49,142 bases of DNA, taken from positions 1 to 49,142 of IMG/VR virus record IMGVR_UViG_3300031746_000033; one strand, given 5' to 3'. Numbering within the stretch: position 1 is the stretch's first letter; every line of letters begins with the position of its first letter. Below are positions 1-49,142 of this stretch, piece by piece. The notes under the pieces were generated by a model. The model did not search any database. It was given only the letters and a program-made list of their open reading frames with translations, and was not told the origin of the DNA. Origin of the DNA: a virus. A program made the translations under genes and the position numbers.

Positions 1-1
1 T

Positions 2-334
2 ACATACTCTGTTTTGGGTGGAGATAAAGTTTATTTTTTAACAAACAAATCTGATGGAAAGTTTAAAATAGATCTTAAAGATACTCTTTATGGTATTCCC
101 CAATCCAAGTTGGCAATAGAAATACATGAAAGAACAAACTCAATGGTAAGAGGTGAAGAACTTATGTTTTTATTAAATCAAATAGTTGATTTTATGTTAA
201 CACATGTTCATCCTTTTCCTGGCTTACCTCCAATCAAAGAATACCCAAATCAAGGAGTTTCAAGTAAAAAATTACTAGAAACAATTAATAATGCTGAAAA
301 TAATATTCTAAATCAAAATATCCGACTTAATTGA
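2..334 (+). CDS. Virion structural protein, C-terminal fragment (baseplate/tail-like)
   Basis: The reading frame is open to the left edge of the window, so only the last ~110 residues are visible and the first in-window TTG is not a true start. It contains the segment SSMVRGEEL-like (NSMVRGEELMFLLNQIVDFM) followed by THVHPFPGLPP and ends in a polar helix closing with NIRLN. From memory this tail is common in proteins of large Bacteroidota and marine T4-like phages, usually annotated only as structural or baseplate proteins. It is followed after 21 nt by another structural gene on the same strand. The exact virion role cannot be decided from the fragment. Confidence 0.7.
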   Translation, partial: TYSVLGGDKVYFLTNKSDGKFKIDLKDTLYGIPQSKLAIEIHERTNSMVRGEELMFLLNQIVDFMLTHVHPFPGLPPIKEYPNQGVSSKKLLETINNAENNILNQNIRLN

Positions 335-342
335 TATTTATA
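335..342 (+). promoter_or_regulatory. TATTTATA box (putative phage late promoter) before the 487-aa gene
   Basis: GATATTTATA lies 13 nt before the ATG at 356. The same box recurs at similar distances before many genes in this window and is the reverse complement of the T4 late -10 element TATAAATA. Confidence 0.5.
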
Positions 343-355
343 TAATAAAAGTATA

Positions 356-1819
356 ATGTCAATTAATAACTCATATTTTAGTAGAAATAATACTATCATT
401 TATAATGATTTAACAAATACGGGAAGAAACCCCGTTACAGAATTATATTATGGTGAAGACGGTATTGTTAATCCAAGAGGTTTTAGTCGATTTATTTTTG
501 ATATTGATTTAAGTTTATTAATTGAAAAAGTTAATAATGGTATTGTATCAACAGGGTGTACATCAGCAATGACTCACACATTGAATATGACCAACACATC
601 ATATTTTGATAAAGACTTTTTAAACACATCAACATCACAAGGTAGATATCGGGCAACATCATTTGATTTATTCTTATTTAGAATACCCCCCAATAATAGT
701 ACAATACCCCCAACCCCACAAATTTGGGATGAAGGAGTAGGGTATGATTTTATATCGGCAAATACCCCCATTCCTAACGATAAAAATTATTCAGATAGAC
801 CATCTAATTGGTCAGCAATTACAACAATAGATACTTGGGAAGAACCGGGAATTTATAGTAACACTAATAGTGGTTCATTTAATTATAATTCATTACAAGT
901 TATAGACACCCAACATTTTGAATTTGGGGATGAAAATATTGATTTTGATATGACAAATGAAATAAACTCAATATTAAACGGATCAATTACAACACCTGTT
1001 GGTTGGGGTATTGCATACCTACCTCAAGTTGAAAGTTTATCAGGGACAACAGGAACTTATTCTGTTGGATTTTTTACTCGTCATACTCAGACATTTTACG
1101 AACCATATCTACAAACAAATTATAATGATCTAATTGAAGACGATAGAAATATGTTTGTTTTAGGTAAAATTAATAAACTGTATCTATATGTTTATGAAGA
1201 TGGAGATTTTAAAAATTTAGATTTTAATCCATTTGTTGAATTACGGGACACATCTTGTACCGCAATACCAGGTTTAACAGGACTAACAACTTGTCGTAGA
1301 TCAAAAGGGGTTTATGAAGTTATTATTCCCCCATTAATTGGTTACAAAACTCCTTGTACGTTTACTGATGTTTGGAGCAATTTATTTATTAATGGTTTTC
1401 CATTACCTAATATTACAAATGAATTTACAATCTACCCACTACATAAGTCTTTACAGATTGGTACTCTATCTCAAGACCCATCAATATATGGGTTTGATTT
1501 CTATGGAATTAAACAAGATGAAAAGATTTTAAATACGGATGTTCGTAAAGTGGGGGTAATTATTAAAAAAGCTTATACCACTAATCAACTATTACTTAAA
1601 GTAAAAGCATCGTATAGAATTTATGTTAAAGAAGGATCTACGGAAGTTCAAGTTCAAGATTGGACAAAAATTAATAGAACACCTAATGAGTATTATTTTA
1701 TGTTTGACACAAGAGATAAAATACCTAATGAATATTTTATTGATATTAAAGTGTTATCAAGCGGAGAAGTTAATACTTATAAGAAACAAATAAAATTTCA
1801 AATAGTAAATAAAAAATAA
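356..1819 (+). CDS. Virion structural protein, probably tail/baseplate-associated
   Basis: 487 aa without transmembrane segments or signal peptide, rich in Asn, Thr, Tyr and Ser with many predicted beta segments, typical of a phage surface or fibre-associated protein. The first ~250 residues look like one beta-sandwich unit (YYGEDGIVNPRGFSRFIFDIDL near the N-terminus). The last ~100 residues (VGVIIKKAYTTNQ... to KKQIKFQIV) look like a separate Ig-like module. The start at 356 is preceded by a TATTTATA box and no Shine-Dalgarno. It lies between another structural gene and small genes on the same strand. The role is inferred from composition and position; I recognise no specific family. Confidence 0.65.
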   Translation: MSINNSYFSRNNTIIYNDLTNTGRNPVTELYYGEDGIVNPRGFSRFIFDIDLSLLIEKVNNGIVSTGCTSAMTHTLNMTNTSYFDKDFLNTSTSQGRYRATSFDLFLFRIPPNNSTIPPTPQIWDEGVGYDFISANTPIPNDKNYSDRPSNWSAITTIDTWEEPGIYSNTNSGSFNYNSLQVIDTQHFEFGDENIDFDMTNEINSILNGSITTPVGWGIAYLPQVESLSGTTGTYSVGFFTRHTQTFYEPYLQTNYNDLIEDDRNMFVLGKINKLYLYVYEDGDFKNLDFNPFVELRDTSCTAIPGLTGLTTCRRSKGVYEVIIPPLIGYKTPCTFTDVWSNLFINGFPLPNITNEFTIYPLHKSLQIGTLSQDPSIYGFDFYGIKQDEKILNTDVRKVGVIIKKAYTTNQLLLKVKASYRIYVKEGSTEVQVQDWTKINRTPNEYYFMFDTRDKIPNEYFIDIKVLSSGEVNTYKKQIKFQIVNKK

Positions 1820-1834
1820 AAAAAAACAAAAATT

Positions 1835-2020
1835 ATGTCAGGAACAACAACAAGTGCAAACACAAACACCACAATTTGTGTTCAAATATGTACTACTGGT
1901 GACACAGGTTCCACTGTAGTGTCAGTAGAACCACAACACCCAACTTGGAGTACTCAAGATGGTGGTGATGTAGTACAATTAAACATGACCCTCCTTGGGG
2001 GTAACGGATTAAATTCTTAA
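1835..2020 (+). CDS. Small Thr/Ser-rich protein, unknown
   Basis: 61 aa starting 15 nt after the previous stop and ending 3 nt before the next ATG, so it is probably co-transcribed with both. It is very rich in Thr, Ser, Gln and Val with two Cys (ICVQICTTG). That composition fits a small structural or fibre-associated protein. It matches no family I recognise. Confidence 0.5.
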   Translation: MSGTTTSANTNTTICVQICTTGDTGSTVVSVEPQHPTWSTQDGGDVVQLNMTLLGGNGLNS

Positions 2021-2023
2021 GAT

Positions 2024-2485
2024 ATGAATTTAGATTATATTATTAGAAAAGTGATTAGAGAGACTCACGAAGAAAAATCTCAAAGATATATGTTCTTTTC
2101 TAATTTAGAACAAATGAGAAGACAATGTGATTTATTATTAGATTTCGATCGTAATATGGTTGAATCTATTTTAGATAATGGACATGATTGGGCTCAAGAT
2201 CATATTTCTGAAGCTAAAAACAATATGGATCAAGTATTTGATTTCATGATGAATGAATCAAAAAAAGACGGTATGGAATCATCGACAAATGTTAATAATG
2301 ACATTGTTATGTATGAAGGTCGTAAAAAAACGGGGACACCTCTTTGTGCGAGAGGTATTGCATCCGCAAAGGCAACATATGACGTTCACCCCTCAGCTTA
2401 TAGCAATGGCCACGCTGTTCAAGTATGTAAAGGTTCAATTAAAGGTCTTGATGGTAAAACACATTGTTCGGGTGATTATTGTTAA
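2024..2485 (+). CDS. Putative tagged virion protein with Cys-containing C-terminal motif
   Basis: 153 aa. The N-terminus (MNLDYIIRKVIRE|T) is a short amphipathic helix ending in I-R-E at residues 11-13, like the processing tags on several proteins of this window. The middle is helical and acidic. The C-terminal ~55 residues carry CARGIASAKATYDVHPSAYS and VQVCKGSIKG, a Cys/Tyr-rich motif I recall from many phage proteins of unknown function. It is the last gene of the first plus-strand block and is followed at once by an intrinsic terminator. I infer a packaged head protein; no enzymatic motif is visible. Confidence 0.55.
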   Translation: MNLDYIIRKVIRETHEEKSQRYMFFSNLEQMRRQCDLLLDFDRNMVESILDNGHDWAQDHISEAKNNMDQVFDFMMNESKKDGMESSTNVNNDIVMYEGRKKTGTPLCARGIASAKATYDVHPSAYSNGHAVQVCKGSIKGLDGKTHCSGDYC

Positions 2486-2492
2486 AAAATAA

Positions 2493-2517
2493 AAGAGATT
2501 AATATCTCTTTTTTTGT
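2493..2517 (+). terminator. Intrinsic terminator after the first plus-strand block
   Basis: A 7-bp stem AAGAGAT/ATCTCTT with loop TAAT is followed by a run of T. It lies directly after the stop at 2485. Confidence 0.8.
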
Positions 2518-2547
2518 GTTTTTATGTTTATCCTTATATTTATTAAT

Positions 2548-3033
2548 ATGGATCAACAATGTAGTAAATGTGGAAATTTAAAATCTGTAACCGAGTTCTA
2601 TAAAACTCAAAGGGGTCACAGATGTAAAGAATGTCTTTTAAAAGTTACACGAGATTATAAAAGAAGAAAAAGATTAGATCCCGAACAAAGAAAAAAAGAA
2701 GGGTTAAAACAAAAAGAAAGAAGAGTTAGATTATGGCAAAATACTCTTATTCATGACTCGAAACATAGAAAAATAGAAAACACATTAACCGTTGACGATA
2801 TTAATAAAATGATGGAGGATCAAAACGGTCTTTGTTATTGGTTTAAAATACCTTTAATACCTTCTAATAAATCAAAACACCCTCAACAACCTTCATTAGA
2901 CCGATTGGATGTGTCTAAAGGTTACATTAAAGATAATGTGGTTTTATCTTGTTATAGTGCAAATATAGGTAGAAATGATAATGATTTAGAAACTTGGGAA
3001 AAATTTTTACAATTAATTTTTTTATTCAAATAA
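2548..3033 (+). CDS. HNH-type endonuclease, free-standing homing-like
   Basis: 161 aa from the ATG at 2548. This start gives MDQQCSKCGN and sits 3 nt after a TATTTATT box; the longer frame from 2524 adds only a hydrophobic leader. An N-terminal zinc-binding knuckle (CSKCGN...CKEC) is followed by a basic helix. The C-terminal half has the layout of phage HNH nucleases: LCYWFKIPL, PSLDRLDVSKGYIKDNVVLS, then NIGRND. The usual His-Asn core is weakly conserved (SLDRLD replaces a typical SIDRID), so activity is uncertain. It stands alone after a terminator, as mobile homing endonucleases often do. Confidence 0.75.
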   Translation: MDQQCSKCGNLKSVTEFYKTQRGHRCKECLLKVTRDYKRRKRLDPEQRKKEGLKQKERRVRLWQNTLIHDSKHRKIENTLTVDDINKMMEDQNGLCYWFKIPLIPSNKSKHPQQPSLDRLDVSKGYIKDNVVLSCYSANIGRNDNDLETWEKFLQLIFLFK

Positions 3034-3047
3034 TTTATATATATTTG
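3017..3047 (+). promoter_or_regulatory. Weak host-type promoter before the 142-aa gene
   Basis: TATATTTG at 3040-3047 fits the Bacteroidota -7 element TAnnTTTG, with a T-rich but non-consensus -33 (TTTT) 19 nt upstream. The start codon follows at 3070. Confidence 0.4.
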
Positions 3048-3069
3048 TACAAACAAACAATATATAGAT

Positions 3070-3498
3070 ATGAAAAACAGATTAAAAAGATTCTTAAGTA
3101 GATTAAAACTTAAATTTTACATTTGGTCAAAAAGATCTTCAAGTATTATACCAACTTATCAAAATGAAATCCTATCATATGAAAAGACGTGTTTTAAAAT
3201 ATGTCTTAAAATAATTCAACATAAAGATACAGAATTTATGATAGCCCCAATGTCTGATAAACGTTATCTTAAAAATGACGATATGAAAATTTTCATAACA
3301 ATGACAGATCATAGAGTTGAGATCACTAATCACGTTTATAATTATAATGTTAAACTACATGATAGGGATTGGGAAAGATTAACATATATTTTTGATCTTG
3401 AAGCAGATAAGAGAAGACTTAATTATGAGGGTGAGGTTAATTCACAAATCACTAACTCTCTACACAATATCTTAGAACGAGTTTCTAATTTCGATTAA
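3070..3498 (+). CDS. Hypothetical protein, basic N-terminus
   Basis: 142 aa. The first ~22 residues are strongly basic (KNRLKRFLSRLKLKFYIWSKR), then a mixed alpha/beta domain with no motif I recognise. It has its own weak host-type promoter, so it may be expressed separately from the structural block. Its 3' end overlaps the convergent minus-strand gene ending at 3472 by 27 nt. No function can be assigned. Confidence 0.6.
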   Translation: MKNRLKRFLSRLKLKFYIWSKRSSSIIPTYQNEILSYEKTCFKICLKIIQHKDTEFMIAPMSDKRYLKNDDMKIFITMTDHRVEITNHVYNYNVKLHDRDWERLTYIFDLEADKRRLNYEGEVNSQITNSLHNILERVSNFD

Positions 3499-4200
3499 AA
3501 TTTTATCAACCAAAGAATCTACGGATTCTTTTTTTGTTTTATATGATGTCATTATTGGTTTTTGACCTTTTCCTGTTTGAGTATCTTTTTTCTCAGCGGT
3601 TCTTTTTTGTTGACATGCAGATCTTTTTTGTGAATCACTCATTTTACCAGCAACTCCAGCCGCCCTACATTTAGGGTAAGATCCTTTAGACGTATCTTGT
3701 CGTCCACATGGAGGATGTTTACCATCAACTTTACTACAAATGTTAACCCAAGGACCTTTTGGTTGGGAAGACCCTTTAGACTTCTTCTTTTTACCAAACC
3801 AAACTGCAAGATCTTCAGAAATTGTGTCTTTAGTTATTTTATCTCCTTCTTTAATTGGAACAAAATTTAATTTTTTACCTGGTGTCTGATTTATATTATT
3901 ACCATCTTCATCTGAAAATGTAGACTCAGGATGTTTTTTAATATAATTTGTAACTTTTTTTGCTTTAGAATCTATTTTTTTGATTTGTTTTTTTGTTTTA
4001 TCCATTGAACCATCATAACTATCATATTCTAACATTGGGTTATCGTAGTTAGACACGGGTATTGTGAATGGTCCATTTTGAGAATCATTAAATCTTCTAA
4101 TACCTACCTGTAGTGGTGTAATGTATGATCCTCTACTCCCTGAACTATCAGAAGTTACTTCTAATAATATTTTTTTTATAATTTTACTAAGTCTATCCAT
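3472..4200 (-). CDS. Putative tagged head protein with Cys-rich KCRAAGVAGKMSD motif
   Basis: 242 aa. The N-terminus MDRLSKIIKKILLE|V is an amphipathic basic helix ending in L-L-E at residues 12-14, matching the window's probable capsid-targeting tag. A similar helix (LVDKILIEI) closes the protein. The middle is polar and disordered. Residues ~150-205 carry WVNICSKVDGKHPPCGRQ, YPKCRAAGVAGKMSDSQK and a basic KRTAEKK run: a conserved Cys motif I recall from many marine and Bacteroidota phages, function unknown. Preceded by a TATTTATA box. It overlaps the previous convergent gene by 27 nt. I infer a DNA- or core-associated internal head protein. Confidence 0.6.
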   Translation of the reverse strand: MDRLSKIIKKILLEVTSDSSGSRGSYITPLQVGIRRFNDSQNGPFTIPVSNYDNPMLEYDSYDGSMDKTKKQIKKIDSKAKKVTNYIKKHPESTFSDEDGNNINQTPGKKLNFVPIKEGDKITKDTISEDLAVWFGKKKKSKGSSQPKGPWVNICSKVDGKHPPCGRQDTSKGSYPKCRAAGVAGKMSDSQKRSACQQKRTAEKKDTQTGKGQKPIMTSYKTKKESVDSLVDKILIEIRNSF

Positions 4201-4212
4201 TTGATTATATTA

Positions 4213-4220
4213 TATAAATA
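4213..4220 (-). promoter_or_regulatory. TATTTATA box before the 242-aa gene
   Basis: Read on the minus strand, GATATTTATA ends 12 nt before the ATG at 4200, the same spacing as at 356, 8959, 10442, 45815 and 46532. Confidence 0.5.
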
Positions 4221-4235
4221 TCTTATATTTTAATT

Positions 4236-4475
4236 ATGGAAAAAGAAAATATAAATTATGGTAATTTATTTGGAACAATTGATTTGATTAGCGAACAACA
4301 CTTGGATATTATTCTCTTATCTATGGATAAAGACCATTCAATATATTATTTAGTTGAGGCGGTTAAGGTAGCACATAAACGTGGGTCGTTTACAATTGGT
4401 GAATCTGAAGTTATATCAAAATCAATAAGAGTGTTATCAAAAATTGAAGAACCTACACAAACTAATGATAAATAA
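4236..4475 (+). CDS. Small hypothetical protein
   Basis: 79 aa, mostly helical (ISEQHLDIILLSMDKDHSIY, then LVEAVKVAHKRGSFTIGESE). It is divergent from the 242-aa gene and has no Cys, signal or membrane segment. It ends just before a bidirectional terminator shared with the MCP gene. The composition suggests a small soluble regulatory or accessory protein, but I recognise no family. Confidence 0.6.
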   Translation: MEKENINYGNLFGTIDLISEQHLDIILLSMDKDHSIYYLVEAVKVAHKRGSFTIGESEVISKSIRVLSKIEEPTQTNDK

Positions 4476-4479
4476 AAAA

Positions 4480-4503
4480 GGAGACAAGTAATTGTCTCCT
4501 TTC
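4480..4503. terminator. Bidirectional terminator between convergent gene pair
   Basis: Perfect 7-bp stem GGAGACA/TGTCTCC with loop AGTAAT. It is flanked by an A-run on one side and a T-rich stretch on the other, between the plus gene ending at 4475 and the minus MCP gene ending at 4525. Confidence 0.8.
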
Positions 4504-4524
4504 TCTTATTCGGTATTTAATTGA

Positions 4525-6369
4525 TTATCTCAATTCTCTTAAATCGAATGTTCTAACGCCATCTACGGTAATTCTTCCGTAAAATCTGTTGTTGACCATT
4601 TTTTTCGCGTATCTCGTCATTATTCCTTTGATCGGAGTAAAGTTGAACGGATTGTACATTGTAGGTGTTAATTGTAGAGGTACGTACGGTGCGTAGATGT
4701 AACCTGTGTCTAACAATGATGTTCCTTTGTGTCCAATCAAAACTTGGTTTGGTGGGAAGTAAGGATCACGATAAACTTGGTAACGTCCTGCAAGAGTACC
4801 TACTCTTTCAATACCCATGTTATACTGATCTTGCTCAGGAGATGCGTTAGATACGTGGAAGTATTCTAAATCATCAAAGATTGCAGAAACCTCAGAAGAA
4901 ACAACAATCCAGTTAGCTCCACCTCTCAAAGTTGATTTGTGGATTTGTGCTGACAATTGGTTAATTGCTGTAATCAAAGTTTGATTCCAATCTTTTTGAG
5001 TATAAGATGTTGTTTGAGAAATTCTTCTCCATCCGTTGTAATCCCAACGTAGGTTCCAAGCCGCTCCACTTCTTAAATCACGAAGTATTTCACGGTCAAT
5101 CTCAGCTGCAACTTGCTCAGATAACAATGCAGTTAACTCAGCCTCAGCGTCGATGTTATGGAATGCTGCAACGTCTTGAGCTAACTCAGGAGACCATTGT
5201 GCTCTTAATTTTCTTTCTGTAACAGATACAGTAACTGAATCTAAGTCGAAAGAAACCTCACCGATTTGATCTGCGAATTCCAATTCTTCATATCTTCTAA
5301 ATACTGAAACAAAAGAAGTACCAGATGCTCCTGAAAAAATTGTAGTACCTGTGTAACCATCTAAAGATGTTGAGTTACAATCAGCACATACTGGACAAGA
5401 TAAATCAACTTCTAAGTAGATACATCCATCTGCAGAACAGATATTTTTGAATGAACCACCATTTCCATCACCTGGATATGTTGTTTGTGTTGTGTTACCG
5501 TATTGTACAATACCTTGACCATATTGTTGAGTAACAACTCTGAACAACAATGGAACTGATACACCACCTGAACTAATAACACTACATGGTGTAGAACTAG
5601 CAGAAAATTTAGTTAAATCAGCATAAATTTTAAGACTTGCTAAGAAAGTCTCAGAGTCCATTTCATTTCCATCAGGTCCGATTAATTTACCAGCTCCTGT
5701 GTCAGCAAAACCACACATTTTAAGTAATATTTTTCTTTGGTTACCTGTTGGTGATGCAGAATCTGTTAATGATCCATTAGACCATACTTGTATGGTTGTA
5801 GCCGCTGTAACTGCTGACCATTGACCTTTAGAGTAATCAAATAATCCTGGAGGATCTAAATCTGCCGCACTACCTTCATAAAATAAATCATAAAGATTTT
5901 TTCCGAATGCTCCTGCGTTTGGTGAGTATCCTGCTCCTGGTCCTGAGTTACCTGTTCCGCCTGCTGTAGGTCCGTTCGGTGCTCCGATTGGTTGATAGTG
6001 AGTTCCAGAGTTATTTGCTCCACCACCATTATAACCTTGAATTTTAGGTACAAAGAAGAACAATTTACCAATTGGTAAGTTCATTGCTTGTACAGATACT
6101 ATTTCGTTAGCCAATAATTTAGAGAAAACTCTTCTTACGATAGGGAAAACAACTGTTTCAAATGCTCCATTGGAACCTTCAGAAGTTGCTTCGTTAATCA
6201 AGAAAGAAGCTTGGTTTTCATATAACTGTGCTACGTTTTCTTTTAGGTGACCTCTAAGGCCTTCAAGGAATCCTAATTTATCCCATTTGTTAATTGTGTC
6301 TTCTTTGATAACTTTAAGGTGTTTTAACCCGATATTACCAACAAGACCTGATTCTAATAATGCTCCCAT
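4525..6369 (-). CDS. Major capsid protein (T4 gp23-like), with predicted prohead cleavage site
   Basis: 614 aa. It forms the capsid hexamers. The start MGALLESGLV is followed by a helical ~60-residue propeptide ending FLINE|ATSEG, which fits gp21-type cleavage after h-x-E at E60, equivalent in place to T4 gp23 LTE|A. Next comes VVFPIVRRVF...VQAMNLPIGKLFFFVP, the gp23 start of the mature protein. Residues ~90-360 hold a Gly/Ser/Thr/Cys-rich insertion. The C-terminal half (REILRDLRSGAAWNL...; TPTMYNPFNFTPIKGIMTRY) is typical of the gp23 family. It lies directly downstream of the scaffold gene, as in T4. The coding sequence has a more regular codon choice than its neighbours, consistent with very high expression. 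Confidence 0.93.
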   Translation of the reverse strand: MGALLESGLVGNIGLKHLKVIKEDTINKWDKLGFLEGLRGHLKENVAQLYENQASFLINEATSEGSNGAFETVVFPIVRRVFSKLLANEIVSVQAMNLPIGKLFFFVPKIQGYNGGGANNSGTHYQPIGAPNGPTAGGTGNSGPGAGYSPNAGAFGKNLYDLFYEGSAADLDPPGLFDYSKGQWSAVTAATTIQVWSNGSLTDSASPTGNQRKILLKMCGFADTGAGKLIGPDGNEMDSETFLASLKIYADLTKFSASSTPCSVISSGGVSVPLLFRVVTQQYGQGIVQYGNTTQTTYPGDGNGGSFKNICSADGCIYLEVDLSCPVCADCNSTSLDGYTGTTIFSGASGTSFVSVFRRYEELEFADQIGEVSFDLDSVTVSVTERKLRAQWSPELAQDVAAFHNIDAEAELTALLSEQVAAEIDREILRDLRSGAAWNLRWDYNGWRRISQTTSYTQKDWNQTLITAINQLSAQIHKSTLRGGANWIVVSSEVSAIFDDLEYFHVSNASPEQDQYNMGIERVGTLAGRYQVYRDPYFPPNQVLIGHKGTSLLDTGYIYAPYVPLQLTPTMYNPFNFTPIKGIMTRYAKKMVNNRFYGRITVDGVRTFDLRELR

Positions 6370-6407
6370 TTTTTTGGTTTTTTATTTTTTTTAGTTTATT
6401 TTTATTT

Positions 6408-7868
6408 TTATTTTATTTTTGACATTAAATCTTTCATTCTTAAGAATTGAGGATTTTCATATGTTTTAGATTCAATTAAATTAACCGCAGATCCCGATGT
6501 TGGGGTTTTTTGAACGGTTCTTTCAAATGTCTCATTAACAAAATGACTCTCTTTACCTACGTTTGAAAGTTCGTCTTTTACTACTTTATACAAATTTTTA
6601 GATTCTTTAAGTGTTTCAACGGTATCAAATCTTTTTAAGATATTAATTTTTTCTTGTTTTGTTGTTGAGTGTTCAGTAAATAAACGAGTGGCATAAGCCA
6701 AGTTTGAATTAAACACCGCAACTTCATTTAATTTATCTCTAAATACATTCAATGCGTTTCTGTACTCTTCATTTTTTTCTCTAAGAATTTGTAATTCGGA
6801 ATTACTAACACTTTCATGAGTTCTAACTCTTAATTTAGGTAAACTTTTTCTGTTCGGACTATTTCTACTTCCATTACCTAACGTACGTGCAGATTCTTTA
6901 GTTTCAATTTTCTTAACAGGTGTGTTTTTACCTTTTTCCATGTTTTCACCTTCCTTATATTCAAATTTTGGTTTACCCATACCAACACCTCTGGTTCCTT
7001 GTTTCATTTTTGTTTTGAACCCGTCACCTTGGTTTGGTTTTTTATCGTATTTAAATTTTGATGAATTACCCATTCCAATACCTTTTGATTTAAATTTAGA
7101 TTTAGATTCAACAACAAATTCGTCATCATCTTCATCACCAAAAAATAGATCTTCATCTTCATCTTCGTCTTCAGGATCGATTTCCATATTAAAACGTTCG
7201 ATCATTTCAGGATCAAATATTTCATCATCTTCCTCTTCTTCTTCTTCATCCTCAAAATCATGACGATTAAATCGTTCCTTCATTTCAGAATTAAACTTTC
7301 CAGATAAGTGACTTTTATACGAATCTTCATCATCTTCATCTTCATCATCATCAGTATCATCTAGTTCAACTTCATAGATAGTTTTAGTATCTTTGTCTTC
7401 GTCTTCGTCTTCTTCATCAAGATAGAATTTATCATCATCTTGCTCAGATTCACTTAGTTGTATAACATACTCAACGTCGTTATTTTCATCAGATAAATGT
7501 ATCATTCCTTCTTCTTTTTTTACAATTACCCCATCTTCAGGACCCATAGCTCTAAACACTTTTAAAACGTCTTCGGTCGATGCGTCTGTTAGGTCAATTG
7601 TTTCATCGTCTGCATCTAGGTCAAGTTCGTCTCCCATATCTACATCCAAATTATCAACGTCATCATCAGATACGTCAGTATCATCAAATTCGGCATCTAC
7701 TTCAATCTCATCTTCGTCTTCTTGTTCGTTAAGAGATTCTTTTACTAATGATCTGATTTCTTCCTTCATTGTAGAAGCAAGTATTCCTTTTGCATTTTCG
7801 TTAATAACTTCTTCCAAATTTCGCATTTGTAAGAAAGTATCTTCAACTAATGATTTTTGTTTGTTCAT
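6408..7868 (-). CDS. Prohead core scaffolding protein (gp22-like)
   Basis: 486 aa, extremely acidic. Residues ~50-260 are mainly Asp/Glu runs, followed by a basic low-complexity part (KSKFKSKGIGMG; GTRGVGMGKPKF). The C-terminal ~150 residues are helical and coiled-coil-like (ELQILREKNEEYRNALNVFR). The acidic-core plus helical tail and the position between protease and MCP fit the internal scaffold that is degraded by the head protease. Several h-x-E sites are present (LVKE, VINE, TLKE). A TATTTATA box lies 21 nt upstream of the start. Low-complexity acidic codons produce long antisense frames, which are not genes. Confidence 0.85.
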   Translation of the reverse strand: MNKQKSLVEDTFLQMRNLEEVINENAKGILASTMKEEIRSLVKESLNEQEDEDEIEVDAEFDDTDVSDDDVDNLDVDMGDELDLDADDETIDLTDASTEDVLKVFRAMGPEDGVIVKKEEGMIHLSDENNDVEYVIQLSESEQDDDKFYLDEEDEDEDKDTKTIYEVELDDTDDDEDEDDEDSYKSHLSGKFNSEMKERFNRHDFEDEEEEEEDDEIFDPEMIERFNMEIDPEDEDEDEDLFFGDEDDDEFVVESKSKFKSKGIGMGNSSKFKYDKKPNQGDGFKTKMKQGTRGVGMGKPKFEYKEGENMEKGKNTPVKKIETKESARTLGNGSRNSPNRKSLPKLRVRTHESVSNSELQILREKNEEYRNALNVFRDKLNEVAVFNSNLAYATRLFTEHSTTKQEKINILKRFDTVETLKESKNLYKVVKDELSNVGKESHFVNETFERTVQKTPTSGSAVNLIESKTYENPQFLRMKDLMSKIK

Positions 7869-7939
7869 TATAGTTTGGTTATTTTACAATATAAATAGTG
7901 TGGTTTTCAAAAAAATTCAATTTTTATTAATTTTATTGC

Positions 7940-7970
7940 AAAAAAAATGGAGATATTTAAAAATACCTCC
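7940..7970 (-). terminator. Terminator upstream of the scaffold gene
   Basis: On the minus strand, GGAGGTATTT/AAATATCTCC forms a 10-bp stem (one G-U) with a tiny loop followed by eight T. It lies between the 71-aa gene and the TATTTATA box of the scaffold gene. Confidence 0.75.
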
Positions 7971-7997
7971 AATTTAAAAAATTGATTAGTTTAAAAT

Positions 7998-8213
7998 TTA
8001 TTTAATTACTTCATCAATTTTACTTTCAGTTATGGATGTGATTCTCCAATCCATTGAGTAATGTTCATAAACTTTTGTTACTTTAGATTCGACATCAGTA
8101 GGGGAGTAACCCAATACTAATTTTTCTTCTCTAACTTTTTTAACTTTTCCTGATTCGTTATCTAACAAATCTGATGTGATCTTCGCCACAAAATACTTTT
8201 CTCCTTGTTCCAT
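7998..8213 (-). CDS. Small DUF4494-like protein
   Basis: 71 aa: YFVAKITSDLLDNESGKVKK then VREEKLVLGYSPTDVESKVTK and a C-terminal ITSITESKIDEVI. The layout (beta strand, 'E-x-L-V' strand, 'S-x-T-D-V-E' helix, final strand) resembles the DUF4494 family common in Bacteroidota and their mobile elements; this is recognition by eye only. It lies between protease and scaffold, where T4 has small core proteins gp67/gp68, and a terminator follows it. Function unknown. Confidence 0.6.
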   Translation of the reverse strand: MEQGEKYFVAKITSDLLDNESGKVKKVREEKLVLGYSPTDVESKVTKVYEHYSMDWRITSITESKIDEVIK

Positions 8214-8227
8214 AGTTTAATTATTTA

Positions 8228-8959
8228 TTATTTTTTTAAATAATCGGATAATCTTTTCATTAAGTCAAGCGATTTGTTACCAGAATCCCCAATATTTCTT
8301 TCAACGGACATTTTTTTTTCTTCATCTAAGTTTTCTTCATAGTTCATTCTCTCATTTTTATCTAAGAATAGATACGCTCCAGGTGTTGATGGGGACGAAA
8401 CTAAATCAAAACAAATTAATTCAAAATCTTCTTGAACTTCATTTTGTTCACCCACTTTTTTAAGTGATCCTACACCACGAGAAGAAATACCTAAAGTAAC
8501 ACCTTGTCGTAAATAGTTTGCTGCTAGATCCCCCTTTGTTGATACGATTCCTCTTTCATGAAATCCAGGACTTGTAAGTAATTTTAATTTCCCCAACAAT
8601 ACAGGACCCTCCCACCATACTTCAGTAATTAGGTGAGAAACTCTATCTAAATCAATTAAAGATGACTCAGGGTGATTAAGTTCAGATAAAGAAGTTCCTT
8701 TCTCTATCATCTTCTTATAATTTTCAGATTCTCTTTTTAATATTTTTTCAGGATATATTCTACCATTTCTATTTGGTGTATCGTATTTTTGTAATACGGC
8801 ATAGAATTCAAATGGTTTAGAATGGTCAAGCATATTTCTTGACTCATTTAATGTACTTAAATTACGACTCTCATTTGGATTAATATAACCAGCGTCATAT
8901 TCAATAAGAATTCCTTTTTTATTAGATTCTTGTGGACCTAAAATTTTATAACCGTTCAT
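8228..8959 (-). CDS. Prohead core protease (T4 gp21-like serine protease)
   Basis: 243 aa. It matures the prohead by cleaving MCP, scaffold and internal proteins. Visible family motifs: LQKYDTPNRNGRIYP (residues ~56-70), the catalytic-His segment SELNHPESS (His96), and GVTLGISSRGVGS with the probable nucleophile Ser159 or Ser160, then DFELICFDLVSSPSTPGAYL. The length fits the family. Position between portal and scaffold/MCP is the same as in T4. A TATTTATA box lies 13 nt before the ATG. The h-x-E sites at MCP residue 60 and in many N-termini here are its likely substrates. Confidence 0.92.
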   Translation of the reverse strand: MNGYKILGPQESNKKGILIEYDAGYINPNESRNLSTLNESRNMLDHSKPFEFYAVLQKYDTPNRNGRIYPEKILKRESENYKKMIEKGTSLSELNHPESSLIDLDRVSHLITEVWWEGPVLLGKLKLLTSPGFHERGIVSTKGDLAANYLRQGVTLGISSRGVGSLKKVGEQNEVQEDFELICFDLVSSPSTPGAYLFLDKNERMNYEENLDEEKKMSVERNIGDSGNKSLDLMKRLSDYLKK

Positions 8960-8972
8960 AGTATTTTTTTAT

Positions 8973-8980
8973 TATAAATA
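8973..8980 (-). promoter_or_regulatory. TATTTATA box before the protease gene
   Basis: AGTATTTATAATAAA on the minus strand, with the octamer ending 13 nt before the ATG at 8959. Confidence 0.5.
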
Positions 8981-9448
8981 CTAAACTTTTTCGGTTTTTA
9001 CTTTAATAGGTTTAACATTGCCTGTTTTTGTTAAATAAAATTTAAAGTATTCATTATTATATAAGATATCATTATATATTCCTTTTATAATTTCTTTTAA
9101 TTTACGTTTAAGTAATAAACCTTTAAAATCCATTTCATTAATTAAATAAATATTTATTTCTACATTCATAAATGATTTCTTTTTTATTGATAGTCCACTT
9201 GTTCTAAGATCCGTATCAACAATAAACTTATCATCAAAAAAATTTTTATCTATGTGATTATATATTGAATGCTTTATAGACCTGTTCATATTTAAAACCA
9301 CTCTTGCCCAATTTTCAACATCATATTTTGGTTCGACCCAAGTCTGTAAATTTAAGTAAAGTGATTTAAAGTTTTTGGAATCTACTGTTCCATAAGTAAT
9401 TTTTGAGTTTTTGAATCCACTCATTTTTGCGGTTTTCCCTTTTTTCAT
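8981..9448 (-). CDS. Hypothetical protein of the head block
   Basis: 155 aa, basic N-terminus (MKKGKTAKMSGFKNSKITYG), then an alpha/beta domain ending in a Lys-rich tail (NVKPIKVKTEKV). Position between portal-side genes and the protease, and strand, suggest a head assembly or completion role. No recognised family. The TATTTATA box seen before most neighbours is not clear here. Confidence 0.6.
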   Translation of the reverse strand: MKKGKTAKMSGFKNSKITYGTVDSKNFKSLYLNLQTWVEPKYDVENWARVVLNMNRSIKHSIYNHIDKNFFDDKFIVDTDLRTSGLSIKKKSFMNVEINIYLINEMDFKGLLLKRKLKEIIKGIYNDILYNNEYFKFYLTKTGNVKPIKVKTEKV

Positions 9449-9472
9449 TTGTATTTTTCATAAAAACAATGT

Positions 9473-9488
9473 TTATTTTATAAAATAA
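9473..9488. other. 16-bp perfect palindrome upstream of bS21
   Basis: TTATTTTATAAAATAA is a perfect inverted repeat in the ~90-nt gap between the divergent 155-aa gene and the bS21 gene. It could be an operator, or simply an AT-rich chance palindrome. Confidence 0.25.
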
Positions 9489-9540
9489 TAAGCATTTATC
9501 TGATATATATCAAATATAAAATAAAATATAAAATTAATAT

Positions 9541-9729
9541 ATGTTAATAGTACATGTGAAAAAAAATGGGGGGATTGAAAGGGCTCTTAAAGAATTAAAG
9601 AGTAAGATAATTAAAACAAGACAAAATTCTAATTTAAATAAAAGAAAAGAATTTACTAAAAAATCTGTGAAAAATAGGGAAGTGTTAAATAAAGCCACTT
9701 ATCGTCAAAAGTTAAAAGATAACGATTAA
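9541..9729 (+). CDS. rpsU: Phage ribosomal protein bS21 homologue
   Basis: 62 aa, very basic. The order MLIVHVKKNGGIERALKELK, then KRKEFTKKSVKNRE, then ATYRQKLKD matches bS21, especially the Bacteroidota type (start MLI-V, 'ERALK', 'R-x-x-F-x-K-x-S'). bS21 sits on the 30S platform next to the 3' end of 16S rRNA; in Bacteroidota it helps hide the anti-Shine-Dalgarno sequence. Phage bS21 genes are known, and replacement of host bS21 is the usual inference. It is the only plus-strand gene inside the head block, has no Shine-Dalgarno, and overlaps the convergent 238-aa gene by 4 nt. Confidence 0.85.
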   Translation: MLIVHVKKNGGIERALKELKSKIIKTRQNSNLNKRKEFTKKSVKNREVLNKATYRQKLKDND

Positions 9730-10442
9730 AGATTTTCATTTAATTGTTGTAGTTTAATATAGTTTAAGGTATCGAATGATTCGGTACTAATTTTTTCAAT
9801 TGTTTCATCGATTCTTTTTATAACTTCTTCATCATTATCATCTTCTTGAAGTTTTTCTAACTTAGAAATTATTTTATCTTTTAATGAATCATAGTTTTCT
9901 TTTAATTTATTTGTATCGGAAGATAAAAGTGTTTTTAATTTTTTTTGGTCAGATTCACTAAGATTGGTAATATAATCTTTAATTGTTTTATTTGCAATGT
10001 TTACCATGGTATTTAATGGTATATTAATAGGTTCTTTTTTATCCTTTGGTGTTTTTGTTATATTTTCTAAAATTATTTTTTTACTTGTAATTTTTTCTTC
10101 TAATTTAGTAATACCATTTGAAAATAAATCATCAATTACATCATATTCATTATTATAATCAGATCCATAAACCCAATCTGTTATGGGTTTAATGTCCTTA
10201 TTTGATATTTTATTTATTGTGTTTTCATAAATACTTATACTCTTATTAATAAATTCGTTAGCAATTGATTCACTCAATCCCTTGTTTGAATTTAATTCAT
10301 CATAAAGATAAAAAAGTTTGGATATGTTTTTATTTTTTAAAACAACTGAATTAAATTTTAATATTTCAGTCTTAGTTGTGTTGTTTTTATACGACTCAAC
10401 TAACTTATTTTCTATTTTTGATTTTAATTTTCCGAATCTCAT
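9726..10442 (-). CDS. Hypothetical helical protein next to the portal gene
   Basis: 238 aa, Lys/Glu/Asn/Ile-rich and almost entirely helical (coiled-coil-like), start MRFGKLKSKIENKLVESYK. It follows the portal gene by 19 nt on the same strand and has a TATTTATA box 11 nt upstream. Position matches T4's small prohead core genes (gp67/gp68 region), so a core or scaffold accessory role is plausible but not shown by any motif. It ends LQQLNENL. Confidence 0.6.
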   Translation of the reverse strand: MRFGKLKSKIENKLVESYKNNTTKTEILKFNSVVLKNKNISKLFYLYDELNSNKGLSESIANEFINKSISIYENTINKISNKDIKPITDWVYGSDYNNEYDVIDDLFSNGITKLEEKITSKKIILENITKTPKDKKEPINIPLNTMVNIANKTIKDYITNLSESDQKKLKTLLSSDTNKLKENYDSLKDKIISKLEKLQEDDNDEEVIKRIDETIEKISTESFDTLNYIKLQQLNENL

Positions 10443-10453
10443 AATTTTTTTAT

Positions 10454-10461
10454 TATAAATA
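10454..10461 (-). promoter_or_regulatory. TATTTATA box between portal and the 238-aa gene
   Basis: GATATTTATAATAAA on the minus strand; the octamer ends 11 nt before the ATG at 10442 and overlaps the last codons or stop region of the portal gene. Confidence 0.5.
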
Positions 10462-12282
10462 TCAATCTCTTAGTAATTTGCTCAATTCATTTTCCATTGA
10501 ACCTAAAGAATTTTTACCTTTAGATAAGTCAATGTACTTATCACCATAAATATCATCATTCTCTAATAGAATATTTAAATTATCATTTTTTTTATTTTCA
10601 GGTAATGTTTCTTCTGCGGGTGGTGCTGGTTCAGAAGGTTCTGCCCCACCACCAAAATCAGGTAACGAACCACCACCACCACTTGGAGGAGGGGCAGGAA
10701 CATCTGATGGGGGATTTTCGGTAGATCCCGATTTAGTTTTATATAGTCTATCTACAATATCAAACATACCGGTATGTGTAATAACTGTTGCGGTATTCAC
10801 CAATTCTGCTGCAACAGCTCTTTCTAATCTTTGTTGTTGAGTATCTAATTTAATATCTTCATCAGAGAATCCAAAAATGTGTTTCTTAGCCCAAGTTGCT
10901 GAGGTTGGTGACAATGTATTTGGTATTTCAGTTACCAAATCTTTATACAACAAAACTTTTTCTTTCCACACATCTATCATTAATAAATCCGCTTGTTTTG
11001 ATGGGTTTGTTAACCCTAATGTAAAGTTTTGTAATTCATCTTCAAACCCTAAAATAAATAAATGTACAATTGCAATTTTATTCATTTCTGAAATCATTGC
11101 TTTTTGAATTTTGTTAATTGTTCTTGCAAATCTTATATCTTGTAAGGATAAATTTTTACCATCACCAACAACCTCCTCAAATCCTAAATAAGCTTTTGGA
11201 ACCCGTAAGGCGGTAACCAACTTTTTTTGAATATATTCAATATCCGCAATTTCAGATAAATTTGTTGCTCCAGGTAAAGTTTCAATTGGCATTGTTTGAG
11301 TCACATCACGAACAGGAACAAAGTAATCCTGATCTACCGCCATCTGATTAAATCGTAAATCCACGTTACCCGTTTTGTTATCAACAATTTGGTCACGTTT
11401 AAACTTATTCGCAACACGTTGTACGTAAGCTTCAACGTCTTTATCATCCATATTACCAACAAACACTTTAAACACCCTTCTTTCAGGTGCTCTTGAAGTT
11501 CTATAGATTAACATTGCGTCTTCAGATAACAATAGTTGTTTCCATATTCTTCTTGCTTTTTCTAACATTGATGTACCATAAGGTAATTTTCTGTCATCTC
11601 CTAGTAACCTAAAATGGGCAACCTCCCAACTATTAAATTCCATATCTTTTACTTTCCAATGGAATCTTAATCCTTTATCTTTTGGGTCTACTTCCGCATT
11701 AATTGATTTTGCTGCCATACCTCTTTCCAAACGTTCTATTTCAATGTTTGGTAATTGCATACATCCAACAACACCTTTTTCTGAGTCTAATTTTAGATAT
11801 ACAAAATTGTCACCATATTTACAGGTATTTCTTGTCCACATTTGTAAATTAGTGTTAACATCTAACACATTATTAAATAAATCTGTTAATATACCTTTTA
11901 CTCTTTTTGATTCAGAATATATTTGTAATATATAACCGTCTTGATTAGGTGTGGTCGACTCTTCAGCGTATATATCTAAAGCGGTGGATATCTCAGGAGT
12001 AAATTCCATTGATTCATAATCATAAAATGATGCCAGTCTTGTTGGTTCATAATAAATCGCTTGAGTATATAAATTATTTTCTATTTTTGCCCATTGACCC
12101 GACAAATACATAGATTGTTGTGCCTGTAGTTTTTCTTTTTCGTATTCCTGTTTATCGGTTGTTTTTAGTAATTCTTTCTTATCTAAAGAATATGTTGGCA
12201 AATCTTGACCTAAAAGTGAATTTGGTCCAAATGTTTTTGATAACCTTTGCCATATTGTAAGATTTTGATTGTTATTTTCCAT
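10462..12282 (-). CDS. Portal vertex protein (T4 gp20-like)
   Basis: 606 aa. It forms the dodecameric portal through which DNA is packaged. Recognisable gp20-type segments: FTPEISTALDIYAEESTT (~100), MWTRNTCKYGDNFVYL (~150), PYGTSMLEKARRIWKQLLL, DAMLIYRTSRAPERRVFKV, and YIQKKLVTALRVPKAYLGFE. The C-terminal ~100 residues are Pro/Gly-rich low complexity (PAPPPSGGGGSLPDFGG) and then ILLENDD, an h-x-E site. It lies between TerL and the protease as in T4. A TATTTATC box lies 20 nt upstream. Confidence 0.92.
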   Translation of the reverse strand: MENNNQNLTIWQRLSKTFGPNSLLGQDLPTYSLDKKELLKTTDKQEYEKEKLQAQQSMYLSGQWAKIENNLYTQAIYYEPTRLASFYDYESMEFTPEISTALDIYAEESTTPNQDGYILQIYSESKRVKGILTDLFNNVLDVNTNLQMWTRNTCKYGDNFVYLKLDSEKGVVGCMQLPNIEIERLERGMAAKSINAEVDPKDKGLRFHWKVKDMEFNSWEVAHFRLLGDDRKLPYGTSMLEKARRIWKQLLLSEDAMLIYRTSRAPERRVFKVFVGNMDDKDVEAYVQRVANKFKRDQIVDNKTGNVDLRFNQMAVDQDYFVPVRDVTQTMPIETLPGATNLSEIADIEYIQKKLVTALRVPKAYLGFEEVVGDGKNLSLQDIRFARTINKIQKAMISEMNKIAIVHLFILGFEDELQNFTLGLTNPSKQADLLMIDVWKEKVLLYKDLVTEIPNTLSPTSATWAKKHIFGFSDEDIKLDTQQQRLERAVAAELVNTATVITHTGMFDIVDRLYKTKSGSTENPPSDVPAPPPSGGGGSLPDFGGGAEPSEPAPPAEETLPENKKNDNLNILLENDDIYGDKYIDLSKGKNSLGSMENELSKLLRD

Positions 12283-12401
12283 ATTAAAAAATTAAGTATA
12301 ATGATAAATATCTAAATAGTTTGTCTTTTTACTTATTAAACCGTATTTGAGTTACAAATTTTAAATACTTATCTTCACCAACAATGATTGGGGACATATT
12401 T

Positions 12402-13586
12402 TTAACATGAACCACTAAAACTAAAAATTCCACTACTTACTGTGCCATAATTAGTCCAATCTGAATAATATCCGTCAGGGGCTAATGTAGTACAAGATAT
12501 ATCTGTGTAGATTCCTAACGCAAAATCCAAGATACAACCATTTGTTTTACAAGGAACACTTATATAGTATGTTGATTGAGTAGCCATACAAGCCATAAAA
12601 CTGTCAGTTAAATCGTAACCCAATTGGACTTGACAACAACTAGTTAATACTAATGTATCACAAATTACTTGAGGTGAAACTGGGGTAACATTTGTGGAAG
12701 CAGAAAAAGGATTATAACATACAGTATATCCAGTAGTGCTAGGTCCACTTGTTCCACTTATTTGTCCGTAAGGGTAACAACATGAGTAATATGAGTATAC
12801 GGTGTCCTTTGGTATAGTCCCTTCAACACAATTAACGGGTGTTTCAATTGGTGTTGGTGTTGGAGTTTGAGTATTTGTTGGTGTTTGAGTATTTGTTGGT
12901 GTTTGAGTATTAGTTGGTGTTACGGTAGGTGTTGGTGTTAAAGTTAATGTTGGAGTTTGAGTATTTGTTGGAGTTTGAGTGTTAGTTGGTGTTTGAGTAT
13001 TAGTTGGAGTTTGAGTATTAGTTGGTGTTACACTTGGTGTTACGGTAGGTGTTGGTGTTAAAGTTAATGTTGGAGTTTGAGTATTTGTTGGTGTTTGAGT
13101 ATTTGTTGGAGTTTGAGTATTTGTTGGAGTTTGAGTATTTGTTGGTGTTTGAGTATTAGTTGGAGTTTGAGTATTAGTTGGTGTTACACTTGGTGTTACG
13201 GTAGGTGTTGGTGTTAAAGTTAATGTTGGAGTTAGAGTTGTTGTTACACTTGGAGTTACAGTATTTGTTGGAGTTACAGTATTTGTTGGAGTTACAGTAT
13301 TTGTTGGAGTTACAGTATTTGTTGGAGTTTGAGTATTTGTTGGAGTTACAGTATTTGTTGGAGTTTGAGTATTTGTTGGAGTTACAGTATTTGTTGGAGT
13401 TACAGTATTTGTTGGTGTTGGTGTTACAGATGGACTTGGAGACTCTCTATGTTGATCTGGTAATGACCCTCTTTTATTCGAAAAGTCTATATCAAAAATC
13501 TTGGCGGTCAATATATCTTGACCAGGTACAATTAAACTTGATCCACCCATTATTTTTCCCGATCTTCTCCTTACACTTAATCCCAT
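12402..13586 (-). CDS. Mucin-like Thr/Pro hexapeptide-repeat protein, probable virion decoration
   Basis: 394 aa. Residues 1-50 form a basic head (GLSVRRRSGKIMGGSS). Residues ~50-245 are tandem hexapeptides TPTNTQ or TPTNTV in a higher-order pattern with LTLTPTPTVT spacers. The C-terminal ~150 residues are a Cys-rich beta domain (SYYSCCYPYG; LTSCCQVQLG; CKTNGC). No signal peptide or membrane segment. It sits between TerL and portal in the head block and has its own TATTTATT box, so a capsid-displayed fibre or stalk with a binding tip is likely. The Thr-rich stalk is a natural O-glycosylation substrate, and four glycosyltransferases are encoded at 33-36 kb. Confidence 0.7.
   Translation of the reverse strand: MGLSVRRRSGKIMGGSSLIVPGQDILTAKIFDIDFSNKRGSLPDQHRESPSPSVTPTPTNTVTPTNTVTPTNTQTPTNTVTPTNTQTPTNTVTPTNTVTPTNTVTPTNTVTPSVTTTLTPTLTLTPTPTVTPSVTPTNTQTPTNTQTPTNTQTPTNTQTPTNTQTPTNTQTPTLTLTPTPTVTPSVTPTNTQTPTNTQTPTNTQTPTNTQTPTLTLTPTPTVTPTNTQTPTNTQTPTNTQTPTPTPIETPVNCVEGTIPKDTVYSYYSCCYPYGQISGTSGPSTTGYTVCYNPFSASTNVTPVSPQVICDTLVLTSCCQVQLGYDLTDSFMACMATQSTYYISVPCKTNGCILDFALGIYTDISCTTLAPDGYYSDWTNYGTVSSGIFSFSGSC
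12846..13434 (-). repeat. Coding 18-bp tandem repeat with higher-order units
   Basis: About 30 copies of an 18-bp unit encode TPTNTQ/TPTNTV. Larger blocks containing an LTLTPTPTVTPSV spacer are themselves repeated three times. The units stay in frame throughout, so copy number can change by recombination or slippage without breaking the gene. Confidence 0.9.
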
Positions 13587-13605
13587 TATATTTTATTAAT
13601 AAATA

Positions 13606-15369
13606 TTATCTACCCCCAAATAACCAACCGTATTTTTCGTAATCACTTCTACTTGGTCCACTATTATTTCTTCTTGAGTCATGTCCTATATTTGGCATTG
13701 TTGGGTTAAAATTAATTATATCCTTAACAGATTCATTATTACTTATGGTCCAAGACTCAATCATTGATTTTGTATGTTCTGTTACTTTTTCTAAACTTGA
13801 AAATGATGACTCCCCCACGTATAATGCCATGGCAATAGACATAATTAAATCATCGTGATGTCCTTTTTGGTGATCAGGTCTACCGTTTATATAAACAAAA
13901 GTATTCATTTCGTTATATAGTCTAGAACTATACATTCTAAATCCGTGTCTTAAACCCTCCTCAAATGCTGCAATTATCTGTACTCGTTTAGAATTAAAGT
14001 TAATTCCTGGTATTTTATCTACCGTTCTTGATGCCGACCTCCACATATTATTTTGATCAACACCATCAACATAAAGATTTTTATAATCAAATTCTTGTAA
14101 TTTACGTACGGTTGTAATACCCATACCACCGGTGATATCAACTACAACAAATGCTGAATACATATTTGCCCATTTAAAAGCAACCTCAGCCAACGTATCT
14201 GGCGGAATTTTTCCAATATATTCTAACACCTGTTCTCTTGTGTCAAAATCAACAATTTGAATTGTACTAAAATCCTCACTATCACCACGAGAGACATCAA
14301 CACCCATAATATATTTGTGACCAACTTCCGCCTCTTTCCAAATCCATAATGAATTTCCCATCATTTTATTTTGGGGTTCCTTTAACATATTTTCACGAAT
14401 TTTTTGTAACATATTAGAATCAAAGACATTATCTCCAGATCCTAAAAAATTACATTCCAACTCTTGGGATACTTTTCTCTTATCGTATTTAAGTTTTTTT
14501 ACCATACCCTCAAACCACGAAGAACAAGCTTTGTATCCTGTATCCATAATTGATTTTAGTTTAACGTAATCTCTTTCAACAAATGGGATCCCATCCCAAC
14601 TAATAATATTATCATCAGTATACTCTTCTTTATTTAACAAATAATGAATAATATTCTCTGTTTTAACTAAATATAAATCTTTGGTATATCTTGGATCTCT
14701 AAACCAATACATTTCAGAAATTTTAAAATCATTGATATTTCTTAACGCTTGATCATATATCTCATAATAAATTTGGTCATAACCATTTGGTGTTGAAACC
14801 ACAATTACTTTACCCCCTGTGGATAGGGATGCCATACAAGCCGCCCAAAAATCACTATCAGCCTCAATAAATGCTGCCTCGTCAAATACAAGTATTGTGG
14901 GGGTAAATCCACGTAAAGCATCTTTTGATGTTGCAACCGCCTTCACTTCAGACCCATTATTTAATTTATAATGTTTTTGTGCGTTTTTATCTACAGCAAA
15001 TCCAATACCGACCCAAGCGGGCCATTGAGAAATAAACGCCCTAATTTTATTTGCCATTTCTTGAGATGTGTCAAGTTTATTAGCAATAATAAGAATTTTT
15101 TCAGGTTTATTTTTTTTTGCAAATGCCAATTTTTTTGATGCCCAAGCGGCGGTTACAGTTGTTACTCCGGCTTGTCGATATTTTAGGGCAATGTTCTCAT
15201 TATAATTTTCATAATCTTCTAATAATGATATTTGATCGGGAAATAACTCTAACGGTACGTATTGTGAAACCGTATTATCATATGTTTGTAAGTAAGTTTT
15301 TAATGCGTAAGTTGTGTCTGTCATACATTTAACATACTCTAACATTACTTGTTCTTTAGATAAACCCAT
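13606..15369 (-). CDS. Terminase large subunit (T4 gp17-like packaging ATPase/nuclease)
   Basis: 587 aa. ATPase half: adenine-site region ELFPDQISLLEDY (~42-54), Walker A-like YRQAGVTTV (residues 64-72), Walker B TILVFDEAAF (~155) and the coupling motif VVSTPNG. Nuclease half (RNase H fold): MGVDVSRGDSEDFS (~353), VVVDITGG (~406) and GHHDDLIMSIAMAL (~505) supply the metal-binding acidic residues. It packages DNA through the portal. A TATTTATC box lies 13 nt upstream, just after the terminator of the preceding operon. No small terminase is recognisable in the window. Confidence 0.94.
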   Translation of the reverse strand: MGLSKEQVMLEYVKCMTDTTYALKTYLQTYDNTVSQYVPLELFPDQISLLEDYENYNENIALKYRQAGVTTVTAAWASKKLAFAKKNKPEKILIIANKLDTSQEMANKIRAFISQWPAWVGIGFAVDKNAQKHYKLNNGSEVKAVATSKDALRGFTPTILVFDEAAFIEADSDFWAACMASLSTGGKVIVVSTPNGYDQIYYEIYDQALRNINDFKISEMYWFRDPRYTKDLYLVKTENIIHYLLNKEEYTDDNIISWDGIPFVERDYVKLKSIMDTGYKACSSWFEGMVKKLKYDKRKVSQELECNFLGSGDNVFDSNMLQKIRENMLKEPQNKMMGNSLWIWKEAEVGHKYIMGVDVSRGDSEDFSTIQIVDFDTREQVLEYIGKIPPDTLAEVAFKWANMYSAFVVVDITGGMGITTVRKLQEFDYKNLYVDGVDQNNMWRSASRTVDKIPGINFNSKRVQIIAAFEEGLRHGFRMYSSRLYNEMNTFVYINGRPDHQKGHHDDLIMSIAMALYVGESSFSSLEKVTEHTKSMIESWTISNNESVKDIINFNPTMPNIGHDSRRNNSGPSRSDYEKYGWLFGGR

Positions 15370-15396
15370 AAAAGTTTTTATTGATAAATATCAAAA

Positions 15397-15422
15397 CCCC
15401 CAGTTATTTTCATAAAAGGGGG
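15397..15422 (-). terminator. Terminator upstream of TerL
   Basis: On the minus strand CCCCC...GGGGG (5 bp plus flanking A/T pairs, 16-nt loop) is followed by TTTT. It ends the 15446-19509 operon just before the TATTTATC box of TerL. Confidence 0.7.
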
Positions 15423-15445
15423 TTTTTAGTTATTTTAATAAATTA

Positions 15446-16828
15446 TTAAAGACCTAATTGTTTAAGAATGTCATCATCATCATCATCATATCCAGGCTCA
15501 TCTTCATCATCATTTTCGTTATTAAATTTATCGTACTGACTTTTAGCATCTTTCAAAATTTCTTCAAATTTACGTTTTGCCTTATTATTATCATTTTCAT
15601 TGTCAGAAACAACATTTGCAATTACATTTTTTAAAAATTCTTCTGCAGGAATACTGTAAAGAATTTTTTCAAAATAAGGTTCATATTTTCTACCGTCAAC
15701 ATCCATTAATTCATAAGGTAGTAATGTTCTTAATTTTCTAACTAACTCACCACCAACTCTAAATTGTGCTGGTTCATTTAACATGTTATCTGTTTGTCCC
15801 ATAATATCCTGAGCCATTGATGGGTCCATTCCTCTCCATTGTTCTCTTGACGGAACCATTTTAAATGATTTGTCCAATTCATGTAATAAAATTGGGAATA
15901 TTTGACCATTACCATAATATGTGTCAACATCATTTTCACCATCACTATCATCAAATTCTTCGTCATCATCATCTTCATCATCACCATCTAATTTACCCGA
16001 AGCTCCAGCAGCATTACCACCCAAAGTATCGATTAACTGTTGATCAGTAAAATACATTAAATCATTTGCTGACATAATTTTATTATATAATGAGTATAAT
16101 CTTGGATTAATTTCATCTAATCTATCTTTATATAGTTGATAAGCAAATTGACCTCTTTTACCGGATCCTTGGATTAGTGCGTTAATTACATTACGTTTTT
16201 CAATTTCAAGTTGTCGTATTTCATCTGGAGTTAACTCATCTACATCAAATGAGAAATTTGCCGGTAAGTCCAATTTTTTATTTTCTTTTGGTTTCATTTG
16301 AAACGATCCGGGGTCAACAGGTTGTTCACCTAAAAAAGTTAACATGTTAAAATAAGGAAACTCATAAATAACCCCCCCGTTTTGACCAGGTTTTTTAGTT
16401 ATTGTTTTTTGTTTTAACGATTGACTCATTGTAATATTTGGGGACATATGACCTCTTTCTTTTGCTGATATCTCAACTGCAAGATCTCTCAAAGCTTCTC
16501 TATTTTGACTAGTTTCAAGACTCATTACCTCTCTTACTGCCGCCATTTGTTCCATTTGTATTGCTCTTTTTACTGATGGATCGGTAATATTTTCTTCCGT
16601 ACCATAATAACGTTTTACGGAATCAACAATCTCTTTAAATCTTTTTCCTGCAATTCTCTCAACATCGGAAACTCCCTGTCTAAAAGATCTATTTTTAGCG
16701 TATAATCCTTCAGGATCCTCAATTGAGGATTGAACCCTTGGGTCCATTCTTTCTGGATAATCTCCGTAATCTACAGGAGCTTCTTTAATTAATCTTTGTA
16801 TTAATCTTTCTAAATATTTATTATCCAT
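15446..16828 (-). CDS. Tagged head-associated structural protein
   Basis: 460 aa. N-terminus MDNKYLERLIQRLIKE|APV: amphipathic helix ending I-K-E at residues 14-16 followed by Ala, a good gp21-type site. The body is helical (YYGTEENITDPSVKRAIQMEQ; ELTPDEIRQLEIEKRNVINA), interrupted by an Asp/Glu run at ~280-305, and the C-terminus is very acidic (YDDDDDDILKQLGL). Last gene of a four-gene operon (2-nt gap from the previous gene). I infer an internal or core protein of the head; no enzyme motif is visible. Confidence 0.65.
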   Translation of the reverse strand: MDNKYLERLIQRLIKEAPVDYGDYPERMDPRVQSSIEDPEGLYAKNRSFRQGVSDVERIAGKRFKEIVDSVKRYYGTEENITDPSVKRAIQMEQMAAVREVMSLETSQNREALRDLAVEISAKERGHMSPNITMSQSLKQKTITKKPGQNGGVIYEFPYFNMLTFLGEQPVDPGSFQMKPKENKKLDLPANFSFDVDELTPDEIRQLEIEKRNVINALIQGSGKRGQFAYQLYKDRLDEINPRLYSLYNKIMSANDLMYFTDQQLIDTLGGNAAGASGKLDGDDEDDDDEEFDDSDGENDVDTYYGNGQIFPILLHELDKSFKMVPSREQWRGMDPSMAQDIMGQTDNMLNEPAQFRVGGELVRKLRTLLPYELMDVDGRKYEPYFEKILYSIPAEEFLKNVIANVVSDNENDNNKAKRKFEEILKDAKSQYDKFNNENDDEDEPGYDDDDDDILKQLGL

Positions 16829-16830
16829 TG

Positions 16831-17724
16831 TTATTGAAATACTTGTTTAATTAACCCAATAAAATCTTGTTTCATTTTTTCTTTATTTTTTTTCTCTCCT
16901 CTTGGAGCTTCTTTAACTCCAGGGTTAGGGTCTTTAAAGGGGTTACCTCTTCTTTTTGGGGGTGTTCCTGGTTTAGTCGGAGCATCTTTTTCTTTTGTTC
17001 TTTCTTTTTCTTTTGTGTCGTTTTCTTCCATTGAACCCATAATCGGCATCATTTGATTTGGTCTTTTCATTCTTTTACCTTCAATGCCAGATTCATGTGA
17101 AAACATACTCATTTTTTTTGGGTTTCTCAACATCATGGAATTATTTTTTTCCATTTTTTCTGAAATTGTTTTTAGAATATCTCCTTTAGTCATTTTTGGT
17201 TCAATACGTCTTTCAATCATTCCCACTATTTTGTCTTCTAAAAATTTTTCATAAGCCTCATCCATTTTTTCAGGATTTTTCTTTTTGGGCATTGTCTTGT
17301 ATTGTTTTTTTGATGTTGAATCAGAAAACTCTCTTGCCAATTCACACCATTTATTCTTTTTAACACCTTTACTTGTGTTACATTTTGCCCAAAAGAAATT
17401 TTGTTGAGATTGAGATTCAAACTTTTCTTTTAATTCACTTTCCGTTGTCTCCATACCATCTTCAGATGCTGCAGGATCTTTTACAATATTAAATGTTGAG
17501 TCCTCATCCATTTCAGTTTTTTCATATACTTCATATGGTTTTTTCTCTGATTGTAATTTTGATTGAGTTGCTGAATCAGCACTAGAAACCATAGTTATTT
17601 CATTAGTTTCTTTTTTATTAAATCTTTCTACTAAAGATTTTGTTTGTGAATCATTTAATTTTGAAAGAAAAGACGATGATAAACCGTTTTCTAATAAAAA
17701 TTGTATGTCTTTTTTAGTTCTCAT
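16831..17724 (-). CDS. Basic head-associated protein with WAKCNTSKG motif
   Basis: 297 aa, Lys/Met-rich. N-terminus MRTKKDIQFLLE|NG has an L-L-E at residues 10-12, a candidate processing site. Residues ~108-150 carry NFFWAKCNTSKGVKKNKWCE and YKTMPKKK, a Cys/Trp motif I recall from proteins of many T4-like Bacteroidota phages, function unknown. The C-terminal 70 residues are a disordered Lys/Pro tail (TKPGTPPKRRGNPFKDPNPG). Overlaps the upstream gene by 11 nt. The charge suggests contact with packaged DNA or the acidic scaffold. Confidence 0.6.
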   Translation of the reverse strand: MRTKKDIQFLLENGLSSSFLSKLNDSQTKSLVERFNKKETNEITMVSSADSATQSKLQSEKKPYEVYEKTEMDEDSTFNIVKDPAASEDGMETTESELKEKFESQSQQNFFWAKCNTSKGVKKNKWCELAREFSDSTSKKQYKTMPKKKNPEKMDEAYEKFLEDKIVGMIERRIEPKMTKGDILKTISEKMEKNNSMMLRNPKKMSMFSHESGIEGKRMKRPNQMMPIMGSMEENDTKEKERTKEKDAPTKPGTPPKRRGNPFKDPNPGVKEAPRGEKKNKEKMKQDFIGLIKQVFQ

Positions 17725-18121
17725 ATACTACTTTTTTTTCAAATTCAAGAACAATGTCTCGCTCGTATAGTTTATCTTTAACAACTTGTTCCGTTTCTCC
17801 AAATTTAAAGACAAGTCTTTTTATAATGGAAAAATCAATATCATTATTTTCTTTTTCCCAACCTAAAGATATAACACCATCCATAGAATCTAACATTGAA
17901 AATAAATCAGAATCTTGAATTAACTCTAAACTAACCTCACCATTTGTTAACACACCAACTTTTTTAATATGTTCAACATCTGGTGGTGTTGGATATCCAT
18001 TTGCGGGTTTTAATTCCCAATTGTCTCCCCACACTTCTAATGTATCAGAAAAAATAAATTCATAAATGTTATCCCCTTTATAGTTAGGTCCCATTCCATT
18101 TATGTAAATTAATTTATTCAT
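17714..18121 (-). CDS. Hypothetical protein of the head operon
   Basis: 135 aa, start MNKLIYINGMGPNYKGDNIY, then beta-rich (YEFIFSDTLEVWGDNW), no membrane segment. It overlaps both neighbours (ATGA overlap with the upstream gene, 11 nt with the downstream one), so translation is coupled inside the 19509-15446 operon. Composition resembles small phage neck or head-completion proteins, but no family is recognised. Confidence 0.6.
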   Translation of the reverse strand: MNKLIYINGMGPNYKGDNIYEFIFSDTLEVWGDNWELKPANGYPTPPDVEHIKKVGVLTNGEVSLELIQDSDLFSMLDSMDGVISLGWEKENNDIDFSIIKRLVFKFGETEQVVKDKLYERDIVLEFEKKVVYEN

Positions 18122-19509
18122 GAAATTGATCCATTTCGTGTAATCTTAGTATCAGGAATACCATTACCGTTATTAAAAATTAAATTTCCTTTATTAGTAA
18201 CACCAACCAAAGAAGATTTTGGGTTATTTTCCATAAATTTTAATGATGATCTTTCTTGTCTTATTGATTCTGATAATCTAACAATCTCGGATTTATTAAA
18301 ATCACTCATTTCTTTTTTTAATTTTCTTTGATTTTCTTCTTGTATTGTTTTTTCTTTAACATCAGTATTAAAATATTTTGAAATAATTCTATCAATTTTT
18401 GATTCTCCAAATGTTCCGTGAGATAAAGTTGGATATGATTTATGTTTCATTTTTGATCCGTGTCTTGGATATTCATCTTCTTCTTCTTCATAATCATTTA
18501 GATCAAACATACTGTCTCCCATTGTTAATTCTTGTCTCATGTTTCTACTAAATGCTGACGGAATTTTTTCATTAAGAGCGTCTTCTAAACTCATAATCTC
18601 TTTCATTTCCCCTCCTTCTGATGGTGGAGGTAATTCTTGATCACCCATATCAAATTCTTCATCACCCATTCCTTCTTCATCGCCCATTTCAGGATTGTCA
18701 TTAACATCTTCTTCTTCAACACCTTCTAATCGGTCAATTATTTCTTCTACATCGTCATCATTTAAAGTTGTTAAATCTAATGAAGATAAAACAGAATTTA
18801 TAACATATTTAACGTCATCTCCACTCATTTCTTCTTCTTCATTACTATTATAAGCTCTAATTTTTTGTGCTAATTTACCTGTAAGTTTTTGAATAATTTT
18901 CATTGTAACTGGTTCGTCATCATCCCCTTCTTCATCTGATCCCATTCCGTCAAAATCAACATCTTCATCAGAAGATAGTGAATCGTCAGTTGCCACAGGT
19001 TCTGCTGTAGGTGCCGCAACAGGTGCCGCAACAGGTGCCGCAACAGGTGCCGCAACAGGTGCTGCAACAGGTGCCGGGGTTTGTTCGTCAAGTTCAATAT
19101 CATCTGTACCATACGACTCTTCGTTTGTAGGTCTTCTTTTTAAGATGTATTTTTTGTCTTCATTAAATAATGAAGTCCCGTTCTCATTTTCAAATAAAGT
19201 ATTTAATTCTTTAGCGATTAAATTCATTCTTTTGAATGCTTGAGAATATGATGCGTAATATTGTCTATTTTTCATAGGTGCAATATATTCGTTTTCAGAT
19301 TCATTAATTGATTTCTTTATAATATAACCCGATTTTTCTTTCACAATTTGGTATTTATGTCCATCTGCTAAATTGATAGAGTATTCTGTAGATTTAGATT
19401 CATTAATAGAATTTGGAACATTCTCTTTGTAACGAGAAATTTCAATAATTCTTTTAATTTTATCCATTCCCTCTAATTTTTCACTACCAATCGGTCTTAA
19501 GTTTCCCAT
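18118..19509 (-). CDS. Large acidic head-associated protein with Ala-Pro repeat
   Basis: 463 aa, start MGNLRPIGSEKLEGMDKIKR. Order: N-terminal alpha/beta segment (~1-130), a VAAP repeat (~150-170), an Asp/Glu-rich disordered stretch (~175-300), then a basic helical C-terminus (ENQRKLKKEMSDFNKSEIVR). First gene of the four-gene operon; a TATTTATA box lies 31 nt upstream. The layout, acidic linker plus helical end, resembles core or scaffold accessory proteins. Function unproven. Confidence 0.6.
   Translation of the reverse strand: MGNLRPIGSEKLEGMDKIKRIIEISRYKENVPNSINESKSTEYSINLADGHKYQIVKEKSGYIIKKSINESENEYIAPMKNRQYYASYSQAFKRMNLIAKELNTLFENENGTSLFNEDKKYILKRRPTNEESYGTDDIELDEQTPAPVAAPVAAPVAAPVAAPVAAPTAEPVATDDSLSSDEDVDFDGMGSDEEGDDDEPVTMKIIQKLTGKLAQKIRAYNSNEEEEMSGDDVKYVINSVLSSLDLTTLNDDDVEEIIDRLEGVEEEDVNDNPEMGDEEGMGDEEFDMGDQELPPPSEGGEMKEIMSLEDALNEKIPSAFSRNMRQELTMGDSMFDLNDYEEEEDEYPRHGSKMKHKSYPTLSHGTFGESKIDRIISKYFNTDVKEKTIQEENQRKLKKEMSDFNKSEIVRLSESIRQERSSLKFMENNPKSSLVGVTNKGNLIFNNGNGIPDTKITRNGSIS
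19010..19075 (-). repeat. 12-bp tandem repeat coding for VAAP units
   Basis: About five near-identical copies of a 12-bp unit (GGTGCCGCAACA on the plus strand) encode the Ala-Pro linker of the 463-aa protein. It is locally GC-rich, unlike the surroundings. Confidence 0.85.
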
Positions 19510-19583
19510 TTTTTTGTTTTTTTAAAAATATTATTTTTCTTATAAATATATTAATACTTATGTTTATTTGTTGTTTTATAAAA

Positions 19584-20318
19584 TTATTGTTTCATGGATA
19601 ACTTTTTATCCAATATAGTTGTAGATAAATTATGTAATTTTTCAATATATCCGTTCCGTCTTAAAATTTTAAACACTAAATTCTCTGTTGAATATTCCCC
19701 ATCTTTTTCTAATCCACAAGTCCTATATTTTTTAAGTTTTTTCTTATACTTATCGACAAGTTCTTTTGCGGTGTCCATATCCTCATCTTCAATGTTTTCT
19801 ATAACACCGTCTATTATGTTCATCCATTGTTTAGATTTTTCTTTTAATAGATTTTTATCTATGTTAATGTCTTCTTTTTCTGGTTCATTTGACCACTCGT
19901 CAAAAAGTATAGAATATACTCCACTACTAAAATGAGTTTCAACCTCATTTTGAACATAAAGTTCTACCTCATAACCAAATATTGTTATATCGTGATTCTT
20001 ATTAAAAATAATTTTCTTTAAGTTAAATAACTTTTCATACAATTCAATTTGATTTGGTGGGTATTGTGAAAAATTGGCAACTATGTGTAAATCAAAATCA
20101 GAAAATTTTGACCAGTTATAATTAGATAATGATCCCGTTAAGATAATGTCCGTTATTACAATATCAATATCTAAAAAGTCAATAAACTCATGTGCAATCT
20201 CTAATAATCTTTCTCTAACTTCAGATTTCATTGCAGGAGTACCACTATTTAAATCCCAAATTTTTGGATTTAATTCTTTTTTTGGTACAAAACTTTTTAG
20301 TATTTCATTATTATCCAT
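19584..20318 (-). CDS. Pol beta-superfamily nucleotidyltransferase
   Basis: 244 aa. The motif TGSLSNYNWSKFSDFDLHIV (residues 61-80) is the hG[GS]-x9-13-D-h-D signature of the polymerase-beta nucleotidyltransferase fold, with Gly62-Ser63 and metal ligands Asp74 and Asp76. A probable third acidic residue is in YEVELYVQNE. The C-terminal half is helical. It would transfer a nucleotide to a protein, RNA or small molecule; the substrate cannot be told. The TATTTATA box ends only 4 nt before the ATG, suggesting a nearly leaderless mRNA. Confidence 0.75.
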   Translation of the reverse strand: MDNNEILKSFVPKKELNPKIWDLNSGTPAMKSEVRERLLEIAHEFIDFLDIDIVITDIILTGSLSNYNWSKFSDFDLHIVANFSQYPPNQIELYEKLFNLKKIIFNKNHDITIFGYEVELYVQNEVETHFSSGVYSILFDEWSNEPEKEDINIDKNLLKEKSKQWMNIIDGVIENIEDEDMDTAKELVDKYKKKLKKYRTCGLEKDGEYSTENLVFKILRRNGYIEKLHNLSTTILDKKLSMKQ

Positions 20319-20322
20319 TACT

Positions 20323-20330
20323 TATAAATA
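20323..20330 (-). promoter_or_regulatory. TATTTATA box abutting the nucleotidyltransferase start
   Basis: TATATTTATA on the minus strand ends 4 nt upstream of the ATG at 20318, an example of the short-spacing class. Confidence 0.45.
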
Positions 20331-20344
20331 TAATGGTTTTTAAA

Positions 20345-20590
20345 TTAAGATATTTTTATATATTTAAAAACTTTGGATATTTGTGAATTAAAAAAACTAC
20401 CTTGTGATTTTGCGGATCTAAATTGGGTATAGATTTGATGAGGAACATCCTCATATTCATAAATCATTCCATTTTTAAACTCAGCAACAAGTTTTTTTGT
20501 TTCAGTATCGTATTCCGTTTTAATTAAATTACTTGATTCAATTTCATTTAAAATTTTTGTTCCCTTAATTTCTTCTTTAATAACTCCCAT
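20345..20590 (-). CDS. KTSC-domain protein
   Basis: 81 aa. Residues ~19-78 match the KTSC pattern: SSNLIKTEYDTETKKLVAEF, NGMIYEYEDVPHQIY, then SAKSQGSFFNSQI and a terminal YIKI. KTSC domains occur alone in phages or fused to RNA- and tRNA-related proteins such as lysyl-tRNA synthetases; the function is unknown. It is divergent from the ClpC-like gene. Confidence 0.8.
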   Translation of the reverse strand: MGVIKEEIKGTKILNEIESSNLIKTEYDTETKKLVAEFKNGMIYEYEDVPHQIYTQFRSAKSQGSFFNSQISKVFKYIKIS

Positions 20591-20684
20591 AATCTTTTAT
20601 TTTAAATATATTTATAAAAAAATAAAAATACACCTTATATACTTTTTAATAAAAAATTATTACATTTATAAAAAAACAAATATT

Positions 20685-22745
20685 ATGATTGAATTTCAAG
20701 ACGAAAACGAAAAAGGAAAAAAGAAACCAGACAGTAGTGGAGGAACTCCCGTTTTAGACAACTTTAGTAGAGATTTAATAAAAATGGCAGAGGAAGGGAA
20801 ATTAGACCCTGTAATTGGTCGAGAAAAAGAAATTTTAAGAATTGCTCAAGTTTTATCTCGAAGAAAAAAAAATAACCCAATAATAATTGGTGAGCCAGGA
20901 GCCGGAAAAACGGCAATTGTTGAGGGTTTAGCAATGATGATTTTTAATGGTGAATGTCCTAAAAACTTGTCAGATAAAAGAATTGTATCTTTAGATATGA
21001 ATTCGGTTGTTGCTGGAACAAAATATCGTGGTCAATTTGAGGAACGAATGAAAATTATAATTGAAGAATTACAGTCTAATCCAAACATTGTTGTTTTTAT
21101 TGACGAAATTCACACAATGGTGGGAGCGGGAAACAGTTCTGGATCTTTAGATGCTTCCAATATTTTTAAACCCGCATTATCTAGAGGGGAAATTCAATGT
21201 GTTGGAGCAACAACATTAGACGAATACCGAAAACATTTTGAAAAAGATGGGGCATTAGAAAGACGATTCCAAAAAGTAATTGTAGATCCATCAACTAAAG
21301 AAGAAACTTTTGAAATTCTTAAACAAAGTAAATCTAAATATGAAGAACATCATAAGGTAAACTATAGTGACGAATCTCTTTGGATTTGTGTTGAACTAGC
21401 TGATAGATACATTACGGATAGAGAATTTCCCGACAAAGCATTTGACATTTTAGATGAGGTTGGAGCAAGAATGCAGATCGATATTAAATTACCTGAAGTT
21501 ATTGAAAAACTTAAATTGGCCGCCCAATCAATTAAAAAAGAAAAACTTGATGTAATTAAACGACAAAATTATGAACAAGCCGCAGAATTAAGAGATAAAG
21601 AACGTACTATTGTTTCTAATCTTGAAAAAGAAAAAAGAAAATTTGAGGATTATCTTAAAACAAGTAAAAGAATAGTTTCAGAAGAATTGATTTATGAGGT
21701 TGTTTCTAATATGACAAAAATACCCGTATCAAAACTAAACTTGGATGAAAAAAATACTTTGGTTAATTTAGAGTCTTCTCTAAACTTTACAGTAATCGGT
21801 CAAGAAGAAGCTGTTATGAAAATATCAAAATCTATTCGACGAAATCGTGTCGGAATTAAAGATCCTAATCGACCAATAGGGTCATTTATTTTTTTAGGAT
21901 CAACAGGTGTTGGTAAAACATTTTTAGCAAAACAATTAGCAAAACAAATATTTGGAAATGAAGATAATTTAATACGTGTTGATATGTCGGAATATCAAGA
22001 GAGACATACGATATCAAGATTAATTGGATCTCCTCCAGGATATGTGGGACATGAAGAAGGTGGACAACTTACTGAACAAGTAAAAAATAAACCGTATTCT
22101 GTAATTTTATTTGATGAGATTGAAAAGGCAAATAAAGATATTTTTTCAACATTATTACAAATGTTAGATGACGGACATTTAACTGATGGATTAGGTAGAA
22201 AGATCAATTTCAAGAATTGTTTAATTATTATGACATCTAACATTGGAGTTAAAAAATTACATGATTTTGGAACTGGTGTTGGATTTAAAACTAATAGTGA
22301 TGTTGTTAAAGAAGAACATAAAAGAGATGTTCTTAAAAAAGAGTTGGGGAAGTTTTTTGCTCCTGAATTTCTTAATCGTATTGACGATGTTATTATCTTT
22401 AACTCATTAAAAAAAGAAGATATAGATAAAATTGTTAAATTGGAACTTGATATTTTATTAAAAAGATTACTTAAAATGAAATATAAATTTAGTTACAAAT
22501 TGGAAGTTATTGATTTAATTTCAAAAGTGGGGTTTGACGAATTGTTTGGAGCTCGTCCATTAAAAAGAGCAATTCAAGATAAAATCGAAGATTTAATATC
22601 CGAAAAAATACTTTTAAATGAAGTTGTTGAAAATAAAGACTATATGTTATTAGTAAAAGACGATGAAAATATTTTAATTGAGGACCATTCTATTCCTGAA
22701 CCAAAAAAAAGAGGTAGAAAAAAGAAAGAGGATCAACCACAGTAG
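20685..22745 (+). CDS. clpC: ClpC-type AAA+ unfoldase with UVR motif and ClpP-docking loop
   Basis: 686 aa, two AAA+ modules, lacking the usual N-terminal adaptor domain (ClpC is ~810 aa). D1: Walker A IGEPGAGKT (~68-76), Walker B VVFIDEIHT, pore-loop region KYRGQFEER. Middle: a UVR motif NYEQAAELRDKER (~293-305), the mark of ClpC. D2: Walker A GSTGVGKT (~405-412), Walker B VILFDEIEKA, arginine-finger region PEFLNRID. A VGF tripeptide (~530, in TGVGFKTN) sits where ClpC carries its ClpP-binding loop, so docking to host ClpP is plausible. Lys-rich tail. On the plus strand alone, facing a peptidase gene. Confidence 0.92.
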   Translation: MIEFQDENEKGKKKPDSSGGTPVLDNFSRDLIKMAEEGKLDPVIGREKEILRIAQVLSRRKKNNPIIIGEPGAGKTAIVEGLAMMIFNGECPKNLSDKRIVSLDMNSVVAGTKYRGQFEERMKIIIEELQSNPNIVVFIDEIHTMVGAGNSSGSLDASNIFKPALSRGEIQCVGATTLDEYRKHFEKDGALERRFQKVIVDPSTKEETFEILKQSKSKYEEHHKVNYSDESLWICVELADRYITDREFPDKAFDILDEVGARMQIDIKLPEVIEKLKLAAQSIKKEKLDVIKRQNYEQAAELRDKERTIVSNLEKEKRKFEDYLKTSKRIVSEELIYEVVSNMTKIPVSKLNLDEKNTLVNLESSLNFTVIGQEEAVMKISKSIRRNRVGIKDPNRPIGSFIFLGSTGVGKTFLAKQLAKQIFGNEDNLIRVDMSEYQERHTISRLIGSPPGYVGHEEGGQLTEQVKNKPYSVILFDEIEKANKDIFSTLLQMLDDGHLTDGLGRKINFKNCLIIMTSNIGVKKLHDFGTGVGFKTNSDVVKEEHKRDVLKKELGKFFAPEFLNRIDDVIIFNSLKKEDIDKIVKLELDILLKRLLKMKYKFSYKLEVIDLISKVGFDELFGARPLKRAIQDKIEDLISEKILLNEVVENKDYMLLVKDDENILIEDHSIPEPKKRGRKKKEDQPQ

Positions 22746-22760
22746 TAAAATTAAAAATAT

Positions 22761-23546
22761 TTAATGTTTAGTGTAACCAAGTTCCTCAATCATTAACTTA
22801 CCAACTTTGATCCCATTGTAAGTATCGTCAACAACAACATATTCATTTGGTGTGTGATAACGATAATATCCAATTGATATATTAAAACAAGGAATATTAA
22901 ATAATGTATTAACCATATATATGTCCGTATAAGGGTGTTTATGGTACTTTGTGTCAGATGGGAAATGTTCGGTAATTAAACCCCCACCAACTCTAAAGAA
23001 TTCACTATCACGATCAAACATATTTTTACTCATAAGATATTCAGAAATCATATTGTTCTCAGGTGCATCAAATTGAATCCCATATCCAACATTTTTAAAG
23101 AACTCCGGATCTGCGTTTTTTGATCCGTGACAACCAGTTTCTTCAGACACAAAAAATGCTGATTTTAAATTTGGTAATTCCTTTAATAATTCCAAACAAC
23201 CAAACACACCACATTTATCGTCACCACCAATACCAGTTGGGTGTCCTTTATCGTTATATGCTTTAAGTGATAATTTGATCTCTCCCTGAGCGTTAGGTAA
23301 CATTTCCTCAACAACGTTAATTGTGTCAATAGTATGTACCGTATCGGTGTGAGCAATCACACACGGGAAGTATTCAATATCTTCGTCGGTTTGTTTCGTT
23401 GCGTAGATGTTATACATCTCATCAACATAAAACGGAATATTGTTCTCGGTTAACCAATTGGTAATAAATTGGATCATCAAATCCTCTTTATATGTCTTTG
23501 TTGGTACGGACAATACTTGTTTTAATAAGTCATAATTTCTTTCCAT
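22761..23546 (-). CDS. M20/peptidase T-like zinc aminopeptidase
   Basis: 261 aa from the ATG at 23546; a longer frame starting at a TTG would run through the promoter. Metal and catalytic motifs are all visible: CVIAHTDTVH, GIGGDDKCGVFG, FFVSEETGCHGS, IQFDAPENN and the late RYHTPNEYVVVDD. These are the five ligand positions of the M20/M28/M42 metallopeptidases, closest in style to peptidase T or PepD-like enzymes. It would trim short peptides in the cytoplasm. A host-type promoter ends 4 nt before the ATG, so the mRNA is probably leaderless. Convergent with the ClpC-like gene. Confidence 0.88.
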   Translation of the reverse strand: MERNYDLLKQVLSVPTKTYKEDLMIQFITNWLTENNIPFYVDEMYNIYATKQTDEDIEYFPCVIAHTDTVHTIDTINVVEEMLPNAQGEIKLSLKAYNDKGHPTGIGGDDKCGVFGCLELLKELPNLKSAFFVSEETGCHGSKNADPEFFKNVGYGIQFDAPENNMISEYLMSKNMFDRDSEFFRVGGGLITEHFPSDTKYHKHPYTDIYMVNTLFNIPCFNISIGYYRYHTPNEYVVVDDTYNGIKVGKLMIEELGYTKH

Positions 23547-23550
23547 GGTA

Positions 23551-23581
23551 CAAAAGTACAAAAATTATTTCAATATACCAA
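23551..23581 (-). promoter_or_regulatory. Host-type promoter for the peptidase gene, leaderless
   Basis: Minus strand TTG-N20-TACTTTTG, then TACC, then ATG. The -7 element fits TAnnTTTG, and the transcription start should fall at or next to the start codon. Confidence 0.6.
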
Positions 23582-24959
23582 CAATTCTTTTAATTTCTTC
23601 AAATAATTCGTATTGGGTTTCAATTCTTTTTAATTCTTCAAAATCTACAGATCTTTTTTGTTCCGTATCATCACTTATATTATTTTTAATACTAACAATA
23701 ATCTTATTTGTTTTTGGGTCAATTTTATCCACCTTAAACATTTTATTTTTATCTGTTTTTATTGGTAACCATTTATCAAATCCATATTCTTTATCCACTT
23801 TTTGTTGAATACCAATAAATTCATTATAGTTTGTAAATCTTTCATCGTCATCAAAACCTTCATATATTTTTTCTAATTCATTTGCAACAAAACTTTGAAA
23901 TTTATCATAGTCAACATCACAATTGGTATTATATCTTAGTTCATCCCAACCACCTCTACTATAATTATTTTTATCTAATTTTTCAATTAACGTAGTTAAT
24001 AAAGTTTTAAGATCTTCATTTTCGGATTTAGTTTGTTTGTACCAAGTTAATAACACTCCAACCGTAGTTTGGAATTTATATCCAAAGTTTATTTCTTTTA
24101 TTCCAAATTTCATAAACGGATTTACAAATTCAGATCTTATTGTGTCTTTAATTGTATTATAAACACAATCTTCAAATTCTGTACTATATTCACCAACAAT
24201 TGTAGTAACAAAATCAATGTTTATGTCAGACATTGCTTCTGATATTTTTTTGGTATCGTCATTCGTTATTGATGGGTAAAATGTTTTAACAATATTATAA
24301 ATACTGTTAGAATTTTCATCACTAAGAGCATAATTCATAAAGTCGCCATTTTCCCAATCTTCAATATATTGTTCGTCTTGATAATAGTTATCATAACCCC
24401 CATAATTTGACATATGAATGTTCCATTCATATTTATCCTCATCACCAATATCAAAAACGTCTAAGAAATCTTCATCCTTCTCAAATAAAATTGTAACAAT
24501 TGAACTATTTGGAAATTTTTCATTAAATTTAATTTCATCAATTAAATTATCTCCACCATTTTCATTCCAGTTAGGATCATATCCCCTATAAACTTTTTTC
24601 AAGAATTCAAATGTTCTACCAAATATAACTAATGGTGTTAGAAGTTTAAGTGATTCTGGAAATAATTTTCTTAATTCATCCACATCACCAAAACGAATAA
24701 TATCATCATGAACCCTAATAACACTTGTTTGATTATTTTCCCGATTATGTAAAGATACAATTGGAGTGTCTTCATTAGAACTAATTATGAAATATGTGTC
24801 CCCATCATTAAAATTATTATCCCAATTATTACTATAAAAATCCCCACCAAAATAAAATGCGGAATCTTTAGATAATACCTTCACTATCTTTAAATCATCA
24901 TTTTCAATAATTATTTCTAAATCTCCAGATTCGTATGGGTTATATTTTTTGTTTTCCAT
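23565..24959 (-). CDS. Large acidic hypothetical protein
   Basis: 464 aa, rich in Asp, Glu, Asn, Tyr and Phe. N-terminal ~110 residues form a beta-rich segment (DLEIIIENDDLKIVKVLSKD; TYFIISSNEDTPIVSLHNRE), the rest is helical (FVTTIVGEYSTEFEDCVYN; GWDELRYNTNCDVDYDKF). No signal peptide or membrane segment. A TATTTATT box ends 5 nt before the ATG. It is divergent from the tmRNA gene. I do not recognise a family; it is probably a non-structural cytoplasmic protein by location. Confidence 0.6.
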   Translation of the reverse strand: MENKKYNPYESGDLEIIIENDDLKIVKVLSKDSAFYFGGDFYSNNWDNNFNDGDTYFIISSNEDTPIVSLHNRENNQTSVIRVHDDIIRFGDVDELRKLFPESLKLLTPLVIFGRTFEFLKKVYRGYDPNWNENGGDNLIDEIKFNEKFPNSSIVTILFEKDEDFLDVFDIGDEDKYEWNIHMSNYGGYDNYYQDEQYIEDWENGDFMNYALSDENSNSIYNIVKTFYPSITNDDTKKISEAMSDINIDFVTTIVGEYSTEFEDCVYNTIKDTIRSEFVNPFMKFGIKEINFGYKFQTTVGVLLTWYKQTKSENEDLKTLLTTLIEKLDKNNYSRGGWDELRYNTNCDVDYDKFQSFVANELEKIYEGFDDDERFTNYNEFIGIQQKVDKEYGFDKWLPIKTDKNKMFKVDKIDPKTNKIIVSIKNNISDDTEQKRSVDFEELKRIETQYELFEEIKRIVGILK

Positions 24960-24981
24960 GTAAAAATAAATATCTTAAATA

Positions 24982-25012
24982 TTTGGAATTTTTATTTTTT
25001 GTCTTATCTTTG
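24982..25012 (+). promoter_or_regulatory. Consensus Bacteroidota promoter of the tmRNA
   Basis: TTTG (24982-24985), exactly 19 nt, TATCTTTG (25005-25012). This is a full match to -33 TTTG / -7 TAnnTTTG, about 30 nt before the mature tmRNA 5' end. Confidence 0.85.
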
Positions 25013-25043
25013 TATTTATAGTATTACAAGTTATTTGACATAT

Positions 25044-25458
25044 GGGGGTGTTTTTGGATTTGACAGGTATTGGCTGAAGACAAAGGGCACGTGGAGACTG
25101 AATTAATCTCCTTAAAAACTGATTCACAAAAACAATCGGCGACGTTTTATCGAAAATGGAAACTCTTGGTTTACTAAGAGGATCCGAAGTTACTGTAGCC
25201 TAAGAGGTTTACGGAAACGGGGGGTCGGTGGACACATAACCTAGCAACAGAAGTCTTTATGGTGTGGTTTCTACCCTAAAAGGAACAAACGGTCTCGTTC
25301 AGAGTACTACCGTAATAAAAGTGAACTCTACACAGTTATTGGTGACGATGTCAAAATAGGAACCAAATATTTCGGAAGGTATGACAAACCTTGACCTAAA
25401 CGTGTAGTCCTTCTCTGACAGGATATTATGGACCGGAGTTCGAGCCTCCGCACCTCCA
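25044..25458 (+). ncRNA. ssrA: Transfer-messenger RNA (tmRNA)
   Basis: The 5' end GGGGGUG pairs with CACCUCC at 25451-25457 (7-bp acceptor stem), followed by discriminator A; CCA is not encoded. The hallmark GGAUUUGACAGG-type segment follows the 5' end and the T-arm CGGAG-UUCGAGC-CUCCG closes the 3' end. The tag frame most likely resumes at GGC (25138), after CAAUC, as in Bacteroidota tmRNAs. It then reads 21 codons, GDVLSKMETLGLLRGSEVTV plus Ala, to UAA at 25201-25203. This is much longer than the ~9-residue Bacteroidota tags and ends TVA, not ALAA. It rescues stalled ribosomes with host SmpB. Confidence 0.95.
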
Positions 25459-25468
25459 CATCATATTA

Positions 25469-25495
25469 CCCCATCTCCACAGATGGGGTTTTTTT
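25469..25495 (+). terminator. tmRNA terminator
   Basis: Perfect 8-bp stem CCCCATCT/AGATGGGG, loop CCAC, then seven T, 11 nt after the mature tmRNA 3' end. Confidence 0.9.
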
Positions 25496-25544
25496 ATGCG
25501 TTAAAATTATAGATTAGTGTTGTGTGAATATTATATTTTAGAGC

Positions 25545-25583
25545 ACAAAAAAAGGGATCAATTCACATCGTCCCTTTTTAATT
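25545..25583 (-). terminator. Terminator of the giant ncRNA transcript (bidirectional)
   Basis: AAAAAGGGA/TCCCTTTTT stem (9 bp, loop of 13 nt). On the minus strand it is followed by a T-run and GTGC. It sits ~40 nt after the last hairpin-rich part of the ncRNA; a T-run after CTCAGG near 25619 could be an earlier stop point. Confidence 0.65.
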
Positions 25584-25619
25584 TTTTTGAACCTAAAATA
25601 TAATATAAAAAAATAAAAA

Positions 25620-26507
25620 CCTGAGATTACAGTTTTCGTAAGTGTCTTTCGAGTCATTATTGGTTCTACTCTTATCCACAGGATTTTGTCCTGTAACACT
25701 CATTACCGATTGGTTAGACCAATCACTCCTTGACGATATAACTACTCTCTTACTACTCCTGTCTCCTCAAGATTGCGTCCTGATTCGGTCTTCGACGACC
25801 TAGAGATTTTTCATAAAAATACGGTCAAACTTGCGGTTATCACGTTCCACTGACAGCCAGTGAATAGGTGGGTAACTTCCGTTATATCGTGACGAACACT
25901 TTTGCTTTATAGTTTATAAATGTTACTTCATTAACATTAAAGTTTTTGTGTCGTGGATTGTTCAAAGTTGTGGTCCGTCTTAAGCTTCATTATCTTTTGA
26001 ATAACAAAATACCAAACAACTCTGTAAAATGTCCCCATTTCAATATTTCAAGACTACTTCGAAACTAACCCCTTGGTAGAAGTCGGTTAAGGTTAATAAC
26101 GGCACCATCCGTACGTTAACATACCTTTCGGTTTTAAGTATCCTTTTATATTGGAACCCGCAATAACAACATTGGAAATATTGATTCTTGCATCATCCCT
26201 ACGAGTTATTCCTATTGGAGTTCCCTCCTCAACAAGATGACCCACATCACCTCGTCATAAAATCACTTTCCCTACACCGTTGGCCTCGGTACTAAAGATC
26301 TTATGGTATCTCGCCTGTGTACTCGACCTCAATATTCCGAAGACTATTAAGACGCAAACCCGTTACACTTGGGGGTTCACTTTATCCTACTTTCGTAGTT
26401 TATTTTATGGACTATACACGGCCCAATATCTTTATCAGTTTCATTTCTTACTTCTGAATGGATAATCTAAATTTTCAAAGAACTTTTCAGGACTTTTCCT
26501 GATTTGT
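25620..26507 (-). ncRNA. Candidate giant structured non-coding RNA (~890 nt)
   Basis: No convincing ORF on either strand across ~1 kb, in a genome that is otherwise gene-packed, and the segment is less AT-rich than the intergenic DNA. A strong host-type promoter (26512-26542) and a terminator flank it. Local hairpins include 25678-25694 (ACAGGA/TCCTGT), 25708-25724 (GATTGGT/ACCAATC), 25787-25800, 25848-25862, 25921-25936, 26217-26228 (GGAG-GGAA-CTCC) and 26387-26398 (CTAC-GAAA-GTAG), the last two with GNRA loops, plus a 5' hairpin at 26488-26501. The 5' CCUGA..AGUU can pair with the 3' AACU..UCAGG, closing the molecule. Size and location beside RNA genes in a phage recall GOLLD and ROOL RNAs; I cannot assign it to either by sequence. 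Confidence 0.75.
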
Positions 26508-26511
26508 TTTA

Positions 26512-26542
26512 CAAAGATAAGACATTTATTTTGTTATGTCAA
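26512..26542 (-). promoter_or_regulatory. Host-type promoter of the giant ncRNA
   Basis: Minus strand CTTG-N20-TATCTTTG; the -7 octamer is identical to that of the tmRNA promoter. The predicted start is ~26507, just 5' of the first hairpin. Confidence 0.8.
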
Positions 26543-26563
26543 GTACTTTGTAATATTTTTTTT

Positions 26564-26710
26564 TTAATGTTTTTCTACGTATACTGTATAAGTCTTATAA
26601 AAATCCGCTCTTAATTCAGCAAAAGAGGAATTTGGTGTTGTATATTTTACACCATTATTATCATAATAATAGAAAAGATCGTTAATCGATATTTGTGTTT
26701 CATCACTCAT
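26564..26710 (-). CDS. Small hypothetical protein upstream of the ncRNA
   Basis: 48 aa, MSDETQISINDLFYYYDNNG at the start and YVEKH at the end, with an even codon pattern. A host-type promoter at 26761-26791 lies ~50 nt upstream of the ATG, which supports it as a real gene despite its size. Its stop is only ~20 nt upstream of the -33 element of the ncRNA promoter, so read-through could also feed the ncRNA. The sequence (Tyr/Asp-rich) resembles no family I know. Confidence 0.6.
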   Translation of the reverse strand: MSDETQISINDLFYYYDNNGVKYTTPNSSFAELRADFYKTYTVYVEKH

Positions 26711-26760
26711 ATATAGTTTTTAAAAGGTTAATAATTAAATAAACTTTTTTAATTATGGTA

Positions 26761-26791
26761 CAAAGATAATATAATTATTTTAATAAATCAA
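26761..26791 (-). promoter_or_regulatory. Host-type promoter of the 48-aa gene
   Basis: Minus strand CTTG-N20-TATCTTTG, almost identical in layout to the ncRNA and tmRNA promoters; transcription would start near 26755 with a ~45-nt leader. Confidence 0.7.
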
Positions 26792-26796
26792 GAAAA

Positions 26797-28767
26797 TTAA
26801 ATAATTTTTTTCATTAAGTCTTTTATTCTATAAATTTCCTCATTTAATTGAGTATTTTCGGAAAGACCTCTTTCTTTTCTAATTTTTGCTCCAAGTACAG
26901 GAAGACTTAAAATATTTTTTAAAAATGATTTTATATCTATATCGTTAGTGTTTTTCGTTCCAACCTCAACCCTAAATTGTTTTGCCACTTCTGTTATTGA
27001 ATCTTTTGATATCGTAGATCCGTCAGATAATTCTATAGATGAGTAATATTTTATACATTCATCCAAGGTTTTAAAATTATTTATAGTTTCTTTATTATTG
27101 GTTAATAGTTCTAGATCTTTTTTTAGTAACAATAAAACATCGTTGTTATTTTTGGTGCCACCACCAGTATAATATAGGTGCCAAGGTTCCGCAATCCTCA
27201 ATGATCCTTTGGATTTATAAGTTACCTCAAACCCGTAATTTTCACAATTATCAGCAACCCATTTTTTAACCTTTGAGTTTTTATCCCACCAACTAGTATC
27301 AGTACTAAATATATCAAAAGTTTTACCTGTGTGATGTTGGCTAAATCCAGGTAAACAATTTGAAGCTTGTGTGTCTTCAATACCTCTTTTTTTAGCTTTG
27401 GATCCAAAATTATCTACTTGGTCATTATAATTTCTATATCCCGACACAATGTCATCTGGATATTGTATGGGGTTTGCTAATTTACAGTCCTTTATTAATT
27501 CCTCAATTTTTTTCTTTGCTTGAGAATCCTCATGACCATTATCTGGTCTAATATTTCCTTCTTGTTTAAATTCAGCATCAATATGTTTTTGAGTAATGGT
27601 GACCCCCCATTTACTTTTTAATTTATCCATTAACTTTTGAATCTGTGGTGGTAATGTATTGCCTTCAGATTTTGTTGGGTTTTCATCCTCGTCATTTTTC
27701 ATATATTTTGATTTACATTTTAATGTTCCATCATCAGTAATAAATTGTCTAATATTACCTGTTTCAACTCCAATATGTAGGTGATCATATGAACTACCAG
27801 GAAAATCCATCACATATCCTAACAATTGTCCGCAAGAAATTTTAGATCCTTTTGAAATTGTTGTATCTTTTAAATGAGTATAAAAAACACTTGGTAATTT
27901 ATTATCAGTTTTAACTGTAAATCCAGTCCCAAATATTTTTTTACCATTTTTCCTTATAATATTTGGACCATGATTTGTAAAAGTAACGACAGTACCTGAA
28001 TTAACTGCGTATACAGGAGTTCCAATTGGGACTGCAATATCCCAAGCATTGTTACTCTGCCAACCTGATTGTCCCTTGTGGGCACCATCTCTTGGAATTT
28101 TAATTTTATTCTTACCTAATATAAAACTTTCGGTTATAGTTCCATATTTTTTTATTAATATTGAACATATTACTATAATGGTGTATGGGTTAGTAATTCC
28201 TATTTTTTTTAATTGAGATACAACGGTATCGGCAATGTCTTTTGATTTACCTGTCAAATTGTTATATGTGACAACCAAATTACTTATTGTACTTTTATCG
28301 GGTACTTCATTATCATCTTGAGTTTTATTTAAATCTCCTTTTACAATTTCTTTACCACTAATATATGATTCTGGATTAACCCAATTACCATTTTTACTTT
28401 TTCTGATTTCAAAATGTAAATGTGGTCCAGTTGACTTACCGCCACCTCCCGCTAAACCTTGTCCACCACCAGATAATGCAATTTGATCACCTTGTTTAAC
28501 TTTATCGCCAACACTTACCAACATTTTAGTTAAATGGGCATATGCAGAATAAAAAGTTTCTCCATCTAAGTCATGTTTAATGATTATAAAATTACCGTAA
28601 CCATAATAGTTTTTCATGTCAGCCCTAACCACCTCACCATCCGCAACAGAATTCACACCTGTCCCATCAGGAACACCAATGTCAATACCATTATGATGTG
28701 CTCCATTTCTAGGCCCAAATCCAGATGTTTTACTACCTTTTTTTGATAATGGATAAATTAAGTTCAT
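26797..28767 (-). CDS. Triple cell-wall peptidase: M23-M23-M15 fusion
   Basis: 656 aa from MNLIYPLSKK (28767); the TATTTATG box ends 5 nt upstream, inside the longer frame. Domain 1 (~8-140): complete M23 metallopeptidase (HHNGIDIGVP, then GPHLHFEI). Domain 2 (~225-375): second M23 fold with Asn for the first His (NNAWDIAVP) but intact DHLHIGVE, so probably inactive or binding. Domain 3 (~400-570): M15 VanY-like carboxypeptidase (SGYRNYNDQ, SQHHTGKTFDI, EPWHLYY). The C-terminus EEIYRIKDLMKKII resembles the tag helices at N-termini elsewhere. It cuts peptidoglycan cross-links; the tag suggests it is carried in the virion. Confidence 0.88.
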   Translation of the reverse strand: MNLIYPLSKKGSKTSGFGPRNGAHHNGIDIGVPDGTGVNSVADGEVVRADMKNYYGYGNFIIIKHDLDGETFYSAYAHLTKMLVSVGDKVKQGDQIALSGGGQGLAGGGGKSTGPHLHFEIRKSKNGNWVNPESYISGKEIVKGDLNKTQDDNEVPDKSTISNLVVTYNNLTGKSKDIADTVVSQLKKIGITNPYTIIVICSILIKKYGTITESFILGKNKIKIPRDGAHKGQSGWQSNNAWDIAVPIGTPVYAVNSGTVVTFTNHGPNIIRKNGKKIFGTGFTVKTDNKLPSVFYTHLKDTTISKGSKISCGQLLGYVMDFPGSSYDHLHIGVETGNIRQFITDDGTLKCKSKYMKNDEDENPTKSEGNTLPPQIQKLMDKLKSKWGVTITQKHIDAEFKQEGNIRPDNGHEDSQAKKKIEELIKDCKLANPIQYPDDIVSGYRNYNDQVDNFGSKAKKRGIEDTQASNCLPGFSQHHTGKTFDIFSTDTSWWDKNSKVKKWVADNCENYGFEVTYKSKGSLRIAEPWHLYYTGGGTKNNNDVLLLLKKDLELLTNNKETINNFKTLDECIKYYSSIELSDGSTISKDSITEVAKQFRVEVGTKNTNDIDIKSFLKNILSLPVLGAKIRKERGLSENTQLNEEIYRIKDLMKKII

Positions 28768-28769
28768 AT

Positions 28770-29249
28770 TTACATAAATATACATTTATTTGAAAACCAT
28801 TCAGGTATATTTCTATTTTTCCATTTTGCAAAATCTTTTTTTGCTCCAATATAATAATTTCGATAAGATTCTATAACATTATTAACTTTATATTCGTCTG
28901 GCATAGCTTTGGGTGGTTCTGTGAACTCTGTGTCGGAAATATTTGGTTTGTTTGTTAAACACCACTCTATTACATCCTGAGACTTATGTCTCTTTCCATA
29001 ACGATATGTATATTCTTTACATAACTCCAATCCAAGATCACAAAGGTATAGATAGTTAGATAAGTTCTCACGAACCCATATTGAACATGGATGATTTTTA
29101 TGAGATAATTTATAAGGGGCTTCTGATCCTATAACCCAATGGGTACTACACAATAGTTGTGCCGTCTCAAGGATCATTTTAACTACGTGTTTATCACAAT
29201 GATATTCCGCACATTTTTTTGTGTCAAAATCTAAAAAAAATATATTCAT
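28770..29249 (-). CDS. Conserved phage protein of unknown function, leaderless gene
   Basis: 159 aa. Strong pattern: MNIFFLDFDTKKCAEYHCDK, HVVKMILETAQLL, NHPCSIWVRENLSNYLYL, ELCKEYTYRYGKRHKS, PPKAMPDEYK and AKWKNRNIPEWF. I recall this family in many T4-like and cyanobacterial phages without an established function; the conserved His, Cys, Asp and Glu suggest metal binding or catalysis. A perfect host-type promoter ends 4 nt before the ATG. Its stop lies 3 nt upstream of the peptidase start. Confidence 0.75.
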   Translation of the reverse strand: MNIFFLDFDTKKCAEYHCDKHVVKMILETAQLLCSTHWVIGSEAPYKLSHKNHPCSIWVRENLSNYLYLCDLGLELCKEYTYRYGKRHKSQDVIEWCLTNKPNISDTEFTEPPKAMPDEYKVNNVIESYRNYYIGAKKDFAKWKNRNIPEWFSNKCIFM

Positions 29250-29253
29250 ACCA

Positions 29254-29284
29254 CAAAGGTATACTATTTTTTTATAAAAACAAA
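29254..29284 (-). promoter_or_regulatory. Consensus host-type promoter directly abutting the start codon
   Basis: Minus strand TTTG, exactly 19 nt, TACCTTTG, then TGGT and ATG. Same arrangement as at 32261-32291, including TGGT. Confidence 0.75.
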
Positions 29285-29285
29285 A

Positions 29286-29894
29286 TTATTGTTCTAAATG
29301 TGTCATTAACACTCCACCAAGAGCGGTGGCATAAACCTGAAGATGTTTTATTGAATCTTGATCAAGTTTAGTTTTTCTTTTTGTGTAATCAAGTCCTAAA
29401 GTTCCAATGAACTTATCATCAATTGTTTTGATTGCAAATAAATAACCTGATTTACATCCTGTATCTTCAGCAATATACTTCAATCCAAAAGTTGCAATAG
29501 TTTCGTCTTTATAATCTGAAATTTCAATTATATCATTACTTAACAATTCATTTATTGATTTTGAAAATAAATTAACAGGTATATTATGAAAATTACTTTG
29601 TACTGATGATATACCAGGATTTACAGTTTCATACATTACTGAAAACTTTGCCATTGATTTACCTGTTGGGTAAAAATTTCCACCATTGTGAAATTGTGTA
29701 ATCCAAACTCTATCAGGTTTAAATTCCTCTTTTATCTGTTCAATTTTATGGGTAACAAGTTCACTAACTCTAAGAGTTTCTCTAACCATATCTGGTTTTT
29801 CTTTTTTATTCAACCTGATTTTAACGTAAATTAGTAAAATTGGACCAACCACACCTGTAATAAAAGCTATAACAACACCTAAAAAATTTTCCAT
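29286..29894 (-). CDS. Membrane-anchored GAF-like domain protein
   Basis: 202 aa. One hydrophobic helix at residues ~5-27 (FLGVVIAFITGVVGPILLIY) is followed by positive residues, so the rest is probably cytoplasmic. The body (VWITQFHNGGNFYPTGKSMA; GCKSGYLFAIKTIDDKFIGT; a final long helix) has the order of a GAF small-molecule sensor domain. It lies among lysis genes. A TATTTATA box ends 6 nt before the ATG. It might sense a host signal or regulate the holin; this is inference. Confidence 0.65.
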   Translation of the reverse strand: MENFLGVVIAFITGVVGPILLIYVKIRLNKKEKPDMVRETLRVSELVTHKIEQIKEEFKPDRVWITQFHNGGNFYPTGKSMAKFSVMYETVNPGISSVQSNFHNIPVNLFSKSINELLSNDIIEISDYKDETIATFGLKYIAEDTGCKSGYLFAIKTIDDKFIGTLGLDYTKRKTKLDQDSIKHLQVYATALGGVLMTHLEQ

Positions 29895-29900
29895 ATAATT

Positions 29901-29908
29901 TATAAATA
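29901..29908 (-). promoter_or_regulatory. TATTTATA box before the GAF-like gene
   Basis: AATATTTATA on the minus strand ends 6 nt before the ATG at 29894. Confidence 0.45.
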
Positions 29909-29936
29909 TTAACTTATATATAAAAGTAATTATATT

Positions 29937-30842
29937 TTAGTTTATTTTTAATCTTTGTCCCGATTCAATATTATCTGACTTTAAATTATTTAACTTCATT
30001 AACGTTGCCACAGTAACAGATTTACCGTATTTTGATGCTATTCCTGAAAGAGTATCACCTGGTTTTACTGTATAATAAAATGTTTTAGAGTTTAATAGTT
30101 TATCTGTTTCCTTACTAATTTTTTTATTTGGTTCAAAATATTTGAAACATTCAGGATGTTGAGCAATTTTATACATATCAAGTGAAAGCATTACTGATAT
30201 ACATTTGTCTTTACCCCATACTACTCCTTTTTCTACTGAGTTAACAACTGGTTTTTTTGTTTTTAATTCATTACCATACTTGATAAACGCTTCTTGATTT
30301 TTTACCATTCTATCCGCAACCCCACCTTGATATCTAGGATCTTTTGCTTGAGAAAAATCAATATTCCATCCTTCTAAATATTTTTTAGCAGCTAAACTCC
30401 AATTACCTGAATTTATTGCCTTTACCCATTCATGAGATGTTTTTGCCTCCCCCCTAAACACGGTATTAACTAATACCCTTTGAATATATAATGGGTACTT
30501 ATCATATTTTGGAAATAATACTTTCTTTGCAATATTTTCTTTTTCTATAATATCTTTTGTTAATAACTCTTCAGCCTTTGAATTTAATATCTTATTTCCT
30601 ATTGTCGCTTCTTTACCTGTATGTCCCCACCCAATTGTTAATGTTCCACCCTTCTTTAGTTTATTATTTGAAATAAAAGTTTTTGGGTTTTTTGAATCCT
30701 TATCATCAAATACATAATGGTTACCTTTTGAATCAACAACAGTGGATTCATAATTTTTTATAATATCTCTTAATTCTGGATCATCAGCGATTGATTCCGT
30801 TAATAAAGTTTTAAATTGGTTTTCTGTGATAATAATTTTCAT
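29937..30842 (-). CDS. GH24 (T4-type) lysozyme with LysM domain and N-terminal tag
   Basis: 301 aa from MKIIITENQF; I chose 30842 because the same start occurs in the gene at 46577 and a TATTTATT box ends 6 nt upstream. Residues 1-16 end LTE|S, a candidate targeting and processing tag. GH24 domain ~20-200: catalytic Glu likely E32 (KNYEST), TLTIGWGHTGKE (~67-78), LVNTVFRGE and the long helical lobe with WSLAAKKYLEGW. C-terminal LysM ~258-301 (YYTVKPGDTLSGIASKYGKS). It hydrolyses the peptidoglycan glycan strand; either endolysin or virion-carried. A terminator separates it from the holin gene. Confidence 0.88.
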   Translation of the reverse strand: MKIIITENQFKTLLTESIADDPELRDIIKNYESTVVDSKGNHYVFDDKDSKNPKTFISNNKLKKGGTLTIGWGHTGKEATIGNKILNSKAEELLTKDIIEKENIAKKVLFPKYDKYPLYIQRVLVNTVFRGEAKTSHEWVKAINSGNWSLAAKKYLEGWNIDFSQAKDPRYQGGVADRMVKNQEAFIKYGNELKTKKPVVNSVEKGVVWGKDKCISVMLSLDMYKIAQHPECFKYFEPNKKISKETDKLLNSKTFYYTVKPGDTLSGIASKYGKSVTVATLMKLNNLKSDNIESGQRLKIN

Positions 30843-30865
30843 ATAACTAATAAATATCATATAAT

Positions 30866-30893
30866 TAAAAAACCCACCTTGTGAGTGGGTTTA
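30866..30893 (-). terminator. Terminator between holin and lysozyme genes
   Basis: AACCCAC/GTGGGTT stem (7 bp, loop of 7 nt). The minus strand reads into a run of six T; just beyond it is the TATTTATT box of the lysozyme gene. Confidence 0.75.
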
Positions 30894-30916
30894 AATTTAA
30901 AAAGTTAAATTAATTA

Positions 30917-31087
30917 TTATTGTTTTTTGTTGATGATTGACCAAACAGCTCCCGTTAGGGTTAAAATACCACCTGTTATTTCACTAAATAGACCTTCGTC
31001 TACAAGACCTTTTGTAATTAAAATACCCCCAATAAAAGTTAATGAGTGTCTAACAACTCCCAATAATTGATCTTTACTTAATTTCAT
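30917..31087 (-). CDS. Putative holin, Pam3-gp28-like
   Basis: 56 aa (MKLSKDQLLGVVRHSLTFIG start, IINKKQ end). Two hydrophobic segments: ~12-28 (VVRHSLTFIGGILITKG) and ~36-52 (EITGGILTLTGAVWSII). The pattern R-H-x-L-T-x-x-G-G, K-G-L-V, then GAVWSI and a Lys tail matches the small holin family found in many tailed phages. It would open the inner membrane at lysis time. It lies directly upstream of the lysozyme gene. A TATTTATA box lies 30 nt upstream. Confidence 0.8.
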   Translation of the reverse strand: MKLSKDQLLGVVRHSLTFIGGILITKGLVDEGLFSEITGGILTLTGAVWSIINKKQ

Positions 31088-31196
31088 AATTTTTGTTTTT
31101 TATAGTTTATTATTACATATAAATATCTAAAAAACCATTATTATTTTTTATTGAGTATAAAAAAGTGATTTTTTACAAAAAGAAATATTATTATTG

Positions 31197-31268
31197 TAGT
31201 CCCACCGGGAATCGAACCCGACTTTCCAGGATGAAAACCTGACGACCTAACCGATAGTCGATGGGACC
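31197..31268 (-). tRNA. tRNA-Glu(UUC)
   Basis: 72 nt. Acceptor GGTCCCA/TGGGACT, a regular D-arm (CGACTATCGGTTAGGTCG), anticodon loop TTTTCAT giving UUC, and T-arm CGGG-TTCGATT-CCCG. CCA is not encoded. It decodes GAA, frequent in this AT-rich genome. Confidence 0.93.
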
Positions 31269-31276
31269 AAAAATAA

Positions 31277-31334
31277 GGGTGAATACGGGCCTAGCGAGCC
31301 ATCTTTCAGGAAAGGCCCTTCTAACTACTCACCC
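31277..31334 (-). other. 58-nt structured inverted-repeat element 5' of tRNA-Glu
   Basis: Outer stem GGGTGAG/TTCACCC (7 bp), inner stem GGGCCT/AGGCCC (6 bp), and an apical segment with CTTT-CCTG-AAAG. It overlaps the last codons and stop of the 75-aa gene and ends 8 nt before the tRNA. GC content is far above its surroundings. It could be a tRNA relic, a processing signal or a small regulatory RNA; not identified. Confidence 0.5.
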
Positions 31335-31552
31335 ATATTATTTCCGTTTTTTATAGTGGTAATTGTTATAAGAAATCCAATTACTAACATAATAATGAGT
31401 ATTAATAATAGGGGTATCCAAAGTGGGGATGTAACCCACCACCACGACCAATACTGAACTGGTCCTATCTCACCCAATTTAAGTGTTAAAAAGACTAAGA
31501 ATATAAAACCTCCTAATCCAATTCCTGTTGATGTGTTTTTTTTGTTTGACAT
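31325..31552 (-). CDS. Small membrane protein ('transmembrane Fragile-X-F'-like)
   Basis: 75 aa, Gly/Ser/Thr N-terminus then two membrane segments (~11-27, GIGLGGFIFLVFLTLKLG, and ~44-66, PLWIPLLLILIIMLVIGFL) separated by YWSWWWVTSPLW. The Trp-rich turn is the mark of a small family common in phages and known only by this domain name. Function unknown; near the lysis cassette and tRNAs. The 3' end overlaps the structured element at 31277-31334. Confidence 0.65.
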   Translation of the reverse strand: MSNKKNTSTGIGLGGFIFLVFLTLKLGEIGPVQYWSWWWVTSPLWIPLLLILIIMLVIGFLITITTIKNGNNMGE

Positions 31553-31595
31553 ATTTTATTTTTTTATACTTTAATCTGTGAATAAAATTATTTAG

Positions 31596-31697
31596 TAGTC
31601 AGGGTAGGATTCAAACCTACACGATAACCGTTGTTAAACCTCAAAACTGTTACCACCCCAGGTTGTGAAGCTCGTCTATCAATTCCGCCACCTGACT
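31596..31697 (-). tRNA. Leu-type class II tRNA with abnormal anticodon region
   Basis: 102 nt, longer than the usual 85-90. Acceptor AGTCAGG/CCTGACT (7 bp), D-arm GGCGGAATTGATAGAC as in tRNA-Leu, T-arm GTAGG-TTTGAAT-CCTAC. The 49 nt between D- and T-arms do not form a normal 5-bp/7-nt anticodon arm. The best pairing is AACCT/AGGTT around an 18-nt loop, then a variable arm TAAC-AACG-GTTA. The loop contains TTGAGG, compatible with GAG (Leu), but this is uncertain. It may be damaged, or carry an insertion. Confidence 0.6.
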
Positions 31698-31746
31698 ATA
31701 CCTATTAAAAATATAATTATTATTTTATAATAAGTCAAATTATTAT

Positions 31747-32256
31747 TTACAAGGTGTTTATTTTAAATGCGTGTTTCAGTATTTTTCTTTTTTTAGTTGA
31801 GTCTTCGTAGTTACCATGTATTATCCCATCTTTAATGGTAAATGCGTGACGATTTACAATTACAAAAAAGGTTCCTTCTGGATTATCTTTTATAAACGTC
31901 CCAACGGTCATTTGTCTACTAACCTTTTTACCGTTTAATTTAACCTTATAATCCAAAGAATAAACTACTGAATTACCCATTGGTTTTTTAGCCCCAATTG
32001 GTTTAATTTTCTTATGGTTTATTTGAATTTGTTTTTTTGCCAACTCAACCATTGAAAAAACGGTACCATAAGTACCACAACGATCTCTTCTCCCAAATTT
32101 TTCTTTAACGTATTTGTGAGCTTTATCATAAGGGATTTCAAATGCCGACGCAAATGCCCTTACAACACAGTCGTTTTTTTCTTTTTTTGCAATTTCGGAA
32201 TCCTGATAACCAATGATTCCAATGTTATTTGAGCAGTATGGTAGTATGTTTTTCAT
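31747..32256 (-). CDS. Papain-like cysteine peptidase-type protein, leaderless gene
   Basis: 169 aa from the ATG at 32256; the longer frame would start inside the promoter. A helix with the possible nucleophile, KKEKNDCVVRAFASAFEIPY (Cys30), and a late strand FFVIVNRHAFTIKDGII (His137, Asp143) have the Cys...His-Asp order of papain-like and C39-like folds. From memory similar proteins occur in many phages. Substrate unknown. A perfect host-type promoter ends 4 nt before the start, suggesting immediate expression by the host polymerase. Confidence 0.65.
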   Translation of the reverse strand: MKNILPYCSNNIGIIGYQDSEIAKKEKNDCVVRAFASAFEIPYDKAHKYVKEKFGRRDRCGTYGTVFSMVELAKKQIQINHKKIKPIGAKKPMGNSVVYSLDYKVKLNGKKVSRQMTVGTFIKDNPEGTFFVIVNRHAFTIKDGIIHGNYEDSTKKRKILKHAFKINTL

Positions 32257-32260
32257 ACCA

Positions 32261-32291
32261 CAAAGATACAAACTTTTTTTTAATCTACAAA
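32261..32291 (-). promoter_or_regulatory. Consensus host-type promoter directly abutting the start codon
   Basis: Minus strand TTTG, exactly 19 nt, TATCTTTG, then TGGT and ATG. The transcript should begin at or next to the start codon. Confidence 0.8.
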
Positions 32292-32334
32292 ATTTTTTAT
32301 TATTTTTTTTATTAAGAACTTGATTTTTATTTTA

Positions 32335-32799
32335 TTAAAGATCTAAAATAAACAAATCTTTATTACCGTCGGAATAATGTTGTTTGAATCCAATATTTTT
32401 AACCATATTTTGAGATGGTATATTATTTTTTTTAACAGTTAGTGAAATCCTATCATAACCTGAATGTTTAGCGATATTTTCACATTCTTTAAATAATTTT
32501 AAACCATATCCTAATCGTCTAAATTGTTCTTCAACAACAATAGTATGTGCATAAGCGGTATTTGATAAATTTCCATAATTAGTATGTAAAAGTTTGTCAT
32601 CATTATTAAAATCTTCATTATTTAACATTTTATTTAAATCTGTTATTGTTACAGAACCAATAACATTATTATTTTCTGTTAAATAATAAACACAATATCC
32701 TCGATCACTTTCAATATTACTTGCCACCCAAATTTTATATGGATCCGAATTTTCAGATAACAATGATTTTATTCTATATATTTCCTCAATAAGTTCCAT
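32335..32799 (-). CDS. GNAT acetyltransferase with N-terminal capsid-type tag
   Basis: 154 aa. Residues 1-16, MELIEEIYRIKSLLSE|N, form the amphipathic tag helix ending L-S-E. The rest is a GNAT fold: YCVYYLTENNNVIGSVTITD, then motif A HTIVVEEQFRRLGYGLKLF with the acetyl-CoA pyrophosphate loop R-R-L-G-Y-G, then SQNMVKNIGF (motif B). Enzymes of this fold acetylate proteins, antibiotics or small molecules. The tag suggests a virion-delivered enzyme, comparable in logic to T4 Alt. A TATTTATT box ends 4 nt before the ATG. Confidence 0.8.
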   Translation of the reverse strand: MELIEEIYRIKSLLSENSDPYKIWVASNIESDRGYCVYYLTENNNVIGSVTITDLNKMLNNEDFNNDDKLLHTNYGNLSNTAYAHTIVVEEQFRRLGYGLKLFKECENIAKHSGYDRISLTVKKNNIPSQNMVKNIGFKQHYSDGNKDLFILDL

Positions 32800-32817
32800 A
32801 TATAATAAATATATGAA

Positions 32818-32916
32818 TTACTCTAAATCGTAAGGGTAATTATAAAGTTCATTTAAATAACAAAGATACTCCTCAGAATTTATAAATTCATTGTGTATTT
32901 CTTCAAAAATGTCCAT
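32818..32916 (-). CDS. Possible 32-aa micro-protein after tRNA-Arg
   Basis: MDIFEEIHNEFINSEEYLCY start, acidic, ends YPYDLE. It begins 15 nt downstream of tRNA-Arg and ends 18 nt before the GNAT start. It fills the gap well but is too short to judge by codon pattern. Confidence 0.3.
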   Translation of the reverse strand: MDIFEEIHNEFINSEEYLCYLNELYNYPYDLE

Positions 32917-32931
32917 ATTTTTATTTTTTAG

Positions 32932-33004
32932 TAGTCCCATCAGGGTTCGAACCTGAAAAATTTCTTTAGAAGAGAAATATGTTATCCAATTACATCATGG
33001 GACC
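32932..33004 (-). tRNA. tRNA-Arg(UCU)
   Basis: 73 nt. Acceptor GGTCCCA/TGGGACT, D-stem ATGT/ACAT, anticodon arm TTTCT-CTTCTAA-AGAAA (anticodon UCU), T-arm TCAGG-TTCGAAC-CCTGA. CCA is not encoded. It decodes AGA, the dominant Arg codon here. Confidence 0.92.
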
Positions 33005-33070
33005 ATATTTTTATACTTTATAAGTTTAAATATAATTTAACAATAATAAAACTATTTTGTTATGTCAAAC

Positions 33071-34162
33071 TTACTTATTTATTTTACGACCAATATTCAT
33101 ATATGATGAATCACTTTTATTAAGTTTTTTTGATAAAAATAACCTTTGAAGAGTATCTCTATTTGAATTTGTATTATTATTTAGTTGTGGGGTTTTTGGT
33201 TGAGGAGTTAATATTTTTGGTGTGTTTATATCTCTGTTTAATATTGAATTAATTGTATCTTTATTAATTTCTTTAATTATTTTCTCTTCTTTATTTATAA
33301 TTTTATGAACTGTTTTTCTTGGTGATTTATTAAAAACTGATCCTAAAGCATATTTTGATTTTTCTTTTAATTCTCGATATAACGTAATTTCACTAATATC
33401 ATTAATTCCTGTTTTATATATTATTTCTAAATCTTCATCAGAATATTCATTTAAAATTAAAAATTCCCCAATAACTAATTTAGGTATTGGTTGACACTCA
33501 TTTTTAATTTTTTTATTTTTAGTTATCATATGATAATAATGTCTTAATTTTGACCTTGGATTAGTGTCGTTGCTATTTGTTAAACTTTCACTATGTCTTC
33601 TATACAAAAAACAAACTTGTTCAACATGTTTAATTCTTTTACTATTACACATTACCCTCCAATTAAATTCAGAATCGGCAGCACAAACCCAAGGTTCAAA
33701 ACCGTTCATTTCAAAAAATAAACTTTTTTTAATTCCAAAAACACCTTCACCAAATGTTGATTTTTGTGATAATAGTTTAGGGTCATTTAAATCGTATTTA
33801 TCTTTAAACTGAGATAACATTGGTTTAATCATATCAAAATGTGGGTAATATTTTACCAATAATTTTGCCATTATTGGTAACATAACATCATCAGAATCAA
33901 AAAACAATAAATTTTCATACTTTGTTTCTTTAGCAAGGGTATTTCTAATAACGTATGTACCATATCTTTCTTTGAAAAAATAAAACTTAATATTTTTTGA
34001 ATGTCCTTTAAAATTTTTTAATATATGGTTTGTTGTTATTTCACAATTATCAATACCTAATAATATTTCGTATTCATAATCTTTAAATGAGTCCACAATA
34101 CTATATAAACATTCATCTATATATTTATCATTATTAAATGCAGTTATTATTATTGAGATCAT
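33071..34162 (-). CDS. GT-A family 2 glycosyltransferase with disordered C-terminus
   Basis: 363 aa. N-terminal GT2 domain: MISIIITAFNNDKYIDECLY (donor-binding strand), LLFFDSDDVMLP with the metal-binding D-S-D-D (~95), and GFEPWVCAADSEFNWRV as the acceptor-site ED-like region. After ~240 a helical stretch and a Pro/Thr/Asn-rich tail (TPKILTPQPKTPQLNNNT) not usual for GT2 enzymes. Last gene of a four-gene operon with 1-4 nt overlaps or gaps. It would add a sugar from a nucleotide donor to an unknown acceptor. Confidence 0.85.
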   Translation of the reverse strand: MISIIITAFNNDKYIDECLYSIVDSFKDYEYEILLGIDNCEITTNHILKNFKGHSKNIKFYFFKERYGTYVIRNTLAKETKYENLLFFDSDDVMLPIMAKLLVKYYPHFDMIKPMLSQFKDKYDLNDPKLLSQKSTFGEGVFGIKKSLFFEMNGFEPWVCAADSEFNWRVMCNSKRIKHVEQVCFLYRRHSESLTNSNDTNPRSKLRHYYHMITKNKKIKNECQPIPKLVIGEFLILNEYSDEDLEIIYKTGINDISEITLYRELKEKSKYALGSVFNKSPRKTVHKIINKEEKIIKEINKDTINSILNRDINTPKILTPQPKTPQLNNNTNSNRDTLQRLFLSKKLNKSDSSYMNIGRKINK

Positions 34163-34827
34163 AATTTAAAAGTATTGTAAAAAGTTAACGATTTTTCATC
34201 AATATTATTTTTTAATAAATTAAGGTTTGAATCATCAGAAAAATTACGATTATAACCATTCTTATCATGATGTTTTGCTCCACCTGATAACCCAATACCA
34301 TGTTTCATACCAAGATGATAAATCTTTTCTGGTGAAACTGTACATAAAGGTACATGAGGATGAGGTGATAATTGTTTCCACATTGCCGTATCTAAGAAAG
34401 GATCGTTATCTTTAGGGTAAGAAATTCTAAGTATTTCATTTGTTACCATAGAACAACAAGCGGATGATTTATGTGAGTGGGTAAATTTTCTGTATTTATT
34501 AACGAAAATGTGGTAATAATATGTGTAACCAATACCAAATATTTTAGGTTTACCCGCATCAATCCATGAGTTTAACATAAACTCAATGTATTCACTTGAA
34601 TACCAATCATCATCTTCCCAAAAAAATACTATATCACAACCTCTATTAAATAATTCTTGACAACCATATCTATATCTTGGTGTAATGTCATAATCCTTTG
34701 ATTTTGGGGGGTAATCAACAATAAGTATTTCATCTGGTTTTCTTGTTTGCTGATCTAATAACCATTTTGCATGATTTAAAAATTCAGTTCTATCTCCCCT
34801 ACTTGGTATTAATACTCCTACCTTCAT
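34159..34827 (-). CDS. GT-A fold glycosyltransferase
   Basis: 222 aa. Strand MKVGVLIPSRGDRTEFLNHA, DEILIVDYPP, and the acidic motif FFWEDDDWYSSEYIE (D-D-D, ~93) place it in the GT2-like GT-A group. The late HLGMKHGIGLSGGAKHHDKN may bind acceptor or metal. It overlaps the next gene by 4 nt. Third gene of the glycosyltransferase operon. Confidence 0.8.
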   Translation of the reverse strand: MKVGVLIPSRGDRTEFLNHAKWLLDQQTRKPDEILIVDYPPKSKDYDITPRYRYGCQELFNRGCDIVFFWEDDDWYSSEYIEFMLNSWIDAGKPKIFGIGYTYYYHIFVNKYRKFTHSHKSSACCSMVTNEILRISYPKDNDPFLDTAMWKQLSPHPHVPLCTVSPEKIYHLGMKHGIGLSGGAKHHDKNGYNRNFSDDSNLNLLKNNIDEKSLTFYNTFKL

Positions 34828-34830
34828 ATT

Positions 34831-35451
34831 TTAAAATTGTTTAATATTATCTAAGTGTCCCCACTTTTGTTTTAATCTTTTCTTATATTCATTATAATTT
34901 CCCCACTGATATCTAACTGTTCTACAGGTATAACTATGGTGTTTAAAATAAAAAGGACCATCATCCTTTCCCCAATTCACTAATAAACTATATGTTCCTC
35001 TATTATGTAATTCTTGACTTCCAATACAATAATCCTCAACACCAAAATGAAACTCATTAAAAATAACCTCATCAAACCTTAATGGGTTTTCTTTATCAAT
35101 AACAAAAAAACAAGGATCACAAAATTTTAAGTTATATTGACTAGATCCTAATGCCCCAATGTTTTTGTTAACCTCATTTTTTCCAACAACACATAACACA
35201 CCAAAATTGGGGGTTTGTTCTATTGTTTTTTGAATTTGATTAATCATCTCATCTGAAAATGTTACATCTTCATGTGAAAATATAATATACCTGTTTGGGG
35301 ATTCATTAATAACTTCATTATGAAATCTTGATGATTTAATATTTGGTTTTGTTATAATATCAACCCTATCTTTTATTTTATTTAAACAAGGACCCAAATA
35401 TTGATCATATACATCTTTCTTATATGTTATATATGCGTAAGTAAATCTCAT
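34831..35451 (-). CDS. Glycosyltransferase, StrF/GT2_5-like
   Basis: 206 aa. RYIIFSHEDVTFSDEMINQI (~52-72) carries the S-H-E-D-V motif of the StrF-like GT2 subgroup, and DPCFFVIDKENPLRFDEVIF plus FHFGVEDYCIGSQELHNRG follow the family order. Second gene of the operon, 1-nt gap from the first. Acceptor unknown. Confidence 0.8.
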   Translation of the reverse strand: MRFTYAYITYKKDVYDQYLGPCLNKIKDRVDIITKPNIKSSRFHNEVINESPNRYIIFSHEDVTFSDEMINQIQKTIEQTPNFGVLCVVGKNEVNKNIGALGSSQYNLKFCDPCFFVIDKENPLRFDEVIFNEFHFGVEDYCIGSQELHNRGTYSLLVNWGKDDGPFYFKHHSYTCRTVRYQWGNYNEYKKRLKQKWGHLDNIKQF

Positions 35452-35452
35452 A

Positions 35453-36064
35453 TTAATTTAATGGTTTGTCGTTATCGGTTAATTTAGATGTAGTATTGTT
35501 ACCATGAATCCCTAATTTAACATATCCTCTTGGTATATAAATTATATTTCTTGTAAACCCTTTTAAAAAATCGTGCATACAGTCCATAATACCGTGTTTA
35601 ACACTCTTTTGAATTAACGTAGTGAACATTGAACAAACTTTACTATAATCTCTACCGTGGGTATATTCTTTACCTGTGTTAACAACTAATTTAGTTGGGT
35701 GAAAATTTAAAATAAAATCGTCGTATTTGGAGTTATTTTCATTATATAATTTACGAATAGTCTCAATATAATTTGATTCCATAATATCATCACAATCGTG
35801 TCTTGTTTGAATTGTTATATTATTATTTATAACGTATTCTTTATAATCTTTTTTGGTGTCTGAAAATGGAATTATCTCAATCTCCTTATTAATTTTATCC
35901 CTAATTAAATCATAATGTCTTGGATTGACAATTAACGCAATTGAGAAATTTTTATCTGTTTGTGAATTTATTGAGGGAATATAAGTTTTTTTCATTACCT
36001 CAAAATATTTTTGGAAATCTACGTCTTTACCAAATTTACATCTTGTTATTACAATATGTTTCAT
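35453..36064 (-). CDS. Putative rhamnosyltransferase-like protein
   Basis: 203 aa from MKHIVITRCKFGKD; the extra 37 codons of the longer frame run through a palindrome and the TATTTATA box and are unlikely to be translated. Motifs TRCKFG, IQTRHDCDDIM (~100, D-x-D-D) and YTHGRDYSKVC resemble the putative rhamnosyl transferase family. First gene of the four-gene operon, with the TATTTATA box ending 11 nt upstream. Confidence 0.75.
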   Translation of the reverse strand: MKHIVITRCKFGKDVDFQKYFEVMKKTYIPSINSQTDKNFSIALIVNPRHYDLIRDKINKEIEIIPFSDTKKDYKEYVINNNITIQTRHDCDDIMESNYIETIRKLYNENNSKYDDFILNFHPTKLVVNTGKEYTHGRDYSKVCSMFTTLIQKSVKHGIMDCMHDFLKGFTRNIIYIPRGYVKLGIHGNNTTSKLTDNDKPLN

Positions 36065-36075
36065 AAAATCTTTTT

Positions 36076-36083
36076 TATAAATA
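36076..36083 (-). promoter_or_regulatory. TATTTATA box of the glycosyltransferase operon
   Basis: CTATTTATA on the minus strand ends 11 nt before the ATG at 36064, right after the terminator at 36099-36117. Confidence 0.5.
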
Positions 36084-36098
36084 GTAGTAAAAACAAAA

Positions 36099-36117
36099 TG
36101 GGAATCAATGATTCCCA
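36099..36117 (-). terminator. Terminator between virion operon and glycosyltransferase operon
   Basis: Perfect 9-bp inverted repeat TGGGAATCA/TGATTCCCA with one central base; on the minus strand it is followed by TTTTGTTTTT. The 80 nt upstream (36118-36200) hold no gene, but include GGAGGTG at 36138-36144, an isolated Shine-Dalgarno-like sequence. Confidence 0.7.
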
Positions 36118-36200
36118 CTTTGATAGATAAACTGAACACCTCCTTCTTTTTAGATGGTTTATCCTTACCCGACAACTACGTCAGATAAGTTTCATTTAGG

Positions 36201-38459
36201 TTATTTACCTACTTTTCTTATTTTTGATAAAATTGATTTAATAATTCTTTCTTCTTTAAGTACTGTTTTTTTATTATTTATTGCTTTTGTTACATGTCTT
36301 TTAATAGATTCTTGTAATGAACCACTTCCGATACATCTACAATTATCATCACCAAAATCAGGTATACGAAATGGACCAGCAATTTGAGTTCCATTAACTT
36401 TCTCTCCTTTTAATAAATTAGTAATTTCTTTCCAACCTAATTTACGGTCAAAAAGTGTTTTAGGTAATCTTGTTTTACTTACACCAGTTAATGAGGCGGC
36501 ATCTAGTTTAATACCATTAAGACCAATAAGTTCATCAAACTTACCAGTTTTAAAACACCCACAAAATTCTTTTGCTGCACCTTCTCTATTTGGTCTCGAA
36601 CTTTCGTCACCAGTTAATGCGGCAATTAAATAGGTTTTTAATTTTTCAATTATTGATTCCTCACTCTCATCACAAGAACACCCAACACTTTTTTGAACTG
36701 ATCCTTTACCAAACATTACCTCAATTGTTGCTGATGGACAAGTGGTATCTAAATATGTTCCGAATGTAAGTTTTTTAAATTGTCTACTACTTTCATTACT
36801 TTTAAGTGGTACTAAAACCGAATAATTATCTTCTGTAATTACAGCACCTGCACCTAAAACTCCTTCTGGTAATACTAACCTACTACTACTTAATCCTTCC
36901 ATTTCCATCAATTCATTATATTTGTGGAAATATTCAGATCTAGCACCAAATTTATTAATTGCGTTTTGTACAGTACCTTGATCAAATTCGCCAACAATTC
37001 CTTCCTCTTTTTCCATGTTTAGAATTTTGGATTTTGGATTGTATGTTATACCATCATTTGTAACAAAACCAAAAAATACTCTTAATTCTTCTTTAGTTTT
37101 TGGTGTCCCCATATTATTGTTTAATTGTGTTTTATTTTCTGTTTTATTTTCTGTTTTATCATCTACTTTATTGTTTGATATTTTACTTAATCGGTCACAT
37201 TCAGAAATTACATTATCTAATAATACACTTAATCTATCTAATTTTCTGGCGACACCGGAAGCAAGTGATAATTCAAAGGATTTATCTTTTTGAATTTTTT
37301 GAATTTTAGCTTTTGCATCTTTAATTTGTTGTATGTTACCTGTTTCACATGCCTTTGATGAATCAAAATTATTTAATAATGTTATTGCCTCTTCCATTTC
37401 TTTTCCGGCTCCAACTCTATCTGCCATAGGTTTTAAATCATTTAAAATAGCCAATGCTTCGGTTCTAATCGGTTCAATAACTTTTTTAATTTCTTCAGGA
37501 GTTGCTCCATTATTTAAGCTTGATTTATTTATTAGACTAGAAGTATTAACCCCTTTATCATTTAAGCCTGAAGATCCTCTATTAATAATTTGTTCTTGTA
37601 ATTCAAAGCTTAATTCATCTTCTATTACGGCAGGTTCCCAAGTCCAAGTTGGTTGTTTTTTAATTTTAACAACTGGTTCACCATCTTGATTTATTGACAT
37701 ATATAAAACACCTACCTCACCTTTAGGATATTTTTTTGTCATATCAATTGGAAATAGAACTAAATAATCAAATTTAGTCATATCAGGAGATTTTAACTCC
37801 TCTTCAGTTAATTTATATTTTATTGTGTCATTATTAAGATCTGTTTTTATTACATAAACTTTTTTGTTTCCAACATTACGAATAAGACCTTTAGACCATA
37901 TCTGTTTGTTTTCTATTAATTTTTCCCATACTCCCATTTGAATTTTAGGATCATCCATATTTTGTTGTGGATTACTTCCACTTATCCAAGTCAAAGCGTT
38001 AGGATCTTGTGACCATAATAAAAATAAATTACCAATAGCTCTTTTACTAGGATCCTTTTGGTCTACTTCTGAATATGACTTTCTAATTGAACAAGTATTC
38101 CATTGTTTTGATAATCTTAATAATCTTGGGTCAGTTGATAACCATAAATCATGTTGTCCAGCAACTGATGGATAATATTTATAAACAAAATCTCTAAATT
38201 TAGTACTATCAGATACAGAACTAAACGGTGTTGAAGGAGAACTACATGACGATGCTCTTGGTGTTGGTCTTGGAGTTCTAGCTGATACTGATGGTGTTGG
38301 TATTGGAGTTCTAGCTGATACTGCTGGTGTTGGTGTAACAGAACATCCCGAACAATCACCAGTTCTTACCTTACATCTTCTATCATTTGTTAAATTTAAG
38401 TATTCGGTTTCATTTGTTTGTGACCAAGTGTTACCACCCCTAATTTTTTTACAAAACAT
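36201..38459 (-). CDS. Large probable internal virion protein with C-terminal tag helix
   Basis: 752 aa. N-terminus with four Cys in a short span (CKVRTGDCSGC), a Ser/Pro linker of ~15-residue repeats (PTPAVSARTPIPTPSVSART), a small domain at ~90 (FRDFVYKYYPSVAGQHDLWL) also seen at the end of the 613-aa protein, a long helical middle, and a Cys-containing region (VGCSCDESEESI; EFCGCFKTG). The last 30 residues (VLKEERIIKSILSKIRKVGK) are a basic amphipathic helix after an L-K-E site. I infer a head-internal or ejected protein. No catalytic motif recognised. Confidence 0.65.
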   Translation of the reverse strand: MFCKKIRGGNTWSQTNETEYLNLTNDRRCKVRTGDCSGCSVTPTPAVSARTPIPTPSVSARTPRPTPRASSCSSPSTPFSSVSDSTKFRDFVYKYYPSVAGQHDLWLSTDPRLLRLSKQWNTCSIRKSYSEVDQKDPSKRAIGNLFLLWSQDPNALTWISGSNPQQNMDDPKIQMGVWEKLIENKQIWSKGLIRNVGNKKVYVIKTDLNNDTIKYKLTEEELKSPDMTKFDYLVLFPIDMTKKYPKGEVGVLYMSINQDGEPVVKIKKQPTWTWEPAVIEDELSFELQEQIINRGSSGLNDKGVNTSSLINKSSLNNGATPEEIKKVIEPIRTEALAILNDLKPMADRVGAGKEMEEAITLLNNFDSSKACETGNIQQIKDAKAKIQKIQKDKSFELSLASGVARKLDRLSVLLDNVISECDRLSKISNNKVDDKTENKTENKTQLNNNMGTPKTKEELRVFFGFVTNDGITYNPKSKILNMEKEEGIVGEFDQGTVQNAINKFGARSEYFHKYNELMEMEGLSSSRLVLPEGVLGAGAVITEDNYSVLVPLKSNESSRQFKKLTFGTYLDTTCPSATIEVMFGKGSVQKSVGCSCDESEESIIEKLKTYLIAALTGDESSRPNREGAAKEFCGCFKTGKFDELIGLNGIKLDAASLTGVSKTRLPKTLFDRKLGWKEITNLLKGEKVNGTQIAGPFRIPDFGDDNCRCIGSGSLQESIKRHVTKAINNKKTVLKEERIIKSILSKIRKVGK
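38230..38345 (-). repeat. Coding ~45-bp tandem repeat (Pro/Ser linker)
   Basis: Two to three imperfect copies encode PTPxVSARTP-type units in the 752-aa protein. Confidence 0.6.
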
Positions 38460-38482
38460 ATTTTTTAATTTATTATTTTAAT

Positions 38483-40324
38483 TTATTGCCAACCTGATGA
38501 AGAGAATGTCATTGCATTTCCTGTTATACCACCAGAAGGGTAGTAATATCCTGCAGTTCCATCCCATTCATAATCAGATCCATATTTCCCTGGGTGGTTA
38601 GCATTAACCCATCTAATAAAATCGTCTTGTGTGTTAGTGTATGTATTAGATGGTGTTGTTGTTGGAGGTGTTGGTGATGGTGTTGGTGGTGTGCTACCTC
38701 CACCGATTTCAAATGGAACTTCTTTTCCTCCTATTTTTACAACAAATTTATCTTTAGTTGTTACCTTATTTCCTGTGTAATCCAATTTAGTACCACCCTT
38801 AACAAAAACAATGCTACTGGCAAAATTAGTGGGATCATCTTGTTTTAAGTTATCACAAGTTAATCCTATAGTGTTAACATCATTTCTAACTTCCATTGGA
38901 AGATCGTAGTAACCATAAATATACTTCAAACAATTGGGTAATGTAGTTCTTGGATCATCAATTGGAATGGCCTTTGAAATTCCTTCCAGAAGAAAAAGTT
39001 TAAGATTCTCTGTGAAATCATTTACAAACTCATAATTTCGTAGACATAAATATAACAAATACATTGAAAAAATAGCCTTTAAAACTTTGTAAAGGAAACC
39101 AAGTACGGGCCACGCTATAAAAAATTCTTCCATTGTTTTCATGAATTTTGTATAAGCACTAAGCCTTTTTGTTGCCTTTTCTGTGGATTTACCTACTTTA
39201 GCATTTCTACCTTCTGCTTTAATTTTTAATTCATCCGTTAAATTTTTATACGTCGTACTAGTTTGAAAATTCATTAAATCGTTTATAGACATATTTGAAA
39301 ATTGTCGTTCAGCTTTTGCAAGAAAATCGGCCGCCGACCCAAGTTTGAAATAAGACAGTACTCTCGTAATAAAAGAAAATGCTTCCTTATAATTTACATC
39401 ACTTTTTAAAGTAGGTATTACATCACCCAAACGTTCATCTTTTATGTTTTGTAATCTTTGTGAATCGGCAGCTTCATTTGCACTCCTTTGACTGGCTTCA
39501 TCATCTATTCTTTTTTGTTCTGCAGCCGCATCATCAAGATCCTGCTGTTGTTTTATGGTTTTTTGGTTTCCCATTTCCTCCTTTGGAATAAACACAGCAT
39601 CGGGTGTAGGTTCTTTTATTTTTGTGGATGATCCATCTAATGCCTCGGCAGCGTATCTATAATCATCTAATAAATCTGCAAACTCTTTATTTGTTGCGTC
39701 ATTCATGTCTAAACCTGAGTTTTTAAACATGTTGCTTATATTAAGTAGGTCTCCTTTTAAAGTACCGGCATTTGCTGATGTAATATCAGTATTTCTAACA
39801 AAATCGTCAATGCCCTGACCTAACTGTGCATCTACTGTTCTAAGAATATCCGCAAAAGATTTTCCTGCCAATGAGTTTTTTACAAAGTCAGAATTACTTT
39901 TGAGAATTTCTTCTGCAAGATCTGTATTATTTTTAAAAAACTTAGCCATCGCATCATCGACCATTTCTTTTGTTACTGTGGAAACATCTATACCTCTAAT
40001 TGCTGCAATTTTTCCCTGAAGTTTTGTAATATCGTCAAGTCCATTTTTTTCTAATAATTCTATAAATCCTTTTGCTCCTGCATCCCAATTATCGGCAATT
40101 GATCTACCAAAAATAACTGCGGTAGCATCATCCATTCCCAAAACTTTAAATAATCTAGCCATGGCGGCAGGGTCTGGTTGAACTGTAGCTTCAGTTAACA
40201 AATATTTGGACATATCGTTAGTTTGTTCTTGTATGTATTTTTTTGAAGAGTAAGATAAAGTACCAACGCCCATAATTTCTCTCATTCTAAAAATTTCTGA
40301 AATTATGTTTAATTCTTTTTTCAT
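38483..40324 (-). CDS. Tagged internal virion protein with membrane segment
   Basis: 613 aa. N-terminal helix MKKELNIISEIFRMREIMGV, then YLLTE|ATV at residues 41-46, a textbook gp21-type site. A long Ala-rich helical body (~50-390, coiled-coil parts such as QQQDLDDAAAEQKRIDDEAS) precedes a hydrophobic segment ~400-430 (AWPVLGFLYKVLKAIFSMYL). A Pro/Thr linker leads to a small end domain (DDFIRWVNANHPGKY...) shared with the 752-aa protein. This architecture suits a protein ejected with DNA that inserts into the host membrane. Located 23 nt upstream of the 752-aa gene. Confidence 0.7.
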   Translation of the reverse strand: MKKELNIISEIFRMREIMGVGTLSYSSKKYIQEQTNDMSKYLLTEATVQPDPAAMARLFKVLGMDDATAVIFGRSIADNWDAGAKGFIELLEKNGLDDITKLQGKIAAIRGIDVSTVTKEMVDDAMAKFFKNNTDLAEEILKSNSDFVKNSLAGKSFADILRTVDAQLGQGIDDFVRNTDITSANAGTLKGDLLNISNMFKNSGLDMNDATNKEFADLLDDYRYAAEALDGSSTKIKEPTPDAVFIPKEEMGNQKTIKQQQDLDDAAAEQKRIDDEASQRSANEAADSQRLQNIKDERLGDVIPTLKSDVNYKEAFSFITRVLSYFKLGSAADFLAKAERQFSNMSINDLMNFQTSTTYKNLTDELKIKAEGRNAKVGKSTEKATKRLSAYTKFMKTMEEFFIAWPVLGFLYKVLKAIFSMYLLYLCLRNYEFVNDFTENLKLFLLEGISKAIPIDDPRTTLPNCLKYIYGYYDLPMEVRNDVNTIGLTCDNLKQDDPTNFASSIVFVKGGTKLDYTGNKVTTKDKFVVKIGGKEVPFEIGGGSTPPTPSPTPPTTTPSNTYTNTQDDFIRWVNANHPGKYGSDYEWDGTAGYYYPSGGITGNAMTFSSSGWQ

Positions 40325-40441
40325 ATTTATTATTTTTTATTTTTTATTTATCTATAATCTATAAATATACCTTTTATCAAAAAAGTTAAATATATAAAAT
40401 TATTTATTTTTTTCGATCTCCGTTTTTGGGTTAATAAGGGA

Positions 40442-42748
40442 TTACAATTGTCCATCTGAATAGTATTTTCCCTCTTTATAAACCAAAATTCGTTGTAAAA
40501 TACCATCTTCATCATATTCATAAACTTTACCATCCCAAATCTCACCATTTTTAAAAGTCCCATCTTTCCAAATTTCACCGTTTTTATTGTAAACTTTAGT
40601 ATTTTGGGATGGAGAATTAGATTGAATTGTTTCCTTCCCCCAAATTTTTTCATTTGTAAAATCTGTTTCAGGAACCATACTTCCATCAATAAAAAATTGA
40701 AGGGTTCCCGAAACATCTTTAAACTCAAATTTATGTTCATTTCCTTTATTGTCTTTACATGTTCCCGTTGCGGTTTTTAAATCCGTCGAAACTTCGATCT
40801 TTGTAATTGTTATACCAATTAGTTTTGGTTTTTCTTCACAAACTTTAATAAACGAATTTTTTAAATTAAATTTTTGAAGTGCATTAACAAACTTTTGACC
40901 ATTTGGTGTTTTTAGTAAGGATTTAATTTCTTCGGCCTTCGCCTCAATAACTTCTTTTTGTGCTTGATCATAAATTCCTTTCATTTCTTCTGTTTTCCAA
41001 AATTCTGGATCATTAGCAAATTTCTTTATGAGTATGGGATCGTCTACTATCTTATCCATAGTTAGTTGAATCGCGGATTCAGTTAGATAGGGATCTATAC
41101 TCGATAAATCATTAATATACCCTGTATTATTTTCTGTAAAAGCGGTTACGTTATTTGTAAAAGATATTTGTTCATCTGGTTCTAACAGAGTACGAAATAA
41201 TGATTTAAAAGTAATAGCTATAACCATTAATGGTGCTCCCATTCTAAAAATTTGTCCAGGTATAACGTAACGGCTTGTAAACGGATTCACTGTTTTGGCC
41301 CATATTTTCTGAAACTCAACAGTTTTTACTCCAGCCTTTTCACCAAATAAAGCTGCTGTCTTTCCGATGAACTTCTCTGTGGACTGTTTTACTTGTGCCT
41401 CAGACCATTCTTTTGCGAATTCCCCACCTGACTTAACCAATTCTTCAAATCCAAGAAGAAATGCGTCACAACCTTCTTGAGTTGCAAACATTTTCATTCC
41501 TTCATTAAACATTGCAAACTCAGTCCCACTTAAATTATTTATAAATTTAAAATAATCTTCAGAAGCACCAGGAATTCCGGCTTTTACATTATCAAATATT
41601 TGTTTTAACCCCGCTACCCTTATTTTGTCTGATAAATTTTTTGCCGTTTCTTTACCGTATCTACCTGATATCAATCCTGAAACAGCTTTTGTTTCACTAA
41701 TAAATGGAATCAAACAAAACAATATGTCTAACGTCGCATCACTTGTTCTACCATCACTAATTTGCCATTTAATAAGTGGAGCCATCATTACACCTTCACA
41801 TACGGCCTGTAATATAACAGATGCCACAGTGGTACTTCCTCCCATATAATTGGCTGACATAAAAGCAAAAAAAGCTCCTGTTGAACCCGCAGTGGCCTCT
41901 AAAAGAATTGCGGCTAAACCGGCACCTGTTAGTGCCGCTGCAACTCCGATACCTACTTGTAACCATCCTCCGTAATTATCATACCAAGTCTCAAATTCAG
42001 ACCTATCGTCAAAATTACTCAAATCTGCTGGGTTGTAACCTTTTAATGTTTCTGTATCAAAAAATAAAGGAGCTGTAATATCAAATGACCACCCGTTATC
42101 TCCCCCTAAACATTTGATAGATGCTTCAACAGCGGTTTGTTTTTTTGGTGTGGATACGGTAATGTTATCATCTGCTACCGTTTTTTTCAATTTTAATAAC
42201 AATGAAAATTCTTTACTAAATGTTTCAAGTCCAGACGTTCCAAAACCCATACCTCCCTTACTCTCAGTTTTTACCGCAAATTTATATACCTTTCCTTGAA
42301 TTGACGACAATTGCCAAAACTCTTTTGTTGGTAAACATAATTGTTTTGTAATTTTTTTACCATTTTTTTTGTTTGTCACATCTCTAAGAATATATTCTTG
42401 ATTTGTAATTGATTCATTTTTGGCATTAATTACGGTTCCTGTCTCAACTCCATTTATTATGGTAGAAGAAGTGGTATTAGGACCTATAACAAAAACTTTA
42501 CTACCCTCCACAAGTTTAATAATATCTAGCTTATCATCACCAAACTCAAAAATAAAAGGATACTCAGTACCTTTCCCAATGTTAAAAGTTGGTTTTGATG
42601 CCGTAATACCCATCTTAGATCTATCTTCTGCATACCATTTTGCCTGGTTTTGTTCCTGACCAGCCATCGACTCTGAAATAAAGAAATTATTTGATACTCC
42701 CATAATTTCTTTAATTCTTTTTAATTCTAATAATATATTTTTTTCCAT
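40442..42748 (-). CDS. Tagged internal virion protein with membrane segments and YwqK/MORN-like tail
   Basis: 768 aa from MEKNILLELKRIKEIMGVSN, chosen because it gives the same tag helix as the 613-aa protein; the site FFIS-E|S ends at residue 26. The middle (~280-350) has Gly/Ala-rich hydrophobic stretches (VGIGVAAALTGAGLAAILLE; TVASVILQAVCEGVMM), and another near 490. The final ~50 residues (YNKNGEIWKDGTFKNGEIWD) are repeats like MORN or YwqK units. I infer a membrane-active ejection protein. The next upstream gene overlaps its longer frame. Confidence 0.65.
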   Translation of the reverse strand: MEKNILLELKRIKEIMGVSNNFFISESMAGQEQNQAKWYAEDRSKMGITASKPTFNIGKGTEYPFIFEFGDDKLDIIKLVEGSKVFVIGPNTTSSTIINGVETGTVINAKNESITNQEYILRDVTNKKNGKKITKQLCLPTKEFWQLSSIQGKVYKFAVKTESKGGMGFGTSGLETFSKEFSLLLKLKKTVADDNITVSTPKKQTAVEASIKCLGGDNGWSFDITAPLFFDTETLKGYNPADLSNFDDRSEFETWYDNYGGWLQVGIGVAAALTGAGLAAILLEATAGSTGAFFAFMSANYMGGSTTVASVILQAVCEGVMMAPLIKWQISDGRTSDATLDILFCLIPFISETKAVSGLISGRYGKETAKNLSDKIRVAGLKQIFDNVKAGIPGASEDYFKFINNLSGTEFAMFNEGMKMFATQEGCDAFLLGFEELVKSGGEFAKEWSEAQVKQSTEKFIGKTAALFGEKAGVKTVEFQKIWAKTVNPFTSRYVIPGQIFRMGAPLMVIAITFKSLFRTLLEPDEQISFTNNVTAFTENNTGYINDLSSIDPYLTESAIQLTMDKIVDDPILIKKFANDPEFWKTEEMKGIYDQAQKEVIEAKAEEIKSLLKTPNGQKFVNALQKFNLKNSFIKVCEEKPKLIGITITKIEVSTDLKTATGTCKDNKGNEHKFEFKDVSGTLQFFIDGSMVPETDFTNEKIWGKETIQSNSPSQNTKVYNKNGEIWKDGTFKNGEIWDGKVYEYDEDGILQRILVYKEGKYYSDGQL

Positions 42749-42755
42749 ATTTCTT

Positions 42756-43838
42756 TTAATTATCCCCATTTCCATTTAACGGTAAAATAAAAACTTCATC
42801 GTCAAATATGTTGATTTCATCGCCTATACCATTAATCTCACCGTTATTGTCTAACCCATCCTTTACACCGGTAAAAACAATTTTTTTCTTTATTGACTCC
42901 AACCCCGAACCTTCGGCTTGTTTCCAAGTAGGGTATTTTATTGCCATTTCAGTGCTGTCTTTTCCTTTAAAATAATATCTATCCCCTTCTTTTTTATAGT
43001 CAAACAATTTGTCAGAAGAATATGTTGTGGTTTTATCTTCATTTCCTATTGTTTTAGTATTAATAGTGGGATTCTTGTATGCAAAAACATTAACTTGTGG
43101 TAATTGTTGAATTTGATCTATATCTAACTTTTCATTATTACCATCATAATATCCTACACTGTAACTTTTATAAAAGGAATAATCAAAACATGTCCCGCCA
43201 TAACAATAAATTGAAGTAGAATATATTTTATCATTACTTTTAATTTTTCCGGGCATGTTTCCAGGTAATTCTTTATAAAGATATGTTATAGAATTTTTAA
43301 TACACGTTCTTATTACTTTTGTGTAATCATCATGTGATTCATCATTGTAAAATACTTGCCCATTTTTGTTTCGAGTCCATCCTGGAATGGTTGACTTATA
43401 CTCAACACCTACAGAATAATCGTTATTATTATTCAAACTATCCCTATCATTTTCCCATCTTTGTTTTTCTGGTGTGGGTTGTCTACGTGTGATATTTATT
43501 TTTTCAGAATTTTTTAACGACTCACTTATCCAATCATACCCCCAACCCACAGTACCCGTGTTTTCAAAATGAGAATCACCTATTGATCTGAAACAACCAA
43601 TCCTAATATCTTTAGCAATTTTATTTCCTGTTACATTGTAATCAGTTTCAAAATCCTTTAATTGTGCTTTTGCGGTTTTTAAAACCGTTCCATTAAAAGA
43701 TATTGGATTATTATTAACATCTACCCACGACTTGTTTGAATCTTCAAATATAATTTCTCTATTTTCTTTTAAAGTTTTACTTGCATCATACCTCATATTA
43801 AGAAGTATTTTTTTTAATATGTCTTCCGCATTATTCAT
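42756..43838 (-). CDS. Tagged hypothetical virion protein
   Basis: 360 aa. N-terminus MNNAEDILKKILLNMRYDAS then KTLKENREIIFE|DS (I-F-E at 30-32): a basic helix and h-x-E site. From memory 'M-x-YD-x-SKTL-x-EN' starts recur in Bacteroidota phage virion proteins. The body is Asn/Tyr/Lys-rich and beta-like, ending in an acidic segment (DEINIFDDEVFILPL). Its ATG overlaps the stop of the 81-aa gene (ATGA), so translation is coupled. No enzyme motif. Confidence 0.6.
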   Translation of the reverse strand: MNNAEDILKKILLNMRYDASKTLKENREIIFEDSNKSWVDVNNNPISFNGTVLKTAKAQLKDFETDYNVTGNKIAKDIRIGCFRSIGDSHFENTGTVGWGYDWISESLKNSEKINITRRQPTPEKQRWENDRDSLNNNNDYSVGVEYKSTIPGWTRNKNGQVFYNDESHDDYTKVIRTCIKNSITYLYKELPGNMPGKIKSNDKIYSTSIYCYGGTCFDYSFYKSYSVGYYDGNNEKLDIDQIQQLPQVNVFAYKNPTINTKTIGNEDKTTTYSSDKLFDYKKEGDRYYFKGKDSTEMAIKYPTWKQAEGSGLESIKKKIVFTGVKDGLDNNGEINGIGDEINIFDDEVFILPLNGNGDN

Positions 43839-44080
43839 AGTAACGTGTTTGCCTTTCCTCTAGCGAGTTTATTTAATGACTTCCAAGTAACTTTAGAGTC
43901 AATTGTATTTGCAACACTTCTGGTGAGTCCTGTTTCCCATTTTGTTACTGTTGGGTATCCTCCTCCACCGCCACCACCGCTAGAAGGTGCCGGTTCAGAA
44001 TCCTGTTCACCCAATTCACTGTTATGTGAAAAAGTAAACTCATCCATTAAAAATAATATATCATTTAAATTATTTTTCAT
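43835..44080 (-). CDS. Small tagged protein with Gly linker
   Basis: 81 aa: helix NNLNDILFLMDEFTFSHNSE (with h-x-E candidates MDE and LGE), a Gly-rich linker (SSGGGGGGGYP), then a basic end (WKSLNKLARGKANTLL). First gene of the 44080-36201 virion block; a TATTTATA box ends 7 nt before the ATG. Function unknown; N-terminus is of the same style as its neighbours. Confidence 0.6.
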   Translation of the reverse strand: MKNNLNDILFLMDEFTFSHNSELGEQDSEPAPSSGGGGGGGYPTVTKWETGLTRSVANTIDSKVTWKSLNKLARGKANTLL

Positions 44081-44087
44081 ATTTTTA

Positions 44088-44095
44088 TATAAATA
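44088..44095 (-). promoter_or_regulatory. TATTTATA box before the 81-aa gene
   Basis: CTATTTATA on the minus strand ends 7 nt before the ATG at 44080; it is next to the divergent lipoprotein promoter. Confidence 0.45.
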
Positions 44096-44096
44096 G

Positions 44097-44127
44097 TTGT
44101 ATATTAAAAAAAAAGAATTATCTTTGT
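44097..44127 (+). promoter_or_regulatory. Host-type promoter of the lipoprotein gene
   Basis: TTG-N20-TATCTTTG (-7 at 44120-44127), ~28 nt before the ATG at 44155, same octamer as the tmRNA and ncRNA promoters. Confidence 0.7.
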
Positions 44128-44154
44128 AGATATATATTAACTAAAAAATTTATT

Positions 44155-44658
44155 ATGAAAACTGTTTTTTGTTTATTTTCCGTTATTTTTATTCTGAGTT
44201 CTTGTTTTAAGTACTCCCAACCAAAATTATTAAGTCTAAGTGGTGAATATCGCATAGATAAAATAACGTATGAAAAAACCGATAATACCGATACATTACA
44301 ATTTGATGTAATCTTAGACGGAATGTATGTTAATCCATCTGAAATTGATGTGTTAGATACAATAATAATAGGGTTTACATCATTACATATGGATTATAGT
44401 ACGATTAGATTTAAACCAATCCCAAATCAAGATGGATCTAAAACTTGGACAAAAGAATATTTCTATTATGTTCATGGACCATATAGTATATATGATCTTG
44501 GTTATTTAGATTTTGATTGTGACGGAACCAACAGAAGATGGAAAATAATTGATGATGGATTAGAAAGTTTAGTTGTAAGAACCACGGGTCAATGGACATA
44601 TGGAAATGCTGGACCCCATGTTTCATTAACATACTATATGACAAGAGTTGGTCCATAA
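44155..44658 (+). CDS. Phage-encoded lipoprotein (possible superinfection exclusion)
   Basis: 167 aa. Signal peptide MKTVFCLFSVIFILSSC with lipobox I-L-S-S-C; Cys17 would be lipidated after signal peptidase II cleavage. The mature part (LSLSGEYRIDKITYEKTDNT; WKIIDDGLESLVVRTTGQWT) is a beta-rich lipocalin- or Bacteroidota lipoprotein-like domain. It is alone on the plus strand between two minus-strand virion blocks and has its own host-type promoter: the marks of a moron gene. Surface lipoproteins of phages often block receptors or DNA entry of related phages; that role here is inference. Confidence 0.8.
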   Translation: MKTVFCLFSVIFILSSCFKYSQPKLLSLSGEYRIDKITYEKTDNTDTLQFDVILDGMYVNPSEIDVLDTIIIGFTSLHMDYSTIRFKPIPNQDGSKTWTKEYFYYVHGPYSIYDLGYLDFDCDGTNRRWKIIDDGLESLVVRTTGQWTYGNAGPHVSLTYYMTRVGP

Positions 44659-44667
44659 TGGATCAAC

Positions 44668-44964
44668 TTAAAATAATTCTGGTTTTGGTAATTTATTGGA
44701 GTTAACAATGTAATATTCATTTAAATATGATATTAAGGTTTCTTCGTCAATAGATTCAAATTCATCATCCTCAAACTCAAAATCCTCTTCCTCAAATATC
44801 TCAAAATCATCTTGTATTAATTTATAACCGAAATCTTCGGCTTCTGATATACTAATGATGTCATTTCTAACCTCATCCTCACTGTCTGACATTAAGGTAA
44901 ATGATACCTCAAGTGTTCTCGCCTTTTCATGAATGTAATACGAGATAATTTCTTTTATTTCCAT
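44668..44964 (-). CDS. Small acidic hypothetical protein
   Basis: 98 aa. A first ~45-residue alpha/beta part (EIKEIISYYIHEKARTLEVS; DSEDEVRNDIISISEAEDFG) is followed by an Asp/Glu/Phe run (FEIFEEEDFEFEDDEF) and a final helix (ETLISYLNEYYIV). Convergent with the lipoprotein gene, 9 nt apart. No family recognised; the first part has the look of a small phage DUF. Confidence 0.6.
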   Translation of the reverse strand: MEIKEIISYYIHEKARTLEVSFTLMSDSEDEVRNDIISISEAEDFGYKLIQDDFEIFEEEDFEFEDDEFESIDEETLISYLNEYYIVNSNKLPKPELF

Positions 44965-45005
44965 AGTTCACTAATTTTAAGTAAATATGATAATAAATGA
45001 ATATT

Positions 45006-45815
45006 TTAATTATATTTTTTAAATCTTCGAAACATATCTATTGATTCGTGTAATTTTTCCATAAATTCTGGAAGTACATCCTCATCAACCTCTTCAAAAT
45101 CAAAATCAAGATTATTAAAATTATCATCACCAATATTATCAACAGTATCCCCACGATTAATGTCAGACATATTGACCTTATATTTGTTTGATTTAGGAAA
45201 TTCTTTTTCACTATAATCCACACCACCCCTTAAATCCATAATATTAAAATCATCAAAACCTTCTTCTAATTCGTCTTCTTCTTCATCACCATAGTATGGA
45301 TTATACATACTTCGGTTTTTATAATCATCTACACTATCATCATCATCATCGTTAATATTACCTAATTCTCTTTCTATTCTTTTAATTTCTTGAGATTCTT
45401 TATCAAACTTATCGTCATAATCTTCATCGGCATAATCATCATAATCATCATCGTTAGTATTACCTAATGAGATATAATCAAATTCTTCTTCATTTGGTGA
45501 TGGATATTCTTCATTATCAGAATTGAACCCATAATCGTCTAAATCAACAGTCCCATTTTTTAAATGTTCTGAATTATCACCAATCATATCTAAACCTGAG
45601 TGAGATTCATTAATTCCCATATTGGTATATGGTTTTACAACTCCTTTATTAGAAACCACCAAACCAACTTTATCGTTTGCATAGTCCTGAACATATAAGG
45701 GTTGTTTATTAGTTTGTTGTCCATATTCTGTAACATATCCATCATAAATTGTTTTATGTTGGTTAAGGATATTGTTTTTCTCCTCATTTGTCATCTTAAA
45801 AAAATATTGTGCCAT
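45006..45815 (-). CDS. Acidic probable virion protein
   Basis: 269 aa. The N-terminal ~70 residues (MTNEEKNNILNQHKTIYDGY; LYVQDYANDKVGLVVSNKGV) form a motif I recall from proteins of many Bacteroidota phages. Residues ~100-200 are Asp/Glu/Tyr-rich and disordered. The C-terminus (EFMEKLHE|SIDMFRRFKKYN) is a basic amphipathic helix following an L-H-E, like a C-terminal tag. A TATTTATA box ends 13 nt upstream. I infer a head or core protein. Confidence 0.6.
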   Translation of the reverse strand: MAQYFFKMTNEEKNNILNQHKTIYDGYVTEYGQQTNKQPLYVQDYANDKVGLVVSNKGVVKPYTNMGINESHSGLDMIGDNSEHLKNGTVDLDDYGFNSDNEEYPSPNEEEFDYISLGNTNDDDYDDYADEDYDDKFDKESQEIKRIERELGNINDDDDDSVDDYKNRSMYNPYYGDEEEDELEEGFDDFNIMDLRGGVDYSEKEFPKSNKYKVNMSDINRGDTVDNIGDDNFNNLDFDFEEVDEDVLPEFMEKLHESIDMFRRFKKYN

Positions 45816-45828
45816 AGTTTTGTTTTAT

Positions 45829-45836
45829 TATAAATA
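45829..45836 (-). promoter_or_regulatory. TATTTATA box before the 269-aa gene
   Basis: CTATTTATAATAAA on the minus strand; octamer ends 13 nt before the ATG at 45815. Confidence 0.5.
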
Positions 45837-45842
45837 GTTTGT

Positions 45843-46532
45843 TTATCTCATCATTTTACTTCCACCCTTCATGTCCATCCAAACTCTTAAAAGATTTGAT
45901 GAGTCTTGACGAATGTATCTTTCAATACCTTTAAAATATGCGTCATCATTATCTTCATAATTATCCCCATTTTTGGTATTATTTTTCTTTTGTAAATAAT
46001 GTTTCATTGCCCCATTAATTATTTCTTGTCTTACATCATCCGCAATTTCTAAAAGATCCTGAAAGGCCTCATTTTTATCATCATCCATTTCATCATAATG
46101 GTGTTCATGTTCTATTCTTTTTTTTCCCATATATAAGTATTGTGCGGCACTTAACATATTTACCACACTGGAATCTCTTAATAAATCTAAAAACTTTTTA
46201 ATAACCCCTATTTTATATAACCTTGAATACTTAACAAATTCTTGGGGAACAGATCTTGTAGATTCCTCTAAAAACTTTTTTTTTGATATTGATACCCCTT
46301 CTTCAATTGGTTCATTATTAACTTTCATCCAAGTATCAACCCCATCAATTAAAGATAAAGATGACCCATTTTGCCAATTTACATTATATTGATTGTCACC
46401 AAAAACATTTGTAACACTTTTTACTAATCCTTTTATTCCGCCAGGAACACCATAATCGTCTTTCATTTTAATGCATATAACAGTATCACCAACCTCAAGG
46501 GGAGCATTTTTTATTAACTTTTGTCTTTCCAT
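45843..46532 (-). CDS. Hypothetical protein with SH3-like N-terminus
   Basis: 229 aa. Residues ~12-70 (LEVGDTVICIKMKDDYGVPG; GLVKSVTNVFGDNQYNVNWQ) have the strand pattern of a KOW/SH3-like barrel. The rest is helical with a His/Asp/Glu patch (RIEHEHHYDEMDDDKNEAF) and a basic Met-rich end. A TATTTATA box ends 12 nt upstream. Located among probable virion genes; function unknown. Confidence 0.6.
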   Translation of the reverse strand: MERQKLIKNAPLEVGDTVICIKMKDDYGVPGGIKGLVKSVTNVFGDNQYNVNWQNGSSLSLIDGVDTWMKVNNEPIEEGVSISKKKFLEESTRSVPQEFVKYSRLYKIGVIKKFLDLLRDSSVVNMLSAAQYLYMGKKRIEHEHHYDEMDDDKNEAFQDLLEIADDVRQEIINGAMKHYLQKKNNTKNGDNYEDNDDAYFKGIERYIRQDSSNLLRVWMDMKGGSKMMR

Positions 46533-46544
46533 ATTATTTTATTA

Positions 46545-46552
46545 TATAAATA
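46545..46552 (-). promoter_or_regulatory. TATTTATA box before the 229-aa gene
   Basis: TTATTTATATAATAAA on the minus strand; octamer ends 12 nt before the ATG at 46532. A second box, TATTTATT on the plus strand, lies 4 nt before the divergent ATG at 46577. Confidence 0.5.
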
Positions 46553-46576
46553 AATATAACGATATATTTATTTGTT

Positions 46577-47197
46577 ATGAAGATTGTTATTACAGAATCA
46601 CAAAAAAGTATTATATTATCAGAAAATATTGGATTAGGTATTAATACTAAATTAAAAGACATGAAAATTTTTACCAAAAATGTCTTAAATTCAACAAAAA
46701 ATCAAACCGGTCTAGATCTAAAATTTCTTTTAACTTGGGGATCTACAATCGGAGGTTTTATGGGTCCAATAGCGAGATATATGGAAGATAAGTCTCCATC
46801 ATTAACAGATGCGGATATCGCTCTAATAAGTACAGGAATTATTTTAACTTACTACAATGAAAATAAAGAAAAATTAATAAAAGTTTTAGATAAAATAGAA
46901 GAAAGAAAATTGATTAGTGAGTTTGATGATGCGTTATCTATTGCTGATGTATTAAAAAATAAATTTTTAAATTTTATTGAAAGCTTGGGGGTAACAATCT
47001 CATCAATTGGTAATATGATGGCATATACCTTCTTAATTCCTTTATTACCCGAAATATATTCATTAGTTCAGGATACTGGAAAAAATGTTGATGTAAATAT
47101 GATGGTTGAAAGAATAATGAATTACGGTATCGTTACCGCATCAGCCATTTTTGTGAAAGAATTGGTTATTAAAATAGTTGAGAGATTTAGATCTTAA
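46577..47197 (+). CDS. Tagged membrane protein
   Basis: 206 aa. Residues 1-16, MKIVITESQKSIILSE|N, are nearly the same as the lysozyme start (MKIIITENQFKTLLTE|S), a strong sign of a shared tag. Hydrophobic segments follow at ~52-66 (LLTWGSTIGGFMGPIA), ~80-92, ~135-150 (VTISSIGNMMAYTFLIPLLP) and ~180-197. No catalytic motif. I infer a small virion-delivered membrane protein. It is on the plus strand between minus-strand genes. Confidence 0.65.
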   Translation: MKIVITESQKSIILSENIGLGINTKLKDMKIFTKNVLNSTKNQTGLDLKFLLTWGSTIGGFMGPIARYMEDKSPSLTDADIALISTGIILTYYNENKEKLIKVLDKIEERKLISEFDDALSIADVLKNKFLNFIESLGVTISSIGNMMAYTFLIPLLPEIYSLVQDTGKNVDVNMMVERIMNYGIVTASAIFVKELVIKIVERFRS

Positions 47198-47198
47198 T

Positions 47199-47600
47199 TT
47201 AATCTGGATCAATATAAATACCAAATTCAAATGAGATCTCACCAAAACCATATTTTATATGTTCAATATTTACACCACGAAGAGAATTTCCTTTAATTAT
47301 TTTTAAGTCTGAATCAAATCCGATACCCTTCAAAGATTTATAAATACTATCCAAATGTCTTGTTATTGTACTAAATAGTTCTTCTGGTTCAAAAGAACAA
47401 TCACCACAATCTTGATCGTTAAATTTAACATATAAAACTAATTCTAATACAGAACCATCAACAGTAAAATCTGCATCAATTTCACTCCATATAACGTTAG
47501 ATCTATCATTTTTAAATATTGATCTTTCCATTACTATTTGTTTTATGAGATTAACTCTACTTTCAAATAATTTCTTCTTTTCAATTGGTAATTTCGCCAT
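47199..47600 (-). CDS. Hypothetical protein, overlaps the zincin gene
   Basis: 133 aa from MAKLPIEKKK (47600), preferred over the ATG three codons upstream because it reduces overlap with the previous gene. An N-terminal basic helix KKLFESRVNLIKQIVME|RS is followed by beta strands (DADFTVDGSVLELVLYVKFN) and two close Cys (DCGDC). Starts inside the end of the metalloprotease gene (20-nt overlap), so the two are translationally coupled. Function unknown, perhaps a partner or inhibitor of the protease. Confidence 0.6.
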   Translation of the reverse strand: MAKLPIEKKKLFESRVNLIKQIVMERSIFKNDRSNVIWSEIDADFTVDGSVLELVLYVKFNDQDCGDCSFEPEELFSTITRHLDSIYKSLKGIGFDSDLKIIKGNSLRGVNIEHIKYGFGEISFEFGIYIDPD

Positions 47601-48216
47601 ACTTTTCAAATTTAAATAATTTATTCAAAACTTTTTTTATTCCCTTATCATCTAATTGATGTATATCACGGTGAGTTTCAAACCAATTTATTGCAACCTC
47701 TTCAAATGGTCGCCTTGTTAATTCTGATAATCTTTTAAATCCAAATACCTGAGCATCTAATTCTTTTGGTTGAGTATAATACTTTACATTGTCTTTACCC
47801 CTATATGATCTTGATACAAATGTTCCTGTAATATTTTGATCTATATGTCTCAATTCGTGAGCAACTAACTCGTTTAATTCACCAATTAAATCGTATATTA
47901 TTTTGGTTTTATTTTTTTGGTTATATTCTATCTTAACCACTATTGTCCCCTCAGTATAATATGATTCGCCATTTACTTTAAACGTGTCAATCTCATCATT
48001 TATTTCAATGGTTAACTCAATTGTAAATGATTCACCCATGGTCATAAAGTCATATAACATTTCTTGTCTTTCCTTAAAATATTCAGGTAAGAAAAATTCT
48101 CCCTCTTCTTCATTTTTAAAAACAATTATAATATCTCTAATAAGTTTACTAATTACATCTGATTTTTTACCCTGTTCAGATAAAAGTTCTTTTCTAACAA
48201 TTTCTTTTAAATTCAT
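47581..48216 (-). CDS. Tagged zincin-type metalloprotease
   Basis: 211 aa. N-terminal tag MNLKEIVRKELLSE|Q with L-S-E at 12-14. The zinc motif H-E-L-R-H is at 120-124 (LNELVAHELRHIDQN), and PKELDAQVFGF ~30 residues later supplies a likely third ligand (Glu152), the layout of gluzincin/minigluzincin folds. The region before (FKVNGESYYTEGTIVVKIEY) gives the edge strand. It is a probable active protease; with its tag it could be delivered in the capsid. A TATTTATT box ends 3 nt before the ATG. Confidence 0.75.
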   Translation of the reverse strand: MNLKEIVRKELLSEQGKKSDVISKLIRDIIIVFKNEEEGEFFLPEYFKERQEMLYDFMTMGESFTIELTIEINDEIDTFKVNGESYYTEGTIVVKIEYNQKNKTKIIYDLIGELNELVAHELRHIDQNITGTFVSRSYRGKDNVKYYTQPKELDAQVFGFKRLSELTRRPFEEVAINWFETHRDIHQLDDKGIKKVLNKLFKFEKYGEITN

Positions 48217-48327
48217 AATAATAAATAGTTGTTTATATTATATAAATATAATCATTTTTTTACAAAAAGTATATGAAATTAATTACAACTTATTCTATTA
48301 AAAAATCTGAGTTAGAAACTAACCATA

Positions 48328-49142
48328 CTACGCAACATTATCAGCATTAACGCCACCCACACTTTGTGGTGAATAACATTTTGTTGGATCTGTTATTAAT
48401 GGGTTAAAATTATTTACATAATAATTTTCTTTATCTTCAGAAATATTAAATAAAAACGAATTTTCAATTGTTAAAGAATATTTGTTTATAAATGATTCGT
48501 TAACATTTAAACAACCAGAAGATAACTCTAATCCGTTTGAATCAACATTTTGTAAATATTTACTACTAACATTTGGTGTTTCTGAGTTTGACCCTATTTG
48601 TGATGATGCATTTTTTAACGCATTTATTCTTTCGGGTGTACGTTTAACTCCATGTATTGCTGGTCCAACCAATTTACCGTCCGAAAATTTTGTTAAATAA
48701 TTTATATTTGTCCCACTTCCAGCATAGTTTGTGTCGGTCAAAGAATTTCCTGTCTTATAAACTGCAGGATTTAAAAATGATGTCAAATTCATTACTTCTT
48801 GATCTGTTGGTTCTCTTTTTAGAGTTTTTTTAAGATATTCCTTTTGTTCATCAAATGTCATATCAGCAATATCTTTTAGGTCTTTCTTTTGTCTTGATCT
48901 ACCACTTAATAATGGATCTTTTGCAACAAAATTAGAATTTTCATCAAATAAATAAATTAAATTATTTTTTGAATCTGTTATAATAATTTTTTTATTTGTA
49001 AATTGAGGTCTTATTTTTACAAAGGCAATTTGACAAGCGGTTCTATCAGGTATCTTTTCAAGTTTATACTTAGCGGAGTTTGTATTAATATCCTCATTTA
49101 TTTTTTTAAAAATAACATTTATATCGGTTGAGTTAGTTAGTG
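48328..49142 (-). CDS. Hypothetical virion-like protein, 5' end outside the window
   Basis: The frame is open to the right edge, so at least 271 aa and no start is visible; the internal ATG at 48861 is not needed. Segments: IPDRTACQIAFVKIRPQFTN, KIIITDSKNNLIYLFDENSN, DPLLSGRSRQKKD, then an Asn/Ser-rich part (NYAGSGTNINYLTKFSDGKL) ending VGGVNADNVA. No signal, membrane segment or enzyme motif. The ~110 nt downstream (48217-48327) contain only AT-rich DNA with the TATTTATT box of the zincin gene. Confidence 0.55.
   Translation of the reverse strand, partial: LTNSTDINVIFKKINEDINTNSAKYKLEKIPDRTACQIAFVKIRPQFTNKKIIITDSKNNLIYLFDENSNFVAKDPLLSGRSRQKKDLKDIADMTFDEQKEYLKKTLKREPTDQEVMNLTSFLNPAVYKTGNSLTDTNYAGSGTNINYLTKFSDGKLVGPAIHGVKRTPERINALKNASSQIGSNSETPNVSSKYLQNVDSNGLELSSGCLNVNESFINKYSLTIENSFLFNISEDKENYYVNNFNPLITDPTKCYSPQSVGGVNADNVA

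Follow-up and report, generated by a model that had tools for sequence, protein, structure and literature searches.

Phage-encoded tmRNAs were listed in 2014 for phage G and mycobacteriophages (PMC4131195), and a later survey reported tmRNA in 402 of 18,146 phages (PMC9004378). The tags encoded by tmRNAs are known at lengths of 8-35 residues (PMC8012679), and ClpX recognises the terminal di-alanine (PMC9601184). No paper on the phage group described here was found in the literature reached, which excluded most subscription journals.

Bacillus phage G, a jumbo phage, has a tmRNA (67.6 bits) and shares with the present locus a VA-ended tag (AKLNITNNELQVA, ending QVA) and a Clp unfoldase of its own. 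It differs in that its tag has 13 codons, in that Pfam-confirmed ClpX and ClpP take the place of a ClpC-like protein, and in that these Clp genes are distant from the tmRNA. Directly before the phage G tmRNA, ARAGORN finds a tRNA with the stop-reading anticodon tta (L358, 1373-1446). The mycobacteriophages EniyanLRS (Wildcat type; tag AVDTDVDFAMWEAELASDLVAA, 22 residues) and Astraea (Bixzunavirus; tag ATDTDATVTDAEIEAFFAEEAAALV, 25 residues as read by ARAGORN) also have long tags unlike the short bacterial type. Their tags, in contrast to the one studied here, resume on GCx, end in LVAA/AALV and belong to phages of other hosts, and no sequence relation was seen. EniyanLRS has a ClpP-like protease; in Astraea, neither the annotation nor tblastn with four phage Clp sequences as queries revealed a Clp gene. 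Since long tags are already known in mycobacteriophages, the present tag is another variant and not a new kind.

Lak megaphages (Lak-A2, L373, and Lak-B1, L374) have tmRNA matches, a short host-like tag ending FRMAA, which we read as DDEIDFRMAA in Lak-A2, and a ClpX-like gene. A full-length tmRNA with a 36-codon reading was found in LR756508, and elsewhere in the same phage a stretch of 112 nt (414804-414915, L378; 58 bits) resembles the tRNA-like domain of tmRNA alone, much like a TLD-only gene that was reported for phage DS6A. A correlation between the presence of Clp genes and the tag ending was set aside, as the records are fragmentary and related, and Astraea and Lak fit poorly; the phage lineages compared are too few and non-random, so no such correlation is claimed. 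One record titled Acinetobacter phage MD-2021a (CAKLQH020000005.1, L365) contains tig-clpP-clpX and resembles a contig of a bacterial chromosome.

The stretch analysed here, referred to as the window, is a viral record of 49,142 bases carrying T4-type genes for the major capsid protein, the portal protein and the terminase. The capsid protein had no close isolate match, the best being about 47% identity over half of the protein. Between the terminase and portal genes, a protein encoded at 12402-13586 (minus strand) is dominated by PTNTQTPTNTVTPTNT-type repeats. A short terminal motif resembling EIxRIKxLM recurs at the start or end of unrelated proteins encoded at 32335-32799, 38483-40324, 40442-42775 and 26797-28785, all on the minus strand, and may serve in targeting, for example to the capsid. 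The features of the tmRNA gene are the following.

24982-25012, plus strand: predicted promoter TTTG-N19-TATCTTTG, a layout shared by 94 of the 105 distinct regions compared upstream of tmRNA genes.
25044-25461, plus strand: one-piece phage tmRNA gene, CCA end unencoded (Rfam RF00023, 95.9 bits; covariation in P1, P2, PK1 and T-arm among 33 relatives).
25044-25050, plus strand: 5' strand of acceptor stem P1, with a G3-U pair found in 33/33 relatives.
25093-25126, plus strand: pseudoknot PK1; each of its two stems pairs in 99.5-100% of cells and shows compensatory changes.
25138-25203, plus strand: tag reading frame, 21 codons GDVLSKMETLGLLRGSEVTVA and UAA (Rfam resume position; 21-22 codons in 96/96 relatives; coding signal).
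25158-25185, plus strand: P5-type hairpin inside the tag frame, codons 7-16, which forms separately in every aligned relative.
25434-25457, plus strand: T-arm and 3' strand of P1, with both-side changes in 4/5 T-stem pairs.
25468-25496, plus strand: predicted intrinsic terminator 3' of the tmRNA.

The RNA at 25044-25461 is a real tmRNA, as the original prediction had stated from its clear ends and T-arm; it is one-piece and has a conserved structure. Its match by Rfam cmscan lies well over the gathering score of 47 (E=3e-36) and covers model positions 1-374, which is the full length of RF00023. ARAGORN run on the whole window missed this tmRNA; it detects part of the related tmRNAs, several of which it reads with the same tag, e.g. 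GNTIAKLSTLGLIRTEEVTVA followed by a stop. Across 33 aligned tmRNAs, 97-100% of cells in P1, P2, PK1 and the T-arm are paired, and compensatory changes are present. A G3-U pair is the mark of alanine acceptors, and its role in alanylation is established. The 3' modules of the tmRNA (pseudoknot region and T-stem variants; alignment A1, columns 190-444) look recombination-shuffled relative to the tag types.

The arrangement T(T)TG-N18-22-TAnnTTTG, found in these 94 of 105 regions and in 0.9% of shuffles, is the Bacteroidota consensus. Since Bacteroidota tmRNAs, in the closest cases, also resume on GGC, the promoter and the resume codon together suggest that the host is probably a member of the Bacteroidota. 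On the other side of the tmRNA, a GOLLD RNA (Rfam, 291 bits; 25618-26024, minus strand) lies 157 nt past it in convergent orientation, and GOLLD is also present in 12/18 large relatives, often near the tmRNA.

The GGC at 25138-25140, 11 nt from the 3' end of PK1, aligns to the resume-codon position of the Rfam family, and the frame from there ends at UAA, 25201-25203. Both the covariance model and the closest Bacteroidota cases, which also use GGC, bear out the original choice of resume codon. Bacteroidota tmRNAs (e.g. Pedobacter, GENTYALAA) resemble that of the phage in being one-piece, in resuming on GGC at a near-equal distance from the 5' end and in leaving CCA unencoded. The sampled Bacteroidota tags (GENTYALAA, GEYNYALAA, ANDYSYAMAA and alike) have 9-10 residues, and all end in AA save one ARAGORN reading that looks miscalled, whereas the phage tag has 21-22 residues, nearly always ends in VA and crosses the P5-type hairpin. 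The tag is therefore unlike the host type, as had been claimed. The accompanying description of host tags as about nine residues ending ALAA is broadly true of the Bacteroidota sampled, and 'unusually long' has to be qualified: the tag is longer than the sampled host tags, but published tags span 8-35 residues (PMC8012679).

Relatives were collected by scanning viral contigs. The tmRNA 5' end gave 101 stretches, a downstream motif gave further ones, and a scan with the unfoldase described below kept 80 of 418 relatives. Among 96 distinct 230-nt tmRNA 5' parts, the tag read from the equivalent codon has 21 codons in 94 and 22 in the remaining 2, so that the 21 codons read to UAA in the window recur in related phages. 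The mean pairwise BLOSUM62 score of frame 0 is 3.14, against 1.56 +/- 0.28 (maximum 2.34) in 300 column permutations, for 60 distinct 21-codon ORFs; this set was preselected for ORF length and for A or S as the last residue, and the length count in 96 sequences is the fairer measure. In the same 60 ORFs the +1 frame has stops in 60/60 and the +2 frame in 56/60. Variable codon positions in the tag number 7 at the second, 16 at the first and 18 at the third position, and one relative (L146) has an in-frame insertion of 3 nt. The comparison shows the predicted tag frame to be conserved and coding, with 21-22 codons and the consensus G-[ND]-V-[LI]-x-[KN]-[ML]-x-x-[LIV]-G-[LF]-[LIV]-x-x-x-[EDQ]-V-[TSA]-V-[AS]. 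Tags of remoter relatives include GDVFANATVGHFVTEGATVAA and, as read here, GNVYNEMAMFGLVADEAIVNA. The tag of the window ends TVA and so lacks the terminal AA of the ssrA degron read by ClpX (LAA/VAA type); those of relatives mostly end VA, and a few VS or VAA.

Outside the 60-ORF set there are exceptions, namely the 36-codon reading of LR756508, a 13-codon reading in L089, which is probably rearranged, and a 32-codon tag ending LLLAA in L085/L193 (IMGVR_UViG_3300042863_002243). The latter is a related viral tmRNA, and no ClpC-like gene was found across its 149-kb record.

A layout resembling the canonical one would result if translation resumed one base later, at the GCG at 25139, as the resulting 12-codon tag ATFYRKWKLLVY is short and stops in the P5 loop. 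We give this +1 frame almost no credence and have rejected it: in relatives it yields unrelated short readings (AMC, ATF, ATQLQNFLHSV) besides the stops already noted, and both Rfam and the Bacteroidota tmRNAs put the resume codon at GGC. The case that would have undone the original prediction, another resume codon with a standard short tag, was thus examined in the form of this reading, which relatives contradict.

Seven of the 12 pairs of the P5-type hairpin are changed on both sides among the 33 aligned tmRNAs, and 70% of cells are paired, the value being this low because the inner part changes register between clades. In the usual, though not universal, layout the stop codon lies inside P5; here the tag UAA lies 15 nt past the hairpin. 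As the tag frame spans the hairpin with the stop beyond, the ribosome must translate across it. The P5 pairing also couples some amino-acid changes, so structure may account for part of the mid-tag conservation.

Searches outside the group returned little. Neither distant blastn with the tmRNA nor tblastn with a 21-residue tag matched anything in the phage collection, and an isolate was thus not identified. A tblastn with so short a peptide carries little weight, as the Astraea tag peptide was likewise unmatched although ARAGORN reads it in Astraea. As regards a bacterial origin of the tag region, 395 Bacteroidota genomes gave just four weak matches of 22-43 bases, and an 18-base pattern of the tmRNA 5' end run against genome contigs gave mostly chance matches and two Pedobacter tmRNAs. 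No tag-like peptide was found elsewhere in six phage genomes, and the tag as a mimic of another phage protein was rejected on this ground.

Three genes lie upstream of the tmRNA.

20685-22745, plus strand: ClpC-like AAA+ unfoldase without N-domain, with VGF at the ClpP-docking loop position (phmmer to ClpC 6em8, 715 bits; motifs).
22761-23561, minus strand: M20-family peptidase (Pfam PF01546; PHROG peptidase).
23565-24959, minus strand: 464-aa protein between peptidase and tmRNA, found in 46 of the 51 clpC loci that span 15 kb or more.

The first protein has two AAA+ modules and a ClpC-type middle region. It shares with Staphylococcus aureus ClpC (6em8) both AAA+ modules, the pore motifs, the UVR-type middle region and a VGF, at residue ~531, that aligns with the ClpP-docking loop and may serve in docking. 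In contrast to ClpC, the phage protein is missing the N-terminal adaptor-binding domain, the alignment beginning at ClpC residue 153, and the protein is therefore named ClpC-like only. In 63/63 testable tmRNA-anchored loci the gene was found, 1.9-3.3 kb upstream of the tmRNA; no locus with an upstream flank of at least 7.5 kb lacked it, and 33 were too short to judge. Starting from clpC, a strict pattern finds the tmRNA in 48 loci and misses it in 13, with 19 too short; in most of the 13 the tmRNA is visible with looser motifs. All 51 of the clpC loci that span 15 kb or more also have the M20 peptidase gene. Family searches with the 464-aa protein gave no match, and it may stand outside the system. 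All loci in these tmRNA-clpC-M20 counts come from one related phage group, and common descent could by itself account for the linkage.

We propose, at about even confidence, a working tmRNA that depends on host SmpB, its tag serving as a Clp degron with changed specificity, and with the phage ClpC-like unfoldase and host ClpP as its likeliest dedicated reader. Transcription would start from the Bacteroidota-type promoter, as its conserved consensus suggests, and the invariant G3-U pair points to charging with alanine by a host enzyme. Host SmpB would deliver the tmRNA to stalled ribosomes: a search of 18 large relatives, fragments among them, turned up neither SmpB nor ClpP. Translation would then resume at GGC, in the frame given by the comparison, and add alanine and the 21 encoded residues through the P5-type hairpin. 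The tag would most likely remain a Clp degron, its specificity altered by the VA end in place of AA and by the long conserved middle; the ClpC-like unfoldase with host ClpP would most likely be the dedicated reader, and the adjoining M20 peptidase may finish the peptides. The earlier suggestion that the tag redirects rescued proteins to a different protease is plausible, because of the difference between AA and VA ends, the linked clpC (63/63), and the ClpX/ClpP and QVA tag of phage G. The independent pairings of tmRNA and Clp genes in phage G (ClpX, ClpP) and EniyanLRS (ClpP-like) count in favour of the proposed reader, and the long-tag tmRNA of Astraea with no Clp found and the Lak phages, with a ClpX match and a host-like MAA tag, count against it. 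A stronger form, in which the tag is poorly read by host ClpXP and specifically by the ClpC-like protein with host ClpP, as a private disposal channel whose peptides the M20 peptidase recycles, is possible but doubtful.

Alternatively, the tmRNA may rescue ribosomes just as that of the host does, with host ClpXP degrading the tag, its length and VA end being tolerated or tuning the rate, and the ClpC-like protein serving disaggregation, host takeover or another role. We hold this account only tentatively. Host ClpXP degrades the synthetic ssrA tag that ends in LVA, so that a VA end need not imply a new reader, and VA-ended tags are generally known to be able to serve as ClpX substrates; the cofactors all appear to be supplied by the host, Lak-A2 retains its host-like tag despite its ClpX match, and the clpC-tmRNA linkage may be synteny alone. 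However, conservation of 21 residues, far past the tag end, and the consistent replacement of AA by VA would be unneeded for host ClpXP, and the terminal di-alanine is what ClpX recognises (PMC9601184).

That all 21 residues are conserved, including GNVL at the start, also fits a tag that is mainly not a degron and sends rescued chains elsewhere or has another activity, e.g. binding of a phage or host partner via its amphipathic-looking middle. This we consider unlikely, as a small hydrophobic C-terminus is typical of degrons, the mid-tag conservation may stem in part from the P5-type hairpin, and a similar peptide is absent elsewhere in the six phage genomes. Less likely again is a tag that stabilises or protects rescued proteins against host ClpXP: its end does differ from the AA recognised by ClpX, yet it is still small and hydrophobic, and retaining truncated proteins would bring no obvious benefit. 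A Clp degron of changed specificity thus remains our preferred reading.

A conserved non-host tag, common to well over a hundred viral loci, adjoins viral unfoldase and peptidase genes, and it differs from the sampled host tags in length and in the residues that ClpX recognises. The passage of the tag frame through the P5-type hairpin widens the range of layouts for working tag frames. The finding raises the question of whether the virus rewrites the signal by which the products of ribosome rescue are degraded, so that it suits the viral machinery.
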